DNA of 64,000 nt, taken from positions 186,001-250,000 of the forward strand of contig NZ_FOPH01000002.1 of assembly GCF_900113415.1 (NCBI RefSeq), in the 5' to 3' direction. Positions within the stretch are counted from its first letter, which is position 1, and the number at the start of each line of letters is the position of its first letter. Below, piece by piece: positions 1-64,000 of this stretch. This DNA comes from Oribacterium sp. WCC10 (GTDB taxonomy: Bacteria; Bacillota; Clostridia; Lachnospirales; Lachnospiraceae). Made by a program: the position numbers and the translations under genes. Under the pieces are notes generated by a model, which had not been told where the DNA came from, searched no databases, and was given only the letters and a program-made list of their open reading frames with translations.

Positions 1-35
1 AGCTGAACATGTGGGTTCGATTCCCATCACCCGCT
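1..35 (+). tRNA. tRNA-Gly, 3' part (window-truncated)
   Basis: The window opens inside a tRNA: the T-arm GGTTCGATTCC and the 3' acceptor strand ACCCGCT are visible, and no CCA is encoded. The acceptor sequence and the 3' side of the anticodon stem resemble Firmicute tRNA-Gly(UCC), but the anticodon lies outside the window, so the isotype is inferred. Confidence 0.7.
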
Positions 36-40
36 GAGTT

Positions 41-113
<73 letters not shown>

Positions 114-215
114 CTCAGAGAGATAATTGAATCAGCGATAACATTCACACTGGTCGGTTGCCTCTTTCAAATAGTTTTGCTCTTCGCAGAAATGAACGTT
201 GAGCAAGCATTATAT

Positions 216-287
216 GCGCGAGTAGTAGAGTGGTACTACGTCGCCTTGCCAAGGCGAAGATCGCGGGTTCGATCCCCGTCTCGCGCT
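216..287 (+). tRNA. tRNA-Gly (GCC)
   Basis: A 72-nt cloverleaf. Acceptor GCGCGAG (216-222) pairs with CTCGCGC (280-286), with discriminator T. Loop TTGCCAA gives anticodon GCC, and the T-arm is GGGTTCGATCCCC. It closely resembles Firmicute tRNA-Gly(GCC). It is the last tRNA of the operon and is followed directly by a terminator. Confidence 0.95.
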
Positions 288-290
288 CTT

Positions 291-323
291 AACACCCTAG
301 AGAGATTCTCTAGGGTGTTTTTT
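291..323 (+). terminator. Rho-independent terminator of the tRNA operon
   Basis: A 13-bp stem, AACACCCTAGAGA with TCTCTAGGGTGTT and a 3-nt loop, runs into a T-tract. Confidence 0.9.
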
Positions 324-360
324 GTTAACTCGCGAATGAATATTCGATTTGCCGTTACGC

Positions 361-530
361 ATGATTCCGGATAGTGGGACGTGACATTGAACTTTGCAAA
401 GGAATCCGGTTGGGATCATAAGTCTCGTCCGCCGGGCCGGTCGGTGCAAAGCGTCTGCCAGAGGGTGTATAGCGCCTTCCGTCTTGTGCTTCTATAGGCC
501 ACTGATGTCTTGGAAGGCTCGTATAGAAGC
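361..530 (+). ncRNA. Candidate structured RNA with H-type pseudoknot
   Basis: The stretch 324-621 has no gene. It contains two perfect, interleaved helices: GCCTTCC (474-480) with GGAAGGC (512-518), and GCTTCTATA (488-496) with TATAGAAGC (522-530), an H-type pseudoknot of 7 + 9 bp. Further upstream GATTCC (363-368) can pair with GGAATC (401-406), and GGACG (377-381) with CGTCC (426-430). The ~170-200-nt size and pseudoknotting recall the raiA RNA class of anaerobic Firmicutes, but the class assignment is only a guess. It could be a free RNA or the leader of the gene at 622. Ends are approximate. Confidence 0.5.
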
Positions 531-621
531 TCTTAAAAATGTTTTAAAACCAGTACAATCATGATAAAATGAAGCTATATAAGTTGCAGTTTGACCCAGT
601 ACACCAGTGTGAGGTGAAATC

Positions 622-2592
622 ATGAGTAAGTTTTGTGAAAATTGTGGTGCAAAACTTCCTGACGATGCAATGTTTTGCGAGAATTGCGGGGCTAAGGTAG
701 ATTTTGCGGCAGATAATAGCGTTAATGATTCTATGGGCGGACATGATGCGGGCGTGAATAATAATGGATCATCATGGCAGTCATCGAGCAGTAACGTGAA
801 TTTCCAGGGATCGTACAGACCTGAGGGAGGACCGGCTCCGTCGTCAACACCTCCCGGGGGATCGGGAGGCTTTACGCAAGGACCGGGAGTACCTAACGGT
901 AACTACTATCAGCCTCCGGCCAAGAAGGGCGGATTCCCGGTTGTTATATTTGCCGGTATAGGTGCTGCGGTTGTGTTGCTTGCAGGTGGATTTGCTGCAT
1001 TTAATCTGCTTAAGGGCGGAGGCGATAAGGGAGTAGTGACGCAGGAGACAATCGCAAAAGAGAGCTCTGCGGACAAAACCGGTTCTTCCGGCGGTAAGGG
1101 CAACAACTCTGAAACAGGAGGTGCCAAATCTGATGTAAAGGATTCTTCGGCTAAGGATACGGGAGACGCTTCGAAACTGAAGGTGCCTTCGGGCGTAACC
1201 ATAAAAGAAGACGCAAAACTTGCAGATTTGATAGGTGAGTATGAAGGCGAGATGCAGGTTACTGTCTGTGACGGATATGAATCTGTGGAGGGGGTTCCTG
1301 ACGATTTTGAAGAAGAAAAAAAGAAAGCGATGGCTGCGCCTGTTGAGTGTACGCTTGAAATAGATAAGGACGGTAACTGGAACCTTGAATGGGACTTCAT
1401 GGGCGGCATGAGCTTCGATAGTGATGAATATGATGATCCAAATGAGCTTACTGATGAGCAGATAAAGAATCTGAGGATAAGTGAGGTGGCTGATGGTATT
1501 TATCATGCCAGACTATCTCTTACCGGAGACGTGGACGGAGAGCTGAGTGAGATGCATATCGATCATATCGGTGCTTACTGTATATCAGGAAGTGATAAGC
1601 AGATAGTTGGCAATATGCTTATGATCGGAAAGATGTCAGGCGCAGAGGTTACTGTTGGCGGAGACTTTACGGTTAAAAAGACAACGGAAGACGTTAAACC
1701 GGATGAAAACGGCAATAAGGGTAAGGGTTCCGGTAAGGATAAAATAAAAAAGAATGAAGAACTGCTAAAAGGTGCGAAAAATTCTAACAGCGGAAAAAAC
1801 AGTAAAGAAAAAGAAACTGAACCTGAGACTGAAGCAAAGCGGGAGATCGGCACGATTACAGGCGGACAGTGGACCAAGATGAAGAGCGGTGCCTGGATAT
1901 ATGAGAAGAACGGACGTCTTGTCAAGGATACCTGGGTGCAGGATAAAGGGAAATACTATTATATTGATGAAGACGGCTACATGATGACCAACGGTTACAC
2001 TCCTGATGGATATTATGTAAAGTCCGACGGAAGCTGGGATCCGGATGTAAAACAGTTGGGACAGGAAGACTCGAAAAAGAGCTCGGGAAATGATCCTTCC
2101 GAAAACTCTATCACAGGAGGAGAATGGGACTATCTTCAGGATGGTGCGGTTCTGTATATGGATTCCAGAGGTGAGTATGTGAGTGATCAGTGGGTAGAGT
2201 ATAAAGGCAAGTATTACTATCTGGGACCTGATGAAACTCTGATAAAAAACAACTATTCGACTGATGGTTACTGGCTGGATGAGAATGGTGCCTGGAGCAA
2301 ATCTGTTCCCAGACGAAATGATGATCCTGCGCTTAAGAATGGCTCATATGTAGGCAATGTCTCTACCTGGAAGATAAAACTTCAGAGCGGCAATGCTTAT
2401 GGAAAGGCAACATTTAGCTATACTTCATTTGGCGGTAAGGAAGAGTATACACTGGAGTCGGTAGGGCATGGCGTCTATATTGCAACATCTGATGACGAGT
2501 CTGACTTTAAGGCGCTGATGTCGGTTTCTTCTGACGGTAAGACCTTAACTGTTTCTCAGGCTGGAATCACAGAAGAGTGTAAGCTGAAATAG
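622..2592 (+). CDS. Zinc-ribbon membrane protein with cell-wall-binding repeats
   Basis: A 656-aa protein. The N-terminus is a zinc ribbon made of two CxxCG knuckles (FCENCGAKLP and FCENCGAKV, residues 4-26). A Gly/Ser/Pro-rich linker follows, then one membrane segment (about residues 105-130) and a long outside part that is Gly/Lys/Asp-rich. Two copies of a choline/cell-wall-binding-like unit lie at about 415-475 and 495-560, each with a W...YY core (for example GKYYYIDEDG and GKYYYLGPDE). The predicted topology is zinc ribbon in the cytoplasm and repeats in the wall. Start: ATG with GAGGTGA 4 nt upstream. The molecular function is unknown. It precedes an envelope hydrolase, which fits a wall-associated role. 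Confidence 0.8.
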   Translation: MSKFCENCGAKLPDDAMFCENCGAKVDFAADNSVNDSMGGHDAGVNNNGSSWQSSSSNVNFQGSYRPEGGPAPSSTPPGGSGGFTQGPGVPNGNYYQPPAKKGGFPVVIFAGIGAAVVLLAGGFAAFNLLKGGGDKGVVTQETIAKESSADKTGSSGGKGNNSETGGAKSDVKDSSAKDTGDASKLKVPSGVTIKEDAKLADLIGEYEGEMQVTVCDGYESVEGVPDDFEEEKKKAMAAPVECTLEIDKDGNWNLEWDFMGGMSFDSDEYDDPNELTDEQIKNLRISEVADGIYHARLSLTGDVDGELSEMHIDHIGAYCISGSDKQIVGNMLMIGKMSGAEVTVGGDFTVKKTTEDVKPDENGNKGKGSGKDKIKKNEELLKGAKNSNSGKNSKEKETEPETEAKREIGTITGGQWTKMKSGAWIYEKNGRLVKDTWVQDKGKYYYIDEDGYMMTNGYTPDGYYVKSDGSWDPDVKQLGQEDSKKSSGNDPSENSITGGEWDYLQDGAVLYMDSRGEYVSDQWVEYKGKYYYLGPDETLIKNNYSTDGYWLDENGAWSKSVPRRNDDPALKNGSYVGNVSTWKIKLQSGNAYGKATFSYTSFGGKEEYTLESVGHGVYIATSDDESDFKALMSVSSDGKTLTVSQAGITEECKLK

Positions 2593-2727
2593 TATGGGAG
2601 TGTTATTTGCTTAACTGATATTTTGGTTTTTAGCAGTGTGTAGCTTGAAATTCAACAAGGCGTTATGATTATGAGCGATGATGTATGCGGCTCAGAAAAT
2701 GACGCCTTTTTCATTGGGGAGGATCAT

Positions 2728-4167
2728 ATGAGAATTGATTCGGATAGTATAAAAACAGGAATAAACAGAATGTTCAGGGGGGCTGCAGCAGCGGCTGTGA
2801 CGGTAGCTATCCTTGCCGTGCAGCCTGCGTGCACTTATGCCGGAGTTACATATATGCCTTATGTTACTGCAGAGATGAATACAGCTGATTACTGGCTGTC
2901 ATTACAGGGCGGTAATGTTGACGGGGTGCTTGCAGATGCTGCTGCTATAAAGCGTATCAATGCCGATAATTGTGCCAATGCAGCCACCAACATGAATGAT
3001 CTTATTAATTATGACAAGACTATTGATACTGATAATCTGAATGAGAATCTTCTTAAGTCTTCAATGGAGGAACTTAAGGCATATCAGAGTAAAGGCTACT
3101 ATGATCAGTATGGCAACAATCTGACTGATGAACTGATTGAGAGCATTGCGGCTAATACACAGAGCAGAATGGGTACTATGTCCGGAGCGCCAATGTACGG
3201 GATAGTTGTGAAGAGGACTTTACAGACGGCATTTCCTACCACGACAATCATCACGGATGAACAGGGCGATCTGAACTTCGACTACAATACTCTTTCAGCT
3301 GTCAGAGTGAACGAACCGCTTATCATTAAGTCGGTTTCTGCTGACGGGTTATGGTACTATACATTATCTGTAAACTGCTATGGATGGGTGAAAGCGTCCG
3401 ATGTGGCTATATGCGCTTCAAAAGTTGAGTGGGAGAATGCGTGGAATATCCCGGATAACAGGGTTTTGGTTGTTACAGGAAATAAAATACATCTTTCGGA
3501 ATCCAATACAAATCCGGCGACATCAAATCTTATGCTTACCATGGGAACGGTTCTGGAAATGGCTCCTGAAGGCTCCTACGGAGCCAGAGTTACAAATCGT
3601 GCGACTATAGGAAACTATGTTGTTTATATTCCGGTAAGACGATCAGATGGAAGCTATACAAAGGAACTTGCGCTTGTGAGTGCCAATGCCGATGTGAACG
3701 AAGGATATCTTCCTCTGACAACAAGGAATATAATTACGGTGGCATTTAACATGCTTGGAGAAACATATGGATGGGGCGGAATGCTTTCGTCCAATGACTG
3801 TTCAGGATATGTGGGGGACATATACAGATGCTTCGGACTTGTGCTTCCGAGAAATACAACATGGCAGGCGGCGTCCAATGCATTTGGCTTTGACGTTACT
3901 GATTGTTCCGACGAACAAAAAGCTGCGATACTGAATAATATGCCGATAGGAAGCGTTCTCTTTTTCAAGGGGCATGAGATGATGTATCTCGGGACAGTCG
4001 GAGGAAGGTATTATGTTATCAGTGCTGTGAGTTCCATAGGTTACTATGCGGGTCCTGGCGTTATGAGAACGAGGTCTGTTATGATCAATACTTTGGATAC
4101 AGAAAGGGCAAACAGAACCACCTGGCTAAGAAATATATATAAATTGCAGATTCCTTACATGATGTAA
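2728..4167 (+). CDS. Secreted SH3 / NlpC-P60 cell-wall hydrolase
   Basis: An exported cysteine peptidase expected to cut peptidoglycan stem peptides. I place the start at the ATG at 2728 because GGGGAGG lies 4 nt upstream; this gives 479 aa and a signal peptide ending near VQPACTYA. An in-frame ATG at 2665 lacks a ribosome site. The order is signal peptide, N-terminal stabilising region, SH3-like domains (around residues 190-300) and a C-terminal NlpC/P60 domain with the catalytic Cys in SSNDCSGYVGD and the His in LFFKGHEMMYLG. This matches the YkfC-like SH3-NlpC/P60 arrangement of Firmicutes. It may be co-transcribed with the gene ending at 2592. Confidence 0.85.
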   Translation: MRIDSDSIKTGINRMFRGAAAAAVTVAILAVQPACTYAGVTYMPYVTAEMNTADYWLSLQGGNVDGVLADAAAIKRINADNCANAATNMNDLINYDKTIDTDNLNENLLKSSMEELKAYQSKGYYDQYGNNLTDELIESIAANTQSRMGTMSGAPMYGIVVKRTLQTAFPTTTIITDEQGDLNFDYNTLSAVRVNEPLIIKSVSADGLWYYTLSVNCYGWVKASDVAICASKVEWENAWNIPDNRVLVVTGNKIHLSESNTNPATSNLMLTMGTVLEMAPEGSYGARVTNRATIGNYVVYIPVRRSDGSYTKELALVSANADVNEGYLPLTTRNIITVAFNMLGETYGWGGMLSSNDCSGYVGDIYRCFGLVLPRNTTWQAASNAFGFDVTDCSDEQKAAILNNMPIGSVLFFKGHEMMYLGTVGGRYYVISAVSSIGYYAGPGVMRTRSVMINTLDTERANRTTWLRNIYKLQIPYMM

Positions 4168-4272
4168 GTGAAGGGGGGTTTGAGACATCGATTCAACCAA
4201 AATGTAAAATATTGATCTTTCTGATTTGCAGAAAGATATTCCAAAAGTTAGTATTTTAAAATTTTGATAGTG

Positions 4273-4343
4273 AGCCATGGTTAAATCGGGCGAAATATTT
4301 GAGAAAAAGGGCTCAAATAATAATTCCGATTTTAACTGTGGCT
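4273..4343. other. Long nested inverted repeat in a 495-bp gene-free stretch
   Basis: An outer imperfect stem (4273-4289 with 4326-4343, 16-17 pairs) encloses a perfect inner hairpin ATTTGAG / CTCAAAT (4297-4303, 4312-4318). TAATTTTTG follows on the + strand, so it could end transcripts from the hydrolase gene. The rest of 4168-4662 is very AT-rich and shows nothing else I can name. Confidence 0.5.
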
Positions 4344-4662
4344 TAATTTTTGCGCTGATTTATAGAATTATACGTAGAAAAAGCATTAAAAAGAAAATGA
4401 AATAAGATATTTTTTCCGGAAATCGCAGAATTTCGTAATTACAATCCTTTTCTCTATTTATTTTATTGTGATGATATCTTTAGAAAAATTATTACGTTTT
4501 TCTGCAAATTAAGGTTTATATTAAGTGATTTATATGTATAATTATTACATGATAATTACATTGATCGTGATTGGTGATATTTAGGGATGTAATTGGATTT
4601 TGAAATGCTCAGGGGTGAAACAAGTGTTTCAAAAGTCAGAATTATGTAAGGGGATCAGTAAA

Positions 4663-5256
4663 GTGAAACAATATGAGGTTCGTGGCAATACAGTCAGGGC
4701 TGTGGATGCGGAGGAGATGAGCGCTGCAAGCAGTACTGTTGTTATTGAACAGAGAGGTCATAGAGATCAGATACATCTGTACCGTACGGGTAGCGGACAG
4801 ATCAGGATGGAATATACAAAAGACAAAAGTGTAATTAAACCTATCTTTCGTTGCATTCCGGCTGTGGTTATAGACAGGATATGTTATGTGGCACTTGTGA
4901 TCTCGCTTATAGTGATATTTGCATCTTCATATCAGTGCATAAGTCTTGATACCAAAGTTTCAACAAGACTTGCAAGTATAGAACGTAAGCGCAGTGAGCT
5001 TGAAGATCTTAGACTTAAGAATGAAGAAATTCAGTCACAGATAAACAATGCGCTTGATCTTGATGCTATATATCGCGAAGCGACTGAAGTTTACGGTATG
5101 GCGCTTCCTAGTGAAGAGGATGAAGTGATTGTTTTTGAAAAGGGCAATACAGGTTATGTTCGTGCCCGTGATGATCTTCCGAAGAACTACACTGAGGATT
5201 CAAGTGTTACAGTGCTGCTGATGAATGAGCTGTCCAGGCTCCTCAATAAAAGCTGA
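4663..5256 (+). CDS. FtsL/DivIC-like bitopic membrane protein
   Basis: From the GTG at 4663 this is 197 aa. AAGGGG sits 9 nt upstream. Alternative TTG/GTG starts at 4600 and 4615 would lengthen it, with poorer ribosome sites. A cytoplasmic N-terminal part is followed by one membrane segment (IDRICYVALVISLIVIFAS) and then a charged heptad-like coiled coil (RLASIERKRSELEDLRLKNE). That order is typical of the septum proteins FtsL and DivIC, and the position of YGMALPSEEDEVIVFE after the coil also fits. It is not in a division-gene cluster here, so assignment to FtsL, DivIC or a paralogue remains open. A strong terminator follows. Confidence 0.65.
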   Translation: MKQYEVRGNTVRAVDAEEMSAASSTVVIEQRGHRDQIHLYRTGSGQIRMEYTKDKSVIKPIFRCIPAVVIDRICYVALVISLIVIFASSYQCISLDTKVSTRLASIERKRSELEDLRLKNEEIQSQINNALDLDAIYREATEVYGMALPSEEDEVIVFEKGNTGYVRARDDLPKNYTEDSSVTVLLMNELSRLLNKS

Positions 5257-5273
5257 GTATTATGAATAAACAT

Positions 5274-5308
5274 AAAAAGGGGGGTGTCCGTTTGGACATC
5301 CCTTTTTG
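5274..5308 (+). terminator. Terminator after FtsL/DivIC-like gene
   Basis: The stem AAAAAGGGGGGTGTCC / GGACATCCCTTTTT is a strong hairpin ending in T5. Confidence 0.85.
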
Positions 5309-5431
5309 AATACTGATGACGAATAAACAAATGGCATGGGGGGATGTTTCTCTGCGGAAAGGGAACAGGATGATATTTCTCATAATACTTATGAAATGTA
5401 TTAAATAAAAATAATTTCCACAAAATAAAAC

Positions 5432-5460
5432 TTTACAAATATATCATTTGCTGATATCAT
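5432..5460 (+). promoter_or_regulatory. Sigma-A promoter for the large RNA
   Basis: -35 TTTACA (5432-5437), a 17-nt spacer, -10 TATCAT (5455-5460). The predicted start is near 5467, just before a gene-free, heavily structured region. Confidence 0.65.
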
Positions 5461-5466
5461 AAGTAT

Positions 5467-6129
5467 AACAAAAAAAGAAAAGTCAACAGAAAAGTTCATC
5501 TGACGAGAAAGGGTGAAGGGCCGGTTGACAAAAGTGTAGGAGATGAACCTACGAAACTAGATCGAAGAAAGTAAGAGGTACAAAGCGATGACACCAGATC
5601 AGTCAGTCGATAGTATCCTCTGGACCGCTTAAAAAAGAAGAAAAACATGAGAACATCATCGAACCGTACATTCGATGAGGCAGTTCAAATCATTAGAGAA
5701 GTGCATCTTCGGATTATTTCTTAAAAGTCCAGGTGATATTATCGCAGAAGAGATCGGCATTGAAGGGTTATCAAAAGGATAGCTAAATAGAAAAGTGTAA
5801 ATTAGTTGAAGACCTTTAAGGGAGGTCATAGAGTCTTAAGAATCTGAAAAGAAGAATACTTTGAAAGATTAAAAAAGAAATTCAAGTAATAAATAAAAGC
5901 CGATCGACAATTGAATATCAAAACTGAATAAAGAAATAATCTATTTATAGATGATATCCATAAGATATAAAAGTTCTATCGAAGAGATATTAATAAAAGT
6001 AAATAGAAATCTAAGAAACGAGGTACAAACCGAAGTACAATTAAGTAAGGAAACTCGATAAAGAGTTTCAGGGTGTATTTAGTAATTAGGTAAAAATATG
6101 GGGCTACCGGAAGGTAGCCCTTTTCTTTT
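5467..6129 (+). ncRNA. Large (~660 nt) structured non-coding RNA candidate
   Basis: There is no ORF of 60 codons in this stretch, yet it is bounded by a good promoter and a strong terminator. The + strand is A/G-rich. Visible helices: GTTCATCT 5494-5501 with AGATGAAC 5541-5548; TCATCGAA 5656-5663 with TTCGATGA 5671-5678, closed further by GAAC/GTTC; GACCT 5811-5815 with AGGTC 5823-5827; CTATTTA 5941-5947 with TAAATAG 6000-6006; GAAACTC 6050-6056 with GAGTTTC 6063-6069; and the terminator stem. The 10-mer GAGGTACAAA occurs twice (5576 and 6020). Length, Lachnospiraceae/rumen-type host and ornate folding are compatible with the ROOL class of large RNAs, but I cannot confirm the family from memory. 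No group II intron domain V, RNase P or tmRNA signature was seen. Confidence 0.65.
6101..6129 (+). terminator. Terminator of the large RNA
   Basis: GGGCTACC, a GGAA tetraloop, GGTAGCCC, then TTTTCTTTT. Confidence 0.9.
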
Positions 6130-6214
6130 GATTTATTTTAGCGGTGGTTCCTGATTTCGGGAACCGCCGACGAATGTTGTTGATCTGATAAATGCTCATA
6201 TGAATGTATTGGAG

Positions 6215-7594
6215 TTATTCCATACGTGCAAGTTCGCGACGCACTCTCTTTATCACGAAAGAGTATGAAACTGCTGTAAAAGTACCGGCGGCTATCCATG
6301 CGGCAGGATCACAGAATACTGCAAGCTGGAAGCTTGTGAGATGCATGGCTATAAGGGCTACTATAAGTCTTGCGAAAAACTCGACCACGCCCCCCATCAT
6401 AGGAAGGAAACCGTGTCCGCAGCCCTGCATGGCATTACGGAAGATGAATATGAAGCTCAGTGGGATGTAGAACATGATAACTGTATGATTGTATGTTCTT
6501 GCCCATGGCATCATAAGTGATATGGTGTCGAGAACTTCTCCGTCTGTAACGGAACCGGTGTTGGCAAAAAACAGAGACATTACCGGTTTCAGAAGGAATA
6601 CACAGAGTATGGCAGCAAGGATGGCGTATGTGACTTCGATAACGATGGCGGCATGTACGCCCTTGTTTATTCGGTTACTGTCACGACATCCGTAATTCTG
6701 ACCGCAATAGGTGGCAACAGCCTGTCCCATGGCTAGCATTTCCTGAACCATAAGGCTGTTTAGCTTGTTTGCAGCGGTATAGGCTGCAACTGCGGTTGAG
6801 CCGAAAAGGTTGATTGCGGATTGCATTACCATGGTTCCGGAAGCTGTGATGCCAAACTGAAGCGCCATGGGAACGCCTACAGCCATCTGATGCTGGGTGT
6901 CTACACGATTGATGTGCCAATCCTTTTTATCAGGCCAAAGCACAGTTGCCTTCTGGTGAATGTATACGAGACAAAGGATTGCGGAGATTCCCTGAGAAAG
7001 ATTAGTGGCCCAGGCTGCACCGGCAACGCCCATCTTTCCTACTATAATAAAGATAAGATCCAAACCTACATTAAGACATGCACTGAATATAAGAAAGTAG
7101 AGAGGAACTTTGCTGTTTCCTATGGAACGTATGAATGCTGAGAATAGATTGTAGTAAACGCTGCATACAGTTCCTGCACAAATGATGGTGATGTAAGTAA
7201 GAGAATCCTGATAAATATTAGCCGGAGTGTTCATAAGATGAAGTAATGGTCTCATGAGGGAAACAGAAAGAAGTGTGACGATGCAGATGACTATAAGAGC
7301 AAGAAGTATGCCGTTTGCAACGCTTCGCTTGACTCTTTTATAGTTTTGGGCGCCGTAAGACTGTGAGGTCAGTACCGTAAAACCTGTACAAAGTCCCTGG
7401 GAAAAACCGAGAACCAGAAACATGATGTTTCCTGTGGCTCCTACAGCGGCCAATGCATCAGAGCTTACAAAGCGGCCAACGATGATAGTGTCTGCCATGT
7501 TGTAAAGTTGCTGAAAAACATTGCCTATAAAAAGGGGAATCATAAATTTGAGAATAATGGGAAACGGGTTTCCCTTCGTCATAGTTACTTCCAT
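6215..7594 (-). CDS. MATE-family multidrug/cation efflux transporter
   Basis: A 459-aa integral membrane protein with about 12 hydrophobic segments, the usual MatE size. The N-terminus PFPIILKFMIPLFIGNVFQQ and the segment MADTIIVGRFVSSDALAAVG are typical of the NorM/DinF-like MATE superfamily. Members export drugs or metabolites in exchange for Na+ or H+. The substrate cannot be read from sequence. Start: ATG at 7594 with GGAGG 6 nt upstream on the minus strand. It is convergent with the large RNA. An inverted repeat at 6142-6168 lies between the two 3' ends but has no clear T-tract. Confidence 0.9.
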   Translation of the reverse strand: MEVTMTKGNPFPIILKFMIPLFIGNVFQQLYNMADTIIVGRFVSSDALAAVGATGNIMFLVLGFSQGLCTGFTVLTSQSYGAQNYKRVKRSVANGILLALIVICIVTLLSVSLMRPLLHLMNTPANIYQDSLTYITIICAGTVCSVYYNLFSAFIRSIGNSKVPLYFLIFSACLNVGLDLIFIIVGKMGVAGAAWATNLSQGISAILCLVYIHQKATVLWPDKKDWHINRVDTQHQMAVGVPMALQFGITASGTMVMQSAINLFGSTAVAAYTAANKLNSLMVQEMLAMGQAVATYCGQNYGCRDSNRINKGVHAAIVIEVTYAILAAILCVFLLKPVMSLFFANTGSVTDGEVLDTISLMMPWARTYNHTVIMFYIPLSFIFIFRNAMQGCGHGFLPMMGGVVEFFARLIVALIAMHLTSFQLAVFCDPAAWIAAGTFTAVSYSFVIKRVRRELARME

Positions 7595-7778
7595 AAAACC
7601 TCCAAATGAGATACAAATCCAAATAACAAACGAGCATTATAATATGTTGTTGTTGAATTTCCAATAGAAATGAGCATTTTTCTTTTAAAAACAATCAAAC
7701 TCTTAAAACTTAGTAATCGCACAGGTAAAATTAATGTTGTATAATAAGTATTAAAAGCAGACAGAATGGAGCAGGATA

Positions 7779-8198
7779 TTGAGAGATTGGAAATCGGATG
7801 TCAAAGCAGCATGTGTGATCGTGGCGTTCTATCTCATTCTGGAGATGGTGCTTGGTATCACCTGCCCGTTTAAATTTTTGACAGGTATATCAGACGCCGG
7901 CTGTGGTATGAGCCGTGCATGGTTGTGTGTACTGCATTTTGACTTCAAAGGTGCGTTTTATTATCATCCTCTGTGGATATTGCCTGTGCCAGCTGCGGCA
8001 GCAATGCTGTTTAAGGACAGGATGCCGGAGAAAATCTACAGGATGTTCATGGGAATGGTTGTGGCGGCATTTCTCATTATCTATGCATATCGCATGATAT
8101 TTATGCCTGATCAGGACATAGTTGTTTTCAGGCCCCGGGAGGGATTTATCTGGAGAAGTGTGAGAGCTGTTTGCGTTTTTATAAAAGCGAATATTTAG
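7779..8198 (+). CDS. DUF2752 family membrane protein
   Basis: A 139-aa protein with three or four hydrophobic helices. The family hallmark is clear: CPFKFLTGISDAGCGMSRAW, the CP...TG...GCGMTRA motif of DUF2752, followed by ...GAFYYHPL. Function is unknown for the family. The start is a TTG at 7779 with GGAGCAGG 4-11 nt upstream. It stands alone between the MATE gene and the zinc-ribbon gene. Confidence 0.85.
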   Translation: MRDWKSDVKAACVIVAFYLILEMVLGITCPFKFLTGISDAGCGMSRAWLCVLHFDFKGAFYYHPLWILPVPAAAAMLFKDRMPEKIYRMFMGMVVAAFLIIYAYRMIFMPDQDIVVFRPREGFIWRSVRAVCVFIKANI

Positions 8199-8297
8199 GC
8201 GTCCCTGGATTTACGGTATAGAGTATTTCCTTGGAAAAAATCAAACAGGGTCATTGGGGCTTCAATCTAATGCCGATGGCCGGGAGAGGGGTATGAA

Positions 8298-10313
8298 ATG
8301 TTTTGCGAGAAATGCGGAACCCAAATAACTGAAGAAGCAAAATTTTGTCCTAACTGTGGCGCACCTTTGAAGAAGGAGGTACCTGTCCAGGATGGACCGA
8401 TAGCGGCGGAAGCTGAGACAACAGAGAATGTTCCAACTGCGGAAACAGAAGCTGAAGCACATGAAACAAGGGCGACAGAGGATAATTCTGGTACAGCAGA
8501 GGCGGTTGTGTCTCCGGTAGAAGGATCCTTTGAGACTGTGGAAGGCGGTGAAATTTCAAATACAGAAATTTCAAATACAGAAGTTTCAAATGCAGAAACT
8601 TCAATCAAAGAGACTGCCGTGGAAAAATCCGGTATTGAAGATACTTTAGCTCAGGCTGCAGATGAAGTGGCTTCAGAAGCGGATGCCGGTGGAATATCAA
8701 ATGCAGAAGTTCCTGCGGTGACTGAAGTATCAGATAGTTCTGTAACTGATCCTGCAGATGTAAATGTATCTAATGAGGAGACTGCTCCAAAGGAGAATCT
8801 GACAGAACAGTATGCAAGACGTATAGCAGAGCAAAAGGCTGCCACGGGAGGCGGAGCATTTGCCGGAGCTATGGCATCCGGTGAGCAGAACGGCCAGTAT
8901 AATGGTCAGCCGGGCCAGTACAATGGTCAGACAGGCCAGTACAATGGTCAGGCAGGCCAGTACAATGGCCAGCCGGGCCAGTACAATGGCCAGACAGGCC
9001 AGTACAATGGTCAGACAGGTCAGTACAATGGTCAGGCAGGCCAGTACAACGGTCAGACAGGCCAGTACAATGGCCAGGCAGGCCAGTACAACGGTCAGAC
9101 AGGCCAGTACAACGGTCAGACAGGCCAGTTTAGTGGCCGGCAGGGTGCCCAGGGTCAGTTTGGACAGGGCCAGCCCGGATATGGAAATAACGGAGGACCT
9201 CAGTACAACGCACCAAAGCCGAAGAATTCTCTTGCTACAGCGGGAAATGTTCTTGCTATAGTTGCTTTGGTTCTTGCATTCTTCCAGGTATTTCATGTCC
9301 TCGGTTCATTCTTCGGTATAGTGGGAAGCTTTGCGGATGAAGGCGTCCTTGGATTTATATATGGCGTAGGAAATTTTGTGATCCAGCTCATAAAGATGTG
9401 TGGTCTCCTTGGCTCGGCTCTGGTAATGTTCCTTATATGGAAGAAGTGGGATGACAATAAAGCAGAACCGTTAATGGTTGGCACACTTGCCGGTGGAATA
9501 GTTATAGTTCTTTCGGTTATAGTCCGAGCTGTTTTTGTAGCGATATTTAATGCTGCTTTCGGTTACGATTATGCAAGTATGTTCTCGGGCGCATTCCTGA
9601 GCGTCATCTTTGCGATTGTTATGATGGCTCTCACATATGTATTTATGGGAGAAAGACATATCAATCCGCTTGCGGGACTTCAGGGCGGAAATGCCGGAGA
9701 TACCATTAAGAAAGATATCGAAGTTCTTTCGGATATGGCTGTTGAGGCTAAAAATGAATATCAGTCGGGAAAGAATAACCCGTCCGGTAATGCAAACTAC
9801 AATTACAATGGAGTTAATCAGAATTATAATCAGTATCAGCAGCAGGGACAGAGCGCTCCTTACGGAGGGGTGAATGGAGCAGGACAACCTAATGTATTTG
9901 CGTCAGCACCGCTTGCTACTGACAGAAGTCTTGTGACTTATATCCTCTTGGGATTTGTTACATGTGGAATCTATAGTCTTTACATGCTTCACTGTATCAT
10001 TAAGGATGTTAACATCACCTGTGCAGGTGATGGAAAGACCACATCAAGTATTTGGGCTTATATAGGCTTTGGTATCCTTACATGTGGAATTTATGACATG
10101 ATATGGCTCTACAACCTTGGAAACAGACTTCAGTATAATGCACCTCGTTATGGTATGAATTTCCAGGAAAACGGTACCACGGTACTTCTTTGGGAACTGT
10201 TCGGTGCAGTTCTCTGCGGAGTCGGTCCTTTTATTGCGGCGCATATCATTATCAAGAATTCAAATGCTTTGAATGCGGCGTATAACAACATGATGTTCCA
10301 GCAGAACAGATAA
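8298..10313 (+). CDS. Zinc-ribbon, GQYNGQ-repeat, DUF4234 membrane protein
   Basis: A 671-aa protein. It has a zinc ribbon at residues 2-25 (FCEKCGTQIT and FCPNCGAPL), then a Glu/Ala/Thr-rich acidic stretch with 5-aa SNTE(I/V) repeats (~residues 86-100). From residue 199 there are eleven heptads GQYNGQ(P/T/A) plus one degenerate copy. Four or so membrane helices follow (about 310-450), then a Gln/Asn-rich linker and a C-terminal DUF4234 domain (from RSLVTYILLGFVTCGIYSLY), itself with membrane helices. Start: ATG after GAGAGGGG. Function is unknown. Zinc ribbon plus DUF4234 is a common Lachnospiraceae arrangement; the long tandem repeat is the unusual part. Confidence 0.8.
   Translation: MFCEKCGTQITEEAKFCPNCGAPLKKEVPVQDGPIAAEAETTENVPTAETEAEAHETRATEDNSGTAEAVVSPVEGSFETVEGGEISNTEISNTEVSNAETSIKETAVEKSGIEDTLAQAADEVASEADAGGISNAEVPAVTEVSDSSVTDPADVNVSNEETAPKENLTEQYARRIAEQKAATGGGAFAGAMASGEQNGQYNGQPGQYNGQTGQYNGQAGQYNGQPGQYNGQTGQYNGQTGQYNGQAGQYNGQTGQYNGQAGQYNGQTGQYNGQTGQFSGRQGAQGQFGQGQPGYGNNGGPQYNAPKPKNSLATAGNVLAIVALVLAFFQVFHVLGSFFGIVGSFADEGVLGFIYGVGNFVIQLIKMCGLLGSALVMFLIWKKWDDNKAEPLMVGTLAGGIVIVLSVIVRAVFVAIFNAAFGYDYASMFSGAFLSVIFAIVMMALTYVFMGERHINPLAGLQGGNAGDTIKKDIEVLSDMAVEAKNEYQSGKNNPSGNANYNYNGVNQNYNQYQQQGQSAPYGGVNGAGQPNVFASAPLATDRSLVTYILLGFVTCGIYSLYMLHCIIKDVNITCAGDGKTTSSIWAYIGFGILTCGIYDMIWLYNLGNRLQYNAPRYGMNFQENGTTVLLWELFGAVLCGVGPFIAAHIIIKNSNALNAAYNNMMFQQNR
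8892..9143 (+). repeat. 21-bp in-frame tandem repeat (VNTR)
   Basis: Eleven near-identical 21-bp units (for example GGCCAGTACAATGGTCAGAC) plus a twelfth degenerate one, coding GQYNGQ(P/T/A). The units vary mainly at third positions and at the last codon (CCG/ACA/GCA), so copies have been reshuffled by slippage or recombination. Confidence 0.95.
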
Positions 10314-10328
10314 AAGAATAAAAAATAT

Positions 10329-10368
10329 ATCCCTGCGGGTCCTGTGATTTGGGCTTGCAGGGATTTTT
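10329..10368 (+). terminator. Terminator after zinc-ribbon/DUF4234 gene
   Basis: The stem ATCCCTGC / GCAGGGAT with a 20-nt loop is followed by TTTTTG. Confidence 0.8.
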
Positions 10369-10395
10369 GTGAGTATGATGTGCCGGGAGGCTTGA

Positions 10396-11352
10396 ATGAT
10401 ATTTATATTTACTGCATTATATCCTGAGGCGAAGCCTCTTATAAGGATGCTTGGACTAAAGAAGCGTACGGACAGGACAAGATTTCAACAGTTCGTGTCT
10501 TCAGACTATATGGATATTATGGTGACGATGAAGAGGATGTCATCGGACGGTTCGGGAGCTGATATCAGACCTGATATTGTGCTGGTCATCACCGGAGTGG
10601 GACCTGTTAATGCGGCTGCGGCAGTTTCTGCAACTCTTACTGAATATGATGCCGGGTCGGCTGATCAGATGCTGTCCTTTGGCACGGCTGCATTTCTTCA
10701 CGGAGCGGTGAAATCAAACGGAACTGCCGGTGTTTTTCTTTTGAATAAACTGCTTGATCAGAATGCGGGCAGATGCTTTTACCCGGATATGCTTATAAAA
10801 TGCGATATTCCTGAGGCTTCGGCAATTACCGGTAGTACGGTGTTAAGTGAACGCGCTGCAGCATTTATGGCGGTTTCTGCAGAGAACTATGATATATATG
10901 ACATGGAAGCTGCGGCGGTATACCAGACTTCGGCTTTTTATATCGGGCCGCATCAGATGAGCTTTATCAGAGTTGTTACGGATAGCGGGATATCGGATGA
11001 TATAAAAGACATCAAATCATTGTCGGAGATGGTCGCTGCAACAGTAGAAAAGTATGTGGATCAGATATTATGTTATGTGGATAAGCTTCGAGAGCTTTCT
11101 CTGGCGGAAGTGAGAAAGATGAAAGAACCTGATGAAAAAGACTCAGAACTTGTGGATAAGATCATCAATGATGCTCATTTTTCAAGGGTAATGCAGGATC
11201 AATTCAGGCAGTATGTGAAATTTGCTGTTCTCAGCGGCATAAACTGGAGAGAAGAGGCCGAAAGACTGTATAGAGAAGGGGAGCTTCCGACCATAGATAA
11301 GCGAAAGGGAAAGAAGGTACTTGATGCAATCAGAAACAGTATTTCGGAATAA
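10396..11352 (+). CDS. Nucleosidase/phosphorylase-superfamily protein
   Basis: A 318-aa protein. The first ~230 residues follow the PNP/UDP/MTA-SAH nucleosidase fold: an opening beta strand MIFIFTALYPEAKPL, the glycine strand LVITGVGPVNAAAAV, and the late signature DIYDMEAAAVYQT. The last matches the active-site region (DMEA) that holds the substrate-ribose-binding Met-Glu pair in MTA/SAH nucleosidases. The C-terminal ~90 residues are charged and helical. Start: ATG with GGGAGG 5 nt upstream. Its end overlaps the next gene by 29 bp, so translation is probably coupled. The substrate is not known. Confidence 0.75.
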   Translation: MIFIFTALYPEAKPLIRMLGLKKRTDRTRFQQFVSSDYMDIMVTMKRMSSDGSGADIRPDIVLVITGVGPVNAAAAVSATLTEYDAGSADQMLSFGTAAFLHGAVKSNGTAGVFLLNKLLDQNAGRCFYPDMLIKCDIPEASAITGSTVLSERAAAFMAVSAENYDIYDMEAAAVYQTSAFYIGPHQMSFIRVVTDSGISDDIKDIKSLSEMVAATVEKYVDQILCYVDKLRELSLAEVRKMKEPDEKDSELVDKIINDAHFSRVMQDQFRQYVKFAVLSGINWREEAERLYREGELPTIDKRKGKKVLDAIRNSISE

Positions 11353-12388
11353 GGCGTTTTCACATATATACGTTGAAGATAGAATTCTTAATATTGAGCA
11401 GTACAGGGGGAGAGCAGAGGAAATATTAAAACATTTTCCGGAGGCAGAAGTTGTCGCCATAGATCACTATAAGGACGTGTTTAATCGCCATAAGCAGAAC
11501 TATGTGATGCAGCACGAATCACAGGCATTGATATTGGCACTTAAGCAGGGAAATTTTGTATATCCGGGTGCGGAGGTGTGCCAGAACATGGGGAATAAGC
11601 ATTTTTACTACGCATCCTGCATGATGAACTGTCTTTTTGATTGCGAGTACTGTTATCTTAAAGGTATGTATCCGTCAGGAAATATGGTGATTTTCCTGAA
11701 TCTTGAGGATATATTTACTGAGGTGCTGGGACTTTTGGAAAAGCATCCGGTTTATCTGTGTGTTTCATATGATACTGATCTCATGGCGGTGGAATCTCTG
11801 ACAGGATATGTAAAAAAATGGATAGAATTTACATCTGCGCATCCGGAACTCATCATAGAGATAAGGACAAAGGCTGGAAATGTTGACTTCCGAAATCTGC
11901 TTCCCGTATATAAAGATGGAATGACAGATGGTGGCGGAAGGGTGATTTTTGCATTTACATTGTCTCCGGAATACGTGGTTTCGCACTATGAGCACAGGAC
12001 AGGAAGTCTTGAAAACAGAATCAGAGCTGTGAAACAAGCCTTAGAGCTTGGCTTTACCGTGAGACTTTGCTTTGATCCTATGATTTACTGCCCCGACTGG
12101 AGAAAAGAATACGGAAGTATGCTGGAACGTGTATTTTCCGAGATTCAAATGGATAGAGTGTATGACCTGAGCGTGGGAAGTTTCAGGCTTTCTGAGGAGT
12201 ATCTCAAGGCTATGAGGCGTAATATGCCGGATAGTGCCGTGGTGCAGTATCCATATCAGAATGATCATGGTGTATATCACTATAGTGAAAAGCTTACTGA
12301 CGAAATGGAGAAATGGCTTGTATCACGCCTTGCGGAAAAAGTACCTGTGGACAGGATATTCCGCTGGCAGGATCAGGACAGAGGATGA
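11324..12388 (+). CDS. splB: Spore photoproduct lyase-like radical SAM protein
   Basis: A 354-aa protein. The radical SAM cluster motif CLFDCEYCYL has the CxxxCxxC spacing of spore photoproduct lyases. The flanks KQGNFVYPGAEVCQNMGNKH and YASCMMNC are also family-typical. SplB uses SAM and a [4Fe-4S] cluster to reverse the 5-thyminyl-5,6-dihydrothymine lesion in DNA. Start: the ATG at 11324 has AAGAAGG 6 nt upstream; a TTG directly before it is possible. The coding start overlaps the end of the nucleosidase-like gene. The family placement is good; whether the host sporulates cannot be told from this window. Confidence 0.8.
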   Translation: MQSETVFRNKAFSHIYVEDRILNIEQYRGRAEEILKHFPEAEVVAIDHYKDVFNRHKQNYVMQHESQALILALKQGNFVYPGAEVCQNMGNKHFYYASCMMNCLFDCEYCYLKGMYPSGNMVIFLNLEDIFTEVLGLLEKHPVYLCVSYDTDLMAVESLTGYVKKWIEFTSAHPELIIEIRTKAGNVDFRNLLPVYKDGMTDGGGRVIFAFTLSPEYVVSHYEHRTGSLENRIRAVKQALELGFTVRLCFDPMIYCPDWRKEYGSMLERVFSEIQMDRVYDLSVGSFRLSEEYLKAMRRNMPDSAVVQYPYQNDHGVYHYSEKLTDEMEKWLVSRLAEKVPVDRIFRWQDQDRG

Positions 12389-12558
12389 TCCGGTGACGTA
12401 TGTGTGGTGCTGTACCTGCATTGGGGAGAGGTTCTGAATGAAGATTGAGGGGGAGAAAAATGCATATATGTTTGGAAATTCTTCCGGCTTTAACCTAAGG
12501 ATATGATACATATTTCAAATAAAGATAAATCTTACGGAAAAAATCAGGATATTATATT

Positions 12559-13281
12559 ATGAGAGATATTTCAAAAAAGAAGACTGCCATAGTCACCGGA
12601 GCTTCTTCGGGGATAGGAAGGGCGATTGCCGGAAAACTTGTGGCTATGGGATATGAAGTATACGGCATAGGGAGAACATTTTCTGATGAAACTTCAATGA
12701 AAGAAGGGTTTCATCCTGTAATTTGTGATCTGAGAAACACAAAGGAACTTCTTTCTGCTGTGAGAGAAATAGTGAAGATTCGGGATACAGAACTGAAGGT
12801 GCTTGTAAACAATGCCGGCGCTGCCTACTACGGACTGCATGAGACTCTTGATCCTGAAAAGATTCAGGAGATGGTAAGAGTCAATCTGGAAGTTCCGCTT
12901 GTTCTGACGCAGCAGCTATTAAAATATATAAGGGAAAACAAGGGGAATATCATTAATATTTCATCTGTGACGGCAGTGTCATCAAGTCCTCATGGAGCAT
13001 GCTATGGGGCTACAAAGGCGGGGCTTATGAGTTTTGGCAGAAGTCTTTTTGATGAAGTGAGAAAGCATGGTGTCCGAGTGACGACTATACTTCCGGATAT
13101 GACGGATACTGCGCTTTACAGAAATGCGGACTTTGAAGCAGACGATGCCGATGATGCACACCTTGATCCAATGGATGTTGCGGATGCTGTCGGGTATATT
13201 CTCGGTATGAGAGGCGGAGTTTCTGTTCCGGAGATAATGTTGAGACCGCAGATTCATAGAATAAAAAAGAAAAAAAACTGA
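12559..13281 (+). CDS. SDR-family NAD(P)-dependent oxidoreductase
   Basis: A 240-aa Rossmann enzyme. The cofactor motif TGASSGIG lies near residue 14, NNAG follows near 88, and catalytic Ser and YxxxK are visible in NISSVTAVSS and YGATK. Classical SDR enzymes reduce carbonyls or oxidise alcohols; the substrate is undetermined. The ribosome site is weak (AGGA, 9 nt before ATG). It stands alone, with 170 bp of featureless sequence before it. Confidence 0.85.
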   Translation: MRDISKKKTAIVTGASSGIGRAIAGKLVAMGYEVYGIGRTFSDETSMKEGFHPVICDLRNTKELLSAVREIVKIRDTELKVLVNNAGAAYYGLHETLDPEKIQEMVRVNLEVPLVLTQQLLKYIRENKGNIINISSVTAVSSSPHGACYGATKAGLMSFGRSLFDEVRKHGVRVTTILPDMTDTALYRNADFEADDADDAHLDPMDVADAVGYILGMRGGVSVPEIMLRPQIHRIKKKKN

Positions 13282-13347
13282 ATCGATGTTGATGAAAATC
13301 TGCTGTATGCTTTGTGGTGGCTTTAGTAAAAAAATAAGACAGCAAAC

Positions 13348-13385
13348 CCAGCTCCTGGACAAAGGGGGATTTGTCTACGAGTTGG
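13348..13385. other. 15-bp hairpin in the gap between SDR and panE
   Basis: Within the gene-free 13282-13595, positions 13348-13363 pair with 13370-13385 (15 pairs, one C-C mismatch, loop GGGGGA). No T-tract follows, so it is not a classical terminator. Nothing else stands out in the gap. Confidence 0.5.
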
Positions 13386-13595
13386 ATGTTGCTATCTGAT
13401 ACTTCTGATTTTAATGTTTGAAACGAGAATGTCAAATAAAGAATTTATAAATTGATGAAGTGAGTTTTATAATCCGGCATTTAAGTGTATTTACGCAAAG
13501 GCGGGAGACAGTCTATGTAATATGCATTTGACGGAGCCTGTTGTAAGAATCGATGCTGTATCAAATGCTGCGGTGTTTTAAAGAGAGGTGGATGC

Positions 13596-14543
13596 ATGGA
13601 AGATTTTAAGATTACAATTGCGGGCGTTGGCGCTATCGGCGGACTGCTGGCCGGCATGCTGGGACGTAAGTATGCGAATCAGATAACACTTATCGCAAGA
13701 GGGAAGCATGGGGAAGTGCTGAAGGACAAAGGGGTTGTTCTTCGCAGTGACTTTTACGGGGACAGTACCATGTGCCCTGCCGCGGTGGTTTCTGATGGCA
13801 GGGACATACCAGTTCAGGATCTCGTGCTTGTTTGCTGCAAGAACTATTCTGTTGATCAGCTTTCAGAAATTGTGCGTCCGTGCATAGGACCTGATACGAT
13901 AGTGATGCCTGTCATGAACGGAGTTGAGCCGGGGGATACCCTTCGTGATAAATTTCCTGAAGCTAACTGTATAGATTCGCTTATCTATACCATAACTTCA
14001 AAGGAGCCTGATTTCTCTGTAAGACAGACCGGTATCTATACCCATATGTTCATTGGGACAAAGATTAGAGATGAGCGACACATAGAAGCGTCTAAAAAGA
14101 TATATGAGCTGTTTAAGAGTGTGAATTTTGATGTAAGGTACAGTAATGACATAATGTCTGAGATATGGCAGAAGTTTATTCTTAACTGCGGATTTAATGT
14201 TGTTACTGCCCGCTATCTTACAAACACCGGAGGCATGCGCCGTAACAGCGAATGGTCCGGTGACCTTTATAAGCTTATGATGGAAGCCGAGAAAGTTGGT
14301 AAAGCTGAAGGCGTAAACATCCCTGAAGGTACGGCAAAAATAAAATATAATTATGTTATGGATAAACAGGGCGATGAAGCTACATCTTCTTTGAAGAGAG
14401 ATGTTGAAGCGAAACGCCCCGCAGAGTTGGATGCCTTTTTAGGAGCAGTAATACGAAAAGCAGAGAAGTACGGCATAGATGTACCTTGTACAAGGAGATA
14501 TCATAAAGGGCTTTCTGAGATGATAGAGGCTTATACGAAATGA
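13596..14543 (+). CDS. panE: 2-dehydropantoate 2-reductase (ketopantoate reductase)
   Basis: A 315-aa NADPH enzyme of the ApbA/PanE family that reduces ketopantoate to pantoate for coenzyme A synthesis. The glycine motif is ITIAGVGAIGGLLAGML at the N-terminus. The catalytic Lys sits in EIWQKFILNCGFN, and the C-terminal substrate region EAKRPAELDAFLGAVI is family-typical. Start: ATG with AGAGAGGTGG upstream. No other pantothenate gene is near, so a related 2-keto acid reductase role remains possible. Confidence 0.85.
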   Translation: MEDFKITIAGVGAIGGLLAGMLGRKYANQITLIARGKHGEVLKDKGVVLRSDFYGDSTMCPAAVVSDGRDIPVQDLVLVCCKNYSVDQLSEIVRPCIGPDTIVMPVMNGVEPGDTLRDKFPEANCIDSLIYTITSKEPDFSVRQTGIYTHMFIGTKIRDERHIEASKKIYELFKSVNFDVRYSNDIMSEIWQKFILNCGFNVVTARYLTNTGGMRRNSEWSGDLYKLMMEAEKVGKAEGVNIPEGTAKIKYNYVMDKQGDEATSSLKRDVEAKRPAELDAFLGAVIRKAEKYGIDVPCTRRYHKGLSEMIEAYTK

Positions 14544-14564
14544 CGCAGGAAAAGGCGCGGTAGT

Positions 14565-14630
14565 GACCGGGGCAGAAAATAGAAACTGTGGCCTATAGGT
14601 GCGAAGATATATGACGGGATATCCCCGGTC
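14565..14630 (+). terminator. Possible terminator region after panE
   Basis: GACCGGGG (14565-14572) pairs with CCCCGGTC (14623-14630) around a long loop and is followed by TTT. This is weak as a terminator because of the long loop. Confidence 0.35.
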
Positions 14631-14719
14631 TTTACATCAGGATATATCAAATATAAACCAGGTGTATTTCCGAAGATTTCGGTATTGTGATAAAAATGTA
14701 ATATACAAATCGTGATATA

Positions 14720-14763
14720 ACGACTTCCAATGGCGGAAAATATCCTCTGTTGGAAGTCGTTTT
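14720..14763 (+). terminator. Hairpin with T-run upstream of the pxp operon
   Basis: The stem ACGACTTCCAA / TTGGAAGTCGT with a 20-nt loop is followed by TTTG. It may be the true 3' end of the panE transcript, 220 bp past its stop. Confidence 0.5.
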
Positions 14764-14959
14764 GCGTTAGAGAGATGTGTCCGGCAAATGCCATGATATT
14801 TATTATCGGCAGCAATGGAATCAGAAAGCCGGATGATAGCAATTACCTATGATTATGATAGCGTATTACCTATAATTATAACGGACATGAATATACAAGT
14901 CTGATAATACACTCGATAACAAAAATTTAACAAAAATAAAAATATTCATAAGAAAAGCC

Positions 14960-14988
14960 TTGATTTTATTTATATATGCCCGTATCAT
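14960..14988 (+). promoter_or_regulatory. Sigma-A promoter of the pxp operon
   Basis: -35 TTGATT (14960-14965), 17-nt spacer, -10 TATCAT (14983-14988). It implies a leader of about 155 nt before the first gene. Confidence 0.6.
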
Positions 14989-15060
14989 ATAACCATAGAC
15001 GTGAGTCGATTAAAGAAAATATAACTAATCGTGATGGCGATAATCGGCAAAAATCATAGT

Positions 15061-15116
15061 GTGTGTCCTTTAATATGTCTTTAAATAAGACTTAAAGCTT
15101 TTGCTTTCGGACGCAC
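15061..15116 (+). promoter_or_regulatory. Three-way-junction leader RNA before the pxp operon
   Basis: GTGTGTCC (15061-15068) closes with GGACGCAC (15109-15116, one G-U). Inside are two hairpins: GTCTT / AAGAC (15077-15091) and AAGC-TTTT-GCTT (15095-15106). The ribosome site GGGAG follows about 20 nt later. It is a possible riboswitch or protein-binding leader; I do not recognise a known class. Confidence 0.45.
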
Positions 15117-15151
15117 ATTCTTGTGGGAAAACAGTGAAGGGAGAATGAACT

Positions 15152-16429
15152 ATGAACGACAATAAGAACGCTTCTATGGCTGTATCAGCTAAGATCGACG
15201 CAGACGCAAAAGGATTTGCCGATACTGCGGTCAAGACAAAGAAAAGCAGCGGAGCATTGCTTGGTGCAGCATTCCTCATGGCTACCAGTGCTATCGGACC
15301 GGGATTTCTGACCCAGACCTCATCTTTTACGGGTCAGCATCAGGCCAGCTTCGGATTTGTAATTCTGGCATCAGTTTTACTTGCTGCCATTGCCCAGCTG
15401 AATATCTGGCGTGTACTTTGTGCCACCGGCATGAGAGGACAGGACATTGCCAATAAAGTTCTTCCCGGACTCGGATATTTTCTTTCGGCTCTTATTGTTC
15501 TCGGCGGTCTCGTATTTAATATCGGTAATGTCGGTGGTGGAGCACTTGGTTTCAATACGCTTCTTGGAATCCCGACAACCGTAGGATATGTTCTTACGGG
15601 TGCCATTGCCATCGCAGTATTCCTTTCCAAGAATGCGAAAGGTGTTATGGATACTCTGGTAAAGGTTCTCGGCGGCGTTATGATCGCAGTTATCTTTGTC
15701 GTTATCCTTATCGTTAAGCCTCCTATAGGTGATGCGGTTGTCAATACTGTTGTTCCTTCAACGGGTTATGGAGCATTGTTCCCGGCTATCCTTACACTTC
15801 TCGGCGGAACAGTCGGAGGTTATATCACTTTCTCGGGAGCTCACAGACTCATAGATGCCGGCATGACAGGCAATGATAAGCTTAATGAGGTTACCAGGAG
15901 TTCTGTTACAGGTATTCTTATTGCAGCTCTTGTAAGAGTATTCCTTTTCCTTGCAGTACTTGGTGTAGTTGCGAAGGGAGCAACACTTGATGCAGGAAAC
16001 CCTGCAGCGGATGCATTCAGACAGGGAGCAGGCGCTATCGGATATCGTTTCGCAGGTCTTGTTCTTCTCTGTGCAGCAGTTACATCAGTTATCGGCGCTG
16101 CTTATACATCGGTTTCTTTCCTTAAGACATTTAACAAGAAGATTGCAGATCATGAGAACTTATGGGTCATCGGATTCATCACAGTATCAACACTTGTTAT
16201 GATACTTACGGGATCACCTGCAGCACTCCTTATCATCGCAGGTGCTGTAAACGGTCTTATCCTTCCGATATCACTTGGTATCTCGCTTGTGGCTTCCCAG
16301 AACAAGAAGATTATGGGAGAAAACTATAAGCACCCTACAGTACTTCTGGTACTTGGAATCCTTGTAGTTATCATTTCAGCATACGTTGGAATCACATCAC
16401 TTGGAAATTTCAGCAAGCTTTTCAGCTGA
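15152..16429 (+). CDS. NRAMP-related transporter of the 5-oxoprolinase cluster (YcsG-like)
   Basis: A 425-aa, roughly 11-helix membrane protein with the NRAMP fold. The first helix carries AIGPGFLTQTSS where metal-transporting NRAMPs have the DPGN motif, so the metal-ligand Asp and Asn are absent. This and the gene order (as in the B. subtilis ycsFG-kip region) suggest a different substrate, plausibly 5-oxoproline or a related organic acid; that is inference. Start: ATG at 15152 with GGGAG upstream. It is the first gene of the operon with PxpB, PxpC, biotin carrier, biotin carboxylase and PxpA. Confidence 0.8.
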   Translation: MNDNKNASMAVSAKIDADAKGFADTAVKTKKSSGALLGAAFLMATSAIGPGFLTQTSSFTGQHQASFGFVILASVLLAAIAQLNIWRVLCATGMRGQDIANKVLPGLGYFLSALIVLGGLVFNIGNVGGGALGFNTLLGIPTTVGYVLTGAIAIAVFLSKNAKGVMDTLVKVLGGVMIAVIFVVILIVKPPIGDAVVNTVVPSTGYGALFPAILTLLGGTVGGYITFSGAHRLIDAGMTGNDKLNEVTRSSVTGILIAALVRVFLFLAVLGVVAKGATLDAGNPAADAFRQGAGAIGYRFAGLVLLCAAVTSVIGAAYTSVSFLKTFNKKIADHENLWVIGFITVSTLVMILTGSPAALLIIAGAVNGLILPISLGISLVASQNKKIMGENYKHPTVLLVLGILVVIISAYVGITSLGNFSKLFS

Positions 16430-16545
16430 TGCTGAAGAAACACTTTAACTGGTGTTTATATAAAGACAGGGTCATAAGACAGTATTAAAGACAGATGCTC
16501 ATGCGGTCTCCGTATGGGCATCAATCTATAGGAGAAATAAGGTTT

Positions 16546-17274
16546 ATGCAAAATGTAAGAATTGTGCCGGAGGGCGATTCCTCTCTGCTCATACAGTTTG
16601 AGCAGGTTATAAGCCCGGAGGTGAATCAGAAGATAGCTGCTGCGGCAAAGCTCATAAAGGCACAGCAGATATCAGGTATCATTGACATGATACCAACATA
16701 CTGTTCGCTGCTTATCAACTACAATCCTTTGGTCATAAGCTATGCGGATCTATATAAAAGAGTTGAATCTATAGTGCGTATGGAGTCGCGATCTGAGGCA
16801 GGACGCAAGAAAGTCTGGGAGATTCCGGTACTGTATGGTGGAGAGTATGGCCCCGACATCGCGACAATTGCGGATCATGCCGGAATCACAGAGGAAGAGG
16901 TCATCAGGATACATACAAGTCGGGACTATCTTATATATATGCTTGGGTTTCTGCCGGGATTTACTTATCTCGGAGGTCTGGATGAACGCATTCATACACC
17001 CAGACTTTCAACTCCGAGAGTCAGGATTCCTGCCGGTTCTGTAGGCATTGGCGGATCTCAGACAGGTATCTATCCGATGGACTCTCCGGGAGGATGGCAG
17101 CTTATGGGCATGACACCGGTGAAGACCTATGATCCAGAGAGAGAAACACCGATACTTGTAGAGGCCGGAGATTATATAAGATTTGTTCCGGTAACGGAAG
17201 AGGAGTATCGGGAGATCAAGGCAATGGTGGATGACGGGACATATAAGGTTAAAGTGCATGAAGGAGATGACTAA
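16546..17274 (+). CDS. pxpB: 5-oxoprolinase subunit PxpB (KipI family)
   Basis: A 242-aa protein from the ATG at 16546 (AGGAG and TAAGG upstream; an upstream in-frame ATG at 16495 lacks a site). The KipI/allophanate-hydrolase subunit 1 signature is GFLPGFTYLGGLDERIHTPR followed by VGIGGSQTGIYP. With PxpA and PxpC it forms the ATP-dependent 5-oxoprolinase that opens 5-oxo-L-proline to glutamate. In Bacillus the homologue was also described as an inhibitor of kinase KinA. The stop codon abuts the start of pxpC. Confidence 0.88.
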   Translation: MQNVRIVPEGDSSLLIQFEQVISPEVNQKIAAAAKLIKAQQISGIIDMIPTYCSLLINYNPLVISYADLYKRVESIVRMESRSEAGRKKVWEIPVLYGGEYGPDIATIADHAGITEEEVIRIHTSRDYLIYMLGFLPGFTYLGGLDERIHTPRLSTPRVRIPAGSVGIGGSQTGIYPMDSPGGWQLMGMTPVKTYDPERETPILVEAGDYIRFVPVTEEEYREIKAMVDDGTYKVKVHEGDD

Positions 17275-18282
17275 ATGGGGTTCAGAGTTATAAAAGGCGG
17301 ATTACTAACCACCGTACAGGATCTGGGGCGGTCAGGCTATCAGAGCCAGGGCTTCAATGTCGGCGGTGTCATGGATCAGCGTTCCTTCCGTATTGCGAAC
17401 CTGCTTCTTGATAATCCTGAAAATGAAGCGGTTCTTGAATGTACTCTCATAGGACCGACGCTGGAGTTTACTTCCAGCCAGATCATAGCTATCACAGGCG
17501 GAGACTTCAGACCGGAGCTTAATGATGATCCGGTACCTATGTATACTGCAATATATGTTAACAAGGGAGATGTTTTGAAAGTTGGTTCTGCAAGAACCGG
17601 AAGAACATGTTATATTGCATTTTCAAACTATCTGCAGATTCCGGTTGTCATGGGTTCCAGAAGTACCAATCTGAAGTGCGGTATAGGCGGATTCAAGGGA
17701 AGAAAATTAAATGACGGTGACTATATATCTACGAGAATAAAGAGAAGAAAGTATCTTCCGTATTTTCTGTCCAGATCACTTCCTCTTCATGAGTTCGACA
17801 ACAGTACCGAAACCATTCGGGTTGTCATGGGACCTCAGGAGGATATGTTTTCAGCAAAGGGAATGGAGACATTCCTTAACAGCGAATTCATTGTCTCAAG
17901 TAACTTCGACAGGATGGGGGTGCGACTGGAAGGACCTTTCGTTGAGAGCAAGACGGGATCGGATATTATTTCAGACGGTATAGCACTTGGTGCCATACAG
18001 GTACCGGCGCATGGAAAACCTATCATACTTCTTGCCGATCACCAGACGGCCGGCGGTTATGCAAAGATAGGAACTGTAGCAAGTGTGGACCTTCCGAAGG
18101 TTGTGCAAAGAAGGATAGACGACAAGATAAAATTTAAGGCTATAACAGTGGAAGAGGCGCAGCATCTTATCAAGGTGCAGGAGCATGAGTATCAGGTATT
18201 CAGAAATCGCATACACAGACCGTGTAAGGAGGTTTTGGAGGTCAGGCTCACTGCTCAGAGACTTGAGAAGCTGTTCACATAA
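17275..18282 (+). CDS. pxpC: 5-oxoprolinase subunit PxpC (KipA family)
   Basis: A 335-aa protein of the KipA/allophanate-hydrolase subunit 2 family. The N-terminal motif LLTTVQDLGRSGYQSQGF is diagnostic, as is the late DHQTAGGYAKIGTV. It is the PxpB partner in the 5-oxoprolinase complex. The ATG directly follows the TAA of pxpB, with AAGGAGATGA inside the end of pxpB, so the two are translationally coupled. Confidence 0.9.
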   Translation: MGFRVIKGGLLTTVQDLGRSGYQSQGFNVGGVMDQRSFRIANLLLDNPENEAVLECTLIGPTLEFTSSQIIAITGGDFRPELNDDPVPMYTAIYVNKGDVLKVGSARTGRTCYIAFSNYLQIPVVMGSRSTNLKCGIGGFKGRKLNDGDYISTRIKRRKYLPYFLSRSLPLHEFDNSTETIRVVMGPQEDMFSAKGMETFLNSEFIVSSNFDRMGVRLEGPFVESKTGSDIISDGIALGAIQVPAHGKPIILLADHQTAGGYAKIGTVASVDLPKVVQRRIDDKIKFKAITVEEAQHLIKVQEHEYQVFRNRIHRPCKEVLEVRLTAQRLEKLFT

Positions 18283-18403
18283 ATATTGTGGGATAAATGA
18301 TGGAAGTTATGTCGGATTCTCGGCATGAATCTGATGTCAGGGCCGTTTTTCGGGAAGGCTATATCCGGAAAGACCGACGATTCCATATGGAAAGGATTGA
18401 CCG

Positions 18404-18865
18404 ATGATGGATTTAGATAAGATTGAAGGACTGGTAAAGATTCTTGAGGGGTCATCTCTTAAGACCATGTCAGTAAAGGACGGAGATTTTAAGATCACCA
18501 TGAGTAAGCTGGATAATCCGCCTGTGATTTCCGGGGGAGCTCAGGTTGCACCTGTTGCTGTTAATGCTTCGGCGGGGGCAGAAACTGTATCGCATCAGGT
18601 TAACGGAACCGTTGATGATGAAACAGAAGTAAACATTACATCTCCTATAGTAGGAACATTCTACTCTGCAGCAGGTCCGGATATCCCGGCTTATGTTAAG
18701 GTTGGGGATACCGTAAAGGCAGGTGAGACAGTCTGCATAGTAGAGGCTATGAAGATGATGAATGAAATATCTGTTGACTATGACTGTGAGATCGAAGCGG
18801 TTCTTGTTTCCAATGAGCAGAAGGTGGAGTATGGTCAGCCGTTGTTCAGAGTAAAGAAGCTGTAG
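18404..18865 (+). CDS. accB: Biotin carboxyl carrier protein
   Basis: A 153-aa carrier. The N-terminal helix, a linker with Ala/Val/Glu, and the C-terminal biotinyl domain with VEAMKMMNEI, where the central Lys is biotinylated, are all present. It lies inside the pxp operon, next to biotin carboxylase. It may feed acetyl-CoA carboxylase, or a dedicated carboxylase linked to Pxp; no carboxyltransferase genes are present here. Start: ATG at 18404 or 18407, AAAGGA upstream. Confidence 0.88.
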   Translation: MMDLDKIEGLVKILEGSSLKTMSVKDGDFKITMSKLDNPPVISGGAQVAPVAVNASAGAETVSHQVNGTVDDETEVNITSPIVGTFYSAAGPDIPAYVKVGDTVKAGETVCIVEAMKMMNEISVDYDCEIEAVLVSNEQKVEYGQPLFRVKKL

Positions 18866-18874
18866 GAGGTCCGG

Positions 18875-20224
18875 ATGTTTAAAAGAGTTTTGGTTGCAAA
18901 CCGCGGAGAGATTGCGGTGAGAGTCATCCGTGCTCTTCGTGATATGGGGATTGCTTCCGTTGCGGTTTATTCAAAGGAAGACAAGGATGCTCTTCATGTG
19001 AGACTTGCGGATATGAGAGTCTGCATCGGTGAGGGGCCGGCCAGAGATTCATATCTCAATATGGATGCCATCATCTCCGCAGCGCTCAATACCGAGTGTG
19101 AAGCCATTCATCCGGGATACGGTTTCCTGTCCGAGAACAGTGAGTTTGCAAGAAAATGCCGGGAGAATGACATCGTATTCATTGGTCCTTCTCCTGAACT
19201 CATTGATGAGATGGGTAATAAATCAGCTGCACGAAAAAGGATGATGGATGCCGGAGTGCCTGTGGTACCTGGAACAAAGGAGCCGGTTTATGACGCATCT
19301 ATTGCACTTTCTGAAGCAAAAAAAATAGGTTTTCCTGTCATGATAAAGGCAAGTTCCGGTGGTGGTGGAAAAGGAATGCGCGAATGCTTTTCCGAAGAGG
19401 ATTTCGAAGATGCATTTAATACGGCTCAACGTGAATCTGCCAATGCTTTTGGTGATGACACCATGTACATCGAGAAGCTGGTGGTACATCCGAGACATGT
19501 GGAGGTGCAGCTGATCGGAGACAAGTTCGGTAATGTTGTTACACTGGGAGAAAGAGACTGTTCCGTACAACGTAATCACCAGAAGCTTATCGAGGAGTCG
19601 CCGTCGCCTGCCATAGATGAATCTACCCGCAGGCAGATGTATGTAGACGCAGCCCTTGCTGCAAAGACAGTGGGATATGACAGCGCAGGAACCATTGAGT
19701 TCATAGTTGATCAGAGTGGAGAATATTACTTCATGGAGATGAACACCCGTATTCAGGTAGAGCATGGCGTCACGGAGATGGAAACCGGAACGGATCTCAT
19801 GGTGGAACAGATACGTATAGCTGCAGGAGAGATGCTTGGTTTTAAGCAGGAGGATATAGTGCTTCGCGGTCACACCATAGAGTGTCGTGTCAATGCTGAG
19901 ATTCCGGAGAAACATTTCATGCCGAGTCCCGGAAAGATAACCAATCTGCTTCTGCCGGGTGGAAACGGAGTAAGAGTGGACACTGCTGTATACACCGGAT
20001 ACACTATTCCGTCAGAGTATGATTCAATGATTGCAAAGATCATCGTTCATGCAGATACAAGAGATGCGGCCATCATGAAGATGAAAGCAGCCCTTGATGA
20101 AACACTTATCATGGGAGTGGATACAAATCTTGATTTCCAGTATAAAATCATGAGCAACCCTACATTCTGTAAGGGTGAGGCAGATACGGGATTCATCAAG
20201 GCGTTTACAGAGGGAGGAAAATGA
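18875..20224 (+). CDS. accC: Biotin carboxylase
   Basis: A 449-aa ATP-grasp enzyme that carboxylates the biotin of the carrier using ATP and bicarbonate. The N-terminal FKRVLVANRGEIAVRVIRAL, the glycine loop KASSGGGGKGMR, and the catalytic-site stretch EMNTRIQVEHGVTE are all intact. Length is normal. TAGGAGG overlaps the end of accB, and its own stop overlaps the pxpA start by 4 nt, so these genes are tightly coupled. Confidence 0.93.
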   Translation: MFKRVLVANRGEIAVRVIRALRDMGIASVAVYSKEDKDALHVRLADMRVCIGEGPARDSYLNMDAIISAALNTECEAIHPGYGFLSENSEFARKCRENDIVFIGPSPELIDEMGNKSAARKRMMDAGVPVVPGTKEPVYDASIALSEAKKIGFPVMIKASSGGGGKGMRECFSEEDFEDAFNTAQRESANAFGDDTMYIEKLVVHPRHVEVQLIGDKFGNVVTLGERDCSVQRNHQKLIEESPSPAIDESTRRQMYVDAALAAKTVGYDSAGTIEFIVDQSGEYYFMEMNTRIQVEHGVTEMETGTDLMVEQIRIAAGEMLGFKQEDIVLRGHTIECRVNAEIPEKHFMPSPGKITNLLLPGGNGVRVDTAVYTGYTIPSEYDSMIAKIIVHADTRDAAIMKMKAALDETLIMGVDTNLDFQYKIMSNPTFCKGEADTGFIKAFTEGGK

Positions 20225-20988
20225 TGCAGGTTGATCTGAACAGTGATCTCGGAGAAAGCTTCGGACGTTATACATTGGGTGAGGACAATGAGATCATTCC
20301 ACTTATAACAAGTGCCAATGTAGCTGCGGGTTTCCATGCGTCTGATCCATTGGTTATGCGTAAAACCGTGGAGGCTGCAAAAGCTTCAGGCATTGCAATC
20401 GGAGTACACCCGGGATATCCGGATCTCATGGGATTCGGAAGACGAAATATGGTGATCTCGAATGAGGAGTCCTATGCATACACATTGTATCAGATTGGAG
20501 CACTGGATGCTTTTCTGAAGGCGCAGGGCATGAAACTTCAGCATGTGAAACCTCATGGTGCTTTCTACAATATGGCGGCAAAGGATAGAAGTCAGTCTGA
20601 AGCCATCTGCAGAGCGATAAAGGATTATGATCCAGAACTTATCGTTATGGCACTTCCTTCGGGTGAACTATATAAGGCTGCGAAGGACATGGGGCTCAGG
20701 GCTGCGGCAGAGGTGTTTGCAGACAGAGCCTATGAAGAAGACGGAACCCTTGTGAACAGAAAGAAACCGGGTGCCATGATCACGGACGAGGAGGAATCCC
20801 TAAGCAGAGTCATCCGTATGGTCAAGGAACATAAGGTAACGGCAATAACCGGTAAGGATATAGATATCACTGTAGATTCCATATGTGTACACGGTGACGG
20901 TGCAAAGGCTCTTCAGTTTGTGAGAAAGCTGAGGGAGGGACTTGCAGCAGCAGGGGTAGACATTAAGCCACTCAGGGAATTCCTGTAA
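20221..20988 (+). CDS. pxpA: 5-oxoprolinase subunit PxpA (LamB/YcsF family)
   Basis: A 255-aa protein of the LamB/YcsF family, beginning QVDLNSDLGESFGRY with the typical ANVAAGFHASDP and KPHGAFYN motifs. It is the third subunit of 5-oxoprolinase. The ATG at 20221 overlaps the accC stop; a second ATG follows immediately. It is the last gene of the operon, with a terminator downstream. Confidence 0.92.
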   Translation: MMQVDLNSDLGESFGRYTLGEDNEIIPLITSANVAAGFHASDPLVMRKTVEAAKASGIAIGVHPGYPDLMGFGRRNMVISNEESYAYTLYQIGALDAFLKAQGMKLQHVKPHGAFYNMAAKDRSQSEAICRAIKDYDPELIVMALPSGELYKAAKDMGLRAAAEVFADRAYEEDGTLVNRKKPGAMITDEEESLSRVIRMVKEHKVTAITGKDIDITVDSICVHGDGAKALQFVRKLREGLAAAGVDIKPLREFL

Positions 20989-21030
20989 TTCCGTATAAGA
21001 CAAATTTAATAATTTTTAAAATATGATTTT

Positions 21031-21081
21031 GAGCCGCTTAAAAACGATGACTATTCATCGCATTTTAAGACGGCTCTTTTT
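21031..21081 (+). terminator. Terminator of the pxp operon
   Basis: The stem GAGCCG / CGGCTC, extended inside by CTTAAAA / TTTTAAG and CGATGA / TCATCG, is followed by TTTTT. Confidence 0.88.
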
Positions 21082-21242
21082 CGACCTGTTTTCTGAAAAT
21101 ATTACATTAAATTTCAATTTTCAGAATTAAATAAAAGGGCTATGTGAGTTAAGGGGATATAATTTTTTTCGCGATTATGCCGATATGTAGGGTATCAGGG
21201 GATGAGTATACAGAAACTTTTAATTTATAGGAGAATCTAACC

Positions 21243-22121
21243 ATGATTGATATATATATTCGTATACACCCGATCACATTTGAAGATTGCGGGGTTCTGG
21301 GAGGCAGAACAGCTTTTCCGGCAGGAACCGAGATGCGCAGCAAAACAGGAAAGAGTGGAGCTGATTTTATTGAAGAAGTGCTTCATTTGCTCATCAGAAA
21401 ATCAAAGCGCGGAAAGTTTATCTATCCCTTTAAGAGAATAGCGGTCTGCTTCATAGATATGGACGGAGCAATCAGTCTTGCATATACAGGTGACGGTGAT
21501 ATTGAGAATAATACTTATTCGTATATAGATAACAAAGGGAACACCGGAAGGATATACAGTTACTATGAGATAGGGGAACTATTGAGCCGGAGAAACATTC
21601 AGCTCTATGCCGTATTTCAGCAGCAGGATGATGGCAGCTTCAGGGCTATCGGAAATGTGCTTGATAGCAGCATGAGAGATAATGCTGAAGCCGGAGAGTC
21701 TTCGAGTGTAAGGGGAGACAGAGGTATACCTGCACGGATCTTTGATGCGGTGAGGTGTCTCGACCTGCGTGGAAGCTGTAAGGCGAAGGTTGTGGAGGCT
21801 TCTGATTTTCATAACTATATAAAGTATGAACTTGGAGAGGATTTCTTTATCGAGGCATACGACAATCTGAATACCAATTCCCGGGAGTATTGGCTGGGCA
21901 GGGACTATACCAAAGAAAAACAGCTTTTGAATTGCTTTGATCTCGATGATCCTTTCTGTGATGACTATATCGGCAGCGACTGGAAGGTACATATCGATGA
22001 GCGGTTTGCAGAGGTTCTTTGCAAGCTTACAGACAGTTATGAGTATCTGTATATCGATAATGACTATAAACTCAGCATGCTGGCTTTAAATCTTGAAAGG
22101 GTTGAGAATGGAATCAGGTAA
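21243..22121 (+). CDS. Hypothetical protein, family not recognised
   Basis: A 292-aa soluble protein with no signal peptide or membrane segment. It is rich in Asp, Glu, Tyr and Ile. Notable stretches are KRGKFIYPFKRIAVCFIDMD, YSYYEIGELLSRRNIQLY and, near the C-terminus, DDPFCDDYIGSDW. I do not recognise a family. Start: ATG with TAGGAG 8 nt upstream. It lies alone between two terminators, so it is a single-gene unit. Confidence 0.7.
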   Translation: MIDIYIRIHPITFEDCGVLGGRTAFPAGTEMRSKTGKSGADFIEEVLHLLIRKSKRGKFIYPFKRIAVCFIDMDGAISLAYTGDGDIENNTYSYIDNKGNTGRIYSYYEIGELLSRRNIQLYAVFQQQDDGSFRAIGNVLDSSMRDNAEAGESSSVRGDRGIPARIFDAVRCLDLRGSCKAKVVEASDFHNYIKYELGEDFFIEAYDNLNTNSREYWLGRDYTKEKQLLNCFDLDDPFCDDYIGSDWKVHIDERFAEVLCKLTDSYEYLYIDNDYKLSMLALNLERVENGIR

Positions 22122-22226
22122 CCGTAGGACGGGAGTTTGACAGGTTGCTGATTAAGAGCATATGGATAAAAGATTTTAATTGTTGTGAATACAGTACAAA
22201 AATAAAGGATAAATCAGCTTTGATGC

Positions 22227-22257
22227 CCCGGAGTCTTTGCGGACTTCGGGATTTTTG
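22227..22257 (+). terminator. Terminator after the hypothetical gene
   Basis: CCCGGAGTC / GACTTCGGG, with a 6-nt loop and a following ATTTTTG. The rest of the gene-free 22122-22464 holds the promoter listed next and a short GCCGGG / TCCGGC hairpin just before the next ribosome site. Confidence 0.85.
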
Positions 22258-22345
22258 TGTTTACAGGAAGACAGGGATTCAATTAATCAGGTTGAAGTAC
22301 GGTGACAGGGGAAGGTTTCGATAAGTGCAGAGGTGTTAATTGTAT

Positions 22346-22374
22346 TTGACTTGTGAGTGGAAAGAGATTAATCT
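22346..22374 (+). promoter_or_regulatory. Promoter of the nitronate monooxygenase-type gene
   Basis: -35 TTGACT (22346-22351), 17-nt spacer, -10 TAATCT (22369-22374). Confidence 0.5.
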
Positions 22375-22464
22375 AGAAGCTGATGCGGTTAAAATTATTT
22401 AACTAAAAAATTTGAGCAATGTGGCCGGGTTTTAAATATCCGGCTGAGGAACGGAGATAGTATT

Positions 22465-23520
22465 ATGGCTCTTTTGACGATTCATGGAAAAGAGATAAAG
22501 ATACCCCTTATTCAGGGAGGGATGGGAGTAGGTGTTTCTCTTGAAAAGCTTGCAGGAGCAGTTGCCGGTTGCGGCGGTATAGGTTGTATCAGTACAGCAG
22601 ACTGCGGTTATCGTGAAGATGATTTTATGAAGAATCCTGAGGAGGCAAATCTGAGAGCTCTAAAGGAAGAGATCCGAAAAGCAAAGGAAATATCACATGG
22701 TATGGGACTTATTGCCATCAACGCTATGGTTGCTACGCAGCAGTATGCTGAAGCAGTGAAGACAGCGGTAAAGAGCGGCGTAGATGCGGTTATTTCAGGG
22801 GCTGGTCTCCCGCTTGATCTTCCGGAGCATGTACCGGAGGGCGAAGCACTTATCGCTCCCATAGTTTCAAGTGACAGGGCATTCAATGTCATCGCCAGGT
22901 CATGGGAGAGACATTACCATCGATATCCTGACTTCGTGGTTCTCGAAGGACCGAAGGCGGGAGGACACCTTGGGTTTAAGGAAAAGGAGCTTCTTGAGGG
23001 AACCTGTGGTTCTGTGACGGATATTCTTAAGAAGCTTGTAGAGGCAGTGAAGCCTTATGAAGAAGCAATAGGAAGAAAAATCCCTGTATTTGCGGCCGGT
23101 GGAATCTGGGACAAGGCTGATATAGAGGAGGTACAGGATCTCGGTGCAGCAGGAGTACAGATGGCTACAAGATTCATTGCCACAGAGGAGTGTGATGCTT
23201 CGCAGGCTTACAAGGATACTCTTCTTAATGCTTCGCAGGATGAAGTTCGCATTATCCACAGTCCGGTAGGCATGCCCGGAAGAGCAGTGTTTACACCGCT
23301 TATACAGAAGCTTGAGTCCTTCGGACGTATCCCGCCGGTACACTGTTCCAGATGTATCAAGACATGCAATCCGGCTCAGGTGCCATATTGCATCACAAGG
23401 GCGCTCATCGAGGCTGTAAAGGGAAATTACGAAGAAGGACTGTTTTTTACAGGAGATAATGTAGGACGTCTTGATAAGATGACCACGGTTCCGGAACTTA
23501 TCAGGGAATTGGGATTTTAA
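22465..23520 (+). CDS. Nitronate monooxygenase / FabK-type FMN oxidoreductase
   Basis: A 351-aa TIM-barrel flavoprotein of the 2-nitropropane dioxygenase family. Motifs: PLIQGGMGVGVSLEKLAGAV at the start, the central VLEGPKAGGHLG, and the FMN phosphate region FAAGGIWDKADIEEVQDLG. The C-terminus adds a Cys-bearing tail (HCSRCIKTCNPAQVPYC) common in Clostridia members. The physiological role is uncertain: nitronate detoxification or an enoyl-ACP reductase II-like reaction. Start: ATG with a GGAG site (ACGGAGAT) about 7 nt upstream. It is a single-gene unit between promoter and terminator. Confidence 0.82.
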   Translation: MALLTIHGKEIKIPLIQGGMGVGVSLEKLAGAVAGCGGIGCISTADCGYREDDFMKNPEEANLRALKEEIRKAKEISHGMGLIAINAMVATQQYAEAVKTAVKSGVDAVISGAGLPLDLPEHVPEGEALIAPIVSSDRAFNVIARSWERHYHRYPDFVVLEGPKAGGHLGFKEKELLEGTCGSVTDILKKLVEAVKPYEEAIGRKIPVFAAGGIWDKADIEEVQDLGAAGVQMATRFIATEECDASQAYKDTLLNASQDEVRIIHSPVGMPGRAVFTPLIQKLESFGRIPPVHCSRCIKTCNPAQVPYCITRALIEAVKGNYEEGLFFTGDNVGRLDKMTTVPELIRELGF

Positions 23521-23557
23521 TTTATAAACTTTTTGTGAACAGGAAACTGACAGATTG

Positions 23558-23587
23558 ACACCGGTTTAGGCCGGTGTTATTCTTTTT
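23558..23587 (+). terminator. Terminator after the FMN oxidoreductase gene
   Basis: ACACCGG / CCGGTGT with loop TTTAGG, followed by TATTCTTTTT. Confidence 0.85.
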
Positions 23588-23593
23588 AAATGA

Positions 23594-23620
23594 TTAGCAC
23601 TCAATTCGATTGATTGCTAA
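23594..23620 (+). promoter_or_regulatory. CIRCE operator (HrcA binding) upstream of lon
   Basis: TTAGCACTC, a 9-nt spacer (AATTCGATT), then GATTGCTAA: 17 of 18 arm positions match the CIRCE consensus TTAGCACTC-N9-GAGTGCTAA. It lies about 220 nt before lon. HrcA binding here would make lon heat-inducible. The stretch between CIRCE and lon also has two small GC hairpins (CGCCTTCGGGCG and GTCCCTGGGAGGGAC) just before the ribosome site. Confidence 0.85.
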
Positions 23621-23842
23621 CAGAACCATGACAGGTAATTACATCATCAGTGAGTGGTAAATGCTTTTGACATTCACCATGGTATCGGCAAAGCATTGAT
23701 TTGAATGTTTGAAGGTTTGATGTTTTTACAATGATATGGAAGATTATATAGAACTTCGTCTTTCGGGGATTTATCATAGATACAGGGGAGACGGTGACAC
23801 GCCTTCGGGCGCAGTCCCTGGGAGGGACAGACAGGAGTAAAG

Positions 23843-26341
23843 ATGAAAGTATTGCCACTATACAATGTGTTGGTTTTACCCAATTCAAATATATATTTTC
23901 AGACTCAGGCATTCAGGGCGATAGCAGGCAATAATGTTTATCAGGGAGACACGGTGACTCTCCTTATGATGAAACAGCAACAGACCCGTGAAGAGATAAC
24001 AGAGAACAGTTTTTATCCTATAGGCGTACAGGGAAAGATCGAGGAGATAGCTGCAGAAGGATATGTGATCATCAAAACTGAAGATCGTGTAAACATTACC
24101 GAAATTGCAATCAACGAGCAGCATGAGATATTTGTTGAAACTACAAAGCGTGAAGATATAAAGGATCTCAATGTCAATGAAGCTCGTCAGAAGCTTATGA
24201 AGATTAAGGCGGATCTTAAGGAACTTCTGTCAAGATTCCGCTGGGGCGCAGTGATGGAGGATTATATCGATCAGTATACCTCGATCGAAGAGGCTGCGGC
24301 GGTACTTAGTTCATGGATAACCATCACCAATGAGGAACGTTATCATGTACTGGAGATGGATTCCGAGAAAGAAAGATTCGATGCTCTTGAGAAGATAATT
24401 TATGAGTATGCCGAAGTGACTCGTGTGACAACAGATGCACAGTCAGCCCAGCAGCAGGACTATCAGAAGCTTTATAAGGAAAATGCTCTTAAGAAACAGA
24501 TTGATTATCTCCAAAAGCAGTTGGATGAGATGCATCCGGAGCAGGTTTCCGAGGTTCGGAAGTTTGAACTTAAGATACAGGAATCCGAAATGAATGAAGA
24601 GGCTAGAAGAGAGGCCGGGAAAGTTCTGAACCGTCTCAAGAATGATGGTGACAATTCTGCAGAATCCGGAATGCTTTATGATTATCTTGACTTCGTTACG
24701 GGACTTTCCTGGAAGAAGGAAGAGCCTGAGCAGATAGATCTTTCGGAGGCTGAAAAGATTCTTGATGAGGATCATTTCGGAATGAAGAAAGTGAAGGAAA
24801 GAATCATTCAGCAGATCGCAGTCATGAATCTGAAGAGAAAGCAGTCCGGTTCTATCATCGTTTTCGTGGGAGCTCCGGGTACCGGTAAGACTTCCATAGG
24901 CAAGTCCATCGCCAAGGCGCTTCACAGAAAGTATGTGAGAGTATCCCTCGGAGGTGTTAAGGATGAGGCTGATATCAGAGGCCACAGACGAACATATATC
25001 GGTGCCATGCCGGGACGTATCATGGACGGAATCAGCAAAGCCGGAGTGTCAAACCCGGTTATGGTTCTTGATGAGATCGATAAGCTTTCAAGCTCATATA
25101 ACGGAGACCCTGCAAGCGCCCTCCTTGAGGTTCTTGACCCTGAGCAGAATAACACATTCACTGACCACTATATGAATGTGCCGTATGACTTAAGTGATGT
25201 ACTCTTTATCTGTACGGCCAATACTCTTGACACTATTCCTGCTCCGCTGCTTAACCGAATGGAGGTTATTCAGTTCCAGGGATATACTCCGTTAGAAAAA
25301 TTCCAGATTGCGGAGAAACATCTGCTGCCTAAGGCGCTTGATGCTGTAGGACTCAAGACAAAAGACATTAAGGTTAATGATGATGCCATGGAGACCATCA
25401 TTTCCGACTACACACGCGAAGGCGGAGTAAGAGGCCTCAAGAAGAGACTTGATACGCTTTGCCGTATAGCTGCTGTGAAGTTCGTAAGAGAAAATGGTGT
25501 GCCGGAGGTAGAGGAAAATCAGGATGACAAGTCTGAGACTCTGACAGACAATATGGCATCATTAGAGAAAAAGTCTGTAGAAAAAGTTCAGTCTGATGTA
25601 AAAGATGAAATAAATGATGACCTAACGGAAGAGAAACATGAGAGTTCATCCGACGATGGCGCACAGAAACCTGTGGAAGAGAAGCAAACAGTGTCTCAGG
25701 GAGAACCAAAGATTGTAGTGACTAAGGAAGAACTTCGTGAGTATCTGGATATGCATGCCCTCACCCACAACAAAGTGAAGGATGAGGCGCGTCCCGGTGT
25801 GGTTACAGGTCTTGCATGGACTCAGGTAGGTGGCGAGATTCTTTATATAGAAACTCTGTTCAACAAGGGTGAAGGTAAGCTCAATGTAACCGGACAGCTT
25901 GGTGATGTGATGAAGGAATCGGTTCAGATAGCATTATCTGTAGTTAAGTCGAGATTTCCTGAACTTGCTTCAAAATTTAAGGAAAATGATCTTCATATCC
26001 ACGTACCTGACGGTTCGACACCTAAGGATGGTCCTTCTGCGGGCATTACCATGACAACGGCACTGGCTTCGCTCGTAACAGGACGTCCGGTTTCTCCGCA
26101 TATCGCCATGACAGGTGAGATTTCACTTGAAGGTACTGTCAATGCCATAGGCGGACTTCCCGAGAAGCTCATGGCAGCAGAGCGAGCCGGAGTCACAAAG
26201 GTATTTATCCCTAAGGACAATGTTGAAGACCTTCGTGATGTGGCTTCCGAGGTAAAGGACAAGCTGGAGATCATCCCTGTGGAATATGTTGAGGAAGTGC
26301 TCAAAGCGACAGGAGTCATGACAGAGGAAGATAATAAATAA
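23843..26341 (+). CDS. lon: ATP-dependent protease Lon
   Basis: An 832-aa Lon. The substrate-binding N-domain begins KVLPLYNVLVLPN. The AAA+ module has Walker A GAPGTGKTS and Walker B VMVLDEIDKLS. The protease domain has the catalytic Ser in DGPSAGITM and the Lys in the region VTKVFIPKDN. Between the AAA+ lid and the protease domain is a roughly 65-residue acidic, low-complexity insertion (about residues 552-618). Lon degrades misfolded and regulatory proteins in the cytoplasm. Start: ATG with AGGAG 6 nt upstream. The CIRCE element upstream implies HrcA heat-shock control. Confidence 0.96.
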   Translation: MKVLPLYNVLVLPNSNIYFQTQAFRAIAGNNVYQGDTVTLLMMKQQQTREEITENSFYPIGVQGKIEEIAAEGYVIIKTEDRVNITEIAINEQHEIFVETTKREDIKDLNVNEARQKLMKIKADLKELLSRFRWGAVMEDYIDQYTSIEEAAAVLSSWITITNEERYHVLEMDSEKERFDALEKIIYEYAEVTRVTTDAQSAQQQDYQKLYKENALKKQIDYLQKQLDEMHPEQVSEVRKFELKIQESEMNEEARREAGKVLNRLKNDGDNSAESGMLYDYLDFVTGLSWKKEEPEQIDLSEAEKILDEDHFGMKKVKERIIQQIAVMNLKRKQSGSIIVFVGAPGTGKTSIGKSIAKALHRKYVRVSLGGVKDEADIRGHRRTYIGAMPGRIMDGISKAGVSNPVMVLDEIDKLSSSYNGDPASALLEVLDPEQNNTFTDHYMNVPYDLSDVLFICTANTLDTIPAPLLNRMEVIQFQGYTPLEKFQIAEKHLLPKALDAVGLKTKDIKVNDDAMETIISDYTREGGVRGLKKRLDTLCRIAAVKFVRENGVPEVEENQDDKSETLTDNMASLEKKSVEKVQSDVKDEINDDLTEEKHESSSDDGAQKPVEEKQTVSQGEPKIVVTKEELREYLDMHALTHNKVKDEARPGVVTGLAWTQVGGEILYIETLFNKGEGKLNVTGQLGDVMKESVQIALSVVKSRFPELASKFKENDLHIHVPDGSTPKDGPSAGITMTTALASLVTGRPVSPHIAMTGEISLEGTVNAIGGLPEKLMAAERAGVTKVFIPKDNVEDLRDVASEVKDKLEIIPVEYVEEVLKATGVMTEEDNK

Positions 26342-26421
26342 AATTCTGTTATGGCTGACATTAAAAACAGGGTGATACGTTATAAATACATGAGTTAAAA
26401 TATATATTATACAGACTGCAA

Positions 26422-26462
26422 CGGAGCAAATGAACTAACAGGTCATTTGCTCCGCTTTTTTT
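26422..26462 (+). terminator. Terminator of lon
   Basis: CGGAGCAAATGA / TCATTTGCTCCG with a 9-nt loop, then CTTTTTTT. Confidence 0.92.
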
Positions 26463-26469
26463 GCGATAA

Positions 26470-26551
26470 AGCCTTCACGCGGCCGACGTGCCTGCACGAT
26501 CGGACATGGGAAGGCTAACGCAGAATCGGGTATGGGGACCCCTGCCCGATT
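26470..26551. other. Two GC-rich hairpins of unknown origin
   Basis: First: AGCCTTC (26470-26476) with GAAGGCT (26510-26516), enclosing CGTGC / GCACG. Second: AATCGGG (26524-26530) with CCCGATT (26545-26551), enclosing GGGG / CCCC. The GC content is clearly above the neighbourhood. They sit at the break point of the truncated gene that follows, so they may be debris of a mobile element or a small structured RNA. Confidence 0.4.
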
Positions 26552-26561
26552 ACGATAATAA

Positions 26562-27062
26562 GGCCCGGGATGGATATCGAGACATTATGAATGCTATAAG
26601 CCCAACACCTGTATCATATCGAACGGATTTGCCACCATGGGCATATCTCTTCCGGGAGCTATCGCGGCGAAACTGATACATCCGGAAAACAGGGTCATGG
26701 CCATAACGGGAGACGGCGGATTCATGATGAATTCCCAGGAGTTGGAAACGGCGGTGCGTCTTAAGCTTAACATCGTTGTTATGATACTTAATGACAGCAG
26801 CTACGGGCTCATCAAATGGAAGCAGAAGGACCGTTTCAATGAAAGCTTCTGTGTTGATTTTACAAACCCGGATTTTGTAATGCTGGCTGAAGCCATGCAT
26901 GCAAAAGGATTCAGAGTGGAAAGCACAGAGCATCTTATAGAGACTCTGGAAGAAGCATTCCGGTGTGAGGGACCTGCGGTTATCGACTGCCCTGTTGATT
27001 ACAGTGAGAACGAGAAACTGAGCATGCATCTCAGGGAGGTCATGGACAGATACCGGATATAG
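26562..27062 (+). pseudogene. C-terminal remnant of an acetolactate synthase-type TPP enzyme
   Basis: The reading frame from about 26562 gives WISRHYECYKPNTCIISNGF and then ATMGISLPGAIAAKL, the standard run of acetolactate synthase / TPP-enzyme C-domains. The TPP motif starts at GDGGFMMNSQELE and continues to ILNDSSYGLIK. Only about 165 residues remain of the usual ~550. The same frame has a TAA at 26559 just upstream, and no N-terminal or middle domain precedes it. An internal ATG at 26637 could still give a 141-aa protein, but it would lack the cofactor-binding partner domain. I read it as a decaying fragment. Confidence 0.75.
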
Positions 27063-27150
27063 GGAAAGATATGGATTATCAAAGTGACATTAAAAACTTT
27101 TTAAAATGGTAAATATCAGTATCTAAGGGGTATATAAGGACTAAATAGCA

Positions 27151-27177
27151 TAATATGTTATTTAGTTGCGTCGATAT
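27151..27177 (+). promoter_or_regulatory. Sigma-28 (SigD)-type flagellin promoter
   Basis: TAAT (27151-27154), 15 nt, GTCGATAT (27170-27177), against the consensus TAAA-N15-GCCGATAT. It is 75 nt before the flagellin ATG, the right place and spacing. Confidence 0.65.
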
Positions 27178-27251
27178 ATATTTCGATAAATTGCTATTCA
27201 TTTTATTATGAGTTTCAGCGTTGGAGTATATGTTAAGGAATTTAGTCCGAT

Positions 27252-29135
27252 ATGAGAATAAGACATAATTTATCTTCGGTAACTGCATTAAGATATTTCG
27301 GAAATAATCAAGGTGAACTTTGTAAAAATCTTGAGAAACTGTCCTCAGGCTTTAAGATTAATAAAGCAGGAGACGATGCTGCAGGGCTTGCGGTAAGTGA
27401 AAGCATGCGTGAGCGTATCAAGGGGCTTGATCAGGGACATAATAACATTGATGATGGCATTTCACTTATTCAGACGGCTGATGGTGCCATGGCAGAAATT
27501 ACAGAGATACTTCAAAGAATCAGTAAGCTATCTGTACAGGCTGCAAACGGAACCTATAGTGAAGACAATCGCCGTGAGATTCAAAATGAGATCAAAGAAC
27601 TGAAGGTAGAGATAATAAGGATTACGGATGACACTGAGTTCAATGACATCAAAATCTTGAAACAGAGTAATGAGGACAAGTATGTGAACTATACAAAAGA
27701 TCTTCCGGACTGGCTAAAAGCACAGTCCTCTTCAGAGATGTCTATAAACAATGTTTCCGGCCTGAATTTTGTTCAGGATCAGGATGCGTATTTTGTGAAG
27801 AGGACAAACAATACTTCCCCGGAAACTTATGATTACTATGGACCGGATGAAAAGTATGCGGGTGACAGTAATTATACATATAAAGGCACATGGACTCCGG
27901 AACTTAATGATAACTTAAGTGCAATCATAGATTTCAGCGGACTTATGACAAAGTATGATGGTTCAGGTTCCTTGACAGCGAAAGATCTGTATAATGATGT
28001 TTTTGAGCTTCTTGGAAGCAGTATAGGTATGTCCTGCGCGACCTGTAATGCAACAGGGGTTGCACATCCACAATACTATGGAGTAGCTTTTTATGGAAGT
28101 GTCAGAGAGTTGGATAGTGATGATATACGTGAGTACTCATTAGACTCCATGAGATATTCCGGGGGGAAGAGTGTTACGGGTAATGCCATAGACCTCGGAA
28201 CCCTAACATTGTCAGATGAGACTTCAACAACGGTTTTTGACTATTTATCATATCTGGTGGATTCCAATGCAGACCAGGTAACTCTTTCTGAAGCGGCAAA
28301 AACTGTAGCTAACAGACTCTACAGTAAAACCTATGAAAGTCTGTCTGGATATGTTGAAGCAACGGATCACTATAACAGAATGCTGGATATGAATGCAGAT
28401 GGCAATACCCCGGCCATAGCTATATATGATTACAGAGACGTAGGCAGTCTGGATAGCTACAGTAGTGTATCCATCAACAGCAAAACAACAGGGACATATA
28501 TAAAACATCCTGAAAAATTCTGGATACAATGCAGCAGTGTGAAGGATGATCGTATTCCATTAGACCTGCCATATTTGGATCTTGATGAACTCGGGATTAA
28601 GAATTTTAGTGTTGATACCTATAAAACAACAAGGACTCCTATATACTCTCCGGAAGATCTTGCTAAGCTTGACGATCCTGCCAATTACGAAATTACCCAT
28701 CATTCAGTCCCATATCAGGCTGTTGTGGGTACTACCACTAATGGTAATGGTGAGACTGTTTATGTTTATGAAACAAGGTATAGTGAGTATGACACAAAGA
28801 GGTACATAGGACCAGCGGTTTCGCCTACAGGTTATACAACGTCTTCTACATATGCCCCAAGTAACATTAAGGATATAAAGGATGCCATAGATAAGGTCTC
28901 ATACTACAGAGCAAGGCTTGGTGTTCAGCAGAATCGGCTTGAGTATTCGCGCAACAACAATGAGATAAGGTATGAGAATATAACCGATTCTGAATCTCGT
29001 ATCAGGGATACTAACATGGCGGAAGAGATGTCAAAATATGAGAAGAATACCATACTTATCCAATCGGCGCAGTCAGTACTTGGACAGATTGATAAGGTTA
29101 CGCAGGGGATGATGAAGATGATTGAAGGATTGTGA
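27252..29135 (+). CDS. Flagellin with large central variable domain
   Basis: A 627-aa flagellin. The conserved D0/D1 N-terminal ~145 residues include LEKLSSGFKINKAGDDAAGL and the helix DDGISLIQTADGAMAEI. The C-terminal ~90 residues include NITDSESRIRDTNMAEEMS and SAQSVLGQIDKV. Between them is a ~390-residue insert, Tyr/Asp/Ser/Thr-rich, without close resemblance to a family I know; it would be surface exposed on the filament. It is a single flagellin gene with no other flagellar genes in the window. A weak ribosome site (TTAAGGAA) is 12 nt before ATG. Confidence 0.93.
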   Translation: MRIRHNLSSVTALRYFGNNQGELCKNLEKLSSGFKINKAGDDAAGLAVSESMRERIKGLDQGHNNIDDGISLIQTADGAMAEITEILQRISKLSVQAANGTYSEDNRREIQNEIKELKVEIIRITDDTEFNDIKILKQSNEDKYVNYTKDLPDWLKAQSSSEMSINNVSGLNFVQDQDAYFVKRTNNTSPETYDYYGPDEKYAGDSNYTYKGTWTPELNDNLSAIIDFSGLMTKYDGSGSLTAKDLYNDVFELLGSSIGMSCATCNATGVAHPQYYGVAFYGSVRELDSDDIREYSLDSMRYSGGKSVTGNAIDLGTLTLSDETSTTVFDYLSYLVDSNADQVTLSEAAKTVANRLYSKTYESLSGYVEATDHYNRMLDMNADGNTPAIAIYDYRDVGSLDSYSSVSINSKTTGTYIKHPEKFWIQCSSVKDDRIPLDLPYLDLDELGIKNFSVDTYKTTRTPIYSPEDLAKLDDPANYEITHHSVPYQAVVGTTTNGNGETVYVYETRYSEYDTKRYIGPAVSPTGYTTSSTYAPSNIKDIKDAIDKVSYYRARLGVQQNRLEYSRNNNEIRYENITDSESRIRDTNMAEEMSKYEKNTILIQSAQSVLGQIDKVTQGMMKMIEGL

Positions 29136-29285
29136 TTAGAGAAGGACAGGTGTAAGGACAATAGGCAGTCATTTAATTGTAAGAGGGTTTCATAGAATCT
29201 ATACTTGTTTTGAGAGGTCGATGAATCTAGAATAACTGTTAAGTTAGAAAGATTTTTATGATAATAGTTTACTAGGAAGGTGAAT

Positions 29286-30146
29286 ATGAAACTAACAAAT
29301 AAAAGATTTTTTGGTTTAGCTAAGATATCTGTTCTTATGGCTACGGTTCTGACTGTTGCGGCAGGATGTGCCACTACAGCTTTTGCAGAAACGAAGGTGG
29401 CCTGCATAGGTGACTCCCTCACCAGGGGATATCTTCTCGAGAAGGAGAGCGATTCCTATCCGGCTCAGCTTCAGAAGATACTTGGTAATGAATATGAAGT
29501 GAAGAATTACGGTCAGACGGCAACGTATGTTATAGATGACGGTCCAAATGAGTACGTGGATTCAGAGATGTATCCTAAGAGTGTTGCCTATGATGCGGAT
29601 GTGCTTGTATTCATGTTTGGTGCGAATGACATAAGAGCCTATGACTGGACTCCGAAGTATTTTGAGAATCAGTATGCGGAGGTTGTAGCAAGCTATCTTA
29701 AGAGTGGGAAGAAGCCGAAGATATATTTTATCATCCCGCCTGAGGCAAGGGATGAGTATTTCGGACTTCAGAGAAATGCTGTTGAGGCAACACTTTCGCT
29801 TGCATCAAAGTTCGATGCTACAGTTATCGACAGCTACAATCTGGCTATCGGGCATCCTGAGTATTATATGGAGGATAAGGTACATCTCTACGGAAGTTTT
29901 TATGGCAAACTGGCTGATCTTGTTGCTAAGACTATAAAGAGAGAGTCTGCAGTAGAAATGATTGATGGCGCCCAATATGTGACTGCACCGAATGAGGATG
30001 TATCCGAGGAAATCCTGCAGGAAAACAATCGTCTTTTTGCAGCGGCAGAAAAGGCTAAGGCTGAAAGAGATGAGATGTATAAGCCATATATTGAGAAGCT
30101 GTTGGCCGAGCATCCGGATTATGAAACCACAGGTTTATATGATTGA
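29286..30146 (+). CDS. SGNH/GDSL-family secreted esterase (probable lipoprotein)
   Basis: A 286-aa protein. I use the ATG at 29286 because GGAAGG lies 5 nt upstream. A signal sequence ends at a lipobox-like VAAGC (Cys near residue 28), with an alternative peptidase I site after TTAFA. SGNH blocks: nucleophile Ser in CIGDSLTRGY, the oxyanion Asn in FGANDIRAYD, and the Asp/His pair in DKVHLYG. These enzymes remove acyl groups from lipids or glycans; the substrate is unknown. A ~55-residue charged C-terminal extension follows. It is close downstream of flagellin, but with its own terminator after it. Confidence 0.85.
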   Translation: MKLTNKRFFGLAKISVLMATVLTVAAGCATTAFAETKVACIGDSLTRGYLLEKESDSYPAQLQKILGNEYEVKNYGQTATYVIDDGPNEYVDSEMYPKSVAYDADVLVFMFGANDIRAYDWTPKYFENQYAEVVASYLKSGKKPKIYFIIPPEARDEYFGLQRNAVEATLSLASKFDATVIDSYNLAIGHPEYYMEDKVHLYGSFYGKLADLVAKTIKRESAVEMIDGAQYVTAPNEDVSEEILQENNRLFAAAEKAKAERDEMYKPYIEKLLAEHPDYETTGLYD

Positions 30147-30149
30147 TCT

Positions 30150-30180
30150 AAAAAGAAGCGAAGAGATTCGCTTCTTTTTA
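30150..30180 (+). terminator. Terminator after SGNH hydrolase
   Basis: The stem AAAAGAAGCGAA / TTCGCTTCTTTT (3-nt loop) ends in T's. It reads as a terminator in both directions. Confidence 0.85.
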
Positions 30181-30423
30181 GTTTCATAAAAGTGTAGTTG
30201 TTAAAGAGGAATGATTCTTGGATTATAAAAGATGCAAAAAAGATTGAACACAATCTAACTATATTTACTGATATGTGCTATGATGATTCAAAGATGAATT
30301 ATTAAGAAATGCATTTCATTCATTGCGTCGTGGACTATATATTGCGATTGGTGAAATATTGTATATTCATGATGTGTAAATAGGCATGAGAGAAGTGCAG
30401 CGGAGCATATAGAAGGAAATATA

Positions 30424-31620
30424 ATGGCGTTAACATATGAGGTTAAAAACGAAAAGGGAACATTCATTGCGTCCGTGACAGGCTATGAAGGGCCTGTGCG
30501 GACGCTTTTTGTGCCGGAGTATCTGGTTGAGAATCCGGAGTGTGAAGCTTCCGGAAATATATATGATGATAAAAAAACGGACAATGAGAATCGTCCTGCA
30601 GGTGCTGAAAATGATGAAGTTTCTGCCGGAAATGCCATTGACGGCAGAATGAGTTTTCCAATAGCCGAAATTAATAATCAGGCATTTGCATCCCGTGATG
30701 ATATAGAGTCTGTAATACTGTCCGATAAGGTAAAGAGGATACGTCCATATGCATTTCATAACTGCCATCACCTTCATTATATGAAGCTTACCGACAGTGT
30801 TATTGATTATTATGACGGAGCCATACGTCAGTGTCTTGAGTTACAGGAAATTGACATTACGTTTAATCAGAGAGGTAACTTTAGGCTTCTGAAGGAGATA
30901 ATAGGTGACAGTGATGCCATGATTCCCGTGCTTGTACATTTTCCTGTGGATGAAGAGTACCTAAGGGCGGACGAAATGCTGAAGGATCTTCCGGATAGAG
31001 CAGTAAAGAGGGAAGAGGTCGAGAAACCGGATGGAAGCTTCTTTATGAGAACCATGGTGACAGCTGCACTAACATTTCCATCCTATGCTGATAACTATGA
31101 GGAGGATACCTTTAGCAGGGCTTTTCATGAGCATATTGAGGGGTCGGGGTACAATACGAGACAGCTTGTGACGAGAACCGGGATTGATTTTTCCGGTTAT
31201 GACAGACAGTTTCAGAGGTTTACCTATGACGAACCGGCAAGTGCAGTAAATGCAGCATTCGGAAGGCTTATGTATCCCTGGAGACTTTCCGAAGAAAATA
31301 AAGAGCAGTATCGTGAGTATCTGAGAAAGCATAGTCCTGAAATTTTGCCAAAGCTTATCCGGGGTCAGAAAGCACCACGTTTCGGGCATGAGGGGGAGCT
31401 TGTATGGATACCTCAGGACAGGCGGAGAACAGATGAAAAGATAAGATTTATGGTGGATGAAGAACTGATCGCAGAGGATGCAATAGCTCCGGCCCTGGAG
31501 GTGGCTTCGCAAGAGGGTGCGGTACTAACCTCAGCAATGCTCATGGACTATCAGAACAGATACTTTAGAAGTGGCGTGATGGGTGGAATGACAGCAGGGC
31601 CTGAGACATTTGAACTATAA
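30424..31620 (+). CDS. LRR (BspA-like) protein of a MoxR/VWA module
   Basis: A 398-aa soluble protein. Residues ~80-145 form BspA-type leucine-rich repeats (EINNQAFASRDDIESVILSD, then RIRPYAFHNCHHLHYMKLTD). The C-terminal ~180 residues are helical and unassigned, with WRLSEENKEQYREYLRKHSP noticeable. No signal peptide, so it is cytoplasmic. It is followed by a VWA/DUF2201 protein and a MoxR-type ATPase on the same strand with 150-170-bp gaps. A substrate-recognition or adaptor role for the ATPase is inferred from context only. Start: ATG with AAGGAA upstream. Confidence 0.7.
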   Translation: MALTYEVKNEKGTFIASVTGYEGPVRTLFVPEYLVENPECEASGNIYDDKKTDNENRPAGAENDEVSAGNAIDGRMSFPIAEINNQAFASRDDIESVILSDKVKRIRPYAFHNCHHLHYMKLTDSVIDYYDGAIRQCLELQEIDITFNQRGNFRLLKEIIGDSDAMIPVLVHFPVDEEYLRADEMLKDLPDRAVKREEVEKPDGSFFMRTMVTAALTFPSYADNYEEDTFSRAFHEHIEGSGYNTRQLVTRTGIDFSGYDRQFQRFTYDEPASAVNAAFGRLMYPWRLSEENKEQYREYLRKHSPEILPKLIRGQKAPRFGHEGELVWIPQDRRRTDEKIRFMVDEELIAEDAIAPALEVASQEGAVLTSAMLMDYQNRYFRSGVMGGMTAGPETFEL

Positions 31621-31775
31621 GAGGGCTGGAGTGTGGCTTGTTTTCGTTATGAGATGATAAAGCGGAGATGAAATGCTATAACAATTATCTTTTAGGCATA
31701 AGGGTGTTCTGTTAAAGGACAGGCTGTGCAGAACTTTGGTAGAAGTTGGCTGGTATTGTTTTTTATGGTGAATTT

Positions 31776-33437
31776 ATGGCGGAGCAGAAACTGATGAAGG
31801 CCCATCAGGACCTTAATGATTTTGGAAACAGAATACTTACTGAGGCACGTACAGAACTGTATCTTGCCATGAGATTTATGGGAAGGGCACTGGACAGCCT
31901 TGGATATACACTGGATCTGTCCACGCAGAGGATGGGAACAGATGCAAGGACGATACATTACAATCCTTCTTTCGTGTTTCATCTTTTCATAGAGAGTCCA
32001 CAGAAACTTGACAGGTTGTATCTGCATATCGTGCTCCACTGTATCTTCAGGCATATGTTTACATCGGATCAATATGAAGATAAGGAGCTTTGGGATCTTG
32101 CGTCAGATATACAGGTTGAGTCGGTACTGGATTCCATGGATTATGACATCATTAACCGTCCGGCTTATCCTTTTCGCGAGGAGTGGTATGAGAAACTGAA
32201 GTCGGAGTGCAAGGTGCTGACTGCCGAGAGGATATATCATTATCTTAAGAGCATCAATCTTGATATAGATACCAGACTTAAGCTCCATCAGGAGTTCTAC
32301 AGATGCGACCACCGGTTCTGGAAGAGGCTGGAGGAGAAGGATGATGAGGACATGAGCGATGGAACAATGCCTCCGGAGATGCCGGAGGATATGAAGCCGC
32401 CATCCGGTCCTTCTGATAGAGATGATGCTGATGACGGCGATTCAAGTGGACGGTCTCAGCAGGGGAATCAGTCCGGGACAGATTCGGGAAATCAGGATGG
32501 TAATGACACTGAGGCGGGTGATGAAGAAAACAATGGAGATTCCGGTGACGGAATGAACCGGGATACAGGCAGTGACAGTGCATCGGATAAAGAGTCGAAA
32601 GATAATGGAAATAACGGGCCGGGAGGTGATGAACCTTTTGGCGATGAAATAGAAGAGAAAAATCGGGATGAATCAGGAGACGGAACACAGTTACAGCAGA
32701 TTCCTCTTGAAGAACTGGATGAAAACTGGAAGGATACGGCGGAGAGACTAAAGACGGAACTTGAGACATTTGGTGCTGAAGCCGGTGATGAAACCGGAAG
32801 TCTTGCGTGGGTTCTTTCGGCACAGTATCGTAAAGAGACTGATTTCAGAGAGTTTCTGAGAAAACTTACAGTGGTGAGAGAGGAAACCAGAATCGATCCT
32901 GAGAGCTTTGATTACGGCTATTATAATTACGGCATGGAAGTCTATGGAAACATGCCGCTGATAGAGGAAAATGAATTCTGCGAGGACAGAAGGATTTCGG
33001 ATCTGGTTATCGTCATCGATACTTCAGCTTCTACAAAGCAGGAACAGGTACAGAAGTTCCTGAATGAAACGGCGGCACTTCTCAGAAACCGGACAAGTTT
33101 TTTTAAGCAGATAAGAGTTCATATTGTGGAGTGTGACGATCAGATTCAGAAGGATGTAACGCTGATGAAGCCTGAGGAAATAGAGGAATATGCGGAAGGT
33201 TTTCAGATAAAGGGAGGCTATGGCACCGACTTCAGACCTGCATTTTCGTATGTTGAGGATCTGAGAAAGAGAAGGGAACTCCCTGATATGAAGGGAATGC
33301 TTTATTTTACTGACGGTTACGGCGAGTTTCCGGAAAAGGCACCTGATTATGATACGGCATTTGTGTTTGACCCTCTTTCTGATATCAATGACAAGGGTGT
33401 GCCGGACTGGGCCATGAAGCTTTACTTGAAAGAATAA
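31776..33437 (+). CDS. DUF2201-type VWA-like putative metallopeptidase
   Basis: A 553-aa protein from the ATG at 31776 (GGTGA upstream). The N-terminal ~190 residues match the DUF2201 putative metallopeptidase region; the possible zinc-site stretch reads HIVLHCIFRHMF, an HxxxHxxxxH array and not classical HExxH. Then comes a ~130-residue Asp/Gly/Ser/Asn-rich flexible linker. The C-terminal VWA-like domain keeps a MIDAS arrangement: DTSAS, the Thr in GGYGTDF, and the Asp in YFTDGYGEF. Such proteins pair with MoxR ATPases (next gene) in metal-insertion or protein-remodelling systems. Function here is unproven. Confidence 0.82.
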   Translation: MAEQKLMKAHQDLNDFGNRILTEARTELYLAMRFMGRALDSLGYTLDLSTQRMGTDARTIHYNPSFVFHLFIESPQKLDRLYLHIVLHCIFRHMFTSDQYEDKELWDLASDIQVESVLDSMDYDIINRPAYPFREEWYEKLKSECKVLTAERIYHYLKSINLDIDTRLKLHQEFYRCDHRFWKRLEEKDDEDMSDGTMPPEMPEDMKPPSGPSDRDDADDGDSSGRSQQGNQSGTDSGNQDGNDTEAGDEENNGDSGDGMNRDTGSDSASDKESKDNGNNGPGGDEPFGDEIEEKNRDESGDGTQLQQIPLEELDENWKDTAERLKTELETFGAEAGDETGSLAWVLSAQYRKETDFREFLRKLTVVREETRIDPESFDYGYYNYGMEVYGNMPLIEENEFCEDRRISDLVIVIDTSASTKQEQVQKFLNETAALLRNRTSFFKQIRVHIVECDDQIQKDVTLMKPEEIEEYAEGFQIKGGYGTDFRPAFSYVEDLRKRRELPDMKGMLYFTDGYGEFPEKAPDYDTAFVFDPLSDINDKGVPDWAMKLYLKE

Positions 33438-33604
33438 GCAGAATAACGGTTTAGGCTCTTTACAAAGGAAAGGCTTATGTGATTAGTGTTTAGTCGGATG
33501 TGGCGGGAAGAACTTCTGTATACCTGGAGTTATACAGCATGCAAAACATTATTTGATGTTGAAACATTTCGGAACAGAATAGAGCAATATTGACAGAGGT
33601 TTAT

Positions 33605-35167
33605 ATGAATATAAAGGAAGCAAAACAGGAAGTTGTAAATACAGTTAAGGCTTATCTCATGAAGGATGATACGGGAGCCTACAGGATCCCGGTGGAGAAG
33701 CAGAGGCCTGTGCTTCTTATGGGGCCTCCCGGAATAGGAAAGACTGCCATCATGGAGCAGATAGCTGAGGAACTTAACATTAATCTGGTGTCCTATACAA
33801 TCACCCATCATACAAGGCAGTCAGCTATAGGCTTGCCGTACATAAGTAAGAAGAATTATGGCGGGGAAGAGTATTCGGTTACCGAGTACACCATGTCAGA
33901 GATCATCGCGGCAATCTATGATCAGATTGAACGTTCGGGAGTTTCAGAGGGAATACTTTTTCTTGATGAAATCAACTGTGTGTCAGAGACATTGGCGCCC
34001 ACTATGCTGCAGTTCCTTCAGTACAAGACCTTTGGCTCCCACAGAGTGCCGGAGGGATTTGTGATAGTGACTGCCGGAAATCCGCCGGAGTATAACAAGT
34101 CGGTCAGAGATTTCGATATAGTAACTCTCGACAGAGTGAAGCGTATTGATATTGCGGAAGACTTCAAAGTCTGGAAGGAATATGCCTACAAGATGGAGGT
34201 TTGCGGCGCGATTCTTGCATACCTTGAGATAAAGAAGGATAAGTTCTATTCTGTGAAGGCGGGCATAGAGGGTAAGCATTTTGTGACAGCCAGAGGATGG
34301 GAGGATCTCAGCCGTATCATAAAAGTATATGAGGATATGGAACTGCCAATCACCAGAGATCTGGTGGCTCAGTATATAGGTGATCCGGAGATTGCAAGAG
34401 ACTTTGCAACCTACTATGAACTATATAACAAATATCGTGTGACCTATCAGGTTCCTTCGATTCTTGCGGGAGAGTTCCCGAAGGATATTGCTTCTATTGT
34501 CAAGGCACCGTTTGATGAGAAGCTTTCACTTCTTGGACTGATGATCGAGACCCTCAACAGAGAGTTCAGAAAGTATGCCGAGAACCTTGATATTCAGAGA
34601 GAAGTATTTGCTGAAGTGAAGAAACTTAAGGCGGCGGCAGGCAATGTTTCGGGAAATGCCGGCATTGAAAAAGATTCTGTGCAAGGGGGCTATAGTGCAA
34701 ATGTTAATGGACTTTACGAAACTCTAAGAACCGGTCATGATTTTCTTAAAAACCGGATGGATAAGAATATGAAAGCACATATGCTTAGCCGCTATCAGGC
34801 AAAGATACAGAGGAAAATCCTTTTGGCTTTGGAGGAGCTTGAAGAAAAACTCACTCTTTCCGGAGGAAACAATGAAGAACTTTTCGCTGCTGCAAAACAG
34901 TGGTTCACCGAAAGAGAAGCTTCAAGAACGCAGGCGATAAAAACTACAGGTGATCATCTGACCAATGCCTTCGAGTTTATCAATAAGACCTTCGGAGAAG
35001 GACAGGAACTGGTTATTTTCCTTAGTGATCTTAATGCCGGTTTCTATTCACTAAAGTTTATCTCCGAATGCGGAAACGATGCCTACTACAAGTACAATCA
35101 GTATCTTCTTTTGAAGGATCAGAGGGCGAAGCTCCGGGACGAAGTTATGAAAGCAATGGAGTTGTAA
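33605..35167 (+). CDS. MoxR-type AAA+ ATPase
   Basis: A 520-aa protein from the ATG at 33605 (AGAGG upstream). Walker A is GPPGIGKTA and Walker B is EGILFLDEINCVS, with the MoxR/AAA_5 N-terminal core spanning about residues 30-230. The C-terminal ~290 residues are helical and carry no domain I recognise. MoxR ATPases act as chaperones with a VWA partner; the partner is the upstream DUF2201/VWA gene. It is the last of three co-directional genes. Confidence 0.85.
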   Translation: MNIKEAKQEVVNTVKAYLMKDDTGAYRIPVEKQRPVLLMGPPGIGKTAIMEQIAEELNINLVSYTITHHTRQSAIGLPYISKKNYGGEEYSVTEYTMSEIIAAIYDQIERSGVSEGILFLDEINCVSETLAPTMLQFLQYKTFGSHRVPEGFVIVTAGNPPEYNKSVRDFDIVTLDRVKRIDIAEDFKVWKEYAYKMEVCGAILAYLEIKKDKFYSVKAGIEGKHFVTARGWEDLSRIIKVYEDMELPITRDLVAQYIGDPEIARDFATYYELYNKYRVTYQVPSILAGEFPKDIASIVKAPFDEKLSLLGLMIETLNREFRKYAENLDIQREVFAEVKKLKAAAGNVSGNAGIEKDSVQGGYSANVNGLYETLRTGHDFLKNRMDKNMKAHMLSRYQAKIQRKILLALEELEEKLTLSGGNNEELFAAAKQWFTEREASRTQAIKTTGDHLTNAFEFINKTFGEGQELVIFLSDLNAGFYSLKFISECGNDAYYKYNQYLLLKDQRAKLRDEVMKAMEL

Positions 35168-35245
35168 GGATTAAAAATGAACACTTCATAAGCAGGCATA
35201 AAAGTGATTTTTGTGCTCATGTTATGAATGTTATATAAACCGTCA

Positions 35246-35277
35246 AACCACCGCAAAACTATGGTAATGCGGTGGTT
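35246..35277 (+). promoter_or_regulatory. 10-bp hairpin before the ferredoxin/molybdoenzyme operon
   Basis: AACCACCGCA / TGCGGTGGTT with a 12-nt loop, 14 nt upstream of the ribosome site of the first redox gene. There is no T-tract, so it could be an operator or a translational/processing element rather than a terminator. Confidence 0.45.
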
Positions 35278-35305
35278 AATTAATGTAAGTAAGGAGATTA
35301 TTACT

Positions 35306-35863
35306 ATGGCAACCTATGGTTTTATATACGATCAGTCCAGGTGTATCGGCTGTAATGCCTGCCAAATGGCATGCAAGGATGGACATGATCTTGAACCCGG
35401 ACTGTTTTTACGAAGGGTTGAGTCCATCGAACTTACGGACGAAAAGGGGAATTTCAGGACAGTGCATTATTCCGGTGCCTGTAATCATTGCTCCTCAGCG
35501 CTCTGCGCCGCAAACTGTCCTACAGGTGCCATGCATAAACAAAGCGACGGAACCATTGCGCCGGATCCGGAGATGTGTATAGGGTGTGGGACTTGCACCT
35601 GGGTGTGTCCATATGGCGCACCAAAGCTAAGTCGTGTGACCGGTCGATCCATGAAGTGCGATGCCTGCATTGACAGAAGACAGGAAGGTAAAGAACCGCT
35701 GTGTGTGGAAGCCTGCATTACACACTGCCTTAAATTTGTGGATTTCGACACTCTAAGTGAAGAGGAAAAGAGCGGGTATACAAGTGCGTTATCGTTTCTT
35801 CCTGACCCCGATATGACAAAGCCGCATCTTATGATACTGAAAAAGGAGGATAAAAATGGCTGA
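35306..35863 (+). CDS. DmsB-like 4x[4Fe-4S] ferredoxin subunit
   Basis: A 185-aa protein from the ATG at 35306 (AAGGAG 9 nt upstream). It has four Cys groups: CIGCNACQMAC, CNHCSSALCAANCP, CIGCGTCTWVCP and CDACIDRR...CVEACITHC. This is the layout of the DMSO-reductase electron-transfer subunit. It carries electrons between the FAD protein and the molybdoenzyme encoded next. No membrane anchor subunit is encoded here. It overlaps the following gene by 8 bp. Confidence 0.9.
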   Translation: MATYGFIYDQSRCIGCNACQMACKDGHDLEPGLFLRRVESIELTDEKGNFRTVHYSGACNHCSSALCAANCPTGAMHKQSDGTIAPDPEMCIGCGTCTWVCPYGAPKLSRVTGRSMKCDACIDRRQEGKEPLCVEACITHCLKFVDFDTLSEEEKSGYTSALSFLPDPDMTKPHLMILKKEDKNG

Positions 35864-37046
35864 TAAGTATTTGATACTTGGAAATGGAATTGCCGGTTTC
35901 TCGGCTGCCCGCTCCATACGTCGTGAAGATCCCGATTGTGAGATCACGATGATCGGAGAAGAAAAAGAGAATACATATCTTCGGCCGCTCCTCAGTAAAA
36001 CGGATTTTTCAAGATTCAGAAGAGATAAAATATATACTGCTAAAGACAGTTGGTATGAGGAAAATCGTATCACTGTTCTGAAGGACAGGAAGGTATCTGA
36101 GATTGATCGCAGTAGTCATACAGTACGGTTTTCGGACGGAACAGAGCTTACATATAAGAAATGCATTTATGCTTTGGGGGCGACCTGCTTTGTCCCGCCT
36201 ATTTCCGGAAAGGAACGAAAAGGTGTACTGACTCTTCGTACAGTAAAGGATTTCCACGAACTTCGACGTAAAACCATGACTGCTAAAAATGCTGTCTTCA
36301 TAGGCGGTGGGATCATAGGAATAGAAATGGCGTGGGAACTTCATAAAACGGGGATACAATGCATTATTCTTGAAGCGGCACCACGACTGATGGCCCGCCG
36401 GATTGATGAAGAATCATCCCGGAGACTTCGTGAGCATATTGAAGGAGCCGGAATTGAATGTCATACAGGTGTGGAGATCTCTGAACTGACCGGAGATGAA
36501 AATGTTACCGGCGTTCGTCTTTCAGATGGCAGATGGTTTCCGGGGGATATGGTGGTACTTTCCACTGGTGTGTGTCCGGTGATTGATCCGGCTAAGAATG
36601 CAGGTTTGGATTGCGATCGCGCAGTCAGGGCCAATGAATATCTTTTGACCAGTGATCCGGATATCTTTGCTGCCGGTGACTGTGTTCAGTGTAGTATTCC
36701 TAATCCGGGACTCTGGAAATACGCCAAAGTTTCGGGGGATACGGCAGGATATAATGCGGTACATACCGATGGCATGCGCTCATTTCGTACAGGTAGTTTT
36801 CCTATGATACTGACTGCTGTGGGGATGGGAATGTTTGCAAACGGTATAACACAGGAAGGTCCCGGAATCACAACAGAAGTAAGAGTGTCGGGCGCTTCTG
36901 AGAATGATAAACCTGAGTTTCTTGTGAATCATAATGAGTGTGGATCAGAGAACTATCAGAAACGTTTTTACCGTGACGGAAAACTCTGCGGTATCGTACT
37001 TATGGGGAATATCAGTGAAATACGGAATGTCCCGATTACACTATAA
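35856..37046 (+). CDS. FAD-dependent NAD(P)H oxidoreductase (Pyr_redox_2)
   Basis: A 396-aa flavoprotein. The FAD Rossmann motif is LGNGIAGFSAARSIR at the N-terminus, the NAD(P) motif AVFIGGGIIGIEMAWEL in the middle, and the second FAD motif DIFAAGDCVQ. It resembles NADH:rubredoxin / nitrite-reductase-type reductases. It probably brings electrons from NAD(P)H to the ferredoxin subunit. Its start overlaps the end of the ferredoxin gene; 12 bp separate it from the molybdoenzyme gene. A three-gene operon is clear. Confidence 0.88.
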   Translation: MADKYLILGNGIAGFSAARSIRREDPDCEITMIGEEKENTYLRPLLSKTDFSRFRRDKIYTAKDSWYEENRITVLKDRKVSEIDRSSHTVRFSDGTELTYKKCIYALGATCFVPPISGKERKGVLTLRTVKDFHELRRKTMTAKNAVFIGGGIIGIEMAWELHKTGIQCIILEAAPRLMARRIDEESSRRLREHIEGAGIECHTGVEISELTGDENVTGVRLSDGRWFPGDMVVLSTGVCPVIDPAKNAGLDCDRAVRANEYLLTSDPDIFAAGDCVQCSIPNPGLWKYAKVSGDTAGYNAVHTDGMRSFRTGSFPMILTAVGMGMFANGITQEGPGITTEVRVSGASENDKPEFLVNHNECGSENYQKRFYRDGKLCGIVLMGNISEIRNVPITL

Positions 37047-37058
37047 TGAGGTTAAACC

Positions 37059-39866
37059 ATGACTAGAACAACAATCCTGAATAAAATAAAAACCGGTGCT
37101 GATTTTCTGGAGAGTCGTGAAAAGGCCATGGAGATATGCATGGGATTTTCCGATTGGTCTAATCATAGTACAAGGCAGTGGGAGCTTGACTATGATTTCT
37201 GCTTTCGAGGAACTGATGCTGATTTTCATGCGCCATTGTGGGCTTCAGAGTATCTGGGAGAGAAAGTTCTCCTGAATCACACCACACTCGAGATCATTGA
37301 AATCTATCATCGCTGGGGATATGAACCTGAGTGGTATGAAGGTAATCCTCCGGACTATCTCGGCGAGCAGCTTAGATTTCTTGAATATCTTGTCGGGGCA
37401 ACAGATAAGGTTTCTTCACTTCGGATAGATGAAGTTAACGATTTTTTGGATAACTATCTGCTTCATGGGTTACGTGCCTTATATAGAAGTCTCTGTGATT
37501 ATACAGATGCATTTTCGGGAATCAGGAAATTTTTTAAAGAACTATTAGAAGTGCTGAGCAGTTGGGAGCCGGAGAGTGAAGATTTCTCCGGAGGCAGTCA
37601 TACATTGAATCCGGCTGTTGAAGATGAGCCGGAAAGGATAGTTCCCACAGGTGGAATGAATAACTGCGGAGGAATCTGTGTTATCCGTCCTCATGTAAAG
37701 GAGAACTGTCTTCTTCAGATAGAATCTGACTGCTGCAAGGAACATTCGCCTCAGATTCGGGCCTGTGTGCGCGGAAGAGGATACCGAAAGACATATTTGA
37801 ATCCGGAGAGGCTGCGCTACCCTATGCGGAGAATAGGAAAAAGAGGCAGTGGAAAATTTGAGAGAATAAGCTGGGATGAGGCTACGGGTATTGTGGCGGA
37901 AAATATCAGACGTACACAGGAACAGTATGGACCGGAAAGCAGGTTTCTGCTCTATGGAACAGGTGTATGCGGAATCATGAATCCCGGGTGGATGACGAAA
38001 AGGATACTTAGTCTTACCGGAGGGTTTCTTGATGACTACAATTCCTACAGTTCTGCCTGTGTTACAAGCATCTCTGAATATGTATACGGGAATGCTTTAG
38101 GAGGCAGCAGTGCGGCATGTCAGCTTGACACGAAGCTTATGATCCTTTGGTCAAGCAACCCCGCTGAAACAATTTTTGGCCCGGAACGAAACTATTATCT
38201 TTCTCAATTGAAGAAAAAGGGGATTAAGATCATTGTCATTGATCCGAGACTCAGCCAGACCGGTGCAAGCTATGCAGATGAGTGGTTTGCATTGCGCCCC
38301 TCTACGGATGCTGCGCTTGCAGATGCATTAGCCTATGTCATCTTCGAAGAAGGTCTGCAGGATCAGAAGTTCATGGATACCTACTGTATCGGATTCGACG
38401 AAGAACATATGCCGGAGGGGATTCCAAAGGAAGAGAGTTACCATGCATATTTGTTCGGGAAAAAGGATGGCATTGCAAAAACGCCTGAATGGGCGGAGGC
38501 AATCACGGGAATAGAGGCGGATAGAATACGCAGGCTTGCCCGTGAGTATGCCACAACGAAACCAGCCTGTATTGATGCCGGTTTTGGAGCTCAGAGACAT
38601 GGTAACGGTGAGCAGTCGGCAAGAGCCATGATGATGCTATCGTGTCTCACAGGTAATGTCGGCATCAGTGGAGGCAGCAGCTGCGGCAATACCAGCAGAA
38701 TCATGGAGCACACACAGATGAAGAATTATCTTGATCCGGTGAAGAATCCATATCCTGGAAAAATTCCTACATTTTTGTGGACCAAAGCTGTTGAAAACGG
38801 TACAAATATGGATTATGCAGAAGATGGAATCAAAGGCATAAGGAAGCTAAACAGTAATATTAAACTTCTGTTCAGCATGGCAAGTAACATTCTCATCAAT
38901 CAGCACAGTAATGTTAATGATACTCTGCGTATACTCGGTGATGAATCAAAGTGTGAGATGATAATATGTTCAGACGTTTTCATGACGCCAAGCGCCAGAT
39001 ATTCTGATCTGGTACTTCCGGCGACATCCTTCCTTGAGGGCGAAAATATCATCGGTTCCTGGGCCGGAACAAACTACTATCTAAGACATAACCGTGCGAT
39101 TCGTCCTTTCTTTGGCTGTCGTTTCGAGTGGGACTGGATGAAGGAAGTGGCAGCAAAGCTTGGAATATATGATCTTTTTACAGCGGGCAGACCGGAGCTT
39201 TCAGACTGGCTGAAAGGAAACTATGACTATATCCGGAGTCGGGAACCGGAACTTCCTGATTATGAAACATTCTGTAAAGAGGGAGGCTGGCAGTATAGAA
39301 ATCAGATAAAGTGTGTGGCTTATGAGAATGAGATAGCAGATCCGGAGAATCATCCTTTCCCGACACCGTCAGGAAAGATCGAGATTTTTTCTCAAAGACT
39401 GTATGAGATGAAACGCACGGGTGTTCCGGCGATCCCCATGTATGTACCATGTCCTGAGGGACCTGAGGATCCCATGCGCAAAGTTTACCCGTTACAGCTT
39501 ATCGGATGGCATACCAGAAGGCGTACACACACCATACATGATAATAATGAATGGCAGGAAGAGGTGGAAAAGCCGGGAGTATGGATTCATCCAGAAGATG
39601 CCGGGGAGAGAGGGATAAAAAATGGCGATACTGTGGAAGTGTTCAATGACCGCGGGCGGATACGGATTCCGGCAGTTGTTACCGGAAGAATACGACGTGG
39701 CGTTGTGGCCATGGCGCAGGGCGCCTGGTATACTCCTGACAAAAACGGAGTGGATACAAGAGGCTGCATCAATGTTCTGACCTCAACCGCACACCCTACA
39801 CCTCTTTGCAATGGAAATCCGCAGCATACCAATCTGGTTCAGATTATAATTTCGGAAAACTTGTGA
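37059..39866 (+). CDS. TorD-chaperone / molybdopterin oxidoreductase fusion (DmsA-like)
   Basis: A 935-aa protein. Residues ~1-180 form a TorD/DmsD-type chaperone domain (helical, with SEYLGEKVLL and GEQLRFLEYLV). From ~200 the DMSO-reductase-family catalytic part begins: CGGIC ... RACVRGRG, YLNPERLRYPMRR, KFERISWDEA, the Mo-site segment YNSYSSACVTSIS, and a C-terminal pterin-binding domain through NPQHTNLVQII. The first Cys of the usual FS0 cluster motif is replaced by Gly. No Tat signal is present, so it should stay in the cytoplasm. Chaperone and client on one chain are unusual. The substrate is unknown (S-/N-oxide or other). Start: ATG, GAGG 8 nt upstream. Confidence 0.87.
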   Translation: MTRTTILNKIKTGADFLESREKAMEICMGFSDWSNHSTRQWELDYDFCFRGTDADFHAPLWASEYLGEKVLLNHTTLEIIEIYHRWGYEPEWYEGNPPDYLGEQLRFLEYLVGATDKVSSLRIDEVNDFLDNYLLHGLRALYRSLCDYTDAFSGIRKFFKELLEVLSSWEPESEDFSGGSHTLNPAVEDEPERIVPTGGMNNCGGICVIRPHVKENCLLQIESDCCKEHSPQIRACVRGRGYRKTYLNPERLRYPMRRIGKRGSGKFERISWDEATGIVAENIRRTQEQYGPESRFLLYGTGVCGIMNPGWMTKRILSLTGGFLDDYNSYSSACVTSISEYVYGNALGGSSAACQLDTKLMILWSSNPAETIFGPERNYYLSQLKKKGIKIIVIDPRLSQTGASYADEWFALRPSTDAALADALAYVIFEEGLQDQKFMDTYCIGFDEEHMPEGIPKEESYHAYLFGKKDGIAKTPEWAEAITGIEADRIRRLAREYATTKPACIDAGFGAQRHGNGEQSARAMMMLSCLTGNVGISGGSSCGNTSRIMEHTQMKNYLDPVKNPYPGKIPTFLWTKAVENGTNMDYAEDGIKGIRKLNSNIKLLFSMASNILINQHSNVNDTLRILGDESKCEMIICSDVFMTPSARYSDLVLPATSFLEGENIIGSWAGTNYYLRHNRAIRPFFGCRFEWDWMKEVAAKLGIYDLFTAGRPELSDWLKGNYDYIRSREPELPDYETFCKEGGWQYRNQIKCVAYENEIADPENHPFPTPSGKIEIFSQRLYEMKRTGVPAIPMYVPCPEGPEDPMRKVYPLQLIGWHTRRRTHTIHDNNEWQEEVEKPGVWIHPEDAGERGIKNGDTVEVFNDRGRIRIPAVVTGRIRRGVVAMAQGAWYTPDKNGVDTRGCINVLTSTAHPTPLCNGNPQHTNLVQIIISENL

Positions 39867-39966
39867 AAAATATAACCTTTTGCTCGCAAATTCATAAAAA
39901 TAGGATATAATAATGGCGATTTATTTATCCATGATCTAAAAAACAAATTGAAGGGGAGATAACATT

Positions 39967-40569
39967 ATGGGTAAGCTTTTCAAGACTAATTTTTCAACTG
40001 CAGTTATTGTTCTGATTCCCGCATGTATAGGAATCAACTACATCGGTAAGCTTTTTGCTCAGCTTTTGAAGCTTCCACTCTGGCTTGACTGTATCGGAAC
40101 ATGCATTGGTGCAATACTTGGAGGCCCGATCATCGGAGGTATATGCGGTGCAGCCAACAACCTTATCTACGGTTTCACTACCGGAGATAACATCACACTG
40201 GTATATGCATTAACATCACTTTTCATCGGTATTTCCGTAGGCATCATGGCAAGACTCGGCTTCATGGAGAGTTTTCCGAAGGCGATGCTTACAGCATGTG
40301 TAGGCGGTCTTGCGGCAGTTGTTGTTTCTACACCACTTAACATTATGTACTGGGGCGGACAGACCGGAAATGTCTGGGGTGATGCAGTATTCGCAGCCAC
40401 TCAGGCAGCAGGACTTCCTGTATGGATCGGTTCTCTTCTTGATGAACTGGTTGTTGACGTACCTGACAAGCTTATCACCGGAATCATCGTTTACCTTATA
40501 GTGAGCAAGCTTCCTCAGAAGCTTACAACACTCTATGATGCAAATGCTGTTATCGAGTCACTTGATTAA
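39967..40569 (+). CDS. ECF transporter S component
   Basis: A 200-aa membrane protein with 5-6 helices and the S-component signature LDCIGTCIGAILGGPIIGGI followed by NNLIYGFTTGD. S components bind the vitamin or other small ligand and dock on the T-A-A' energising module, which is encoded directly downstream. The ligand cannot be told from sequence. Start: ATG with AAGGGGAGA upstream. A TATAAT (39906-39911 region) lies upstream, but no good -35 accompanies it. Confidence 0.82.
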   Translation: MGKLFKTNFSTAVIVLIPACIGINYIGKLFAQLLKLPLWLDCIGTCIGAILGGPIIGGICGAANNLIYGFTTGDNITLVYALTSLFIGISVGIMARLGFMESFPKAMLTACVGGLAAVVVSTPLNIMYWGGQTGNVWGDAVFAATQAAGLPVWIGSLLDELVVDVPDKLITGIIVYLIVSKLPQKLTTLYDANAVIESLD

Positions 40570-40613
40570 AAGTTTGTTTTTGTTAAAATAAAAACCGAAC
40601 ATTGAAAACTTAA

Positions 40614-40641
40614 GCGGTCATGGGAACATGGCCGCTTTTTT
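40614..40641 (+). terminator. Terminator between ECF S and T genes
   Basis: GCGGTCATG-GGAA-CATGGCCGC followed by TTTTTT. It divides the transporter operon, so T and A subunits are probably made by read-through at a lower level than S. Confidence 0.88.
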
Positions 40642-40659
40642 GCGGGGAATTATCATATT

Positions 40660-41433
40660 ATGAAATCAATATCACTATACACTGACAACGGATCATGGAT
40701 CGTCAGGCTTCATCCGTTTTCCAAACTGTTTTATCTTATTGCAGCTATACTCATCCCGTTGATATCCGGTCATCTATGGATGTTCGCAGTTACGGTGCTT
40801 GCCAGTATCAGCTTTCTTATGAGTTCGCATATGCTGCGAAAGGCAGTGCCGCTTATAGCATTTTCCTTCACCATCATCCTGACCATATTCATCATTCAGG
40901 GAATCTTCTTCAAGGATAATACTTCAGTGCTGCTTACTCTCGGACCGCTTTCATTTTATAAGGAAGGACTCTTATACTCTTCCCGTATCGGTCTCAATAT
41001 TCTTAATATGCTGCTGAGTTTCTCAATTCTGGTACTGACCACCAGCCCTTCAGAACTTGTGGAGGAACTTGAGAAGAAAGGATTCAGTCCGAAGTTCGGA
41101 TACATCATCAATTCGGTTTTTCAGATAGTGCCGGAGATGATGGGCACCATGCACACCATTTCGGATGCCCAGCGAAGCCGTGGAATGGAAACAGAGGGAA
41201 AGCTTGTCACAAGAATGAAAGCATTTATCCCGCTTATATCACCGGTTGTCATGTCTGCACTTACATCATCCAGAGAACGTGCCATAGCACTGGAAGTCAG
41301 AGGATTTGGTGCTAATGTAAAAAAAACCTACCTCTATAGCCATCCTTACACTAAACAGGATCAGATGATGAAATGGGGAAGTCTGACAAGTCTTGCTGCA
41401 GTTATAGTACTGCGCGTGCTGCATGTTCTGTAG
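40660..41433 (+). CDS. ecfT: ECF transporter T component
   Basis: A 257-aa transmembrane protein of the CbiQ/EcfT family, with N-terminal hydrophobic helices and the two coupling-helix motifs typified by ERAIALEVRGFGANV (A-R-G) and DAQRSRGMETEGK. It joins the S component to the ATPases. Start: ATG with GCGGGGA upstream. The ATPase gene follows by about 50 bp. Confidence 0.88.
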   Translation: MKSISLYTDNGSWIVRLHPFSKLFYLIAAILIPLISGHLWMFAVTVLASISFLMSSHMLRKAVPLIAFSFTIILTIFIIQGIFFKDNTSVLLTLGPLSFYKEGLLYSSRIGLNILNMLLSFSILVLTTSPSELVEELEKKGFSPKFGYIINSVFQIVPEMMGTMHTISDAQRSRGMETEGKLVTRMKAFIPLISPVVMSALTSSRERAIALEVRGFGANVKKTYLYSHPYTKQDQMMKWGSLTSLAAVIVLRVLHVL

Positions 41434-41481
41434 GGGATTGTGGGAATTCCGAATATATTCTCGAAAAAGGAGAGAGCTTTC

Positions 41482-43161
41482 ATGTCTCTTATAGAAATAA
41501 AAAATCTTAAATATCGTTATCCCGGTGCCGAAAGGCTTTCCCTTAACGATATCACCATGAATATAGAAAAAGGACAGTTTATCGGGATCGTCGGTGAAAA
41601 TGGTGCCGGAAAAAGTACTCTGTCACAGGCATTTCTCGGACTCATACCTCAGTTTTACAAAGGTGCCTATGGCGGTTCGGTAACAATTGACGGTCTTTCA
41701 GCCAAAACCACTCCGGTTGGCGTACTTTGCAGGAAAGTCGGTCTCGTGTTCCAGAATCCATTCAATCAGCTTAGCGGTGCCAAGGATACGGTTTATGATG
41801 AGGTTGGATACGGTCTTCAGAATCTTGGAATACCGGCCGAAGAAATTCATAAACGTGTAGAGAGTGTGCTTAGGCGCTTTGGCATATGGGAATATCGTAA
41901 GAGGAATCCGTTTGATCTTTCCGGTGGACAGCTTCAGCGGGTTGCCATTGCATCTGTTCTTGCCATGAATCCCGAAATTCTCATCCTGGACGAACCGACA
42001 TCGCAGCTTGATCCCGCAGGATCTGAGGAAGTGTTTCAGGCTGTTGATGAACTCACCGCCACAGGTATCACTATCGTGATGATAGAACATAAGCTTGAAA
42101 AGCTGGCGGAATACTGCGATAAGATAGCATTGATGCATCAGGGGGAAGTTGTTGCATTTGATACGCCCAATATGATTTTCTCAAGAAAAGACATTTCTGA
42201 GCTTGGTGTCAACGTTCCCGCTTATACAGCATTTGCTCTGAAGTACGGACTCAGGAATCAGGATGGAACCTATCCGGCAACCCGAAGAGATCTCCTTAAG
42301 ATTATAAAAGCGGATAATGCTGATATCAGATCGCTTTTGAAATCCTGTAGAAATGATTTACCGGATGCACAAAGGAATAATCCGGTAAAAGCCATTGTGG
42401 GTTCAGAGACATTTTCTTTATCTGACCTTCATTTTTCTTATATCGAAGGAGCAGAGATATTCAAAGGTATAAACATTGGCTTTGACCGCCGGCCTACTGC
42501 AATTATCGGACAGAACGGTGCCGGAAAAACCACTTTGGTTCGCATAATGAAAGGGCTTTTAAAACCGGGAAGCGGCAGCGTCAAACTTGCCGGCGAAGAC
42601 ATTTCAAAGAAGACTGTGGCTGAGCTTGCGAGCAGGGTAGGATATGTTTTTCAGAACCCTGATGATCAGATATTTAAATACAATGTTCTTGATGAAGTCA
42701 TGTTCGGCCCGCTGAATATCGGAATGTCTCATGAAGAAGCCGAGTCACATGCTCATGAAGCGCTCCAAACCGTTGGACTTGAAGAATTGTGCAGAAAAAA
42801 TCCGTATGATCTTGAATTGTATGACAGAAAGATGGTGGCCATAGCATCTGTTCTTGCCATGGATACAGATGTCATCATTCTTGACGAGCCCACCATTGCT
42901 CAGGATTATAAAGGCAGGGAGAAGATAAAAGAAATCATCAGAAACGAATCAGGAAAGGGTAAGCTCGTGATAGCCATACTGCATGACATGGATTTTGTGG
43001 CAGATTCATTTGAACGGGTTATAGCTATGGCTCATGGCGAGATACTTCTTGACGGAACGCCTCATGAGGTGTTCAGAAACAGAGAAGTCCTTGAGAAGGC
43101 CGCTCTTGCGCCACCGCATATCGTTGGTCTGATGGAAGAACTGGAACATGAAATAGACTAA
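41482..43161 (+). CDS. ECF transporter fused A-A' ATPase
   Basis: A 559-aa protein from the ATG at 41482 (AAAGGAGAGC 6 nt upstream). Two ABC ATPase halves are fused. The first has Walker A GENGAGKST, signature LSGGQLQRVA and Walker B ILILDEPTSQLD. The second has GQNGAGKTT and VIILDEPTIAQD, but its signature region reads DLELYDRKMVAIAS, so LSGGQ is lost. ECF modules usually use two separate ATPases; the fused form matches CbiO/EcfA tandem proteins. It powers the neighbouring S and T subunits. Confidence 0.9.
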   Translation: MSLIEIKNLKYRYPGAERLSLNDITMNIEKGQFIGIVGENGAGKSTLSQAFLGLIPQFYKGAYGGSVTIDGLSAKTTPVGVLCRKVGLVFQNPFNQLSGAKDTVYDEVGYGLQNLGIPAEEIHKRVESVLRRFGIWEYRKRNPFDLSGGQLQRVAIASVLAMNPEILILDEPTSQLDPAGSEEVFQAVDELTATGITIVMIEHKLEKLAEYCDKIALMHQGEVVAFDTPNMIFSRKDISELGVNVPAYTAFALKYGLRNQDGTYPATRRDLLKIIKADNADIRSLLKSCRNDLPDAQRNNPVKAIVGSETFSLSDLHFSYIEGAEIFKGINIGFDRRPTAIIGQNGAGKTTLVRIMKGLLKPGSGSVKLAGEDISKKTVAELASRVGYVFQNPDDQIFKYNVLDEVMFGPLNIGMSHEEAESHAHEALQTVGLEELCRKNPYDLELYDRKMVAIASVLAMDTDVIILDEPTIAQDYKGREKIKEIIRNESGKGKLVIAILHDMDFVADSFERVIAMAHGEILLDGTPHEVFRNREVLEKAALAPPHIVGLMEELEHEID

Positions 43162-43272
43162 AGACACCGGTTGGCTATAAGAATCATCCGGGAATCAGCA
43201 AAACTGTTTTAAATAGAATGTAGTAATCCGGAGGATTGATTCGTTTTCCCGGCAGATTAAGTATTGATAGAT

Positions 43273-43308
43273 AAAGCGCAGCAAACCATGATTGGAATGC
43301 TGCGCTTT
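43273..43308. terminator. Bidirectional terminator between ECF genes and minus-strand kinase
   Basis: The perfect stem AAAGCGCAGCA / TGCTGCGCTTT ends in T-rich sequence on the + side, and the opposite strand also ends in TTT-ATC. It lies between convergent genes. Confidence 0.7.
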
Positions 43309-43401
43309 ATTGATTTTGTTTCGCTTTTCCGGACTGAAAACGTTCTTACGTGATCATTGTGAACTGCGGGTTTTAGGTCTGTCAATGGCCATACAGGTGT
43401 A

Positions 43402-44067
43402 TCATTCTTTTGAAAACTCTATGGTGATATCACATTTATCCTGAATTCCCATGCGTTCTATGTAGATATCGGTTTTCGGTATCCACTTGTCGATATAGTC
43501 GTCAAGCTCTGAAGTGCCCTCGCGATCGATGACATTTTCAATCTGCTGATCGTATTCTACATCCATGAAAATCTTAAGGTCATAACGATCTCCGAAGTAA
43601 GGATTCAATGAATATGTTCCTTCGATTATATTGAGCCGCTTCGGAGGAATATCTCTTGCGAACTCTGCATCAAAATCCATGGTGTGATAATTGAAGGGAC
43701 GGTAGTAAACTGTTTCCTTTCGTTCAATCACATCCAGAACTTCTCTTTTGAAACGTTCATAATCCACATTGCCTCCGACCTCCTTCAGACGTTCTTTGGT
43801 ACGCTGATGACTCTGAAGATAAAAGTCATCCATATGAAAAAGATTACCTCCGAACTTCTCGTGAAGATACTTCGATATGGTGGTTTTTCCGGCTCCTGTG
43901 CGCCCGTCTATGGCGATGGTGAGACAATCATCACCGTTTCGGATAAGTTCCTCTATAGCTAACACTGCAGGCATGAATCTTTTGCAATTTCGGTTCTGCC
44001 TTTGTTTTAAATTATTCATTACTTTACCATCAATCCGGAATCCGATAATGTTCTTTGGATGCTTCAT
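43402..44067 (-). CDS. Uridine kinase-family P-loop kinase
   Basis: A 221-aa protein from the ATG at 44067 (AGG 6 nt upstream; a longer start at 44085 is possible but has no site). Walker A is AIDGRTGAGKTTISKYL, the substrate-lid region has HMDDFYLQSHQRTKER, and NIIEGTYSLNPYFGDRYD is typical of uridine kinase/PRK-like enzymes. It phosphorylates an alcohol of a nucleoside or similar metabolite; the substrate is uncertain. It is convergent with the ECF genes and divergent from the hydrolase gene at 44238. Confidence 0.82.
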   Translation of the reverse strand: MKHPKNIIGFRIDGKVMNNLKQRQNRNCKRFMPAVLAIEELIRNGDDCLTIAIDGRTGAGKTTISKYLHEKFGGNLFHMDDFYLQSHQRTKERLKEVGGNVDYERFKREVLDVIERKETVYYRPFNYHTMDFDAEFARDIPPKRLNIIEGTYSLNPYFGDRYDLKIFMDVEYDQQIENVIDREGTSELDDYIDKWIPKTDIYIERMGIQDKCDITIEFSKE

Positions 44068-44237
44068 TGCAAACCTGCCAGGCATTGTTTTTGTGTCAAA
44101 TTCCGGATTTTGTACTTAAATATACACAATATGAGTTAAATCTTAGCTGTTTGACATAAAGATGTCAAGCGGACAAAACGGTCGAAATTGTCTATAATAA
44201 ACAATAGAAGAAACTGATTTAAATGGAGGGGTGTCTC

Positions 44238-44963
44238 ATGCAAAAGGACGATCTGATACTTGTTATAGATATGCAGAAGGTTTATCTGGAAGGAAATCCT
44301 TGGGCCTGTAAGAATATTAAATCCGCATCCGGAAAAATAGCCGGACTGCTTGACAGAATCATAGAACTTAAAGAAAGTGCAGAAAGTGGAAATTCAGGCA
44401 GTAAAGTGTGGATAAGTAATGTTTCCGGAAACATTAACGTGATTTCCGGTACGGATAATACGGTAAAAGATCAGGAATCCATGGTGGAAAAAACTCCGGA
44501 TGTGATGCTTACACGTTTTATAGCGGCGTCAGATGAAGATACAGTTGGGACCTGGACAGAGTACAATGAGGTCAACAGGGATATAAATGATAATCCGGTG
44601 ATGAATGAATTTATACCGGAGATTGCAAGATATGTGGAAGATTTTCCGTATTTTGACAAGTGTACATACAGCTGCTTTTCTCATCCGTATGTGAGAGCTG
44701 CCGGAGATAAGGCTATGTTACATGGCGGAAGTATTGTCCTTACAGGCGTTGTGGCTGAATGCTGCGTACTTTCAACATTTTTTCAGGGAGTGGATCTGGG
44801 ATATCATTTTATCTACCTGACAGATGCCTGCGCCGGTCTTGATGATGAAACGGAGAATGCTGTAAAGAAAGTTCTGGAGGGACTTTCTCCGCTACATGTG
44901 GAGATGATGACAACGGAAGAATATTTCACGTATAAGCGTGACGTTAATACACGTTTTCGGTGA
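44238..44963 (+). CDS. Isochorismatase-family cysteine hydrolase
   Basis: A 241-aa protein from the ATG at 44238 (GGAGG at 44225-44229, a good spacing; the ATG at 44223 overlaps this site). The catalytic Asp is in LVIDMQKVYLEG and the nucleophile Cys in VLTGVVAECCVLSTFFQGV. The conserved DACAGLDDETE follows. Family enzymes cut amides or ethers such as nicotinamide. An N-terminal insert (residues 40-75) is Ser/Gly/Asn-rich. Function is not further resolved. Confidence 0.82.
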   Translation: MQKDDLILVIDMQKVYLEGNPWACKNIKSASGKIAGLLDRIIELKESAESGNSGSKVWISNVSGNINVISGTDNTVKDQESMVEKTPDVMLTRFIAASDEDTVGTWTEYNEVNRDINDNPVMNEFIPEIARYVEDFPYFDKCTYSCFSHPYVRAAGDKAMLHGGSIVLTGVVAECCVLSTFFQGVDLGYHFIYLTDACAGLDDETENAVKKVLEGLSPLHVEMMTTEEYFTYKRDVNTRFR

Positions 44964-45179
44964 TGAGTAATGCTTTAATACTATGGTCCGGTTCATCTGT
45001 GGCTGTCAAAAATAAGTATTTCAGTATATGACACTGAAGAGCAGATATTTTTTTGAGATACATGGACAATAGTCTTTCAAAAGATGTATGCTATTTAAGC
45101 TATAGAGATTATGATAGTAATAAGTTAAGTAAGGCCGCAAATCAGAGATGGCTTTATGATGTGACAAGAGGTGGGAATC

Positions 45180-46154
45180 ATGAGAAAATCCTTTGTTCGT
45201 TCTATGTTTATAGCGCTTACGATGGGGGCCATGATAAGTACGACGGCCTATGCTGATATAGTTGAAGATGAAGCAGCAAAGGCCTTTCGTATACAGCAGG
45301 AAATAGCTGCTATCAACAACAGCACGCCTTCCAACATAGACATGACAAATATCAATTCACAGGCGGCGTCTCCGGCAGAGGCCATGGCAACAGGACAGAA
45401 GCTTTCTACTGTGAACGGGATGTCGGTTACTTATCAGATGGCGACAGGTGATACGGTGGTTCTCGATGGACTTACCATATCATCATGGGTTATCGGTAAT
45501 GACGGTACAAACATAACGGTGGATTCCAATCAGGTGGCAGCTTATGTGCAGGGATTGAAGGATATATATGATACAAAAGGAGTACAGACCTGGCTTAGTG
45601 CTGATGGAACACAGAAAACATTAGCGACATCCTATGGATTTTATATAGATCTTGCGGGGGAAACTGCAGCGCTTATGGCGGATATCCAGTCGCTTCAATC
45701 GGTTGCCAGACCTCCTGTTTACTCATCTGTGGCCGCACAGGGAGCTATGCCGCAGTGGGGCAATACTTTTGTAGAGGTTGATATCTCATCCCAGCATGCG
45801 TATTTCTATCAGGATGGTGTTTGCGTTTGGGAGAGTCCGATAGTATCCGGTACGGCGACTAATGCAGGCAGAGCAACGCCAACCGGACTGTTTACAGTAA
45901 ACTACAAGACCACAGACAGAATTCTCCGTGGGCCTATAGGAAAGAACGGTAAACCAACATATGAATCACATGTGGACTACTGGATGCCTTTTAACGGAGG
46001 AATCGGACTTCATGATGCGAACTGGAGATCATCCTTCGGCGGAGATATATACATCAATAACGGCAGTCATGGATGCATCAATCTTCCTCATGACAGAGCG
46101 CAGGCACTTTACGGACTTATAAATAAGGGAACAGTTGTTGTAGTTTGTGATTGA
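45180..46154 (+). CDS. Secreted L,D-transpeptidase (YkuD domain)
   Basis: A 324-aa exported enzyme. The ATG at 45180 has AAGAGGTGGG 4 nt upstream; a signal peptide ends near STTAYA. A middle domain (residues ~60-180) resembles the peptidoglycan-associated PG-binding type 4 region of Firmicute transpeptidases. The YkuD catalytic domain ends with the His of GIGLHDANWR and the Cys motif SHGCINLPHD. It forms 3-3 cross-links or attaches proteins in the wall. Confidence 0.92.
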   Translation: MRKSFVRSMFIALTMGAMISTTAYADIVEDEAAKAFRIQQEIAAINNSTPSNIDMTNINSQAASPAEAMATGQKLSTVNGMSVTYQMATGDTVVLDGLTISSWVIGNDGTNITVDSNQVAAYVQGLKDIYDTKGVQTWLSADGTQKTLATSYGFYIDLAGETAALMADIQSLQSVARPPVYSSVAAQGAMPQWGNTFVEVDISSQHAYFYQDGVCVWESPIVSGTATNAGRATPTGLFTVNYKTTDRILRGPIGKNGKPTYESHVDYWMPFNGGIGLHDANWRSSFGGDIYINNGSHGCINLPHDRAQALYGLINKGTVVVVCD

Positions 46155-46340
46155 TACAAAGAAATATTAAGGAAACTCTTAAAAGTATGAAACAACAACT
46201 AAAAAGTCACGAATTTCATCAAAAAATTGTGCACTTTATAAATATTTTATAAAAATCACCACTTTTTCCTAAGAATTACCTTAAGGAATGGTAAGAAATG
46301 TTTATAGGATATTTAGTTTGAGTTCATATTTAGAGTTTAG

Positions 46341-46373
46341 AATAACCTTCGTTGTGTAACAATGGAGGTTATT
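46341..46373 (+). promoter_or_regulatory. SD-sequestering / terminator-like hairpin
   Basis: A continuous 15-bp stem (46341-46355 with 46359-46373, two G-U pairs, loop GTA) holds the only Shine-Dalgarno GGAGG in its 3' arm, and TTTT follows immediately. The TTG start of the next gene is at 46375. The hairpin would block translation and resembles a terminator at once. Confidence 0.65.
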
Positions 46374-46374
46374 T

Positions 46375-47097
46375 TTGATTTTAAAACAGTATTTATTGGA
46401 AAACGCGGGAGCTAAAGCTCAAGGGATGATGAAAGGCCTGATCGTCTCTGCACCAAAGAAGGGTGGTGCCAAAAAGCTTATGACTTCTGCACTTGTAACG
46501 ATGTTGACATTGATGGCGTTTACAGTACCTGCTCAGGCAGCGTCATGTCGAACCATAGACAATACAGCGCTGGAAGAGACTGTAAATGCTGAGTACGAAA
46601 AGAAATTAAAAGCAGCAGAAGCGGATGCATCCATACAGGAGGCTGAAGTTTCAACAGAGGGAAACGAAGGCGAAATAGATGATGAGGCTTTAAGCATTTC
46701 TGAAGCAGAAAGTGTGGCCGAGTCAGCTATAGAGGTTGCATTGAAGCAAAAAGCAGCCGGAGAAAGAGTAGTTGAGTTTGCAAGCCAGTTTATCGGCAAT
46801 CCTTACAGATATGGCGGAAGCAGCCTTACGGCAGGAACAGATTGTTCGGGATTTGTTATGAGTGTTTATAGAAATTTCGGTATTTCTTTACCACATTCAT
46901 CTTCGGCACTTCGATCTGTAGGTACACCTGTAGCCAGTCTTGCACTTGCACAGCCAGGAGATATCATCTGTTATTCCGGGCATGTTGGAATATATATAGG
47001 TGATGGAAAGTTACTGTCGGCACTTGGTTCCAAATATGGAATCACCATAAACAGCGCAACATACAAAAGAATATTGGCCATTAGGCGTTTAGTATAA
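46375..47097 (+). CDS. Exported NlpC/P60 cell-wall hydrolase
   Basis: A 240-aa protein. The TTG start at 46375 has GGAGG 7 nt upstream. A signal peptide ends near FTVPAQA. A short Glu/Ala-rich spacer precedes the NlpC/P60 domain, with catalytic Cys in TDCSGFVMSVYRNFG, His in YSGHVGIYIGDG, and the usual third position near SALGSKYG. It cleaves peptidoglycan stem peptides. Expression should be tightly limited by the hairpin on its ribosome site. A strong terminator overlaps its stop. Confidence 0.88.
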   Translation: MILKQYLLENAGAKAQGMMKGLIVSAPKKGGAKKLMTSALVTMLTLMAFTVPAQAASCRTIDNTALEETVNAEYEKKLKAAEADASIQEAEVSTEGNEGEIDDEALSISEAESVAESAIEVALKQKAAGERVVEFASQFIGNPYRYGGSSLTAGTDCSGFVMSVYRNFGISLPHSSSALRSVGTPVASLALAQPGDIICYSGHVGIYIGDGKLLSALGSKYGITINSATYKRILAIRRLV

Positions 47098-47126
47098 AAG
47101 AAAGGGCTTTTGCCCTTTCTTTTTTT
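47096..47126 (+). terminator. Terminator of the NlpC/P60 gene
   Basis: GAAAGGGC-TTTT-GCCCTTTC, extended by A/T pairs, ends in T8. Confidence 0.9.
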
Positions 47127-47230
47127 ATCCACATTATATGGATAACTATGTGTACAAGTATAGAAACAATTAAATTCCACAAAAATAATGTTGATAACCG
47201 TGTTGAATTGTGCAAAAAATAGAATTGTTT

Positions 47231-47258
47231 TTGACAAATTTTATTATTTATTTATAAT
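47231..47258 (+). promoter_or_regulatory. Strong promoter of the ArsR-type regulator
   Basis: -35 TTGACA (47231-47236), 16-nt spacer, -10 TATAAT (47253-47258): both boxes are perfect. The predicted +1 falls on the ATG at 47266. Confidence 0.85.
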
Positions 47259-47265
47259 TATGAAT

Positions 47266-47595
47266 ATGGGTGAGAAAAAAGACAATAAATTGATGATGCT
47301 GAAAGCATTGGCTAACCAAACCCGACTTGATATTCTGAAATGGTTAGCGGAGCCGGAGAAGTATTTTCCGGAGCGCCGTGAAGAAAGTATGTATGACATT
47401 GACTTTTTGGGAGGGGTCTCGGTCACCGAAATTCAGAAAAAGGCAGGTAAGGCTCAGTCGACGACGTCACATGACCTGGATCTACTCGTGAAGGCCGGTT
47501 TTCTGGAAGTGAAGTACGCAGGAAGATACAGTTACTTCCGTCGTAATCAGAAGGCACTGAAAAAACTTGCGAAGTATATCAAAAATGAAGTATGA
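47266..47595 (+). CDS. ArsR-family winged-helix regulator
   Basis: A 109-aa HTH protein. The winged-helix begins MMLKALANQTRLDILKWL, and the recognition helix lies near GKAQSTTSHDLDLLVKAG, followed by the wing RYSYFRRNQ. No Cys metal site typical of arsenic sensors is evident, so the ligand is unknown. The start is taken as the ATG at 47266: the next upstream ATG (47260) lies between the -10 box and the predicted +1, and there is no Shine-Dalgarno. The mRNA therefore looks leaderless. No adjacent target operon is seen on the same strand. Confidence 0.82.
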   Translation: MGEKKDNKLMMLKALANQTRLDILKWLAEPEKYFPERREESMYDIDFLGGVSVTEIQKKAGKAQSTTSHDLDLLVKAGFLEVKYAGRYSYFRRNQKALKKLAKYIKNEV

Positions 47596-47608
47596 CGTTA
47601 AAAAGATG

Positions 47609-47670
47609 ACCCGGTTTCTGTTCAGATTTCCGGCTTCAATGTGAAGCGGAGATGTGAACATAAGCCGGGT
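47609..47670. terminator. Long hairpin after the ArsR gene
   Basis: ACCCGG / CCGGGT outermost, then GTTCA / TGAAC, then CCG-GCTTCA-ATG-TGAAGC-GG innermost: one extended stem-loop of 62 nt. Followed by CTTGCTC, so it is only a weak classical terminator. Confidence 0.5.
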
Positions 47671-47679
47671 CTTGCTCTA

Positions 47680-47769
47680 TCCGGCGTCAGGGCACGGATA
47701 TTTCTATGAAAATTGACGCTTCGTACCGAAAATCTGTCCGTGGAAACGCTGATTAAAGTGTTTCCACGG
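47680..47769. repeat. Dispersed hairpin repeat, copy A
   Basis: It begins TCCGGCGTCAGGGCACGGAT, identical over 20 nt to copy B (57558). It ends with the perfect stem CCGTGGAAAC / GTTTCCACGG. It sits 31 bp from the 3' end of the minus-strand HIT gene. Confidence 0.75.
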
Positions 47770-47800
47770 AGACGGTATCCTAAAGCAGCATAACTATAGA

Positions 47801-48253
47801 TCAGGCATTCTTCAGTATAGCGTCTCTTATAGGCGCGGCGATCCTTTCGAGTTCTGATTCATCCAAAACTTTTTTTAGATCAGGATCCATGGCGAATGTC
47901 CCGCCCCATTCAAATTCGTCCTTATACTTAGGTACGAGATGCATGTGGAGATGATGTCCTGTATCTCCGTACATTCCGTAGTTCAGTTTATCAGGGTTAT
48001 AAACCTTGTGGATAGCATTGGCAACGGTTGTTACATCTTCTATAAATGCATTGCGGTCTTCAGCAGAAAGTTCAAGCATTTCTGAAACGTGATATTTTGA
48101 TGCGACTATACATCTTCCCGGGTGACTCTGTTCTTTAAAAAGATAAACTGTAGAAGCCGGGAGCTCACAGATTTCATATCCGAATTTTTTTACCAGTTCT
48201 CCTTTTGCGCAATAAGCGCAGTCAGGATGTTCTTTTGCCATATCCTGTGACAT
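47801..48253 (-). CDS. HIT-family (histidine triad) hydrolase
   Basis: A 150-aa protein from the ATG at 48253 (GGAGG 8 nt upstream on the minus strand; a longer frame to 48310 has no site). The HIT motif is HHLHMHLVPK near residue 100, and an N-terminal CAYC suggests a zinc site as in GalT-like/HIT members. HIT proteins hydrolyse nucleotide phosphoramidates or adenylates. It is convergent with the ArsR gene. Confidence 0.9.
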   Translation of the reverse strand: MSQDMAKEHPDCAYCAKGELVKKFGYEICELPASTVYLFKEQSHPGRCIVASKYHVSEMLELSAEDRNAFIEDVTTVANAIHKVYNPDKLNYGMYGDTGHHLHMHLVPKYKDEFEWGGTFAMDPDLKKVLDESELERIAAPIRDAILKNA

Positions 48254-48445
48254 ATAAATACCTCCAAAATGATTTGTGTAATCGCTTACATTTTGACCAT
48301 AGTATAGCACGGTGATTTATAGAATGGTTAAATATGTTTGAGATTTTTATGTTATTAAATTAATGACTTGTGCAGTATTCATGTTAGTTTATAATTGTAT
48401 TCCTGTGGGTTATTGCTTGGCGCATGAACCATGAAAAAATGTGAA

Positions 48446-48474
48446 TTGAAACCGGTAGTTGGAATGGTTATATT
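48446..48474 (+). promoter_or_regulatory. Promoter of the T-box leader
   Basis: -35 TTGAAA (48446-48451), 17-nt spacer, -10 TATATT (48469-48474); start about 48481. Confidence 0.6.
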
Positions 48475-48520
48475 AAGTAACTGAACAATTTAATGCATGA
48501 AAGCATAAAAGTGTAAAAGC

Positions 48521-48827
48521 GTTGAAGGAGAAGAGCGTTCACAGACGTTCTCCACAGAGAGCGATGGATGGTGTGATCATCGCGGGGGCAGTGAGTTGCT
48601 TATCACTCCGGAGCTGCAGCTTTGAACATTTATATCCGGCATACATATGCGCTTTTGATTATGGAGTATAGGTTATGACAGATATGGTAAGTAAAGGCTG
48701 ACGTAGTATCTCACGTTACAGGGAGACGGATTGTTTGATCCATGAGTGCAGGACGTAGTCCTGAAGTCGGGTGGTACCGCGTAATATGATTTTACGTCCC
48801 GGGAGTGTTATACTCCCGGGATTTTTT
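48521..48827 (+). promoter_or_regulatory. T-box riboswitch controlling the NSS transporter
   Basis: The diagnostic T-box GGGTGGTACCGCG lies at 48769-48781. It is preceded by stem III (CAGGAC / GTCCTG) and by a stem I region that starts GAAGGAGAAGAG and contains AGAGAGCG with an apical loop. The terminator is TCCCGGGAGT / ACTCCCGGGA followed by T6 (48797-48827). Binding of uncharged tRNA switches transcription on. By alignment to the usual ...XXX-CTCCGGAGCTG end of stem I, the best specifier candidate is AUC (Ile) at 48602-48604; this is tentative. Confidence 0.92.
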
Positions 48828-48860
48828 CGTCCCGGCAAGATATGATTTGGAGGTTCAAAG

Positions 48861-50234
48861 ATGAACAAGAAGAAAAGAAGTAACTTTACCGGAAAGCTGG
48901 GATATGTACTTTCAGCTGCCGGCGCATCTGTTGGTTTGGGAAATATATGGAGATTTCCTTATCTTGCAGCGAAATATGGCGGAGGAATATTTTTGATCAT
49001 TTATATCCTTCTTGCTGTTACCTTCGGTTACACCATGATCATTGCCGAGACTGCGCTTGGAAGAATGACCAAGAAGTCACCTGTGGGAGCATTTGAACAT
49101 TTCGGACATGGCTGGCAGTTCAGTTTGAGTGGCTGGATAAATGCAGTCATTCCTATACTTATCGTTCCTTACTACAGTGTTATCGGTGGCTGGGTAATCA
49201 GATATCTTGTTGAGTATTTTATGCAGGGGGGAGCCGAAAAGCTTGCCACTGACGGATACTTTACGAATTTTATAACAAACGGAACAGAGGTTGAAATCTG
49301 TTTTCTGGTATTCGCACTTGCAGCTTTGACTATCATCTATCTGGGTGTTCAGAACGGTATCGAAAGAGTGTCAAAGTTTATGATGCCTATCCTTGTTGTC
49401 CTTGCCGTTATCATAGCAGGCTATTCCATGACAAGACCGGGAGCTGTCAGTGGTATAAAGTATTTCCTTATACCTAATCCGGCTAATTTCTCATGGATGA
49501 CAGTTGTTTCGGCTATGGGACAGATGTTCTACTCACTGTCCATCGCCATGGGTATCCTTGTTACATTCGGTTCATATATGAAGAAGGATGTCTCCATTGA
49601 AGAGGCTACTGAACAGGTCGAGATATTTGATACAGCTATCGCCATCATGGCAGGCCTTATGATCATTCCGGCTGTATTTGCCTTTTCAGGTGATGCTGCA
49701 GCAGAGAATCTTCAGGCCGGCCCGTCACTTATGTTCATTACTATGCCTAAGATTTTTGCAAGCATGGGCATGGGTGCGCCTATGGGAATTCTTTTCTTTG
49801 TACTTGTTCTTTTTGCCGCTCTCACATCTGCTATCGCGCTCAGTGAATCTGCGGTTTCAACATTTGAAGATGAACTTCACTGGAGCAGAAGAAGATCAAC
49901 AGTATTTACAGGTGTTATCATGGTGGTACTCGGTACACTTTCAGCACTCGGATATGGCCCGCTTTCTGCTGTTACTGTCATCGGAATGCAGTTCCTTGAT
50001 TTCTTCGATTTCCTTACCAACTCGGTTATGATGCCGGTAGCTGCGATGTGCACATGTCTTCTCATTGTAAGAGTTGTTAATATCGACAAGATCGCAGAAG
50101 AGGTTCAGCTTGACGGCAAGCGTTTCCGCCGTAAGCCTGTATTTGATTTCATGATCAAGTATCTCTGCCCGTTCTTTGTTGTGATTATTCTATTCTCATC
50201 TGTGGCAAGCGTATTCGGTCTAATCCATATGTAA
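48861..50234 (+). CDS. NSS-family sodium:amino-acid symporter (MhsT-like)
   Basis: A 457-aa membrane protein with about 11 helices. The NSS signature GLGNIWRFPYLAAKYGGG opens TM1, with VGLGN carrying Na+ ligands; ETALGR follows TM2. The length matches bacterial NSS proteins such as MhsT and TnaT, which carry hydrophobic amino acids. The T-box upstream shows it responds to starvation for an amino acid (possibly Ile). Start: ATG with TTGGAGG 8 nt upstream. A terminator follows. Confidence 0.92.
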   Translation: MNKKKRSNFTGKLGYVLSAAGASVGLGNIWRFPYLAAKYGGGIFLIIYILLAVTFGYTMIIAETALGRMTKKSPVGAFEHFGHGWQFSLSGWINAVIPILIVPYYSVIGGWVIRYLVEYFMQGGAEKLATDGYFTNFITNGTEVEICFLVFALAALTIIYLGVQNGIERVSKFMMPILVVLAVIIAGYSMTRPGAVSGIKYFLIPNPANFSWMTVVSAMGQMFYSLSIAMGILVTFGSYMKKDVSIEEATEQVEIFDTAIAIMAGLMIIPAVFAFSGDAAAENLQAGPSLMFITMPKIFASMGMGAPMGILFFVLVLFAALTSAIALSESAVSTFEDELHWSRRRSTVFTGVIMVVLGTLSALGYGPLSAVTVIGMQFLDFFDFLTNSVMMPVAAMCTCLLIVRVVNIDKIAEEVQLDGKRFRRKPVFDFMIKYLCPFFVVIILFSSVASVFGLIHM

Positions 50235-50257
50235 TTGTCATAACAGAGGTTACTGTC

Positions 50258-50304
50258 AAAAGTCCTGTCCTTCCTGATAATTTAAGAAGGACAGGACTTT
50301 TTTT
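50258..50304 (+). terminator. Terminator of the NSS gene
   Basis: AAAGTCCTGTCCTT / AAGGACAGGACTTT with a ~15-nt loop, then TTTT. Confidence 0.9.
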
Positions 50305-50366
50305 ATTGAGCAAAGTTGTCGATATAAATACCGGTGATGGTACATGTGTCAAAGGTTTTATATAAA

Positions 50367-50394
50367 TTGAAGAATGTGTAAAATATGATACAAT
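50367..50394 (+). promoter_or_regulatory. Promoter of the secreted repeat protein
   Basis: -35 TTGAAG (50367-50372), 16-nt spacer, -10 TACAAT (50389-50394). It covers the ATG at 50385, which argues against that codon as a start. Confidence 0.55.
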
Positions 50395-50447
50395 ATAAGG
50401 AGCTTTTTAAGAGGAAATGCATAAAATCTGAAAGGGGGACGAGACTA

Positions 50448-51602
50448 TTGAAGTTACCTGATCTTGTGTTACTGACGGCCGTATTTGTAACTGCTTTTTC
50501 TGTATCTGCATTGGCATCAGAGATAAGTACAGTGCGTCTTGATCTTTCACCTGATAAAGAAGGTACTATGGGCGCGGGAGAAATAGCAAGCGCAGAAGAA
50601 CCGGCTACTTATGATGGCACTTACTTTGTATATGATTACAGTGTGTCGGGAACAACCAAAACACCGAAAACAGCATATACATATACTATTGATGTTCATC
50701 CTTCCAACGGATATACATTTTCTTCTACATGCGCGGTTGAGGTCAATGCTGCAACCAGCGTAAGCATACAGTCAAGGAGCACGGACCGCATTCGTCTGAA
50801 AGCGACAACATTTCCGTTCTATGTACTCAAGAATCCTACCGGATTCAATGAAAGCGGCAATGAGATAAGCTGGAACAAGGTGGAATATGCAGATAAATAT
50901 TCGGTTTATATCTACTGGGAGGACAGTGACGGAGATGATCACGAGACACATACCTCTGTGTCAGGCAATAAAAGAAAGGTAAGTATTTCAAGTTACAATA
51001 CAGACAACCGTAATCTGAAGTACATATCCGTACAGGCACAGGCTTCAGGAGAGGGCGGTAAGTTTATTGCAAGCTCTCAATATATAACAAATGAAGGATA
51101 TATAGATGACGATAAGAGTTCATCGGAGTATACTTTCAATATCCCTGTTGCGAGGTCCAATTCACTGGCTAATTCTTCCACGACTACGACTGTGAAGAAT
51201 AATGCAGAGAATGTATTTGGTCCCGGATTCAATCTTAAGGATGCGCCCGGAACAACCAATTCCGATCAGGGTACATGGATGAAGTATATGAATGAATGGT
51301 ACTATCTGAAAAACGGCCAATTTCTTACTGGATGGATATGCCCTGATGGAGTAAACTGGTATCTGTTGGGCGCAAATGGAGCGATGCTCACAGGTCTTCA
51401 GAGAGTAAACGGCAAATGGTATCTTCTCAACACCACAGATGGTGCAACATACGGTGCGGTGCTTCATGGATGGTGGAAGATAAATGATAAGTGGTATTAC
51501 TTCAACGAAAATCATGATGGCACTTTTGGCGCGATGCTTACCAACACCACAACCCCCGATGGACTGCATGTAGGTTCTGACGGAGCGTGGTTGGGATACT
51601 AA
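50448..51602 (+). CDS. Secreted protein with C-terminal cell-wall-binding repeats
   Basis: 384 aa from the TTG at 50448, chosen because AAAGGGGGA lies 8-9 nt upstream; the ATG at 50385 lies within the promoter. The signal peptide ends near SVSALAS. The middle domain is Ser/Thr-rich beta (possible Ig-like, residues ~40-240). From ~270 there are choline/glucan-binding-like repeats (WMKYMNEWYYLKNGQFLTGW, then GKWYLLNTTDG, DKWYYFNENHDG). It probably binds wall polysaccharide; no catalytic domain was seen. Confidence 0.78.
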   Translation: MKLPDLVLLTAVFVTAFSVSALASEISTVRLDLSPDKEGTMGAGEIASAEEPATYDGTYFVYDYSVSGTTKTPKTAYTYTIDVHPSNGYTFSSTCAVEVNAATSVSIQSRSTDRIRLKATTFPFYVLKNPTGFNESGNEISWNKVEYADKYSVYIYWEDSDGDDHETHTSVSGNKRKVSISSYNTDNRNLKYISVQAQASGEGGKFIASSQYITNEGYIDDDKSSSEYTFNIPVARSNSLANSSTTTTVKNNAENVFGPGFNLKDAPGTTNSDQGTWMKYMNEWYYLKNGQFLTGWICPDGVNWYLLGANGAMLTGLQRVNGKWYLLNTTDGATYGAVLHGWWKINDKWYYFNENHDGTFGAMLTNTTTPDGLHVGSDGAWLGY

Positions 51603-51759
51603 AGATTATTTATACAGTGTATTGCACACGGATGTGTGCGGGACACATAACATCTGTGAGTGGCAATATATGTTGCCAGAGTCATAGGCATTTACACACT
51701 GATCAGCGCTGACGTACACATCATGCATAATGCGCTGCATCATTATATGTGATTAAGCA

Positions 51760-51825
51760 TGTCAGGTTCTTAACGGGAACCTGACATCTGGCGTCAGCCC
51801 ATATGCCCTGGGCAAATATATGGTG
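51760..51825 (+). other. Two hairpins in the leader of the nucleotidyltransferase gene
   Basis: TGTCAGGTTC / GAACCTGACA (51760-51786, perfect) is followed by CCATAT..GCCCTGGGC..ATATGG. The full gap 51603-51852 also has GGCAA / TTGCC and a TCAGCGCTGA palindrome. There are no T-tracts; the gap is structured but unassigned. Confidence 0.4.
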
Positions 51826-51852
51826 GACTGACATAAACAAAGGGAGTTAATA

Positions 51853-52773
51853 ATGAAAAAAACAGCACTTGTAATTATGGCGGCAGGACTCGGTTCTCGT
51901 TTCGGCGGCGGTATCAAGCAGCTTGCAAAGCTTGGACCAAGTGGAGAGATTATCATGGATTATTCCATCTATGATGCGCTTGACGCAGGATTTGATAAGA
52001 TCGTGTTTATCATTAGAAAGGATATTGAGAAGGATTTTCGTGAGATCATCGGAAACCGTATTGAGAAGATTGCCAAATGCGAGTATGCTTTTCAGGAACT
52101 TGATAAGCTGCCTGAGGGATATACTGTACCGGATGGTCGTACAAAGCCATGGGGAACAGCACATGCACTTATTCAGGTGAGAGATATAATAGATTGTCCT
52201 TTTGCGGTTATCAATGCTGATGACTTTTACGGAAAAGAGGGTTTCAAACTTATCCATGATTATCTTGTTAATGAAATGGATGAGGATGCATCTGTATATG
52301 ATATGTGTATGGCAGGTTACATCGTAGGTAATACTCTTTCTGATAACGGTACGGTTAACCGCGGCGTATGTAAGATGGGAGAAGGTGATTGTCTTAAGGA
52401 AATCAATGAGACTTATGATATAGCCAGGTTCCCGGATGGAAGTCTTGTGGGTAAAGATGTTGAGGGCAAGGAAGTACGTGTAGACGGAGATGCCATAGTT
52501 TCTATGAACATGTTCGGATTTCCGGGCAGATTCCTTGACACTTTGATTGAAAACTTCCCTGCATGGCTTTCAGAGCACGGTGAGGAGATGAAGTCGGAGT
52601 ACCTTCTTCCTCAGGAGATAAGCAAGCTTATGCAGGATGGAAAGGCTACTGTAAGAGTACTTAAGGATCATGACAAGTGGTTTGGCGTAACTTATGCCGA
52701 AGATAAGGAAGCAGTGCAGAAATCTCTCAAATCTTTAGTTGATGCAGGGGTTTATCCGGCCAGCTTATATTGA
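51853..52773 (+). CDS. NDP-sugar pyrophosphorylase-type nucleotidyltransferase
   Basis: A 306-aa protein with the GT-A nucleotidyltransferase start MKKTALVIMAAGLGSRFGG followed by IKQLAKLGPSGEIIMDYSIY. The conserved KPWGTAHALIQVRD and NADDFYG (metal/sugar binding) follow. It transfers a nucleotide to a sugar phosphate (UDP-glucose or dTDP/CDP-sugar type). It is the first gene of a run with DUF5711, ROK and histidine kinase genes. Start: ATG with AAAGGGAG upstream. Confidence 0.82.
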   Translation: MKKTALVIMAAGLGSRFGGGIKQLAKLGPSGEIIMDYSIYDALDAGFDKIVFIIRKDIEKDFREIIGNRIEKIAKCEYAFQELDKLPEGYTVPDGRTKPWGTAHALIQVRDIIDCPFAVINADDFYGKEGFKLIHDYLVNEMDEDASVYDMCMAGYIVGNTLSDNGTVNRGVCKMGEGDCLKEINETYDIARFPDGSLVGKDVEGKEVRVDGDAIVSMNMFGFPGRFLDTLIENFPAWLSEHGEEMKSEYLLPQEISKLMQDGKATVRVLKDHDKWFGVTYAEDKEAVQKSLKSLVDAGVYPASLY

Positions 52774-52812
52774 CAGACGATGAAACAAGAACAGAATGGA
52801 TTATAGTTTTTA

Positions 52813-54093
52813 ATGGCTGATACATACAGAGAAAACAGAAAAAATGAATTGAGAAGGAGGGTGGTGGATACCGACCGCCTTCTCGAACAGGAAAAGAACA
52901 GAAAACACGAGGATCGAGTGGTCAAAGGACCGCACCGTATCCTGGTGTTTTTGCTGATATTGATCATCATTTTGGTAATGGTGGCAGCAGGTTACTACTT
53001 TTTACACAGACAGTATCAGAGCTTTACAGTGAACTGGACTTCAGATTTTACTGCTGAAGAAGGTGCTGTGGAGTCTGATTATGAAGATTACCAGATATAT
53101 GGTGAAGGCCTTCTTAAGGTTACGAGAGACGGTGCTACATACATCAATTCCGCAGGCAAAGTTATATGGAATCAGGCGTATGAAATGAACAATCCGTATG
53201 TTACCGTTAACGGTGACTATTGCGCCATCGGTGATCAGGGCAAGACAACGATATTTATCATGAATACATCGGGAACAACCGGACAGGCGGAGACCAATCT
53301 GCCTATCAACAAGCTTTCCGTTTCGGAAACAGGTGTGGTATATGCGCTTCTTGAGGATTCTGCTGCAAGTTACATTACGGTATTCACAAGAGAAGGTGCT
53401 GCTTTGGACATTTCCATAAAGTCCATCCTTGACGGAGACGGCTATCCTGTTGATATATCGGTGTCACCTGACGGAACAGAACTGATTGCCTCTTTTGCAT
53501 ATATAGAAGCGGGTTCTATACAGAACAAGATCATATTTTACAATCTTGACGAGATAGGACAGAATGCAGGAAACAACAGAGTTGTGGGAGGTTTCACAGA
53601 TGATTTCACCGGACATCTTGCAGGGCGTGTTCATTTTTCAGACAATACCCATGCCCAGGCTTTCTATGACGGAGGAATCGCTTTCTTCAGTACAAAGGTG
53701 CTGACCAGTCCTGAACTTTTGAATAAGGTAGAGATACCCGATACCATACGTTCAATAACATATTCCGGAGATTATGTGGGGGCAATTACTCTTAATTCTG
53801 ATGAGAATGTCTCTGCGGCATACAATATGACTATCTATCGTGTCAACGGACAGACTGTTTTTTCAGTCCCGGTATCGTTCAATGTAACCGGTTTTGATAT
53901 TGATAACGGTATGGTATTTCTTTACAATGATAAAAATCTGAGAGTTTATGATATGAGAGGTAATATCAAGTATGACGGAAGTCTGGACAGGCCTGTATCG
54001 AAAGTCAAGGCGGTGACAAAGTCTGCCGGACCTTTCGGAATGGATATCCTTGTCGGAAGCTCAGGTTTTATGGAGTCTGTTAAGCTCAAATAA
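52813..54093 (+). CDS. DUF5711-type membrane-anchored beta-propeller-like protein
   Basis: A 426-aa protein. A short charged N-terminal tail is followed by one membrane helix (ILVFLLILIIILVMVAAGYY, about residues 44-63) and an outside region of repeated beta segments ending in FDIDNGMVFLYND and RVYDMRGNIKYDG, consistent with a propeller. DUF5711 is a family of unknown function common in Lachnospiraceae. No clear ribosome site precedes the ATG. A -10-like TATAGT ends 5 nt upstream of the ATG (weak -35), so a leaderless mRNA is possible. Confidence 0.75.
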   Translation: MADTYRENRKNELRRRVVDTDRLLEQEKNRKHEDRVVKGPHRILVFLLILIIILVMVAAGYYFLHRQYQSFTVNWTSDFTAEEGAVESDYEDYQIYGEGLLKVTRDGATYINSAGKVIWNQAYEMNNPYVTVNGDYCAIGDQGKTTIFIMNTSGTTGQAETNLPINKLSVSETGVVYALLEDSAASYITVFTREGAALDISIKSILDGDGYPVDISVSPDGTELIASFAYIEAGSIQNKIIFYNLDEIGQNAGNNRVVGGFTDDFTGHLAGRVHFSDNTHAQAFYDGGIAFFSTKVLTSPELLNKVEIPDTIRSITYSGDYVGAITLNSDENVSAAYNMTIYRVNGQTVFSVPVSFNVTGFDIDNGMVFLYNDKNLRVYDMRGNIKYDGSLDRPVSKVKAVTKSAGPFGMDILVGSSGFMESVKLK

Positions 54094-54118
54094 AAATCAC
54101 GAAAAAGGAGAGGCTGCT

Positions 54119-55072
54119 ATGAATCAGTATGTTGTTGGCATTGATGTTGGAGGAACTACGGTAAAATGTGGTATTTTTACCATCACAGGCGTACTTATGG
54201 ACAAGTGGGAGGTTCCTACAAGAAAGGAAGATGAAGGAAGATATGTCTTACCGGATGTGGCAGATTCTCTGAAGGCTCATCTTGCCGGGAAGAAAATCGA
54301 ACTTAACGATGTTGAAGGTATCGGCATCGGTGTTCCGGGTCCTGTTGAGCCCAATGGCTATGTTCATGTCTGTGTGAATCTCGGATGGCATGATCACTGG
54401 CCGGCAAAGGAGATGCAGGAACTTATGGGTGGAAACATCAGATGTGCTGCCGGAAATGATGCCAATGTTGCTGCTCTCGGCGAGATGTGGCAGGGCGGCG
54501 GAAAGGGCCACGACAATATACTTATGGTGACACTTGGAACAGGTGTTGGCGGTGGACTGATCATTGATGGACATATAATTGCCGGTGTACATGGAGCCGG
54601 AGCTGAGATAGGGCACATTCATGTGAGAGACGGAGAGCCGGAGAAATGTAACTGTGGAGGTCACGGATGTCTTGAGCAGGTGGCAAGTGCTACAGGTATA
54701 GTTCGAGAGGCGAAGAGAACTCTTGAAGCTTCCGACGAAGCATCAGCCATGAGAGACTTTGGAGATGCACTTACTGCCAAGGATGTATGTGATTGTGCAA
54801 AGGCAGGAGATCCTCTTGCTGTTAAGAGTCTCGGAACAAGCCTTAAGTATCTGGCGCTGGTTCTGTCTCAGATTTCAATGGTTGCAGATCCTGAGCTTTA
54901 CGTTATAGGTGGTGGAGTTTCAAGGGCCGGACAGTATCTCATTGACGGAATAAAGAAGTATTATGATGAACTCACTCCGCTTCTTAAAGAGAAGGCAGAG
55001 ATAACACTTGCTACACTTGGCAATGATGCCGGCATCTACGGAAGTGCGAGACTTGTACTCGGTAATGAATAA
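54119..55072 (+). CDS. ROK-family glucokinase
   Basis: A 317-aa protein from the ATG at 54119 (AAGGAGAGG 6 nt upstream). The phosphate-1 motif is VVGIDVGGTTVKCGIF, the catalytic Asp follows in AAGNDANVAALGE, and the ROK zinc motif is CNCGGHGCLEQ. It phosphorylates glucose or a related sugar with ATP. It sits between DUF5711 and a histidine kinase gene, 16 bp from the latter. Confidence 0.9.
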   Translation: MNQYVVGIDVGGTTVKCGIFTITGVLMDKWEVPTRKEDEGRYVLPDVADSLKAHLAGKKIELNDVEGIGIGVPGPVEPNGYVHVCVNLGWHDHWPAKEMQELMGGNIRCAAGNDANVAALGEMWQGGGKGHDNILMVTLGTGVGGGLIIDGHIIAGVHGAGAEIGHIHVRDGEPEKCNCGGHGCLEQVASATGIVREAKRTLEASDEASAMRDFGDALTAKDVCDCAKAGDPLAVKSLGTSLKYLALVLSQISMVADPELYVIGGGVSRAGQYLIDGIKKYYDELTPLLKEKAEITLATLGNDAGIYGSARLVLGNE

Positions 55073-55087
55073 GCAGGCATACTGACA

Positions 55088-56506
55088 TTGAAAAAATCAT
55101 TATTCACCAAATTTATAATCGCATATATCATCTTCGGTGTGCTGGGATTTGCGGTTGTTGCTTTGCTGTCATCGAGACTTACCTACAGATATCTTCTTCA
55201 GGAGAGGGCTAACAGTCTTTACAGTGAGGCAACATTGATTGCGACGACCTATTCAGAAACCAGACATACAAGTCTCAGTGAAGAAGTGGTAAATGAACAG
55301 ATGAATGCGGTTTCCACATTCCTGCATGTCGATATCTGGATAGTGGACAGAAACGGATATATACTGAGTGATGCTGCCGGAGCAAGTCATAAGGGTCAGA
55401 GTATTGAGGCTTTTGATACGACACGTACGGGAAGCAGATACGAGGTAGGAACATATCATGATATGTTTCCGTCGGATGTGCTTACGGTTATGGCTCCGGT
55501 TACGAGAGATTACAATACTATAGGATATGTGATCATTCACAATTCTGTACAGAATATTCTTTCATCACAGTATGAGATACTCAATATCGTATATGTGACT
55601 GCGCTTATCATCTTCCTGCTGTCGCTGGTTATCCTTATAGTCTTTTACATCATAGTTTACCGACCGTTGAAGAAGATAACTATAGGCGCTACAAAATATG
55701 CAGCAGGTGACTATGCATATAAGATTGAAACCGGTGCTCTCGATGAGATGGGATACCTTGCAGAAACACTGAACTTTATGTCGGATGAGATATCTAAGGC
55801 TGATGACTATCAGAAGCAGTTCATAGCTAATGTAAGTCATGATTTCAGATCGCCTTTAACATCAATTAAAGGTTATCTGGAAGCCATACTTGACGGTACG
55901 GTGCCAAAGGAACTGGAGGAAAAGTATCTCAGGCGACTCATATCCGAAACCGAAAGACTTACCAAGCTGACGCAATCCATGTTGAGTCTTGGATCTCTTG
56001 ATAAAAAGGGATTTCTCAGCAGAACCAACTTTGATATCAATCGCGTGATCAGAGATGTGTGTGCAAGCTTTGAAATGACCTGCCAGAAAAAAGAGATAGT
56101 TTTTGAACTTACCTTTGCGGAAAAGAAGGAGATGGTCTTTGCGGATTACTCTAAGATACAGCAGGTGCTATACAATCTCATAGATAATGCGCTTAAGTTC
56201 AGTAACCCGAAATCATCCATCAGGATAAAGACAGGTATCAGAGGAAATAAGGTGTTTATATCCGTTAAGGATACGGGGATAGGTATTCCCAAGTCTGATC
56301 TCGGCAAAATCTGGGACAGATTTTATAAGGCGGATCAGTCGAGAGGAAAGGACAGGCATGGCACAGGTCTTGGACTCAGCATTGTCAAGTCCATAATCAA
56401 TGCCCATGGAGAGAACATAGACTGTATATCTACAGAGGGAGTTGGGACGGAATTTATATTTGCGTTGATGCCGGCATACTACCCGGATCAGAAAACAGAT
56501 GAATAG
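55088..56506 (+). CDS. Sensor histidine kinase (HAMP, HisKA, HATPase)
   Basis: A 472-aa protein. Two membrane helices (about 7-30 and 160-184) flank an outside sensor. HAMP follows, then the H box FIANVSHDFRSPLTSIKGYL, the N box NLIDNALKFSNP, and G boxes DTGIGIPKSD and GTGLGLSIV. The start is the TTG at 55088; no strong ribosome site. It is transcribed away from the ROK gene and is convergent with a response regulator, its likely partner. Confidence 0.88.
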   Translation: MKKSLFTKFIIAYIIFGVLGFAVVALLSSRLTYRYLLQERANSLYSEATLIATTYSETRHTSLSEEVVNEQMNAVSTFLHVDIWIVDRNGYILSDAAGASHKGQSIEAFDTTRTGSRYEVGTYHDMFPSDVLTVMAPVTRDYNTIGYVIIHNSVQNILSSQYEILNIVYVTALIIFLLSLVILIVFYIIVYRPLKKITIGATKYAAGDYAYKIETGALDEMGYLAETLNFMSDEISKADDYQKQFIANVSHDFRSPLTSIKGYLEAILDGTVPKELEEKYLRRLISETERLTKLTQSMLSLGSLDKKGFLSRTNFDINRVIRDVCASFEMTCQKKEIVFELTFAEKKEMVFADYSKIQQVLYNLIDNALKFSNPKSSIRIKTGIRGNKVFISVKDTGIGIPKSDLGKIWDRFYKADQSRGKDRHGTGLGLSIVKSIINAHGENIDCISTEGVGTEFIFALMPAYYPDQKTDE

Positions 56507-56532
56507 AAGATCATTTCGATGATTTGAAAGAA

Positions 56533-56567
56533 AAAAGAGTGAACCCGCATAATTGGTTCGCTCTTTT
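56533..56567. terminator. Bidirectional terminator between kinase and regulator
   Basis: AAAAGAGTGAACC / GGTTCGCTCTTTT with a 9-nt loop and A- and T-rich ends on both sides, between convergent genes. Confidence 0.88.
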
Positions 56568-56616
56568 CTTATAATTGGGTTTAATCTATTGATAGAATCA
56601 GTGTTTTATTGGGATT

Positions 56617-57363
56617 TTATCCAACCCGGAACTTATAGCCGATACCCCATACGGTTGAAATCTCCCATTCGGTATTGCCTGAGATTTTTTCGCGGAGACG
56701 CTTTATATGTACATCTACAGTACGGCTGTCGCCGGCAAATTCATACCCCCAAATGTGATCAAGAAGCTGTTCACGAGTAAAGACCTGATTGGGAGATGAA
56801 GCCAGGAAGAACAGAAGTTCAAGTTCCTTTGGAGGCATCTCAACAGCGTGACCTCTGTAAAAAACAGAGTAGTTTGTTTTGTTGATAATGAGATCAGTAT
56901 ATTCGATGAAATTACCGCTTCTCAAAGCCTCTTCGCTTTCACTTTGGACGTGACTTCGTGTTGTTTCAGCTGAGGACTCTGCGGTCTGCTCATGCTGATA
57001 TCTGCGTAGTACCGCTTTCACACGAGCAACCAGCTCCTTTGATTCAAAGGGTTTTATCATGTAGTCGTCAGCACCAAGCTCAAGACCGAGTACCTTGTCA
57101 AAAGTTTCTCCTTTGGCAGAGAGCATGATGATAGGTACAGGGCTTGTAGTTCGCAGTCTACGGCATACTTCATAGCCGTCTATGCCCGGAAGCATAAGAT
57201 CCAGTATTACAAGATTCGGTTTGTATTCAGGAAAAATCTTAAGTGCTTCTTCACCATCTTCGGCGCATGTCGTGTCGAACATTTCTTTTTCGAGATATAG
57301 AGATATGAGTTCCGATATGGAAGGGTCATCATCAACTATAAGAATTTTCTGCTTTTCAGCCAT
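56617..57363 (-). CDS. OmpR/PhoB-family response regulator
   Basis: A 248-aa protein from the ATG at 57363 (AAAGGGG upstream; a longer frame to 57390 has none). The receiver has the acidic pair IVDDDPS and the phospho-Asp in NLVILDLMLPGIDG, with Lys in MIKPFESKEL. The C-terminal winged helix has ELLFFLASSPNQVFTREQLL. It is the likely partner of the kinase at 55088, which is unusual in being convergent instead of in one operon. Confidence 0.9.
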   Translation of the reverse strand: MAEKQKILIVDDDPSISELISLYLEKEMFDTTCAEDGEEALKIFPEYKPNLVILDLMLPGIDGYEVCRRLRTTSPVPIIMLSAKGETFDKVLGLELGADDYMIKPFESKELVARVKAVLRRYQHEQTAESSAETTRSHVQSESEEALRSGNFIEYTDLIINKTNYSVFYRGHAVEMPPKELELLFFLASSPNQVFTREQLLDHIWGYEFAGDSRTVDVHIKRLREKISGNTEWEISTVWGIGYKFRVG

Positions 57364-57557
57364 TTTTTCCCCTTTGGGCTTTTGAGCCACAAAAATATTT
57401 TGATATATGGGGCAAAGGCGCTAAATCACGTACAATAACGTAACTATAGACCTTATGCCCACAGCACACACAATCGTTTGATCAAAACAGGAAACCTTCA
57501 GAATTCCTTTGAATTGCTCTAAGGAGGCACTGATTATATCAGTGTTTCCTCAGAACC

Positions 57558-57643
57558 TCCGGCGTCAGGGCACGGATTTTCAAAGGAAGTTGATGCTTCG
57601 CATCGAAAATCCTGTTGGGAAAACGCTTTAATCAGCGTTTCCC
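57558..57643. repeat. Dispersed hairpin repeat, copy B
   Basis: It begins with the same 20 nt as copy A (47680). It ends with GGGAAAACGCT / AGCGTTTCCC. The middle also folds: GGATTTTC / GAAAATCC enclosing GATGC / GCATC. It sits 13 bp from the mutS2 stop codon. The preceding gap 57364-57557 has one more hairpin (about 57523-57551) and no gene. Confidence 0.75.
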
Positions 57644-57656
57644 TAAGTTGCGTGAT

Positions 57657-60149
57657 TCATTTCTTGAAAAATACGATAGTAACACCATCCTGTCCCTCGC
57701 CAAATTCACCGAGTCTGAAGGAATCGACATACTTTAGCTTCTTCAGCTGCTGGTGAACGGCTTTCCTAAGAGCTCCGGTTCCGCGTCCGTGTACAACACG
57801 TGCCTGTGGCAGGTGGGCAAGGTAAGCATCATCAAGGTACTTCTGGAGTTCAGGAATGGCCTCGGATGTAGTCATGCCGATGAGGTTGATCTCCGGAGAT
57901 ATACCGAGAGTTTTCTGCATGCGGATGTTTCCGCCGGAAGTGCTGCCTTTTTTTTGTTTACTGCCGATATCTATGCCAGGGCCGGTGACTTTTCCGCTCT
58001 CTACAAACTCAATATCCCGTACAGATACCTTGGTTCGTATGATACCTGCGGTAACATACAGTTCTCCCTTGTGATCAGGAAGGGTAGATACGGTGGCATT
58101 GATATTCATGGATGCTACGTGAACAATGTCTCCGATATGAAGATTTCTGGCTGATACAGGTTTGGCCGGACCCTTCTGTTTCTGTATCCCTGAGAGACTC
58201 GCCTGTGTTTCGCGAAGTTTTCTGTTGAGCGTGGATCTGGTCTTTTCGGCATCCAGAGTTGCGGACCCGTTTTGCTCATGCTTTCTAAGCTCCTTGACAA
58301 TGCTGTCAGCAGTTTCTTTGGCTTCGGATAGAATCTGCGCAGCTTCTTCACGTGCCTTTTGAAGGAGCTTATCGCGTCCCTTCTCGACTCCGCGGGAATT
58401 CTCCCGTGCTCGACGCTTATATTCCTCGATCTCTGCTTTATACCGTTCGATCTCCTGCTTTTCCCGTTCAATAGTTACACGGCTCTCCTCGAGACTGGTA
58501 ATAACATCTTCGAACTTGACATCTTCCTGTTCAAGTCTGTTCCTGGCATCATCAATAATATAGGAAGGAAGTCCGAGCTTGCTGGAAATAGCAAAGGCAT
58601 TGGACTTGCCTGGGACGCCGATGAGAAGACGATAAGTTGGGCTCAGAGTGGTCACATCAAACTCACAGCTTGCGTTTTCAACACCCGGAGTGGATAGTGC
58701 ATAAACCTTGATTTCGGCGTAGTGGGTTGTGGCTACGGTTCTTGTCTTCATATTGTGAAGGAAGTTGAGTATAGCCATGGCGAGAGCGGCACCCTCCGTG
58801 GGATCCGTTCCGGCGCCAAGTTCATCAAAGAGGCACAGACTGTGACTGTCCGCCTTTTCAAGGATCCTGACGGTATTGGTCATATGAGCCGAGAATGTAG
58901 ACAGGCTCTGTTCTATGGACTGCTCGTCACCGATGTCTGCAAATATCTCTTCGAAAACTGCAAGCTCCGAACCTTCGGCGGCAGGAATGAAGAGACCTGA
59001 CTGGCCCATAAGCTGGAAAAGACCGATTGTCTTGAGACAAACTGTTTTACCGCCTGTGTTGGGACCGGTGATGACAAGCATGTCGAAATCTTTTCCGAGA
59101 TAAACTGTAGTGGGAACCACTTTCTTCGGATCAATCAGTGGATGTCTTCCGGCAATGATAGAGATATAGTATCGATCATTGAAGATCGGCATGGTGGCAT
59201 GTATGGATTCTGCGAACTTTGCCTTGGCAAACACGAAATCCAGATGAGCCAGAATCTCTATATCGTTATGGATCACTGATGTATAAGGCATGAGCGAACC
59301 GGAGAGAGTTTCCAGGACTTTCTCAATTTCCTTTTTCTCCTCTGCTTCAAGCTCCTTTATATCATTGTTGAGCTTCACGATACTCATAGGTTCGATGAAT
59401 AATGTTGAACCTGTTGAACTCTGGTCATGCACCATGCCAGGGAAGCTTGATTTGTACTCTGACTTCACAGGGAGACAGTAACGGCCGTCACGCATGGTGA
59501 TTACGGCATCCTGAAGCATGGCTCTCGAACTGTTTAAAATGTTGTTAAGGGATGAATGTATACGATCCTCCAGTGTACGCTTTTTCTTTCGTACAGAGAG
59601 AAGCCCTGCACTTGCGTCATCCGCAACAGTATCTTCGGAAAGGATGCATCGTAGTATCTCTTTGTTGACCTGGGTCAGCGGTTCGATATCACGAAAATAA
59701 CCGGAGAGGCTGTCGTCTTCGGTCTGTTCCTTCAGCTTCTCCGGATCCGGCTGATTTTTAGTGTAGTGAGCATTGAGCCTTACTGCACGTGGTACAGGGG
59801 CTTTCTTTTCGGCTGATTTTTCACTGTCTCTGGCATAGGCTTTTGCCCGACCGGCAACTGTAAGCGCACCGCTTATCTGAAGAAGTTCCGCAATGGAAAG
59901 GGATGCAGCGATATCAAGTCGCTTGAGACTTCCGTCCACATCTTTGACTCCTGAAAATGACAGGTTTCCGTAAAGACCTATTCGAAGCATGGCAGCATCT
60001 GTTTCTGCCAGTGACTGCTGTATCTCATCCAGGTCTGAGGAGGGCAAAAGCTCTCTGACAAGCTGCTTGCCCTTTTGAGAGTTGGCGTAGCCCTCGAGAC
60101 GTTCTTTTATCTTATTAAATTCCAATGTGTTTAAAGCTTTATCATTCAT
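57657..60149 (-). CDS. mutS2: MutS2 endonuclease / ribosome-rescue ATPase
   Basis: An 830-aa protein. It has the MutS core, Walker A GPNTGGKTVCLKTIGL, Walker B CLFDELGAGTDPTEG, and the C-terminal Smr nuclease domain with VVHGRGTGALRKAV. A charged insertion (about residues 105-140) lies in the N-terminal domain. MutS2 acts on branched DNA and, in Bacillus, on collided ribosomes. There is no Shine-Dalgarno. An extended -10 box (TGATATACT) ends exactly 7 nt before the ATG, so the mRNA may be leaderless. The hairpin repeat copy B is just past its stop. Confidence 0.93.
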   Translation of the reverse strand: MNDKALNTLEFNKIKERLEGYANSQKGKQLVRELLPSSDLDEIQQSLAETDAAMLRIGLYGNLSFSGVKDVDGSLKRLDIAASLSIAELLQISGALTVAGRAKAYARDSEKSAEKKAPVPRAVRLNAHYTKNQPDPEKLKEQTEDDSLSGYFRDIEPLTQVNKEILRCILSEDTVADDASAGLLSVRKKKRTLEDRIHSSLNNILNSSRAMLQDAVITMRDGRYCLPVKSEYKSSFPGMVHDQSSTGSTLFIEPMSIVKLNNDIKELEAEEKKEIEKVLETLSGSLMPYTSVIHNDIEILAHLDFVFAKAKFAESIHATMPIFNDRYYISIIAGRHPLIDPKKVVPTTVYLGKDFDMLVITGPNTGGKTVCLKTIGLFQLMGQSGLFIPAAEGSELAVFEEIFADIGDEQSIEQSLSTFSAHMTNTVRILEKADSHSLCLFDELGAGTDPTEGAALAMAILNFLHNMKTRTVATTHYAEIKVYALSTPGVENASCEFDVTTLSPTYRLLIGVPGKSNAFAISSKLGLPSYIIDDARNRLEQEDVKFEDVITSLEESRVTIEREKQEIERYKAEIEEYKRRARENSRGVEKGRDKLLQKAREEAAQILSEAKETADSIVKELRKHEQNGSATLDAEKTRSTLNRKLRETQASLSGIQKQKGPAKPVSARNLHIGDIVHVASMNINATVSTLPDHKGELYVTAGIIRTKVSVRDIEFVESGKVTGPGIDIGSKQKKGSTSGGNIRMQKTLGISPEINLIGMTTSEAIPELQKYLDDAYLAHLPQARVVHGRGTGALRKAVHQQLKKLKYVDSFRLGEFGEGQDGVTIVFFKK

Positions 60150-60156
60150 GCATCTC

Positions 60157-60165
60157 AGTATATCA
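60157..60165 (-). promoter_or_regulatory. Extended -10 promoter of mutS2
   Basis: On the minus strand: TGATATACT, with 7 nt between the box and the ATG at 60149. No good -35; the TGN extension supports it. Confidence 0.55.
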
Positions 60166-60179
60166 AATGCATCAAGTTT

Positions 60180-60201
60180 TTGCCACTTTCTTGCGTGGCA
60201 A
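60180..60201. promoter_or_regulatory. Inverted repeat between divergent mutS2 and HtrA-like promoters
   Basis: TTGCCAC, 8-nt spacer, GTGGCAA: a perfect 7-bp dyad. It overlaps the -35 of the rightward promoter and lies just upstream of the leftward -10, the right position for a shared operator. Confidence 0.5.
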
Positions 60202-60219
60202 TTGCTAGTTGTATATAAT
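60191..60219 (+). promoter_or_regulatory. Promoter of the HtrA-like gene
   Basis: -35 TTGCGT (60191-60196), 17-nt spacer, -10 TATAAT (60214-60219). Predicted +1 is at about 60226-60227, on the start codon. Confidence 0.7.
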
Positions 60220-60226
60220 AAAAGCT

Positions 60227-61519
60227 ATGGGTGATAATGACTTTATTAAAGAGAATATAGTAGGGCGGCAGGATAGCTGGAAAAAGAGTGCCAGACACTA
60301 TGGCCGTATAGCATTATCGGCTGTTTTATTCGGTATACTCAGTGCCGGGACCTTTGCGATGGTGGAACCGGTGATCGGAAGTCATCTGAAGAAGGATGAG
60401 CCAGAGACGGTTCATTTTGAGACTGAGCCGGAAACTCAGGAGGCAGAGACCCGGACGGAAACTGTGGCTCCTGAAACTGAGAAGGAAACAGAGGCACCAG
60501 AGGAGACTGTGCCGGTAGAGGATATTGTCAGAGATGAGATACGGAGCTATGAGTATAGCATCGAGGACTATAGACGGATGAACAGCGTTCTGAAAAAGAT
60601 TGCCACCAGTGCGGATCATTCTATCGCAGAGGTCAGGAGCAGAGTCAGGTCCAGTGATCTTTTCGGTCAGGTGGAAAGACCGGGAAACAGTTCTACAGGT
60701 GTAGTTATTGCCAGAACTTCAGGTGAGGTGTTGATACTTACTTCTGACTCGGTGATAAAAGAAGCAGGCAATATAGAAGTTGTCTTCTACGGAGACAGGA
60801 ACTATCCCGCATCGGTTAAAGCTGTCGATGAAGTTGATGGTATTGCTGTGGTTTCAGTTCCCATGTCCAGCCTCACATACAGAGATGGTCAGGAGGTACG
60901 TACCATTTCTCTTGGTGATTCGAACATGCTTCAACGCGGAGATATAGTGATTGCGGTGGGAGCTCCTGCAGGAACATATATGTCGTCAACTGTAGGATCC
61001 ATAGCATCTGTTTCATTTAATAAACTATATGCTGACGGAAACATCAAGGATATGATAGCGGACATAGACATTGATCCTGCATACGGAAGTTTCATCATCG
61101 ACACGGACGGAGAACTGGTGGGATGGGTGCTTCCTGATTCCGAAGGTTCTTCCCACGGATATGAACGGATAGTGGGAATCTCGGATTTTCTGGATGTGAT
61201 TGAGACAATGTCAAACGGCACCGAGTATGCATATCTCGGATTGAAGGTTCAGGAGATGACTCAGGATATGTCAAAGGCCGGTCTTCCTGATGGATTGTAT
61301 ATAAGTGAGTGCATTCAGAATTCTCCTGCATATAATGCCGGTATCCAGAACGGGGATGTTCTTGTGGGAATTAATGAGACAGAGATCAGGAATATGTCGG
61401 ATTATCGTACTGTACTTAAGGAACTTCAGACAGGTGATGAAGCTGACGTTACTGTGATGAGGCAGAATGGTGCAGAGTATGCCACTGTACATTTCAGTGT
61501 TACCATTGCAGGAAGATAA
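60227..61519 (+). CDS. HtrA/DegP-like protein lacking the catalytic triad, with PDZ
   Basis: 430 aa from the ATG at 60227. One membrane anchor (about 24-46) is followed by a Glu/Thr/Pro-rich spacer. The trypsin-like domain then runs from ~150 to 325, and a PDZ domain (NAGIQNGDVLVGINETEI) ends the protein. Compared with HtrA, the catalytic His position reads LTSDSVI (usually TNNHV), the Asp position DGIAVVSV (usually DLAV), and the Ser motif DPAYGSFII (usually GNSGGP): all three are lost. It should bind, not cut, proteins. No ribosome site; probable leaderless mRNA. Confidence 0.85.
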   Translation: MGDNDFIKENIVGRQDSWKKSARHYGRIALSAVLFGILSAGTFAMVEPVIGSHLKKDEPETVHFETEPETQEAETRTETVAPETEKETEAPEETVPVEDIVRDEIRSYEYSIEDYRRMNSVLKKIATSADHSIAEVRSRVRSSDLFGQVERPGNSSTGVVIARTSGEVLILTSDSVIKEAGNIEVVFYGDRNYPASVKAVDEVDGIAVVSVPMSSLTYRDGQEVRTISLGDSNMLQRGDIVIAVGAPAGTYMSSTVGSIASVSFNKLYADGNIKDMIADIDIDPAYGSFIIDTDGELVGWVLPDSEGSSHGYERIVGISDFLDVIETMSNGTEYAYLGLKVQEMTQDMSKAGLPDGLYISECIQNSPAYNAGIQNGDVLVGINETEIRNMSDYRTVLKELQTGDEADVTVMRQNGAEYATVHFSVTIAGR

Positions 61520-61573
61520 AAAACATGATAGTATGAGCGACGTATATTTCCGATGAAATGACGCGTATATATT

Positions 61574-61605
61574 TCAAGTCTCGCGTTGCGGGACTTGATT
61601 TTTTA
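61574..61605 (+). terminator. Terminator of the HtrA-like gene
   Basis: TCAAGTCTCGC-GTT-GCGGGACTTGA (one G-U) followed by TTTTTT. Confidence 0.85.
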
Positions 61606-61637
61606 AACTGGATTATAAAATTAGAAAGACAATATTT

Positions 61638-62663
61638 ATGGAAATCAACGAGTTTTTTAAAGAGAGAAATGCTGAAGCGGGCGGCTCTGCCGGGATGAAG
61701 TTTATCGAAACTTTCTATGATGGTATGAGAGTTTCCGATGTTTATCTTGTAAAGACCAAGAATACTGCCCTGACCAAGAACGGAAAAGAGTATCTTAATG
61801 TAACTCTTCAGGACCGTACCGGTCAGGTTGATGCCAAGGTATGGGAACCAAACTCGCCGGGAATCAGTGATTTCGATGTTCTTGATTATGTATATGTTGA
61901 GGGTAATGTTTCTGTTTATAATGGTACAAACCAGCTCAGCATACAGAGGCTTCGTGTTGCCAAGGAAGGCTCATATGAGCCTAAGAACTATCTTCCGGTA
62001 TCTTCAAGATCAAAGGAGGATATGGAGGCAGAACTCAGTCAGATGATAAAGTCTGTTAAGAATCCGTATCTCAACAAACTGCTTAATGTCATCTTTGTGG
62101 AGGATGAAGCATTCCATAAGGAGTTCATGCAGCATAGTGCGGCCAAGTCGGTTCATCATGGATTTGTTGGTGGACTGGCGGAGCATACATTATCAGTAGC
62201 GGGTGTGTGTGACTTTTTTGCAAAGCAGTATCCGGATCTTCACAGAGATCTGCTTATTACAGCTGCACTATGTCATGATATCGGAAAAGTCATAGAGCTC
62301 ACTGCTTTCCCAAAGAACGACTATAGTGATGCCGGACAGCTTATCGGACATATAGTTATCGGTTATCAGAGGGTAACAGAGGTTGCCAAAAACATCCCCG
62401 GCTTTCCGCATACACTTGCCGCAGAGCTTGGACACTGCATTCTGTCACATCATGGTGAGCTTGAGTACGGTTCACCGAAGAAACCGGCGCTTATGGAAGC
62501 CATGGCATTGTCCTTTGCGGATAATGTTGATGCAAAGCTTCAGACCATGAGAGAAGCACTTGATGCAGCCGATAAGAGTGGTAAAGCAGCAGAAGGTGAC
62601 GGCTGGATAGGCTTTAACCGACTGATAGATTCCAATATGAGAAGAACAAGCAAGGAATCCTGA
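61638..62663 (+). CDS. yhaM: YhaM-type 3'-5' exoribonuclease (OB fold + HD)
   Basis: A 341-aa protein. An N-terminal OB-fold nucleic-acid-binding domain (around DVYLVKTKNTALTKNGKEYL) is followed by an HD domain with HHGFVGGLAEHTLSV and the metal pair AALCHDIGKV, plus ILSHHGELEYGSPK. This is the YhaM/CBF1 family, which trims RNA or DNA 3' ends. Start: ATG at 61638; the ribosome site is weak (AGAAAG). It is followed by a weak hairpin with T7 (62711-62753). Confidence 0.9.
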   Translation: MEINEFFKERNAEAGGSAGMKFIETFYDGMRVSDVYLVKTKNTALTKNGKEYLNVTLQDRTGQVDAKVWEPNSPGISDFDVLDYVYVEGNVSVYNGTNQLSIQRLRVAKEGSYEPKNYLPVSSRSKEDMEAELSQMIKSVKNPYLNKLLNVIFVEDEAFHKEFMQHSAAKSVHHGFVGGLAEHTLSVAGVCDFFAKQYPDLHRDLLITAALCHDIGKVIELTAFPKNDYSDAGQLIGHIVIGYQRVTEVAKNIPGFPHTLAAELGHCILSHHGELEYGSPKKPALMEAMALSFADNVDAKLQTMREALDAADKSGKAAEGDGWIGFNRLIDSNMRRTSKES

Positions 62664-62767
62664 AATATTTTTCCGAGTTACGTAATATATATCCTCATTT
62701 CTGTCGATGTACCCCTTAGATTGGGTAAGGTCACCGGAAATGGGGATTTTTTTGAGCGGAGAAATAT

Positions 62768-64000
62768 ATGGACACAACGAATTACAGTCAGGACATAATT
62801 AAGAAACTTAATGATCTTGAGGAGTATAAGACAGAAACATTTGAAATCACAATACGTATATGCAATGAGCTTCTTGCTGTTGCAAGACGAAGGAAGGATC
62901 AGTCGCTTTCCAGTTTGTGTAACTACTATATAGCCAGATACTACTTTAATATGAGAAACTGCAGCGAGTGCGTCAGATATCTGAAGAAGTCTATAAAAGA
63001 GGCTAATGAATCCAGCGCACAGCTTGAGATGTGCCGTGCATTGACATTGCTGGCAAGTACATTTACAAGACAGGGCAACAAAACCAATGCCATGCAGACT
63101 CTGTCTACTGTTATCCGTGTTGCAGAGAGCAATATCGAGGATCACCATGAGTTTGCGCATATCCTGATCCGTTCCTACGAGGATCTTTCTGATCTCTGCT
63201 ATACTATAGGCAATTATCAGGAAGGTCTGAAGTATCAGCTTGCCACGGACAGATTGTTCTACCATGTCATAAGAGAGGGATTCTATCCGATCTACTACAT
63301 GAGACATCTCTGTTCGCTTGTTCGTTGTTATGTGCTTCTCGGCGATACGACCAATGCGGGAGATATCATTTCCCAGATTGATAATTTTGTTCAGGAAAAC
63401 AAGAATTCCATACTTGAACCTTATGTTTCGGTGGCACATATCATCTGGAACGAATATACCGGTGATCACAAGTGGGATGATGTTTATATCGATAAGCTGA
63501 ATACATTTTTCTCTACGAGGAATTTCAAGGGTGATTTTATACCTGAATTCTTCTTTGTGCTGAATCTTCTTACGGATAATGATAATTATGTGGATTATTT
63601 CAAGAACCTTGTGGTAAAGATGGAGAACTACCTTAACTTCACGGATCTTTACGGTTTTAAGCAGGAGCTCAGCAATATAAAGATAAACTTCTACGAAACG
63701 AGTCAGAATGATACACGAAAGGTGGAGGAACTTGAACGATTCAGGGAGTATGCCAATGCCGGTCTTCAGGCACAGAATCGTGCCATGAGTCTGCTTATCG
63801 AAGTTGAAACAATGAGCGTCCTGGATTATGATGTTAGAGCTGCACTGGAGAAGCGTACAGTGGAGGATGATCTCACCGGACTTCCCAATAGAAAATCCTT
63901 CAATGATATGGCAGACAGATTCTTCGAGAGGTGTGCTGCCAAGGAACTCAATTTCGGCATAGCAATGATGACTATCGATAATGTAAAGCGTATCAATGAT
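62768..64000 (+). CDS. TPR-like / GGDEF diguanylate cyclase, truncated by window end
   Basis: An open frame of 411 codons that runs to the last base. The ATG at 62768 has GGAGA 6 nt upstream. Residues ~1-340 are helical TPR-like repeats (NYYIARYYFNMRNCSECVRY; DLCYTIGNYQEGLKYQLA) and a coiled-coil linker. The GGDEF domain starts at VEDDLTGLPNRKSFNDMADR. The GGDEF active-site motif itself lies beyond the window, so activity cannot be judged. Its role would be making cyclic di-GMP in response to a TPR-sensed partner. Confidence 0.85.
   Translation, partial: MDTTNYSQDIIKKLNDLEEYKTETFEITIRICNELLAVARRRKDQSLSSLCNYYIARYYFNMRNCSECVRYLKKSIKEANESSAQLEMCRALTLLASTFTRQGNKTNAMQTLSTVIRVAESNIEDHHEFAHILIRSYEDLSDLCYTIGNYQEGLKYQLATDRLFYHVIREGFYPIYYMRHLCSLVRCYVLLGDTTNAGDIISQIDNFVQENKNSILEPYVSVAHIIWNEYTGDHKWDDVYIDKLNTFFSTRNFKGDFIPEFFFVLNLLTDNDNYVDYFKNLVVKMENYLNFTDLYGFKQELSNIKINFYETSQNDTRKVEELERFREYANAGLQAQNRAMSLLIEVETMSVLDYDVRAALEKRTVEDDLTGLPNRKSFNDMADRFFERCAAKELNFGIAMMTIDNVKRIND

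Follow-up and report, generated by a model that had tools for sequence, protein, structure and literature searches.

Introduction

Apart from those of the ribosome, bacteria have, to our knowledge, few large structured RNAs, and most of them are unexplained. RNAIII of Staphylococcus aureus is a long regulatory RNA that contains a short ORF and, with its delta-haemolysin, serves as the model of a dual-function messenger with structured flanks. ROOL genes lie in phages and prophages, in many cases close to tRNA islands, and a 659-nt example from the cow rumen has been named (PMC12286853). OLE is structured and about 600 nt long. The raiA motif RNA, or ModT (RF03072), is reported to be very abundant in C. 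difficile (PMC11706538), and a long RNA of Lactobacillus salivarius has been described (PMC5643018).

The locus considered here lies in Oribacterium, at 5432-6129 of a stretch of 64,000 nucleotides that was analysed as a whole and is called the window. The original prediction had seen in it a gene for an RNA of about 660 nt, equipped with a promoter and a terminator, an observation now confirmed by the sequence itself, homologues, fold and covariation. That this interval encodes a conserved structured RNA is nearly certain from such comparisons. With a probability of roughly 0.6, we read it more fully as a gene on the chromosome whose product is a structured RNA that stands alone, acts in trans and belongs to an uncatalogued class, and whose 5′ domain would be engaged by ribosomes.

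The window RNA is like ROOL in size, and both are large structured bacterial RNAs, but it gives no match to an Rfam model, occupies fixed chromosomal places and carries a mini-ORF with a Shine-Dalgarno sequence and a start codon. With raiA/ModT it shares the character of a standalone conserved RNA of Bacillota; the raiA model, however, has 209 positions and finds nothing here even when E values up to 10 are allowed. OLE is also long and structured, yet the window RNA has no match to the OLE model, and unlike RNAIII it bears no sign of selection on its peptide. In the parts covered, the papers on ROOL, GOLLD and OLE, on raiA/ModT and on the L. salivarius RNA do not describe it, nor do three surveys (PMC11109978, PMC8040213, PMC8632094), whose main text contains neither "Lachnospir" nor "Oribacterium" and whose supplements may hold an unnamed candidate. 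Among the matches listed for literature on Oribacterium and noncoding RNA, no title concerns such an RNA.

The RNA gene and its boundaries

The gene is delimited by three features.

5400-5460, + strand: promoter with an A/T-rich stretch upstream (from sequence; -35 and spacing kept in 8 of 8 long copies)
5467-6129, + strand: RNA gene of about 660 nt (from homologues, fold and alignments), with a putative start near 5467 and a presumed end in the T-run
6101-6129, + strand: intrinsic terminator GGGCTACC-GGAA-GGTAGCCC followed by a T-rich run (from sequence)

The promoter, announced as TTTACA-17-TATCAT, is found at 5432-5460 just as described: its -35 hexamer TTTACA (5432-5437) is followed by a 17-nt spacer and by the -10 hexamer TATCAT (5455-5460), with an extended -10 TGA. 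All eight long copies of the RNA keep TTTACA and a -10-like hexamer 17 nt further on, the latter being poor in three (L049 and L050 not counted), and a similar pair is seen by eye in most other copies. The tetraloop terminator is likewise in place at 6101-6129, and it is strong. Together with the compact fold, the A/T-rich element before the promoter suggests that the RNA may be both abundant and stable.

The + strand is indeed rich in purines, as had been noted, with a fraction of 0.640 over 5467-6127; when the window is taken in stretches of 661 nt, whichever of the purine and pyrimidine fractions is larger averages 0.554 and reaches 0.646 at most. The repeated 10-mer GAGGTACAAA also holds, with two copies on the + strand and none on the - strand, except that the first of them starts at 5575, one position before the 5576 originally given; the second is at 6020 as reported.

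Since about 175 nt separate the promoter from the end of the upstream gene, the region might be thought a cis-regulatory leader, a 3′ UTR or a transcribed gene remnant. Such a reading is very improbable: the terminator precedes a gene on the opposite strand (MATE, pepT or metA), and the promoter sequence of its own, the covariation and the fact that no - strand ORF is kept all argue against it. Coding on the - strand was considered for ORFs of 50 and 57 aa and rejected, as stops interrupt both of them in each of seven close relatives.

Elsewhere in the window, two tRNA genes stand at 41-288, 5 kb from the RNA gene with ORFs between, the gene at 8298-10313 encodes a product with a run of GQYNGQ-type repeats (window 8860-9260), and a T-box leader at 48513-48804 scores above the Rfam cut-off.

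Comparison with known RNA classes

None of the 4227 families of Rfam release 15, among which we take ROOL, GOLLD and OLE to be included, reaches its curated threshold on 5432-6129. When matches at E up to 10 are admitted over 5250-6220, ROOL, GOLLD, OLE and raiA are still absent, and the weak matches fall mostly on the terminator; MicX, GibS and FopS, which match weakly at the terminator or 3′ end, are far below their cut-offs and were set aside. The same search on 24 related loci (7 at E up to 1 and 17 at E up to 0.5) gives no relevant match on the RNA. Two other identities were dismissed on location: the genome has its own tmRNA elsewhere, at G000:C13, and a 6S candidate, also elsewhere in G000:C13, that scores 41.3 bits, below the cut-off of 46.4.

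The original prediction had favoured ROOL by size and host type, with GOLLD, OLE or a new class as alternatives. Size, a promoter of its own and a Bacillota host do fit one of the ornate RNAs already known (ROOL, GOLLD, OLE, raiA). At the level of Rfam models this is refuted, for relatives as well as for the window RNA, and against it also stand the fixed chromosomal places and the blastn results, in which the window RNA has no match in plasmids and, in phages, just four short ones that cover 4-8% of the query. Membership of these classes can thus be given hardly any weight, and with a negative Rfam search the evidence favours the last of the alternatives, a new class.

Fold and covariation

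The + strand of 5467-6127 folds more stably than every one of its 20 dinucleotide shuffles (z -6.6), and the - strand also beats its shuffles (z -5.1). Because both strands fold well, fold energy alone is insufficient to name the strand, which is assigned from the promoter, the terminator and the homologues. At the 5′ end, three helices are defined.

5482-5529, + strand: helix P1, GUCAAC (5482-5487) with GUUGAC (5524-5529), enclosing P1b (alignment, covariation)
5495-5517, + strand: hairpin P1b, with the 11-nt loop UGACGAGAAAG at 5501-5511 (covariation)
5535-5553, + strand: hairpin P2, UGUAGG with CCUACG (both sides changed at 3 of 6 pairs)

In P1, 84.6% of cells are paired and both sides have changed at two of the four pairs tested; in P1b the same is true of five pairs out of six, and its loop UGACGAGAAAG occurs also in RNAs of other genera of the family. 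A MAFFT alignment of 13 copies, not fitted to any structure, forms 93.8% of cells over the 16 pairs of P1, P1b and P2. Ten of these pairs have changed on both sides, and none of 500 shuffles is as high on any of five measures, while versions of the structure slid along this alignment pair only 35-44% of cells. In a model-fitted alignment of 23 sequences the count rises to 16 of 16 pairs, a figure that leans towards the structure because the alignment was fitted to the model. The proposal of a structured RNA is upheld by these covarying 5′ helices.

Further downstream, the structure is drawn from the following features.

5608-5744, + strand: long-range helix P3, 5608-5625 (in the mini-ORF) with 5727-5744, predicted to close a two-hairpin domain (RNAalifold)
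5651-5686, + strand: hairpin inside P3, GAACATCATCGAACC...GGCAGTTC (fold, alignment, sequence)
5695-5722, + strand: hairpin inside P3, AGAGAAGTGCATCTTCGGATTATTTCTT (fold, alignment, sequence)
5811-5827, + strand: hairpin GACCTTTAAGGGAGGTC (fold, alignment, sequence)
5940-6007, + strand: helix UCUAUUUA with UAAAUAGA, with an inner helix (RNAalifold)
6020-6038, + strand: 3′ module GAGGTACAAACCGAAGTAC, holding the second GAGGTACAAA (alignment, sequence)
6049-6069, + strand: hairpin GGAAACTCGATAAAGAGTTTC (both sides changed at 2 of 5 pairs, RNAalifold)

RNAalifold predicts 118 pairs from eight long copies, 8 of them changed on both sides, and 96 pairs from seven short copies, 18 of them so changed, these structures being predicted from the very alignments on which the changes are counted. 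The changes in P3 are one-sided only in the long copies and two-sided at four pairs in the short ones. The helix at 5940-6007 is neither supported nor refuted, because its pairs are invariant in the eight long copies. At the equivalent of the 3′ module, 9 of 10 copies at other loci carry ATG or TTG (by eye), and copies of the window's type carry AAG. The motif CUGACGAGAAAG, which presumably resembles that of a hammerhead ribozyme, was rejected as such by eye: the hairpin loop is closed and the third strand is missing.

The start module and its short reading frame

After P2, and running into P3, comes an element of another kind.

5566-5590, + strand: Shine-Dalgarno-start module AGAAAGUAAGAGGU...AUG, with GAGG at 5575-5578 and AUG at 5588-5590 (conserved in copies)
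5588-5632, + strand: mini-ORF of 14 codons, MTPDQSVDSILWTA (start and open frame kept)

The region had been described as having no ORF, which is nearly right: no - strand frame is conserved, and what was missed is this 14-codon frame with its Shine-Dalgarno sequence. Each of the 25 Oribacterium copies read has the Shine-Dalgarno sequence, the start and a frame that stays open for 12-19 codons, a count that favours finding ATG because the pattern demanded one behind a GAGG-like stretch; of 26 copies, 23 were read by this pattern, L005 and L032 (as L012) separately, and G014:C30 was left out. In one copy (L079) the aligned start has changed from ATG to ATA and the preceding codon has become ATG, so that two substitutions have relocated the start in frame.

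Conservation and relocation of the start are what one would expect of a dual-function messenger, a transcript serving mainly to make a short peptide between structured flanks, with 12-19 aa in Oribacterium and 25-36 aa in the Type I RNA treated below. Among the eight long copies, however, every substitution in the mini-ORF alters an amino acid, so the frame could be a by-product of RNA conservation; the second half of the mini-ORF is also the 5′ strand of the predicted P3. The peptide itself is probably not the product.

The same sequences have suggested a sponge, in which many Shine-Dalgarno-like sites would titrate 30S subunits through their anti-Shine-Dalgarno sequence. AGAAAG occurs in the loop of P1b, and AGAAAG..GAGGU in the start module, both of which we take to be complementary to the usual 3′ end of 16S rRNA, and nine of 17 Oribacterium RNAs, mostly short copies, are enriched in strong sites of this sort, with at most one of 30 shuffles reaching their density. 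The window RNA itself is not enriched: it has six sites where shuffles average 4.8, and 9 of 30 shuffles reach that number. Nor are the other seven Oribacterium RNAs enriched, or any of six Type I RNAs, whose density is reached by 20 to 28 of 30 shuffles, and this makes a sponge quite improbable.

Distribution in Oribacterium

In blastn, the window RNA has seven close copies of 79-85% identity in genomes of the same genus. A covariance model of its 5′ 125 positions (R1) matches 17 of 17 Oribacterium genomes, the window's own included, and finds two separate copies in nine of them. Six of the 17 (G001, G002, G005, G006, G009 and G013) had given no sequence to the model, and their best E values range from 9e-18 to 1.7e-5; the two matches in G002 are a single copy with an insertion in P2. 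The own genome carries a second, shorter copy, overlooked in the original prediction, at G000:C40:102001-102133 (L047), between fthC and pepT and with a terminator at its end.

These genes keep to fixed places. An ftsL-like gene lies upstream of all eight long copies, the window's included, and a MATE gene was detected downstream of seven, while the long copy of G003 adjoins a DEAD-box helicase gene. The 16 other copies examined lie between fthC and pepT (10) or have as neighbour pepT only (3), fthC only (1) or metA (2, in G006 and G008). The shared upstream neighbour of the long copies bears out the earlier view that the gene is chromosomal and in no obvious prophage.

Several weaker candidates were discarded. 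Four loci found by pattern in viral contigs are unconvincing (model R2, E 0.036 to 0.46), weak R1 or R2 matches outside the genus look unrelated by eye (L040, L042, L043, L044, L056, L057 and L058), and several matches of a pattern scan over genome contigs look like the starts of protein genes, ileS for example (by eye).

Type I RNA of Lachnospiraceae

Of 397 genomes of the family, 59 contain the 13-mer CTGACGAGAAAGG, about as many as might largely be expected by chance. Among 30 loci with it, a stem of 4-11 bp surrounds the loop in 14 and one of 1-2 bp in 16, the closing C-G counted. Ten of the 14 stemmed loci, and none of the 16 with a weak stem, fall in one kind of long RNA, here called Type I. 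This uncatalogued RNA of about 700 nt has in most cases a promoter of the type TTGACA-17-TATTAT, and then, in order, the hairpin, a Shine-Dalgarno sequence GGAGGCTT, a TTG start, an ORF containing QYVSG, several hundred nucleotides and a terminator (examples are L128, L123, L136, L054 and L165).

A model of the Shine-Dalgarno-ORF region without the hairpin (R3), built from 12 sequences and used at E up to 0.01, matches 48 of the 397 genomes, in 41 of 334 genera, or 37 genera without the five weakest and doubtful matches; 11 of the 48 had supplied sequences to the model. In 246 genomes drawn from the order it has one match, itself in the same family, and blastn with a Type I RNA yields nothing useful in phages or plasmids. 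For raiA, there is no match in the own genome or in 270 genomes of the family, and since control genomes are silent too, absence is not implied; a replacement of raiA by the Oribacterium RNA or by Type I was considered.

Type I brings further evidence on the dual-function messenger introduced above. All 30 of the best R3 loci have a start, TTG in 18 and ATG in 12, followed by 25-36 open codons, in a search whose pattern required [AGT]TGGA, and in 12 aligned RNAs the indels between start and QYVSG are of 3 nt only. Against a selected peptide, pN (0.27) is not below pS (0.21) over 12 ORFs, the peptides differ widely between genera, and none of the four scanned has a Pfam or NCBIfam match. The conservation of the QYVSG codons is explained by an RNA pseudoknot that they form with downstream segments. 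In its first part, TCAATATG with CATATTGA, all eight pairs are formed in 28 of 28 rows and three are two-sided; in its second, GTGGTAT with ATACCAC, 95.4% of cells are paired and one pair is two-sided. Shuffles are as high in 0 of 500 for two-sided cells, 3 of 500 for two-sided pairs and 230 of 500 for pair types. Taken together, these results leave a messenger whose main product is the peptide an unlikely account. Hairpins that would sequester the Type I start were rejected: 84.6% of cells are paired, yet 131 of 500 shuffles are as high for two-sided pairs. Alignment A12 excludes two loci, L147 because of a contig end and L168 because of its short length.

Two side observations concern the surroundings of such RNAs. 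In 9 of 15 loci examined (L145, L150, L154, L157, L158, L160, L162, L167 and L171), a product starting with (L/V)DK(Y/H)EY(R/K) is encoded downstream of Type I and may be a functional neighbour. In Candidatus Scybalocola, two tandem RNAs have the UGACGAGAAAG hairpin as well (L074 at 5126 and 6012; L081 at 620 and 1635) and carry a 7-codon ORF, MIEPVQQ, just before the terminator.

How, then, is the window RNA related to Type I? The loop hairpin near the 5′ end, present in the window RNA at 5495-5517, the type of promoter, the Shine-Dalgarno-start module with a short ORF and the terminator are found in both. The hairpin is not a strict mark of Type I, since the loop with a stem of at least 4 pairs occurs within 700 nt upstream in 15 of the 30 best R3 loci and is missing in the other 15, which weakens the link. 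On the Oribacterium RNAs searched, R3 (QYVSG/pseudoknot) gives nothing significant (best E 0.11, L039), and it does not hit the genome of the window either. A start-module profile matches L036, L037 and L039 weakly and the window not at all; L036 scores 5.3 bits, and 6 of 3100 shuffles score at least 5. In another genus, L119 combines the hairpin with a start module that scores 11.3 bits, where none of 3100 shuffles reaches 8 and the highest has 6.2, and may be a bridge between the two RNAs. By such resemblances, common descent or shared modules are likely. The window RNA is best not filed as Type I; the two have modules in common.

Proposed mechanism

The preferred reading, a standalone trans-acting RNA, can be extended to a mechanism, though one to be taken as tentative, with the odds rather against it as a whole. 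A stable RNA would combine a docking hairpin with a ribosome-entry module that overlaps long-range helices. The UGACGAGAAAG hairpin would be the docking site for a protein or RNA partner, and ribosomes would load on the Shine-Dalgarno-start module, a step supported by the conservation of the start and by its one relocation. Translation of the mini-ORF would then open P3, so that the RNA may switch between two folds; this switch is suggested by the overlap of the mini-ORF with P3, and against it stands the lack of two-sided changes of P3 in the long copies.

A wider version would have one ancient class in Lachnospiraceae, a translation-gated structural RNA that would be Type I elsewhere, with the Oribacterium RNA as a divergent branch. 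The codons of the start module would double as strands of long-range helices, and translation of a throw-away mini-ORF would refold an RNA that also bears a protein-docking hairpin. From the sequences compared, so broad a unity seems doubtful.

Significance

Lachnospiraceae are major bacteria of the gut and rumen. The present analysis adds one RNA class, found throughout the 17 Oribacterium genomes examined, and points to a second that is absent from Rfam, Type I, in 48 of 397 genomes of the family. With its built-in start module, such an RNA ties a long structured RNA to translation in a definite way that can be tested.
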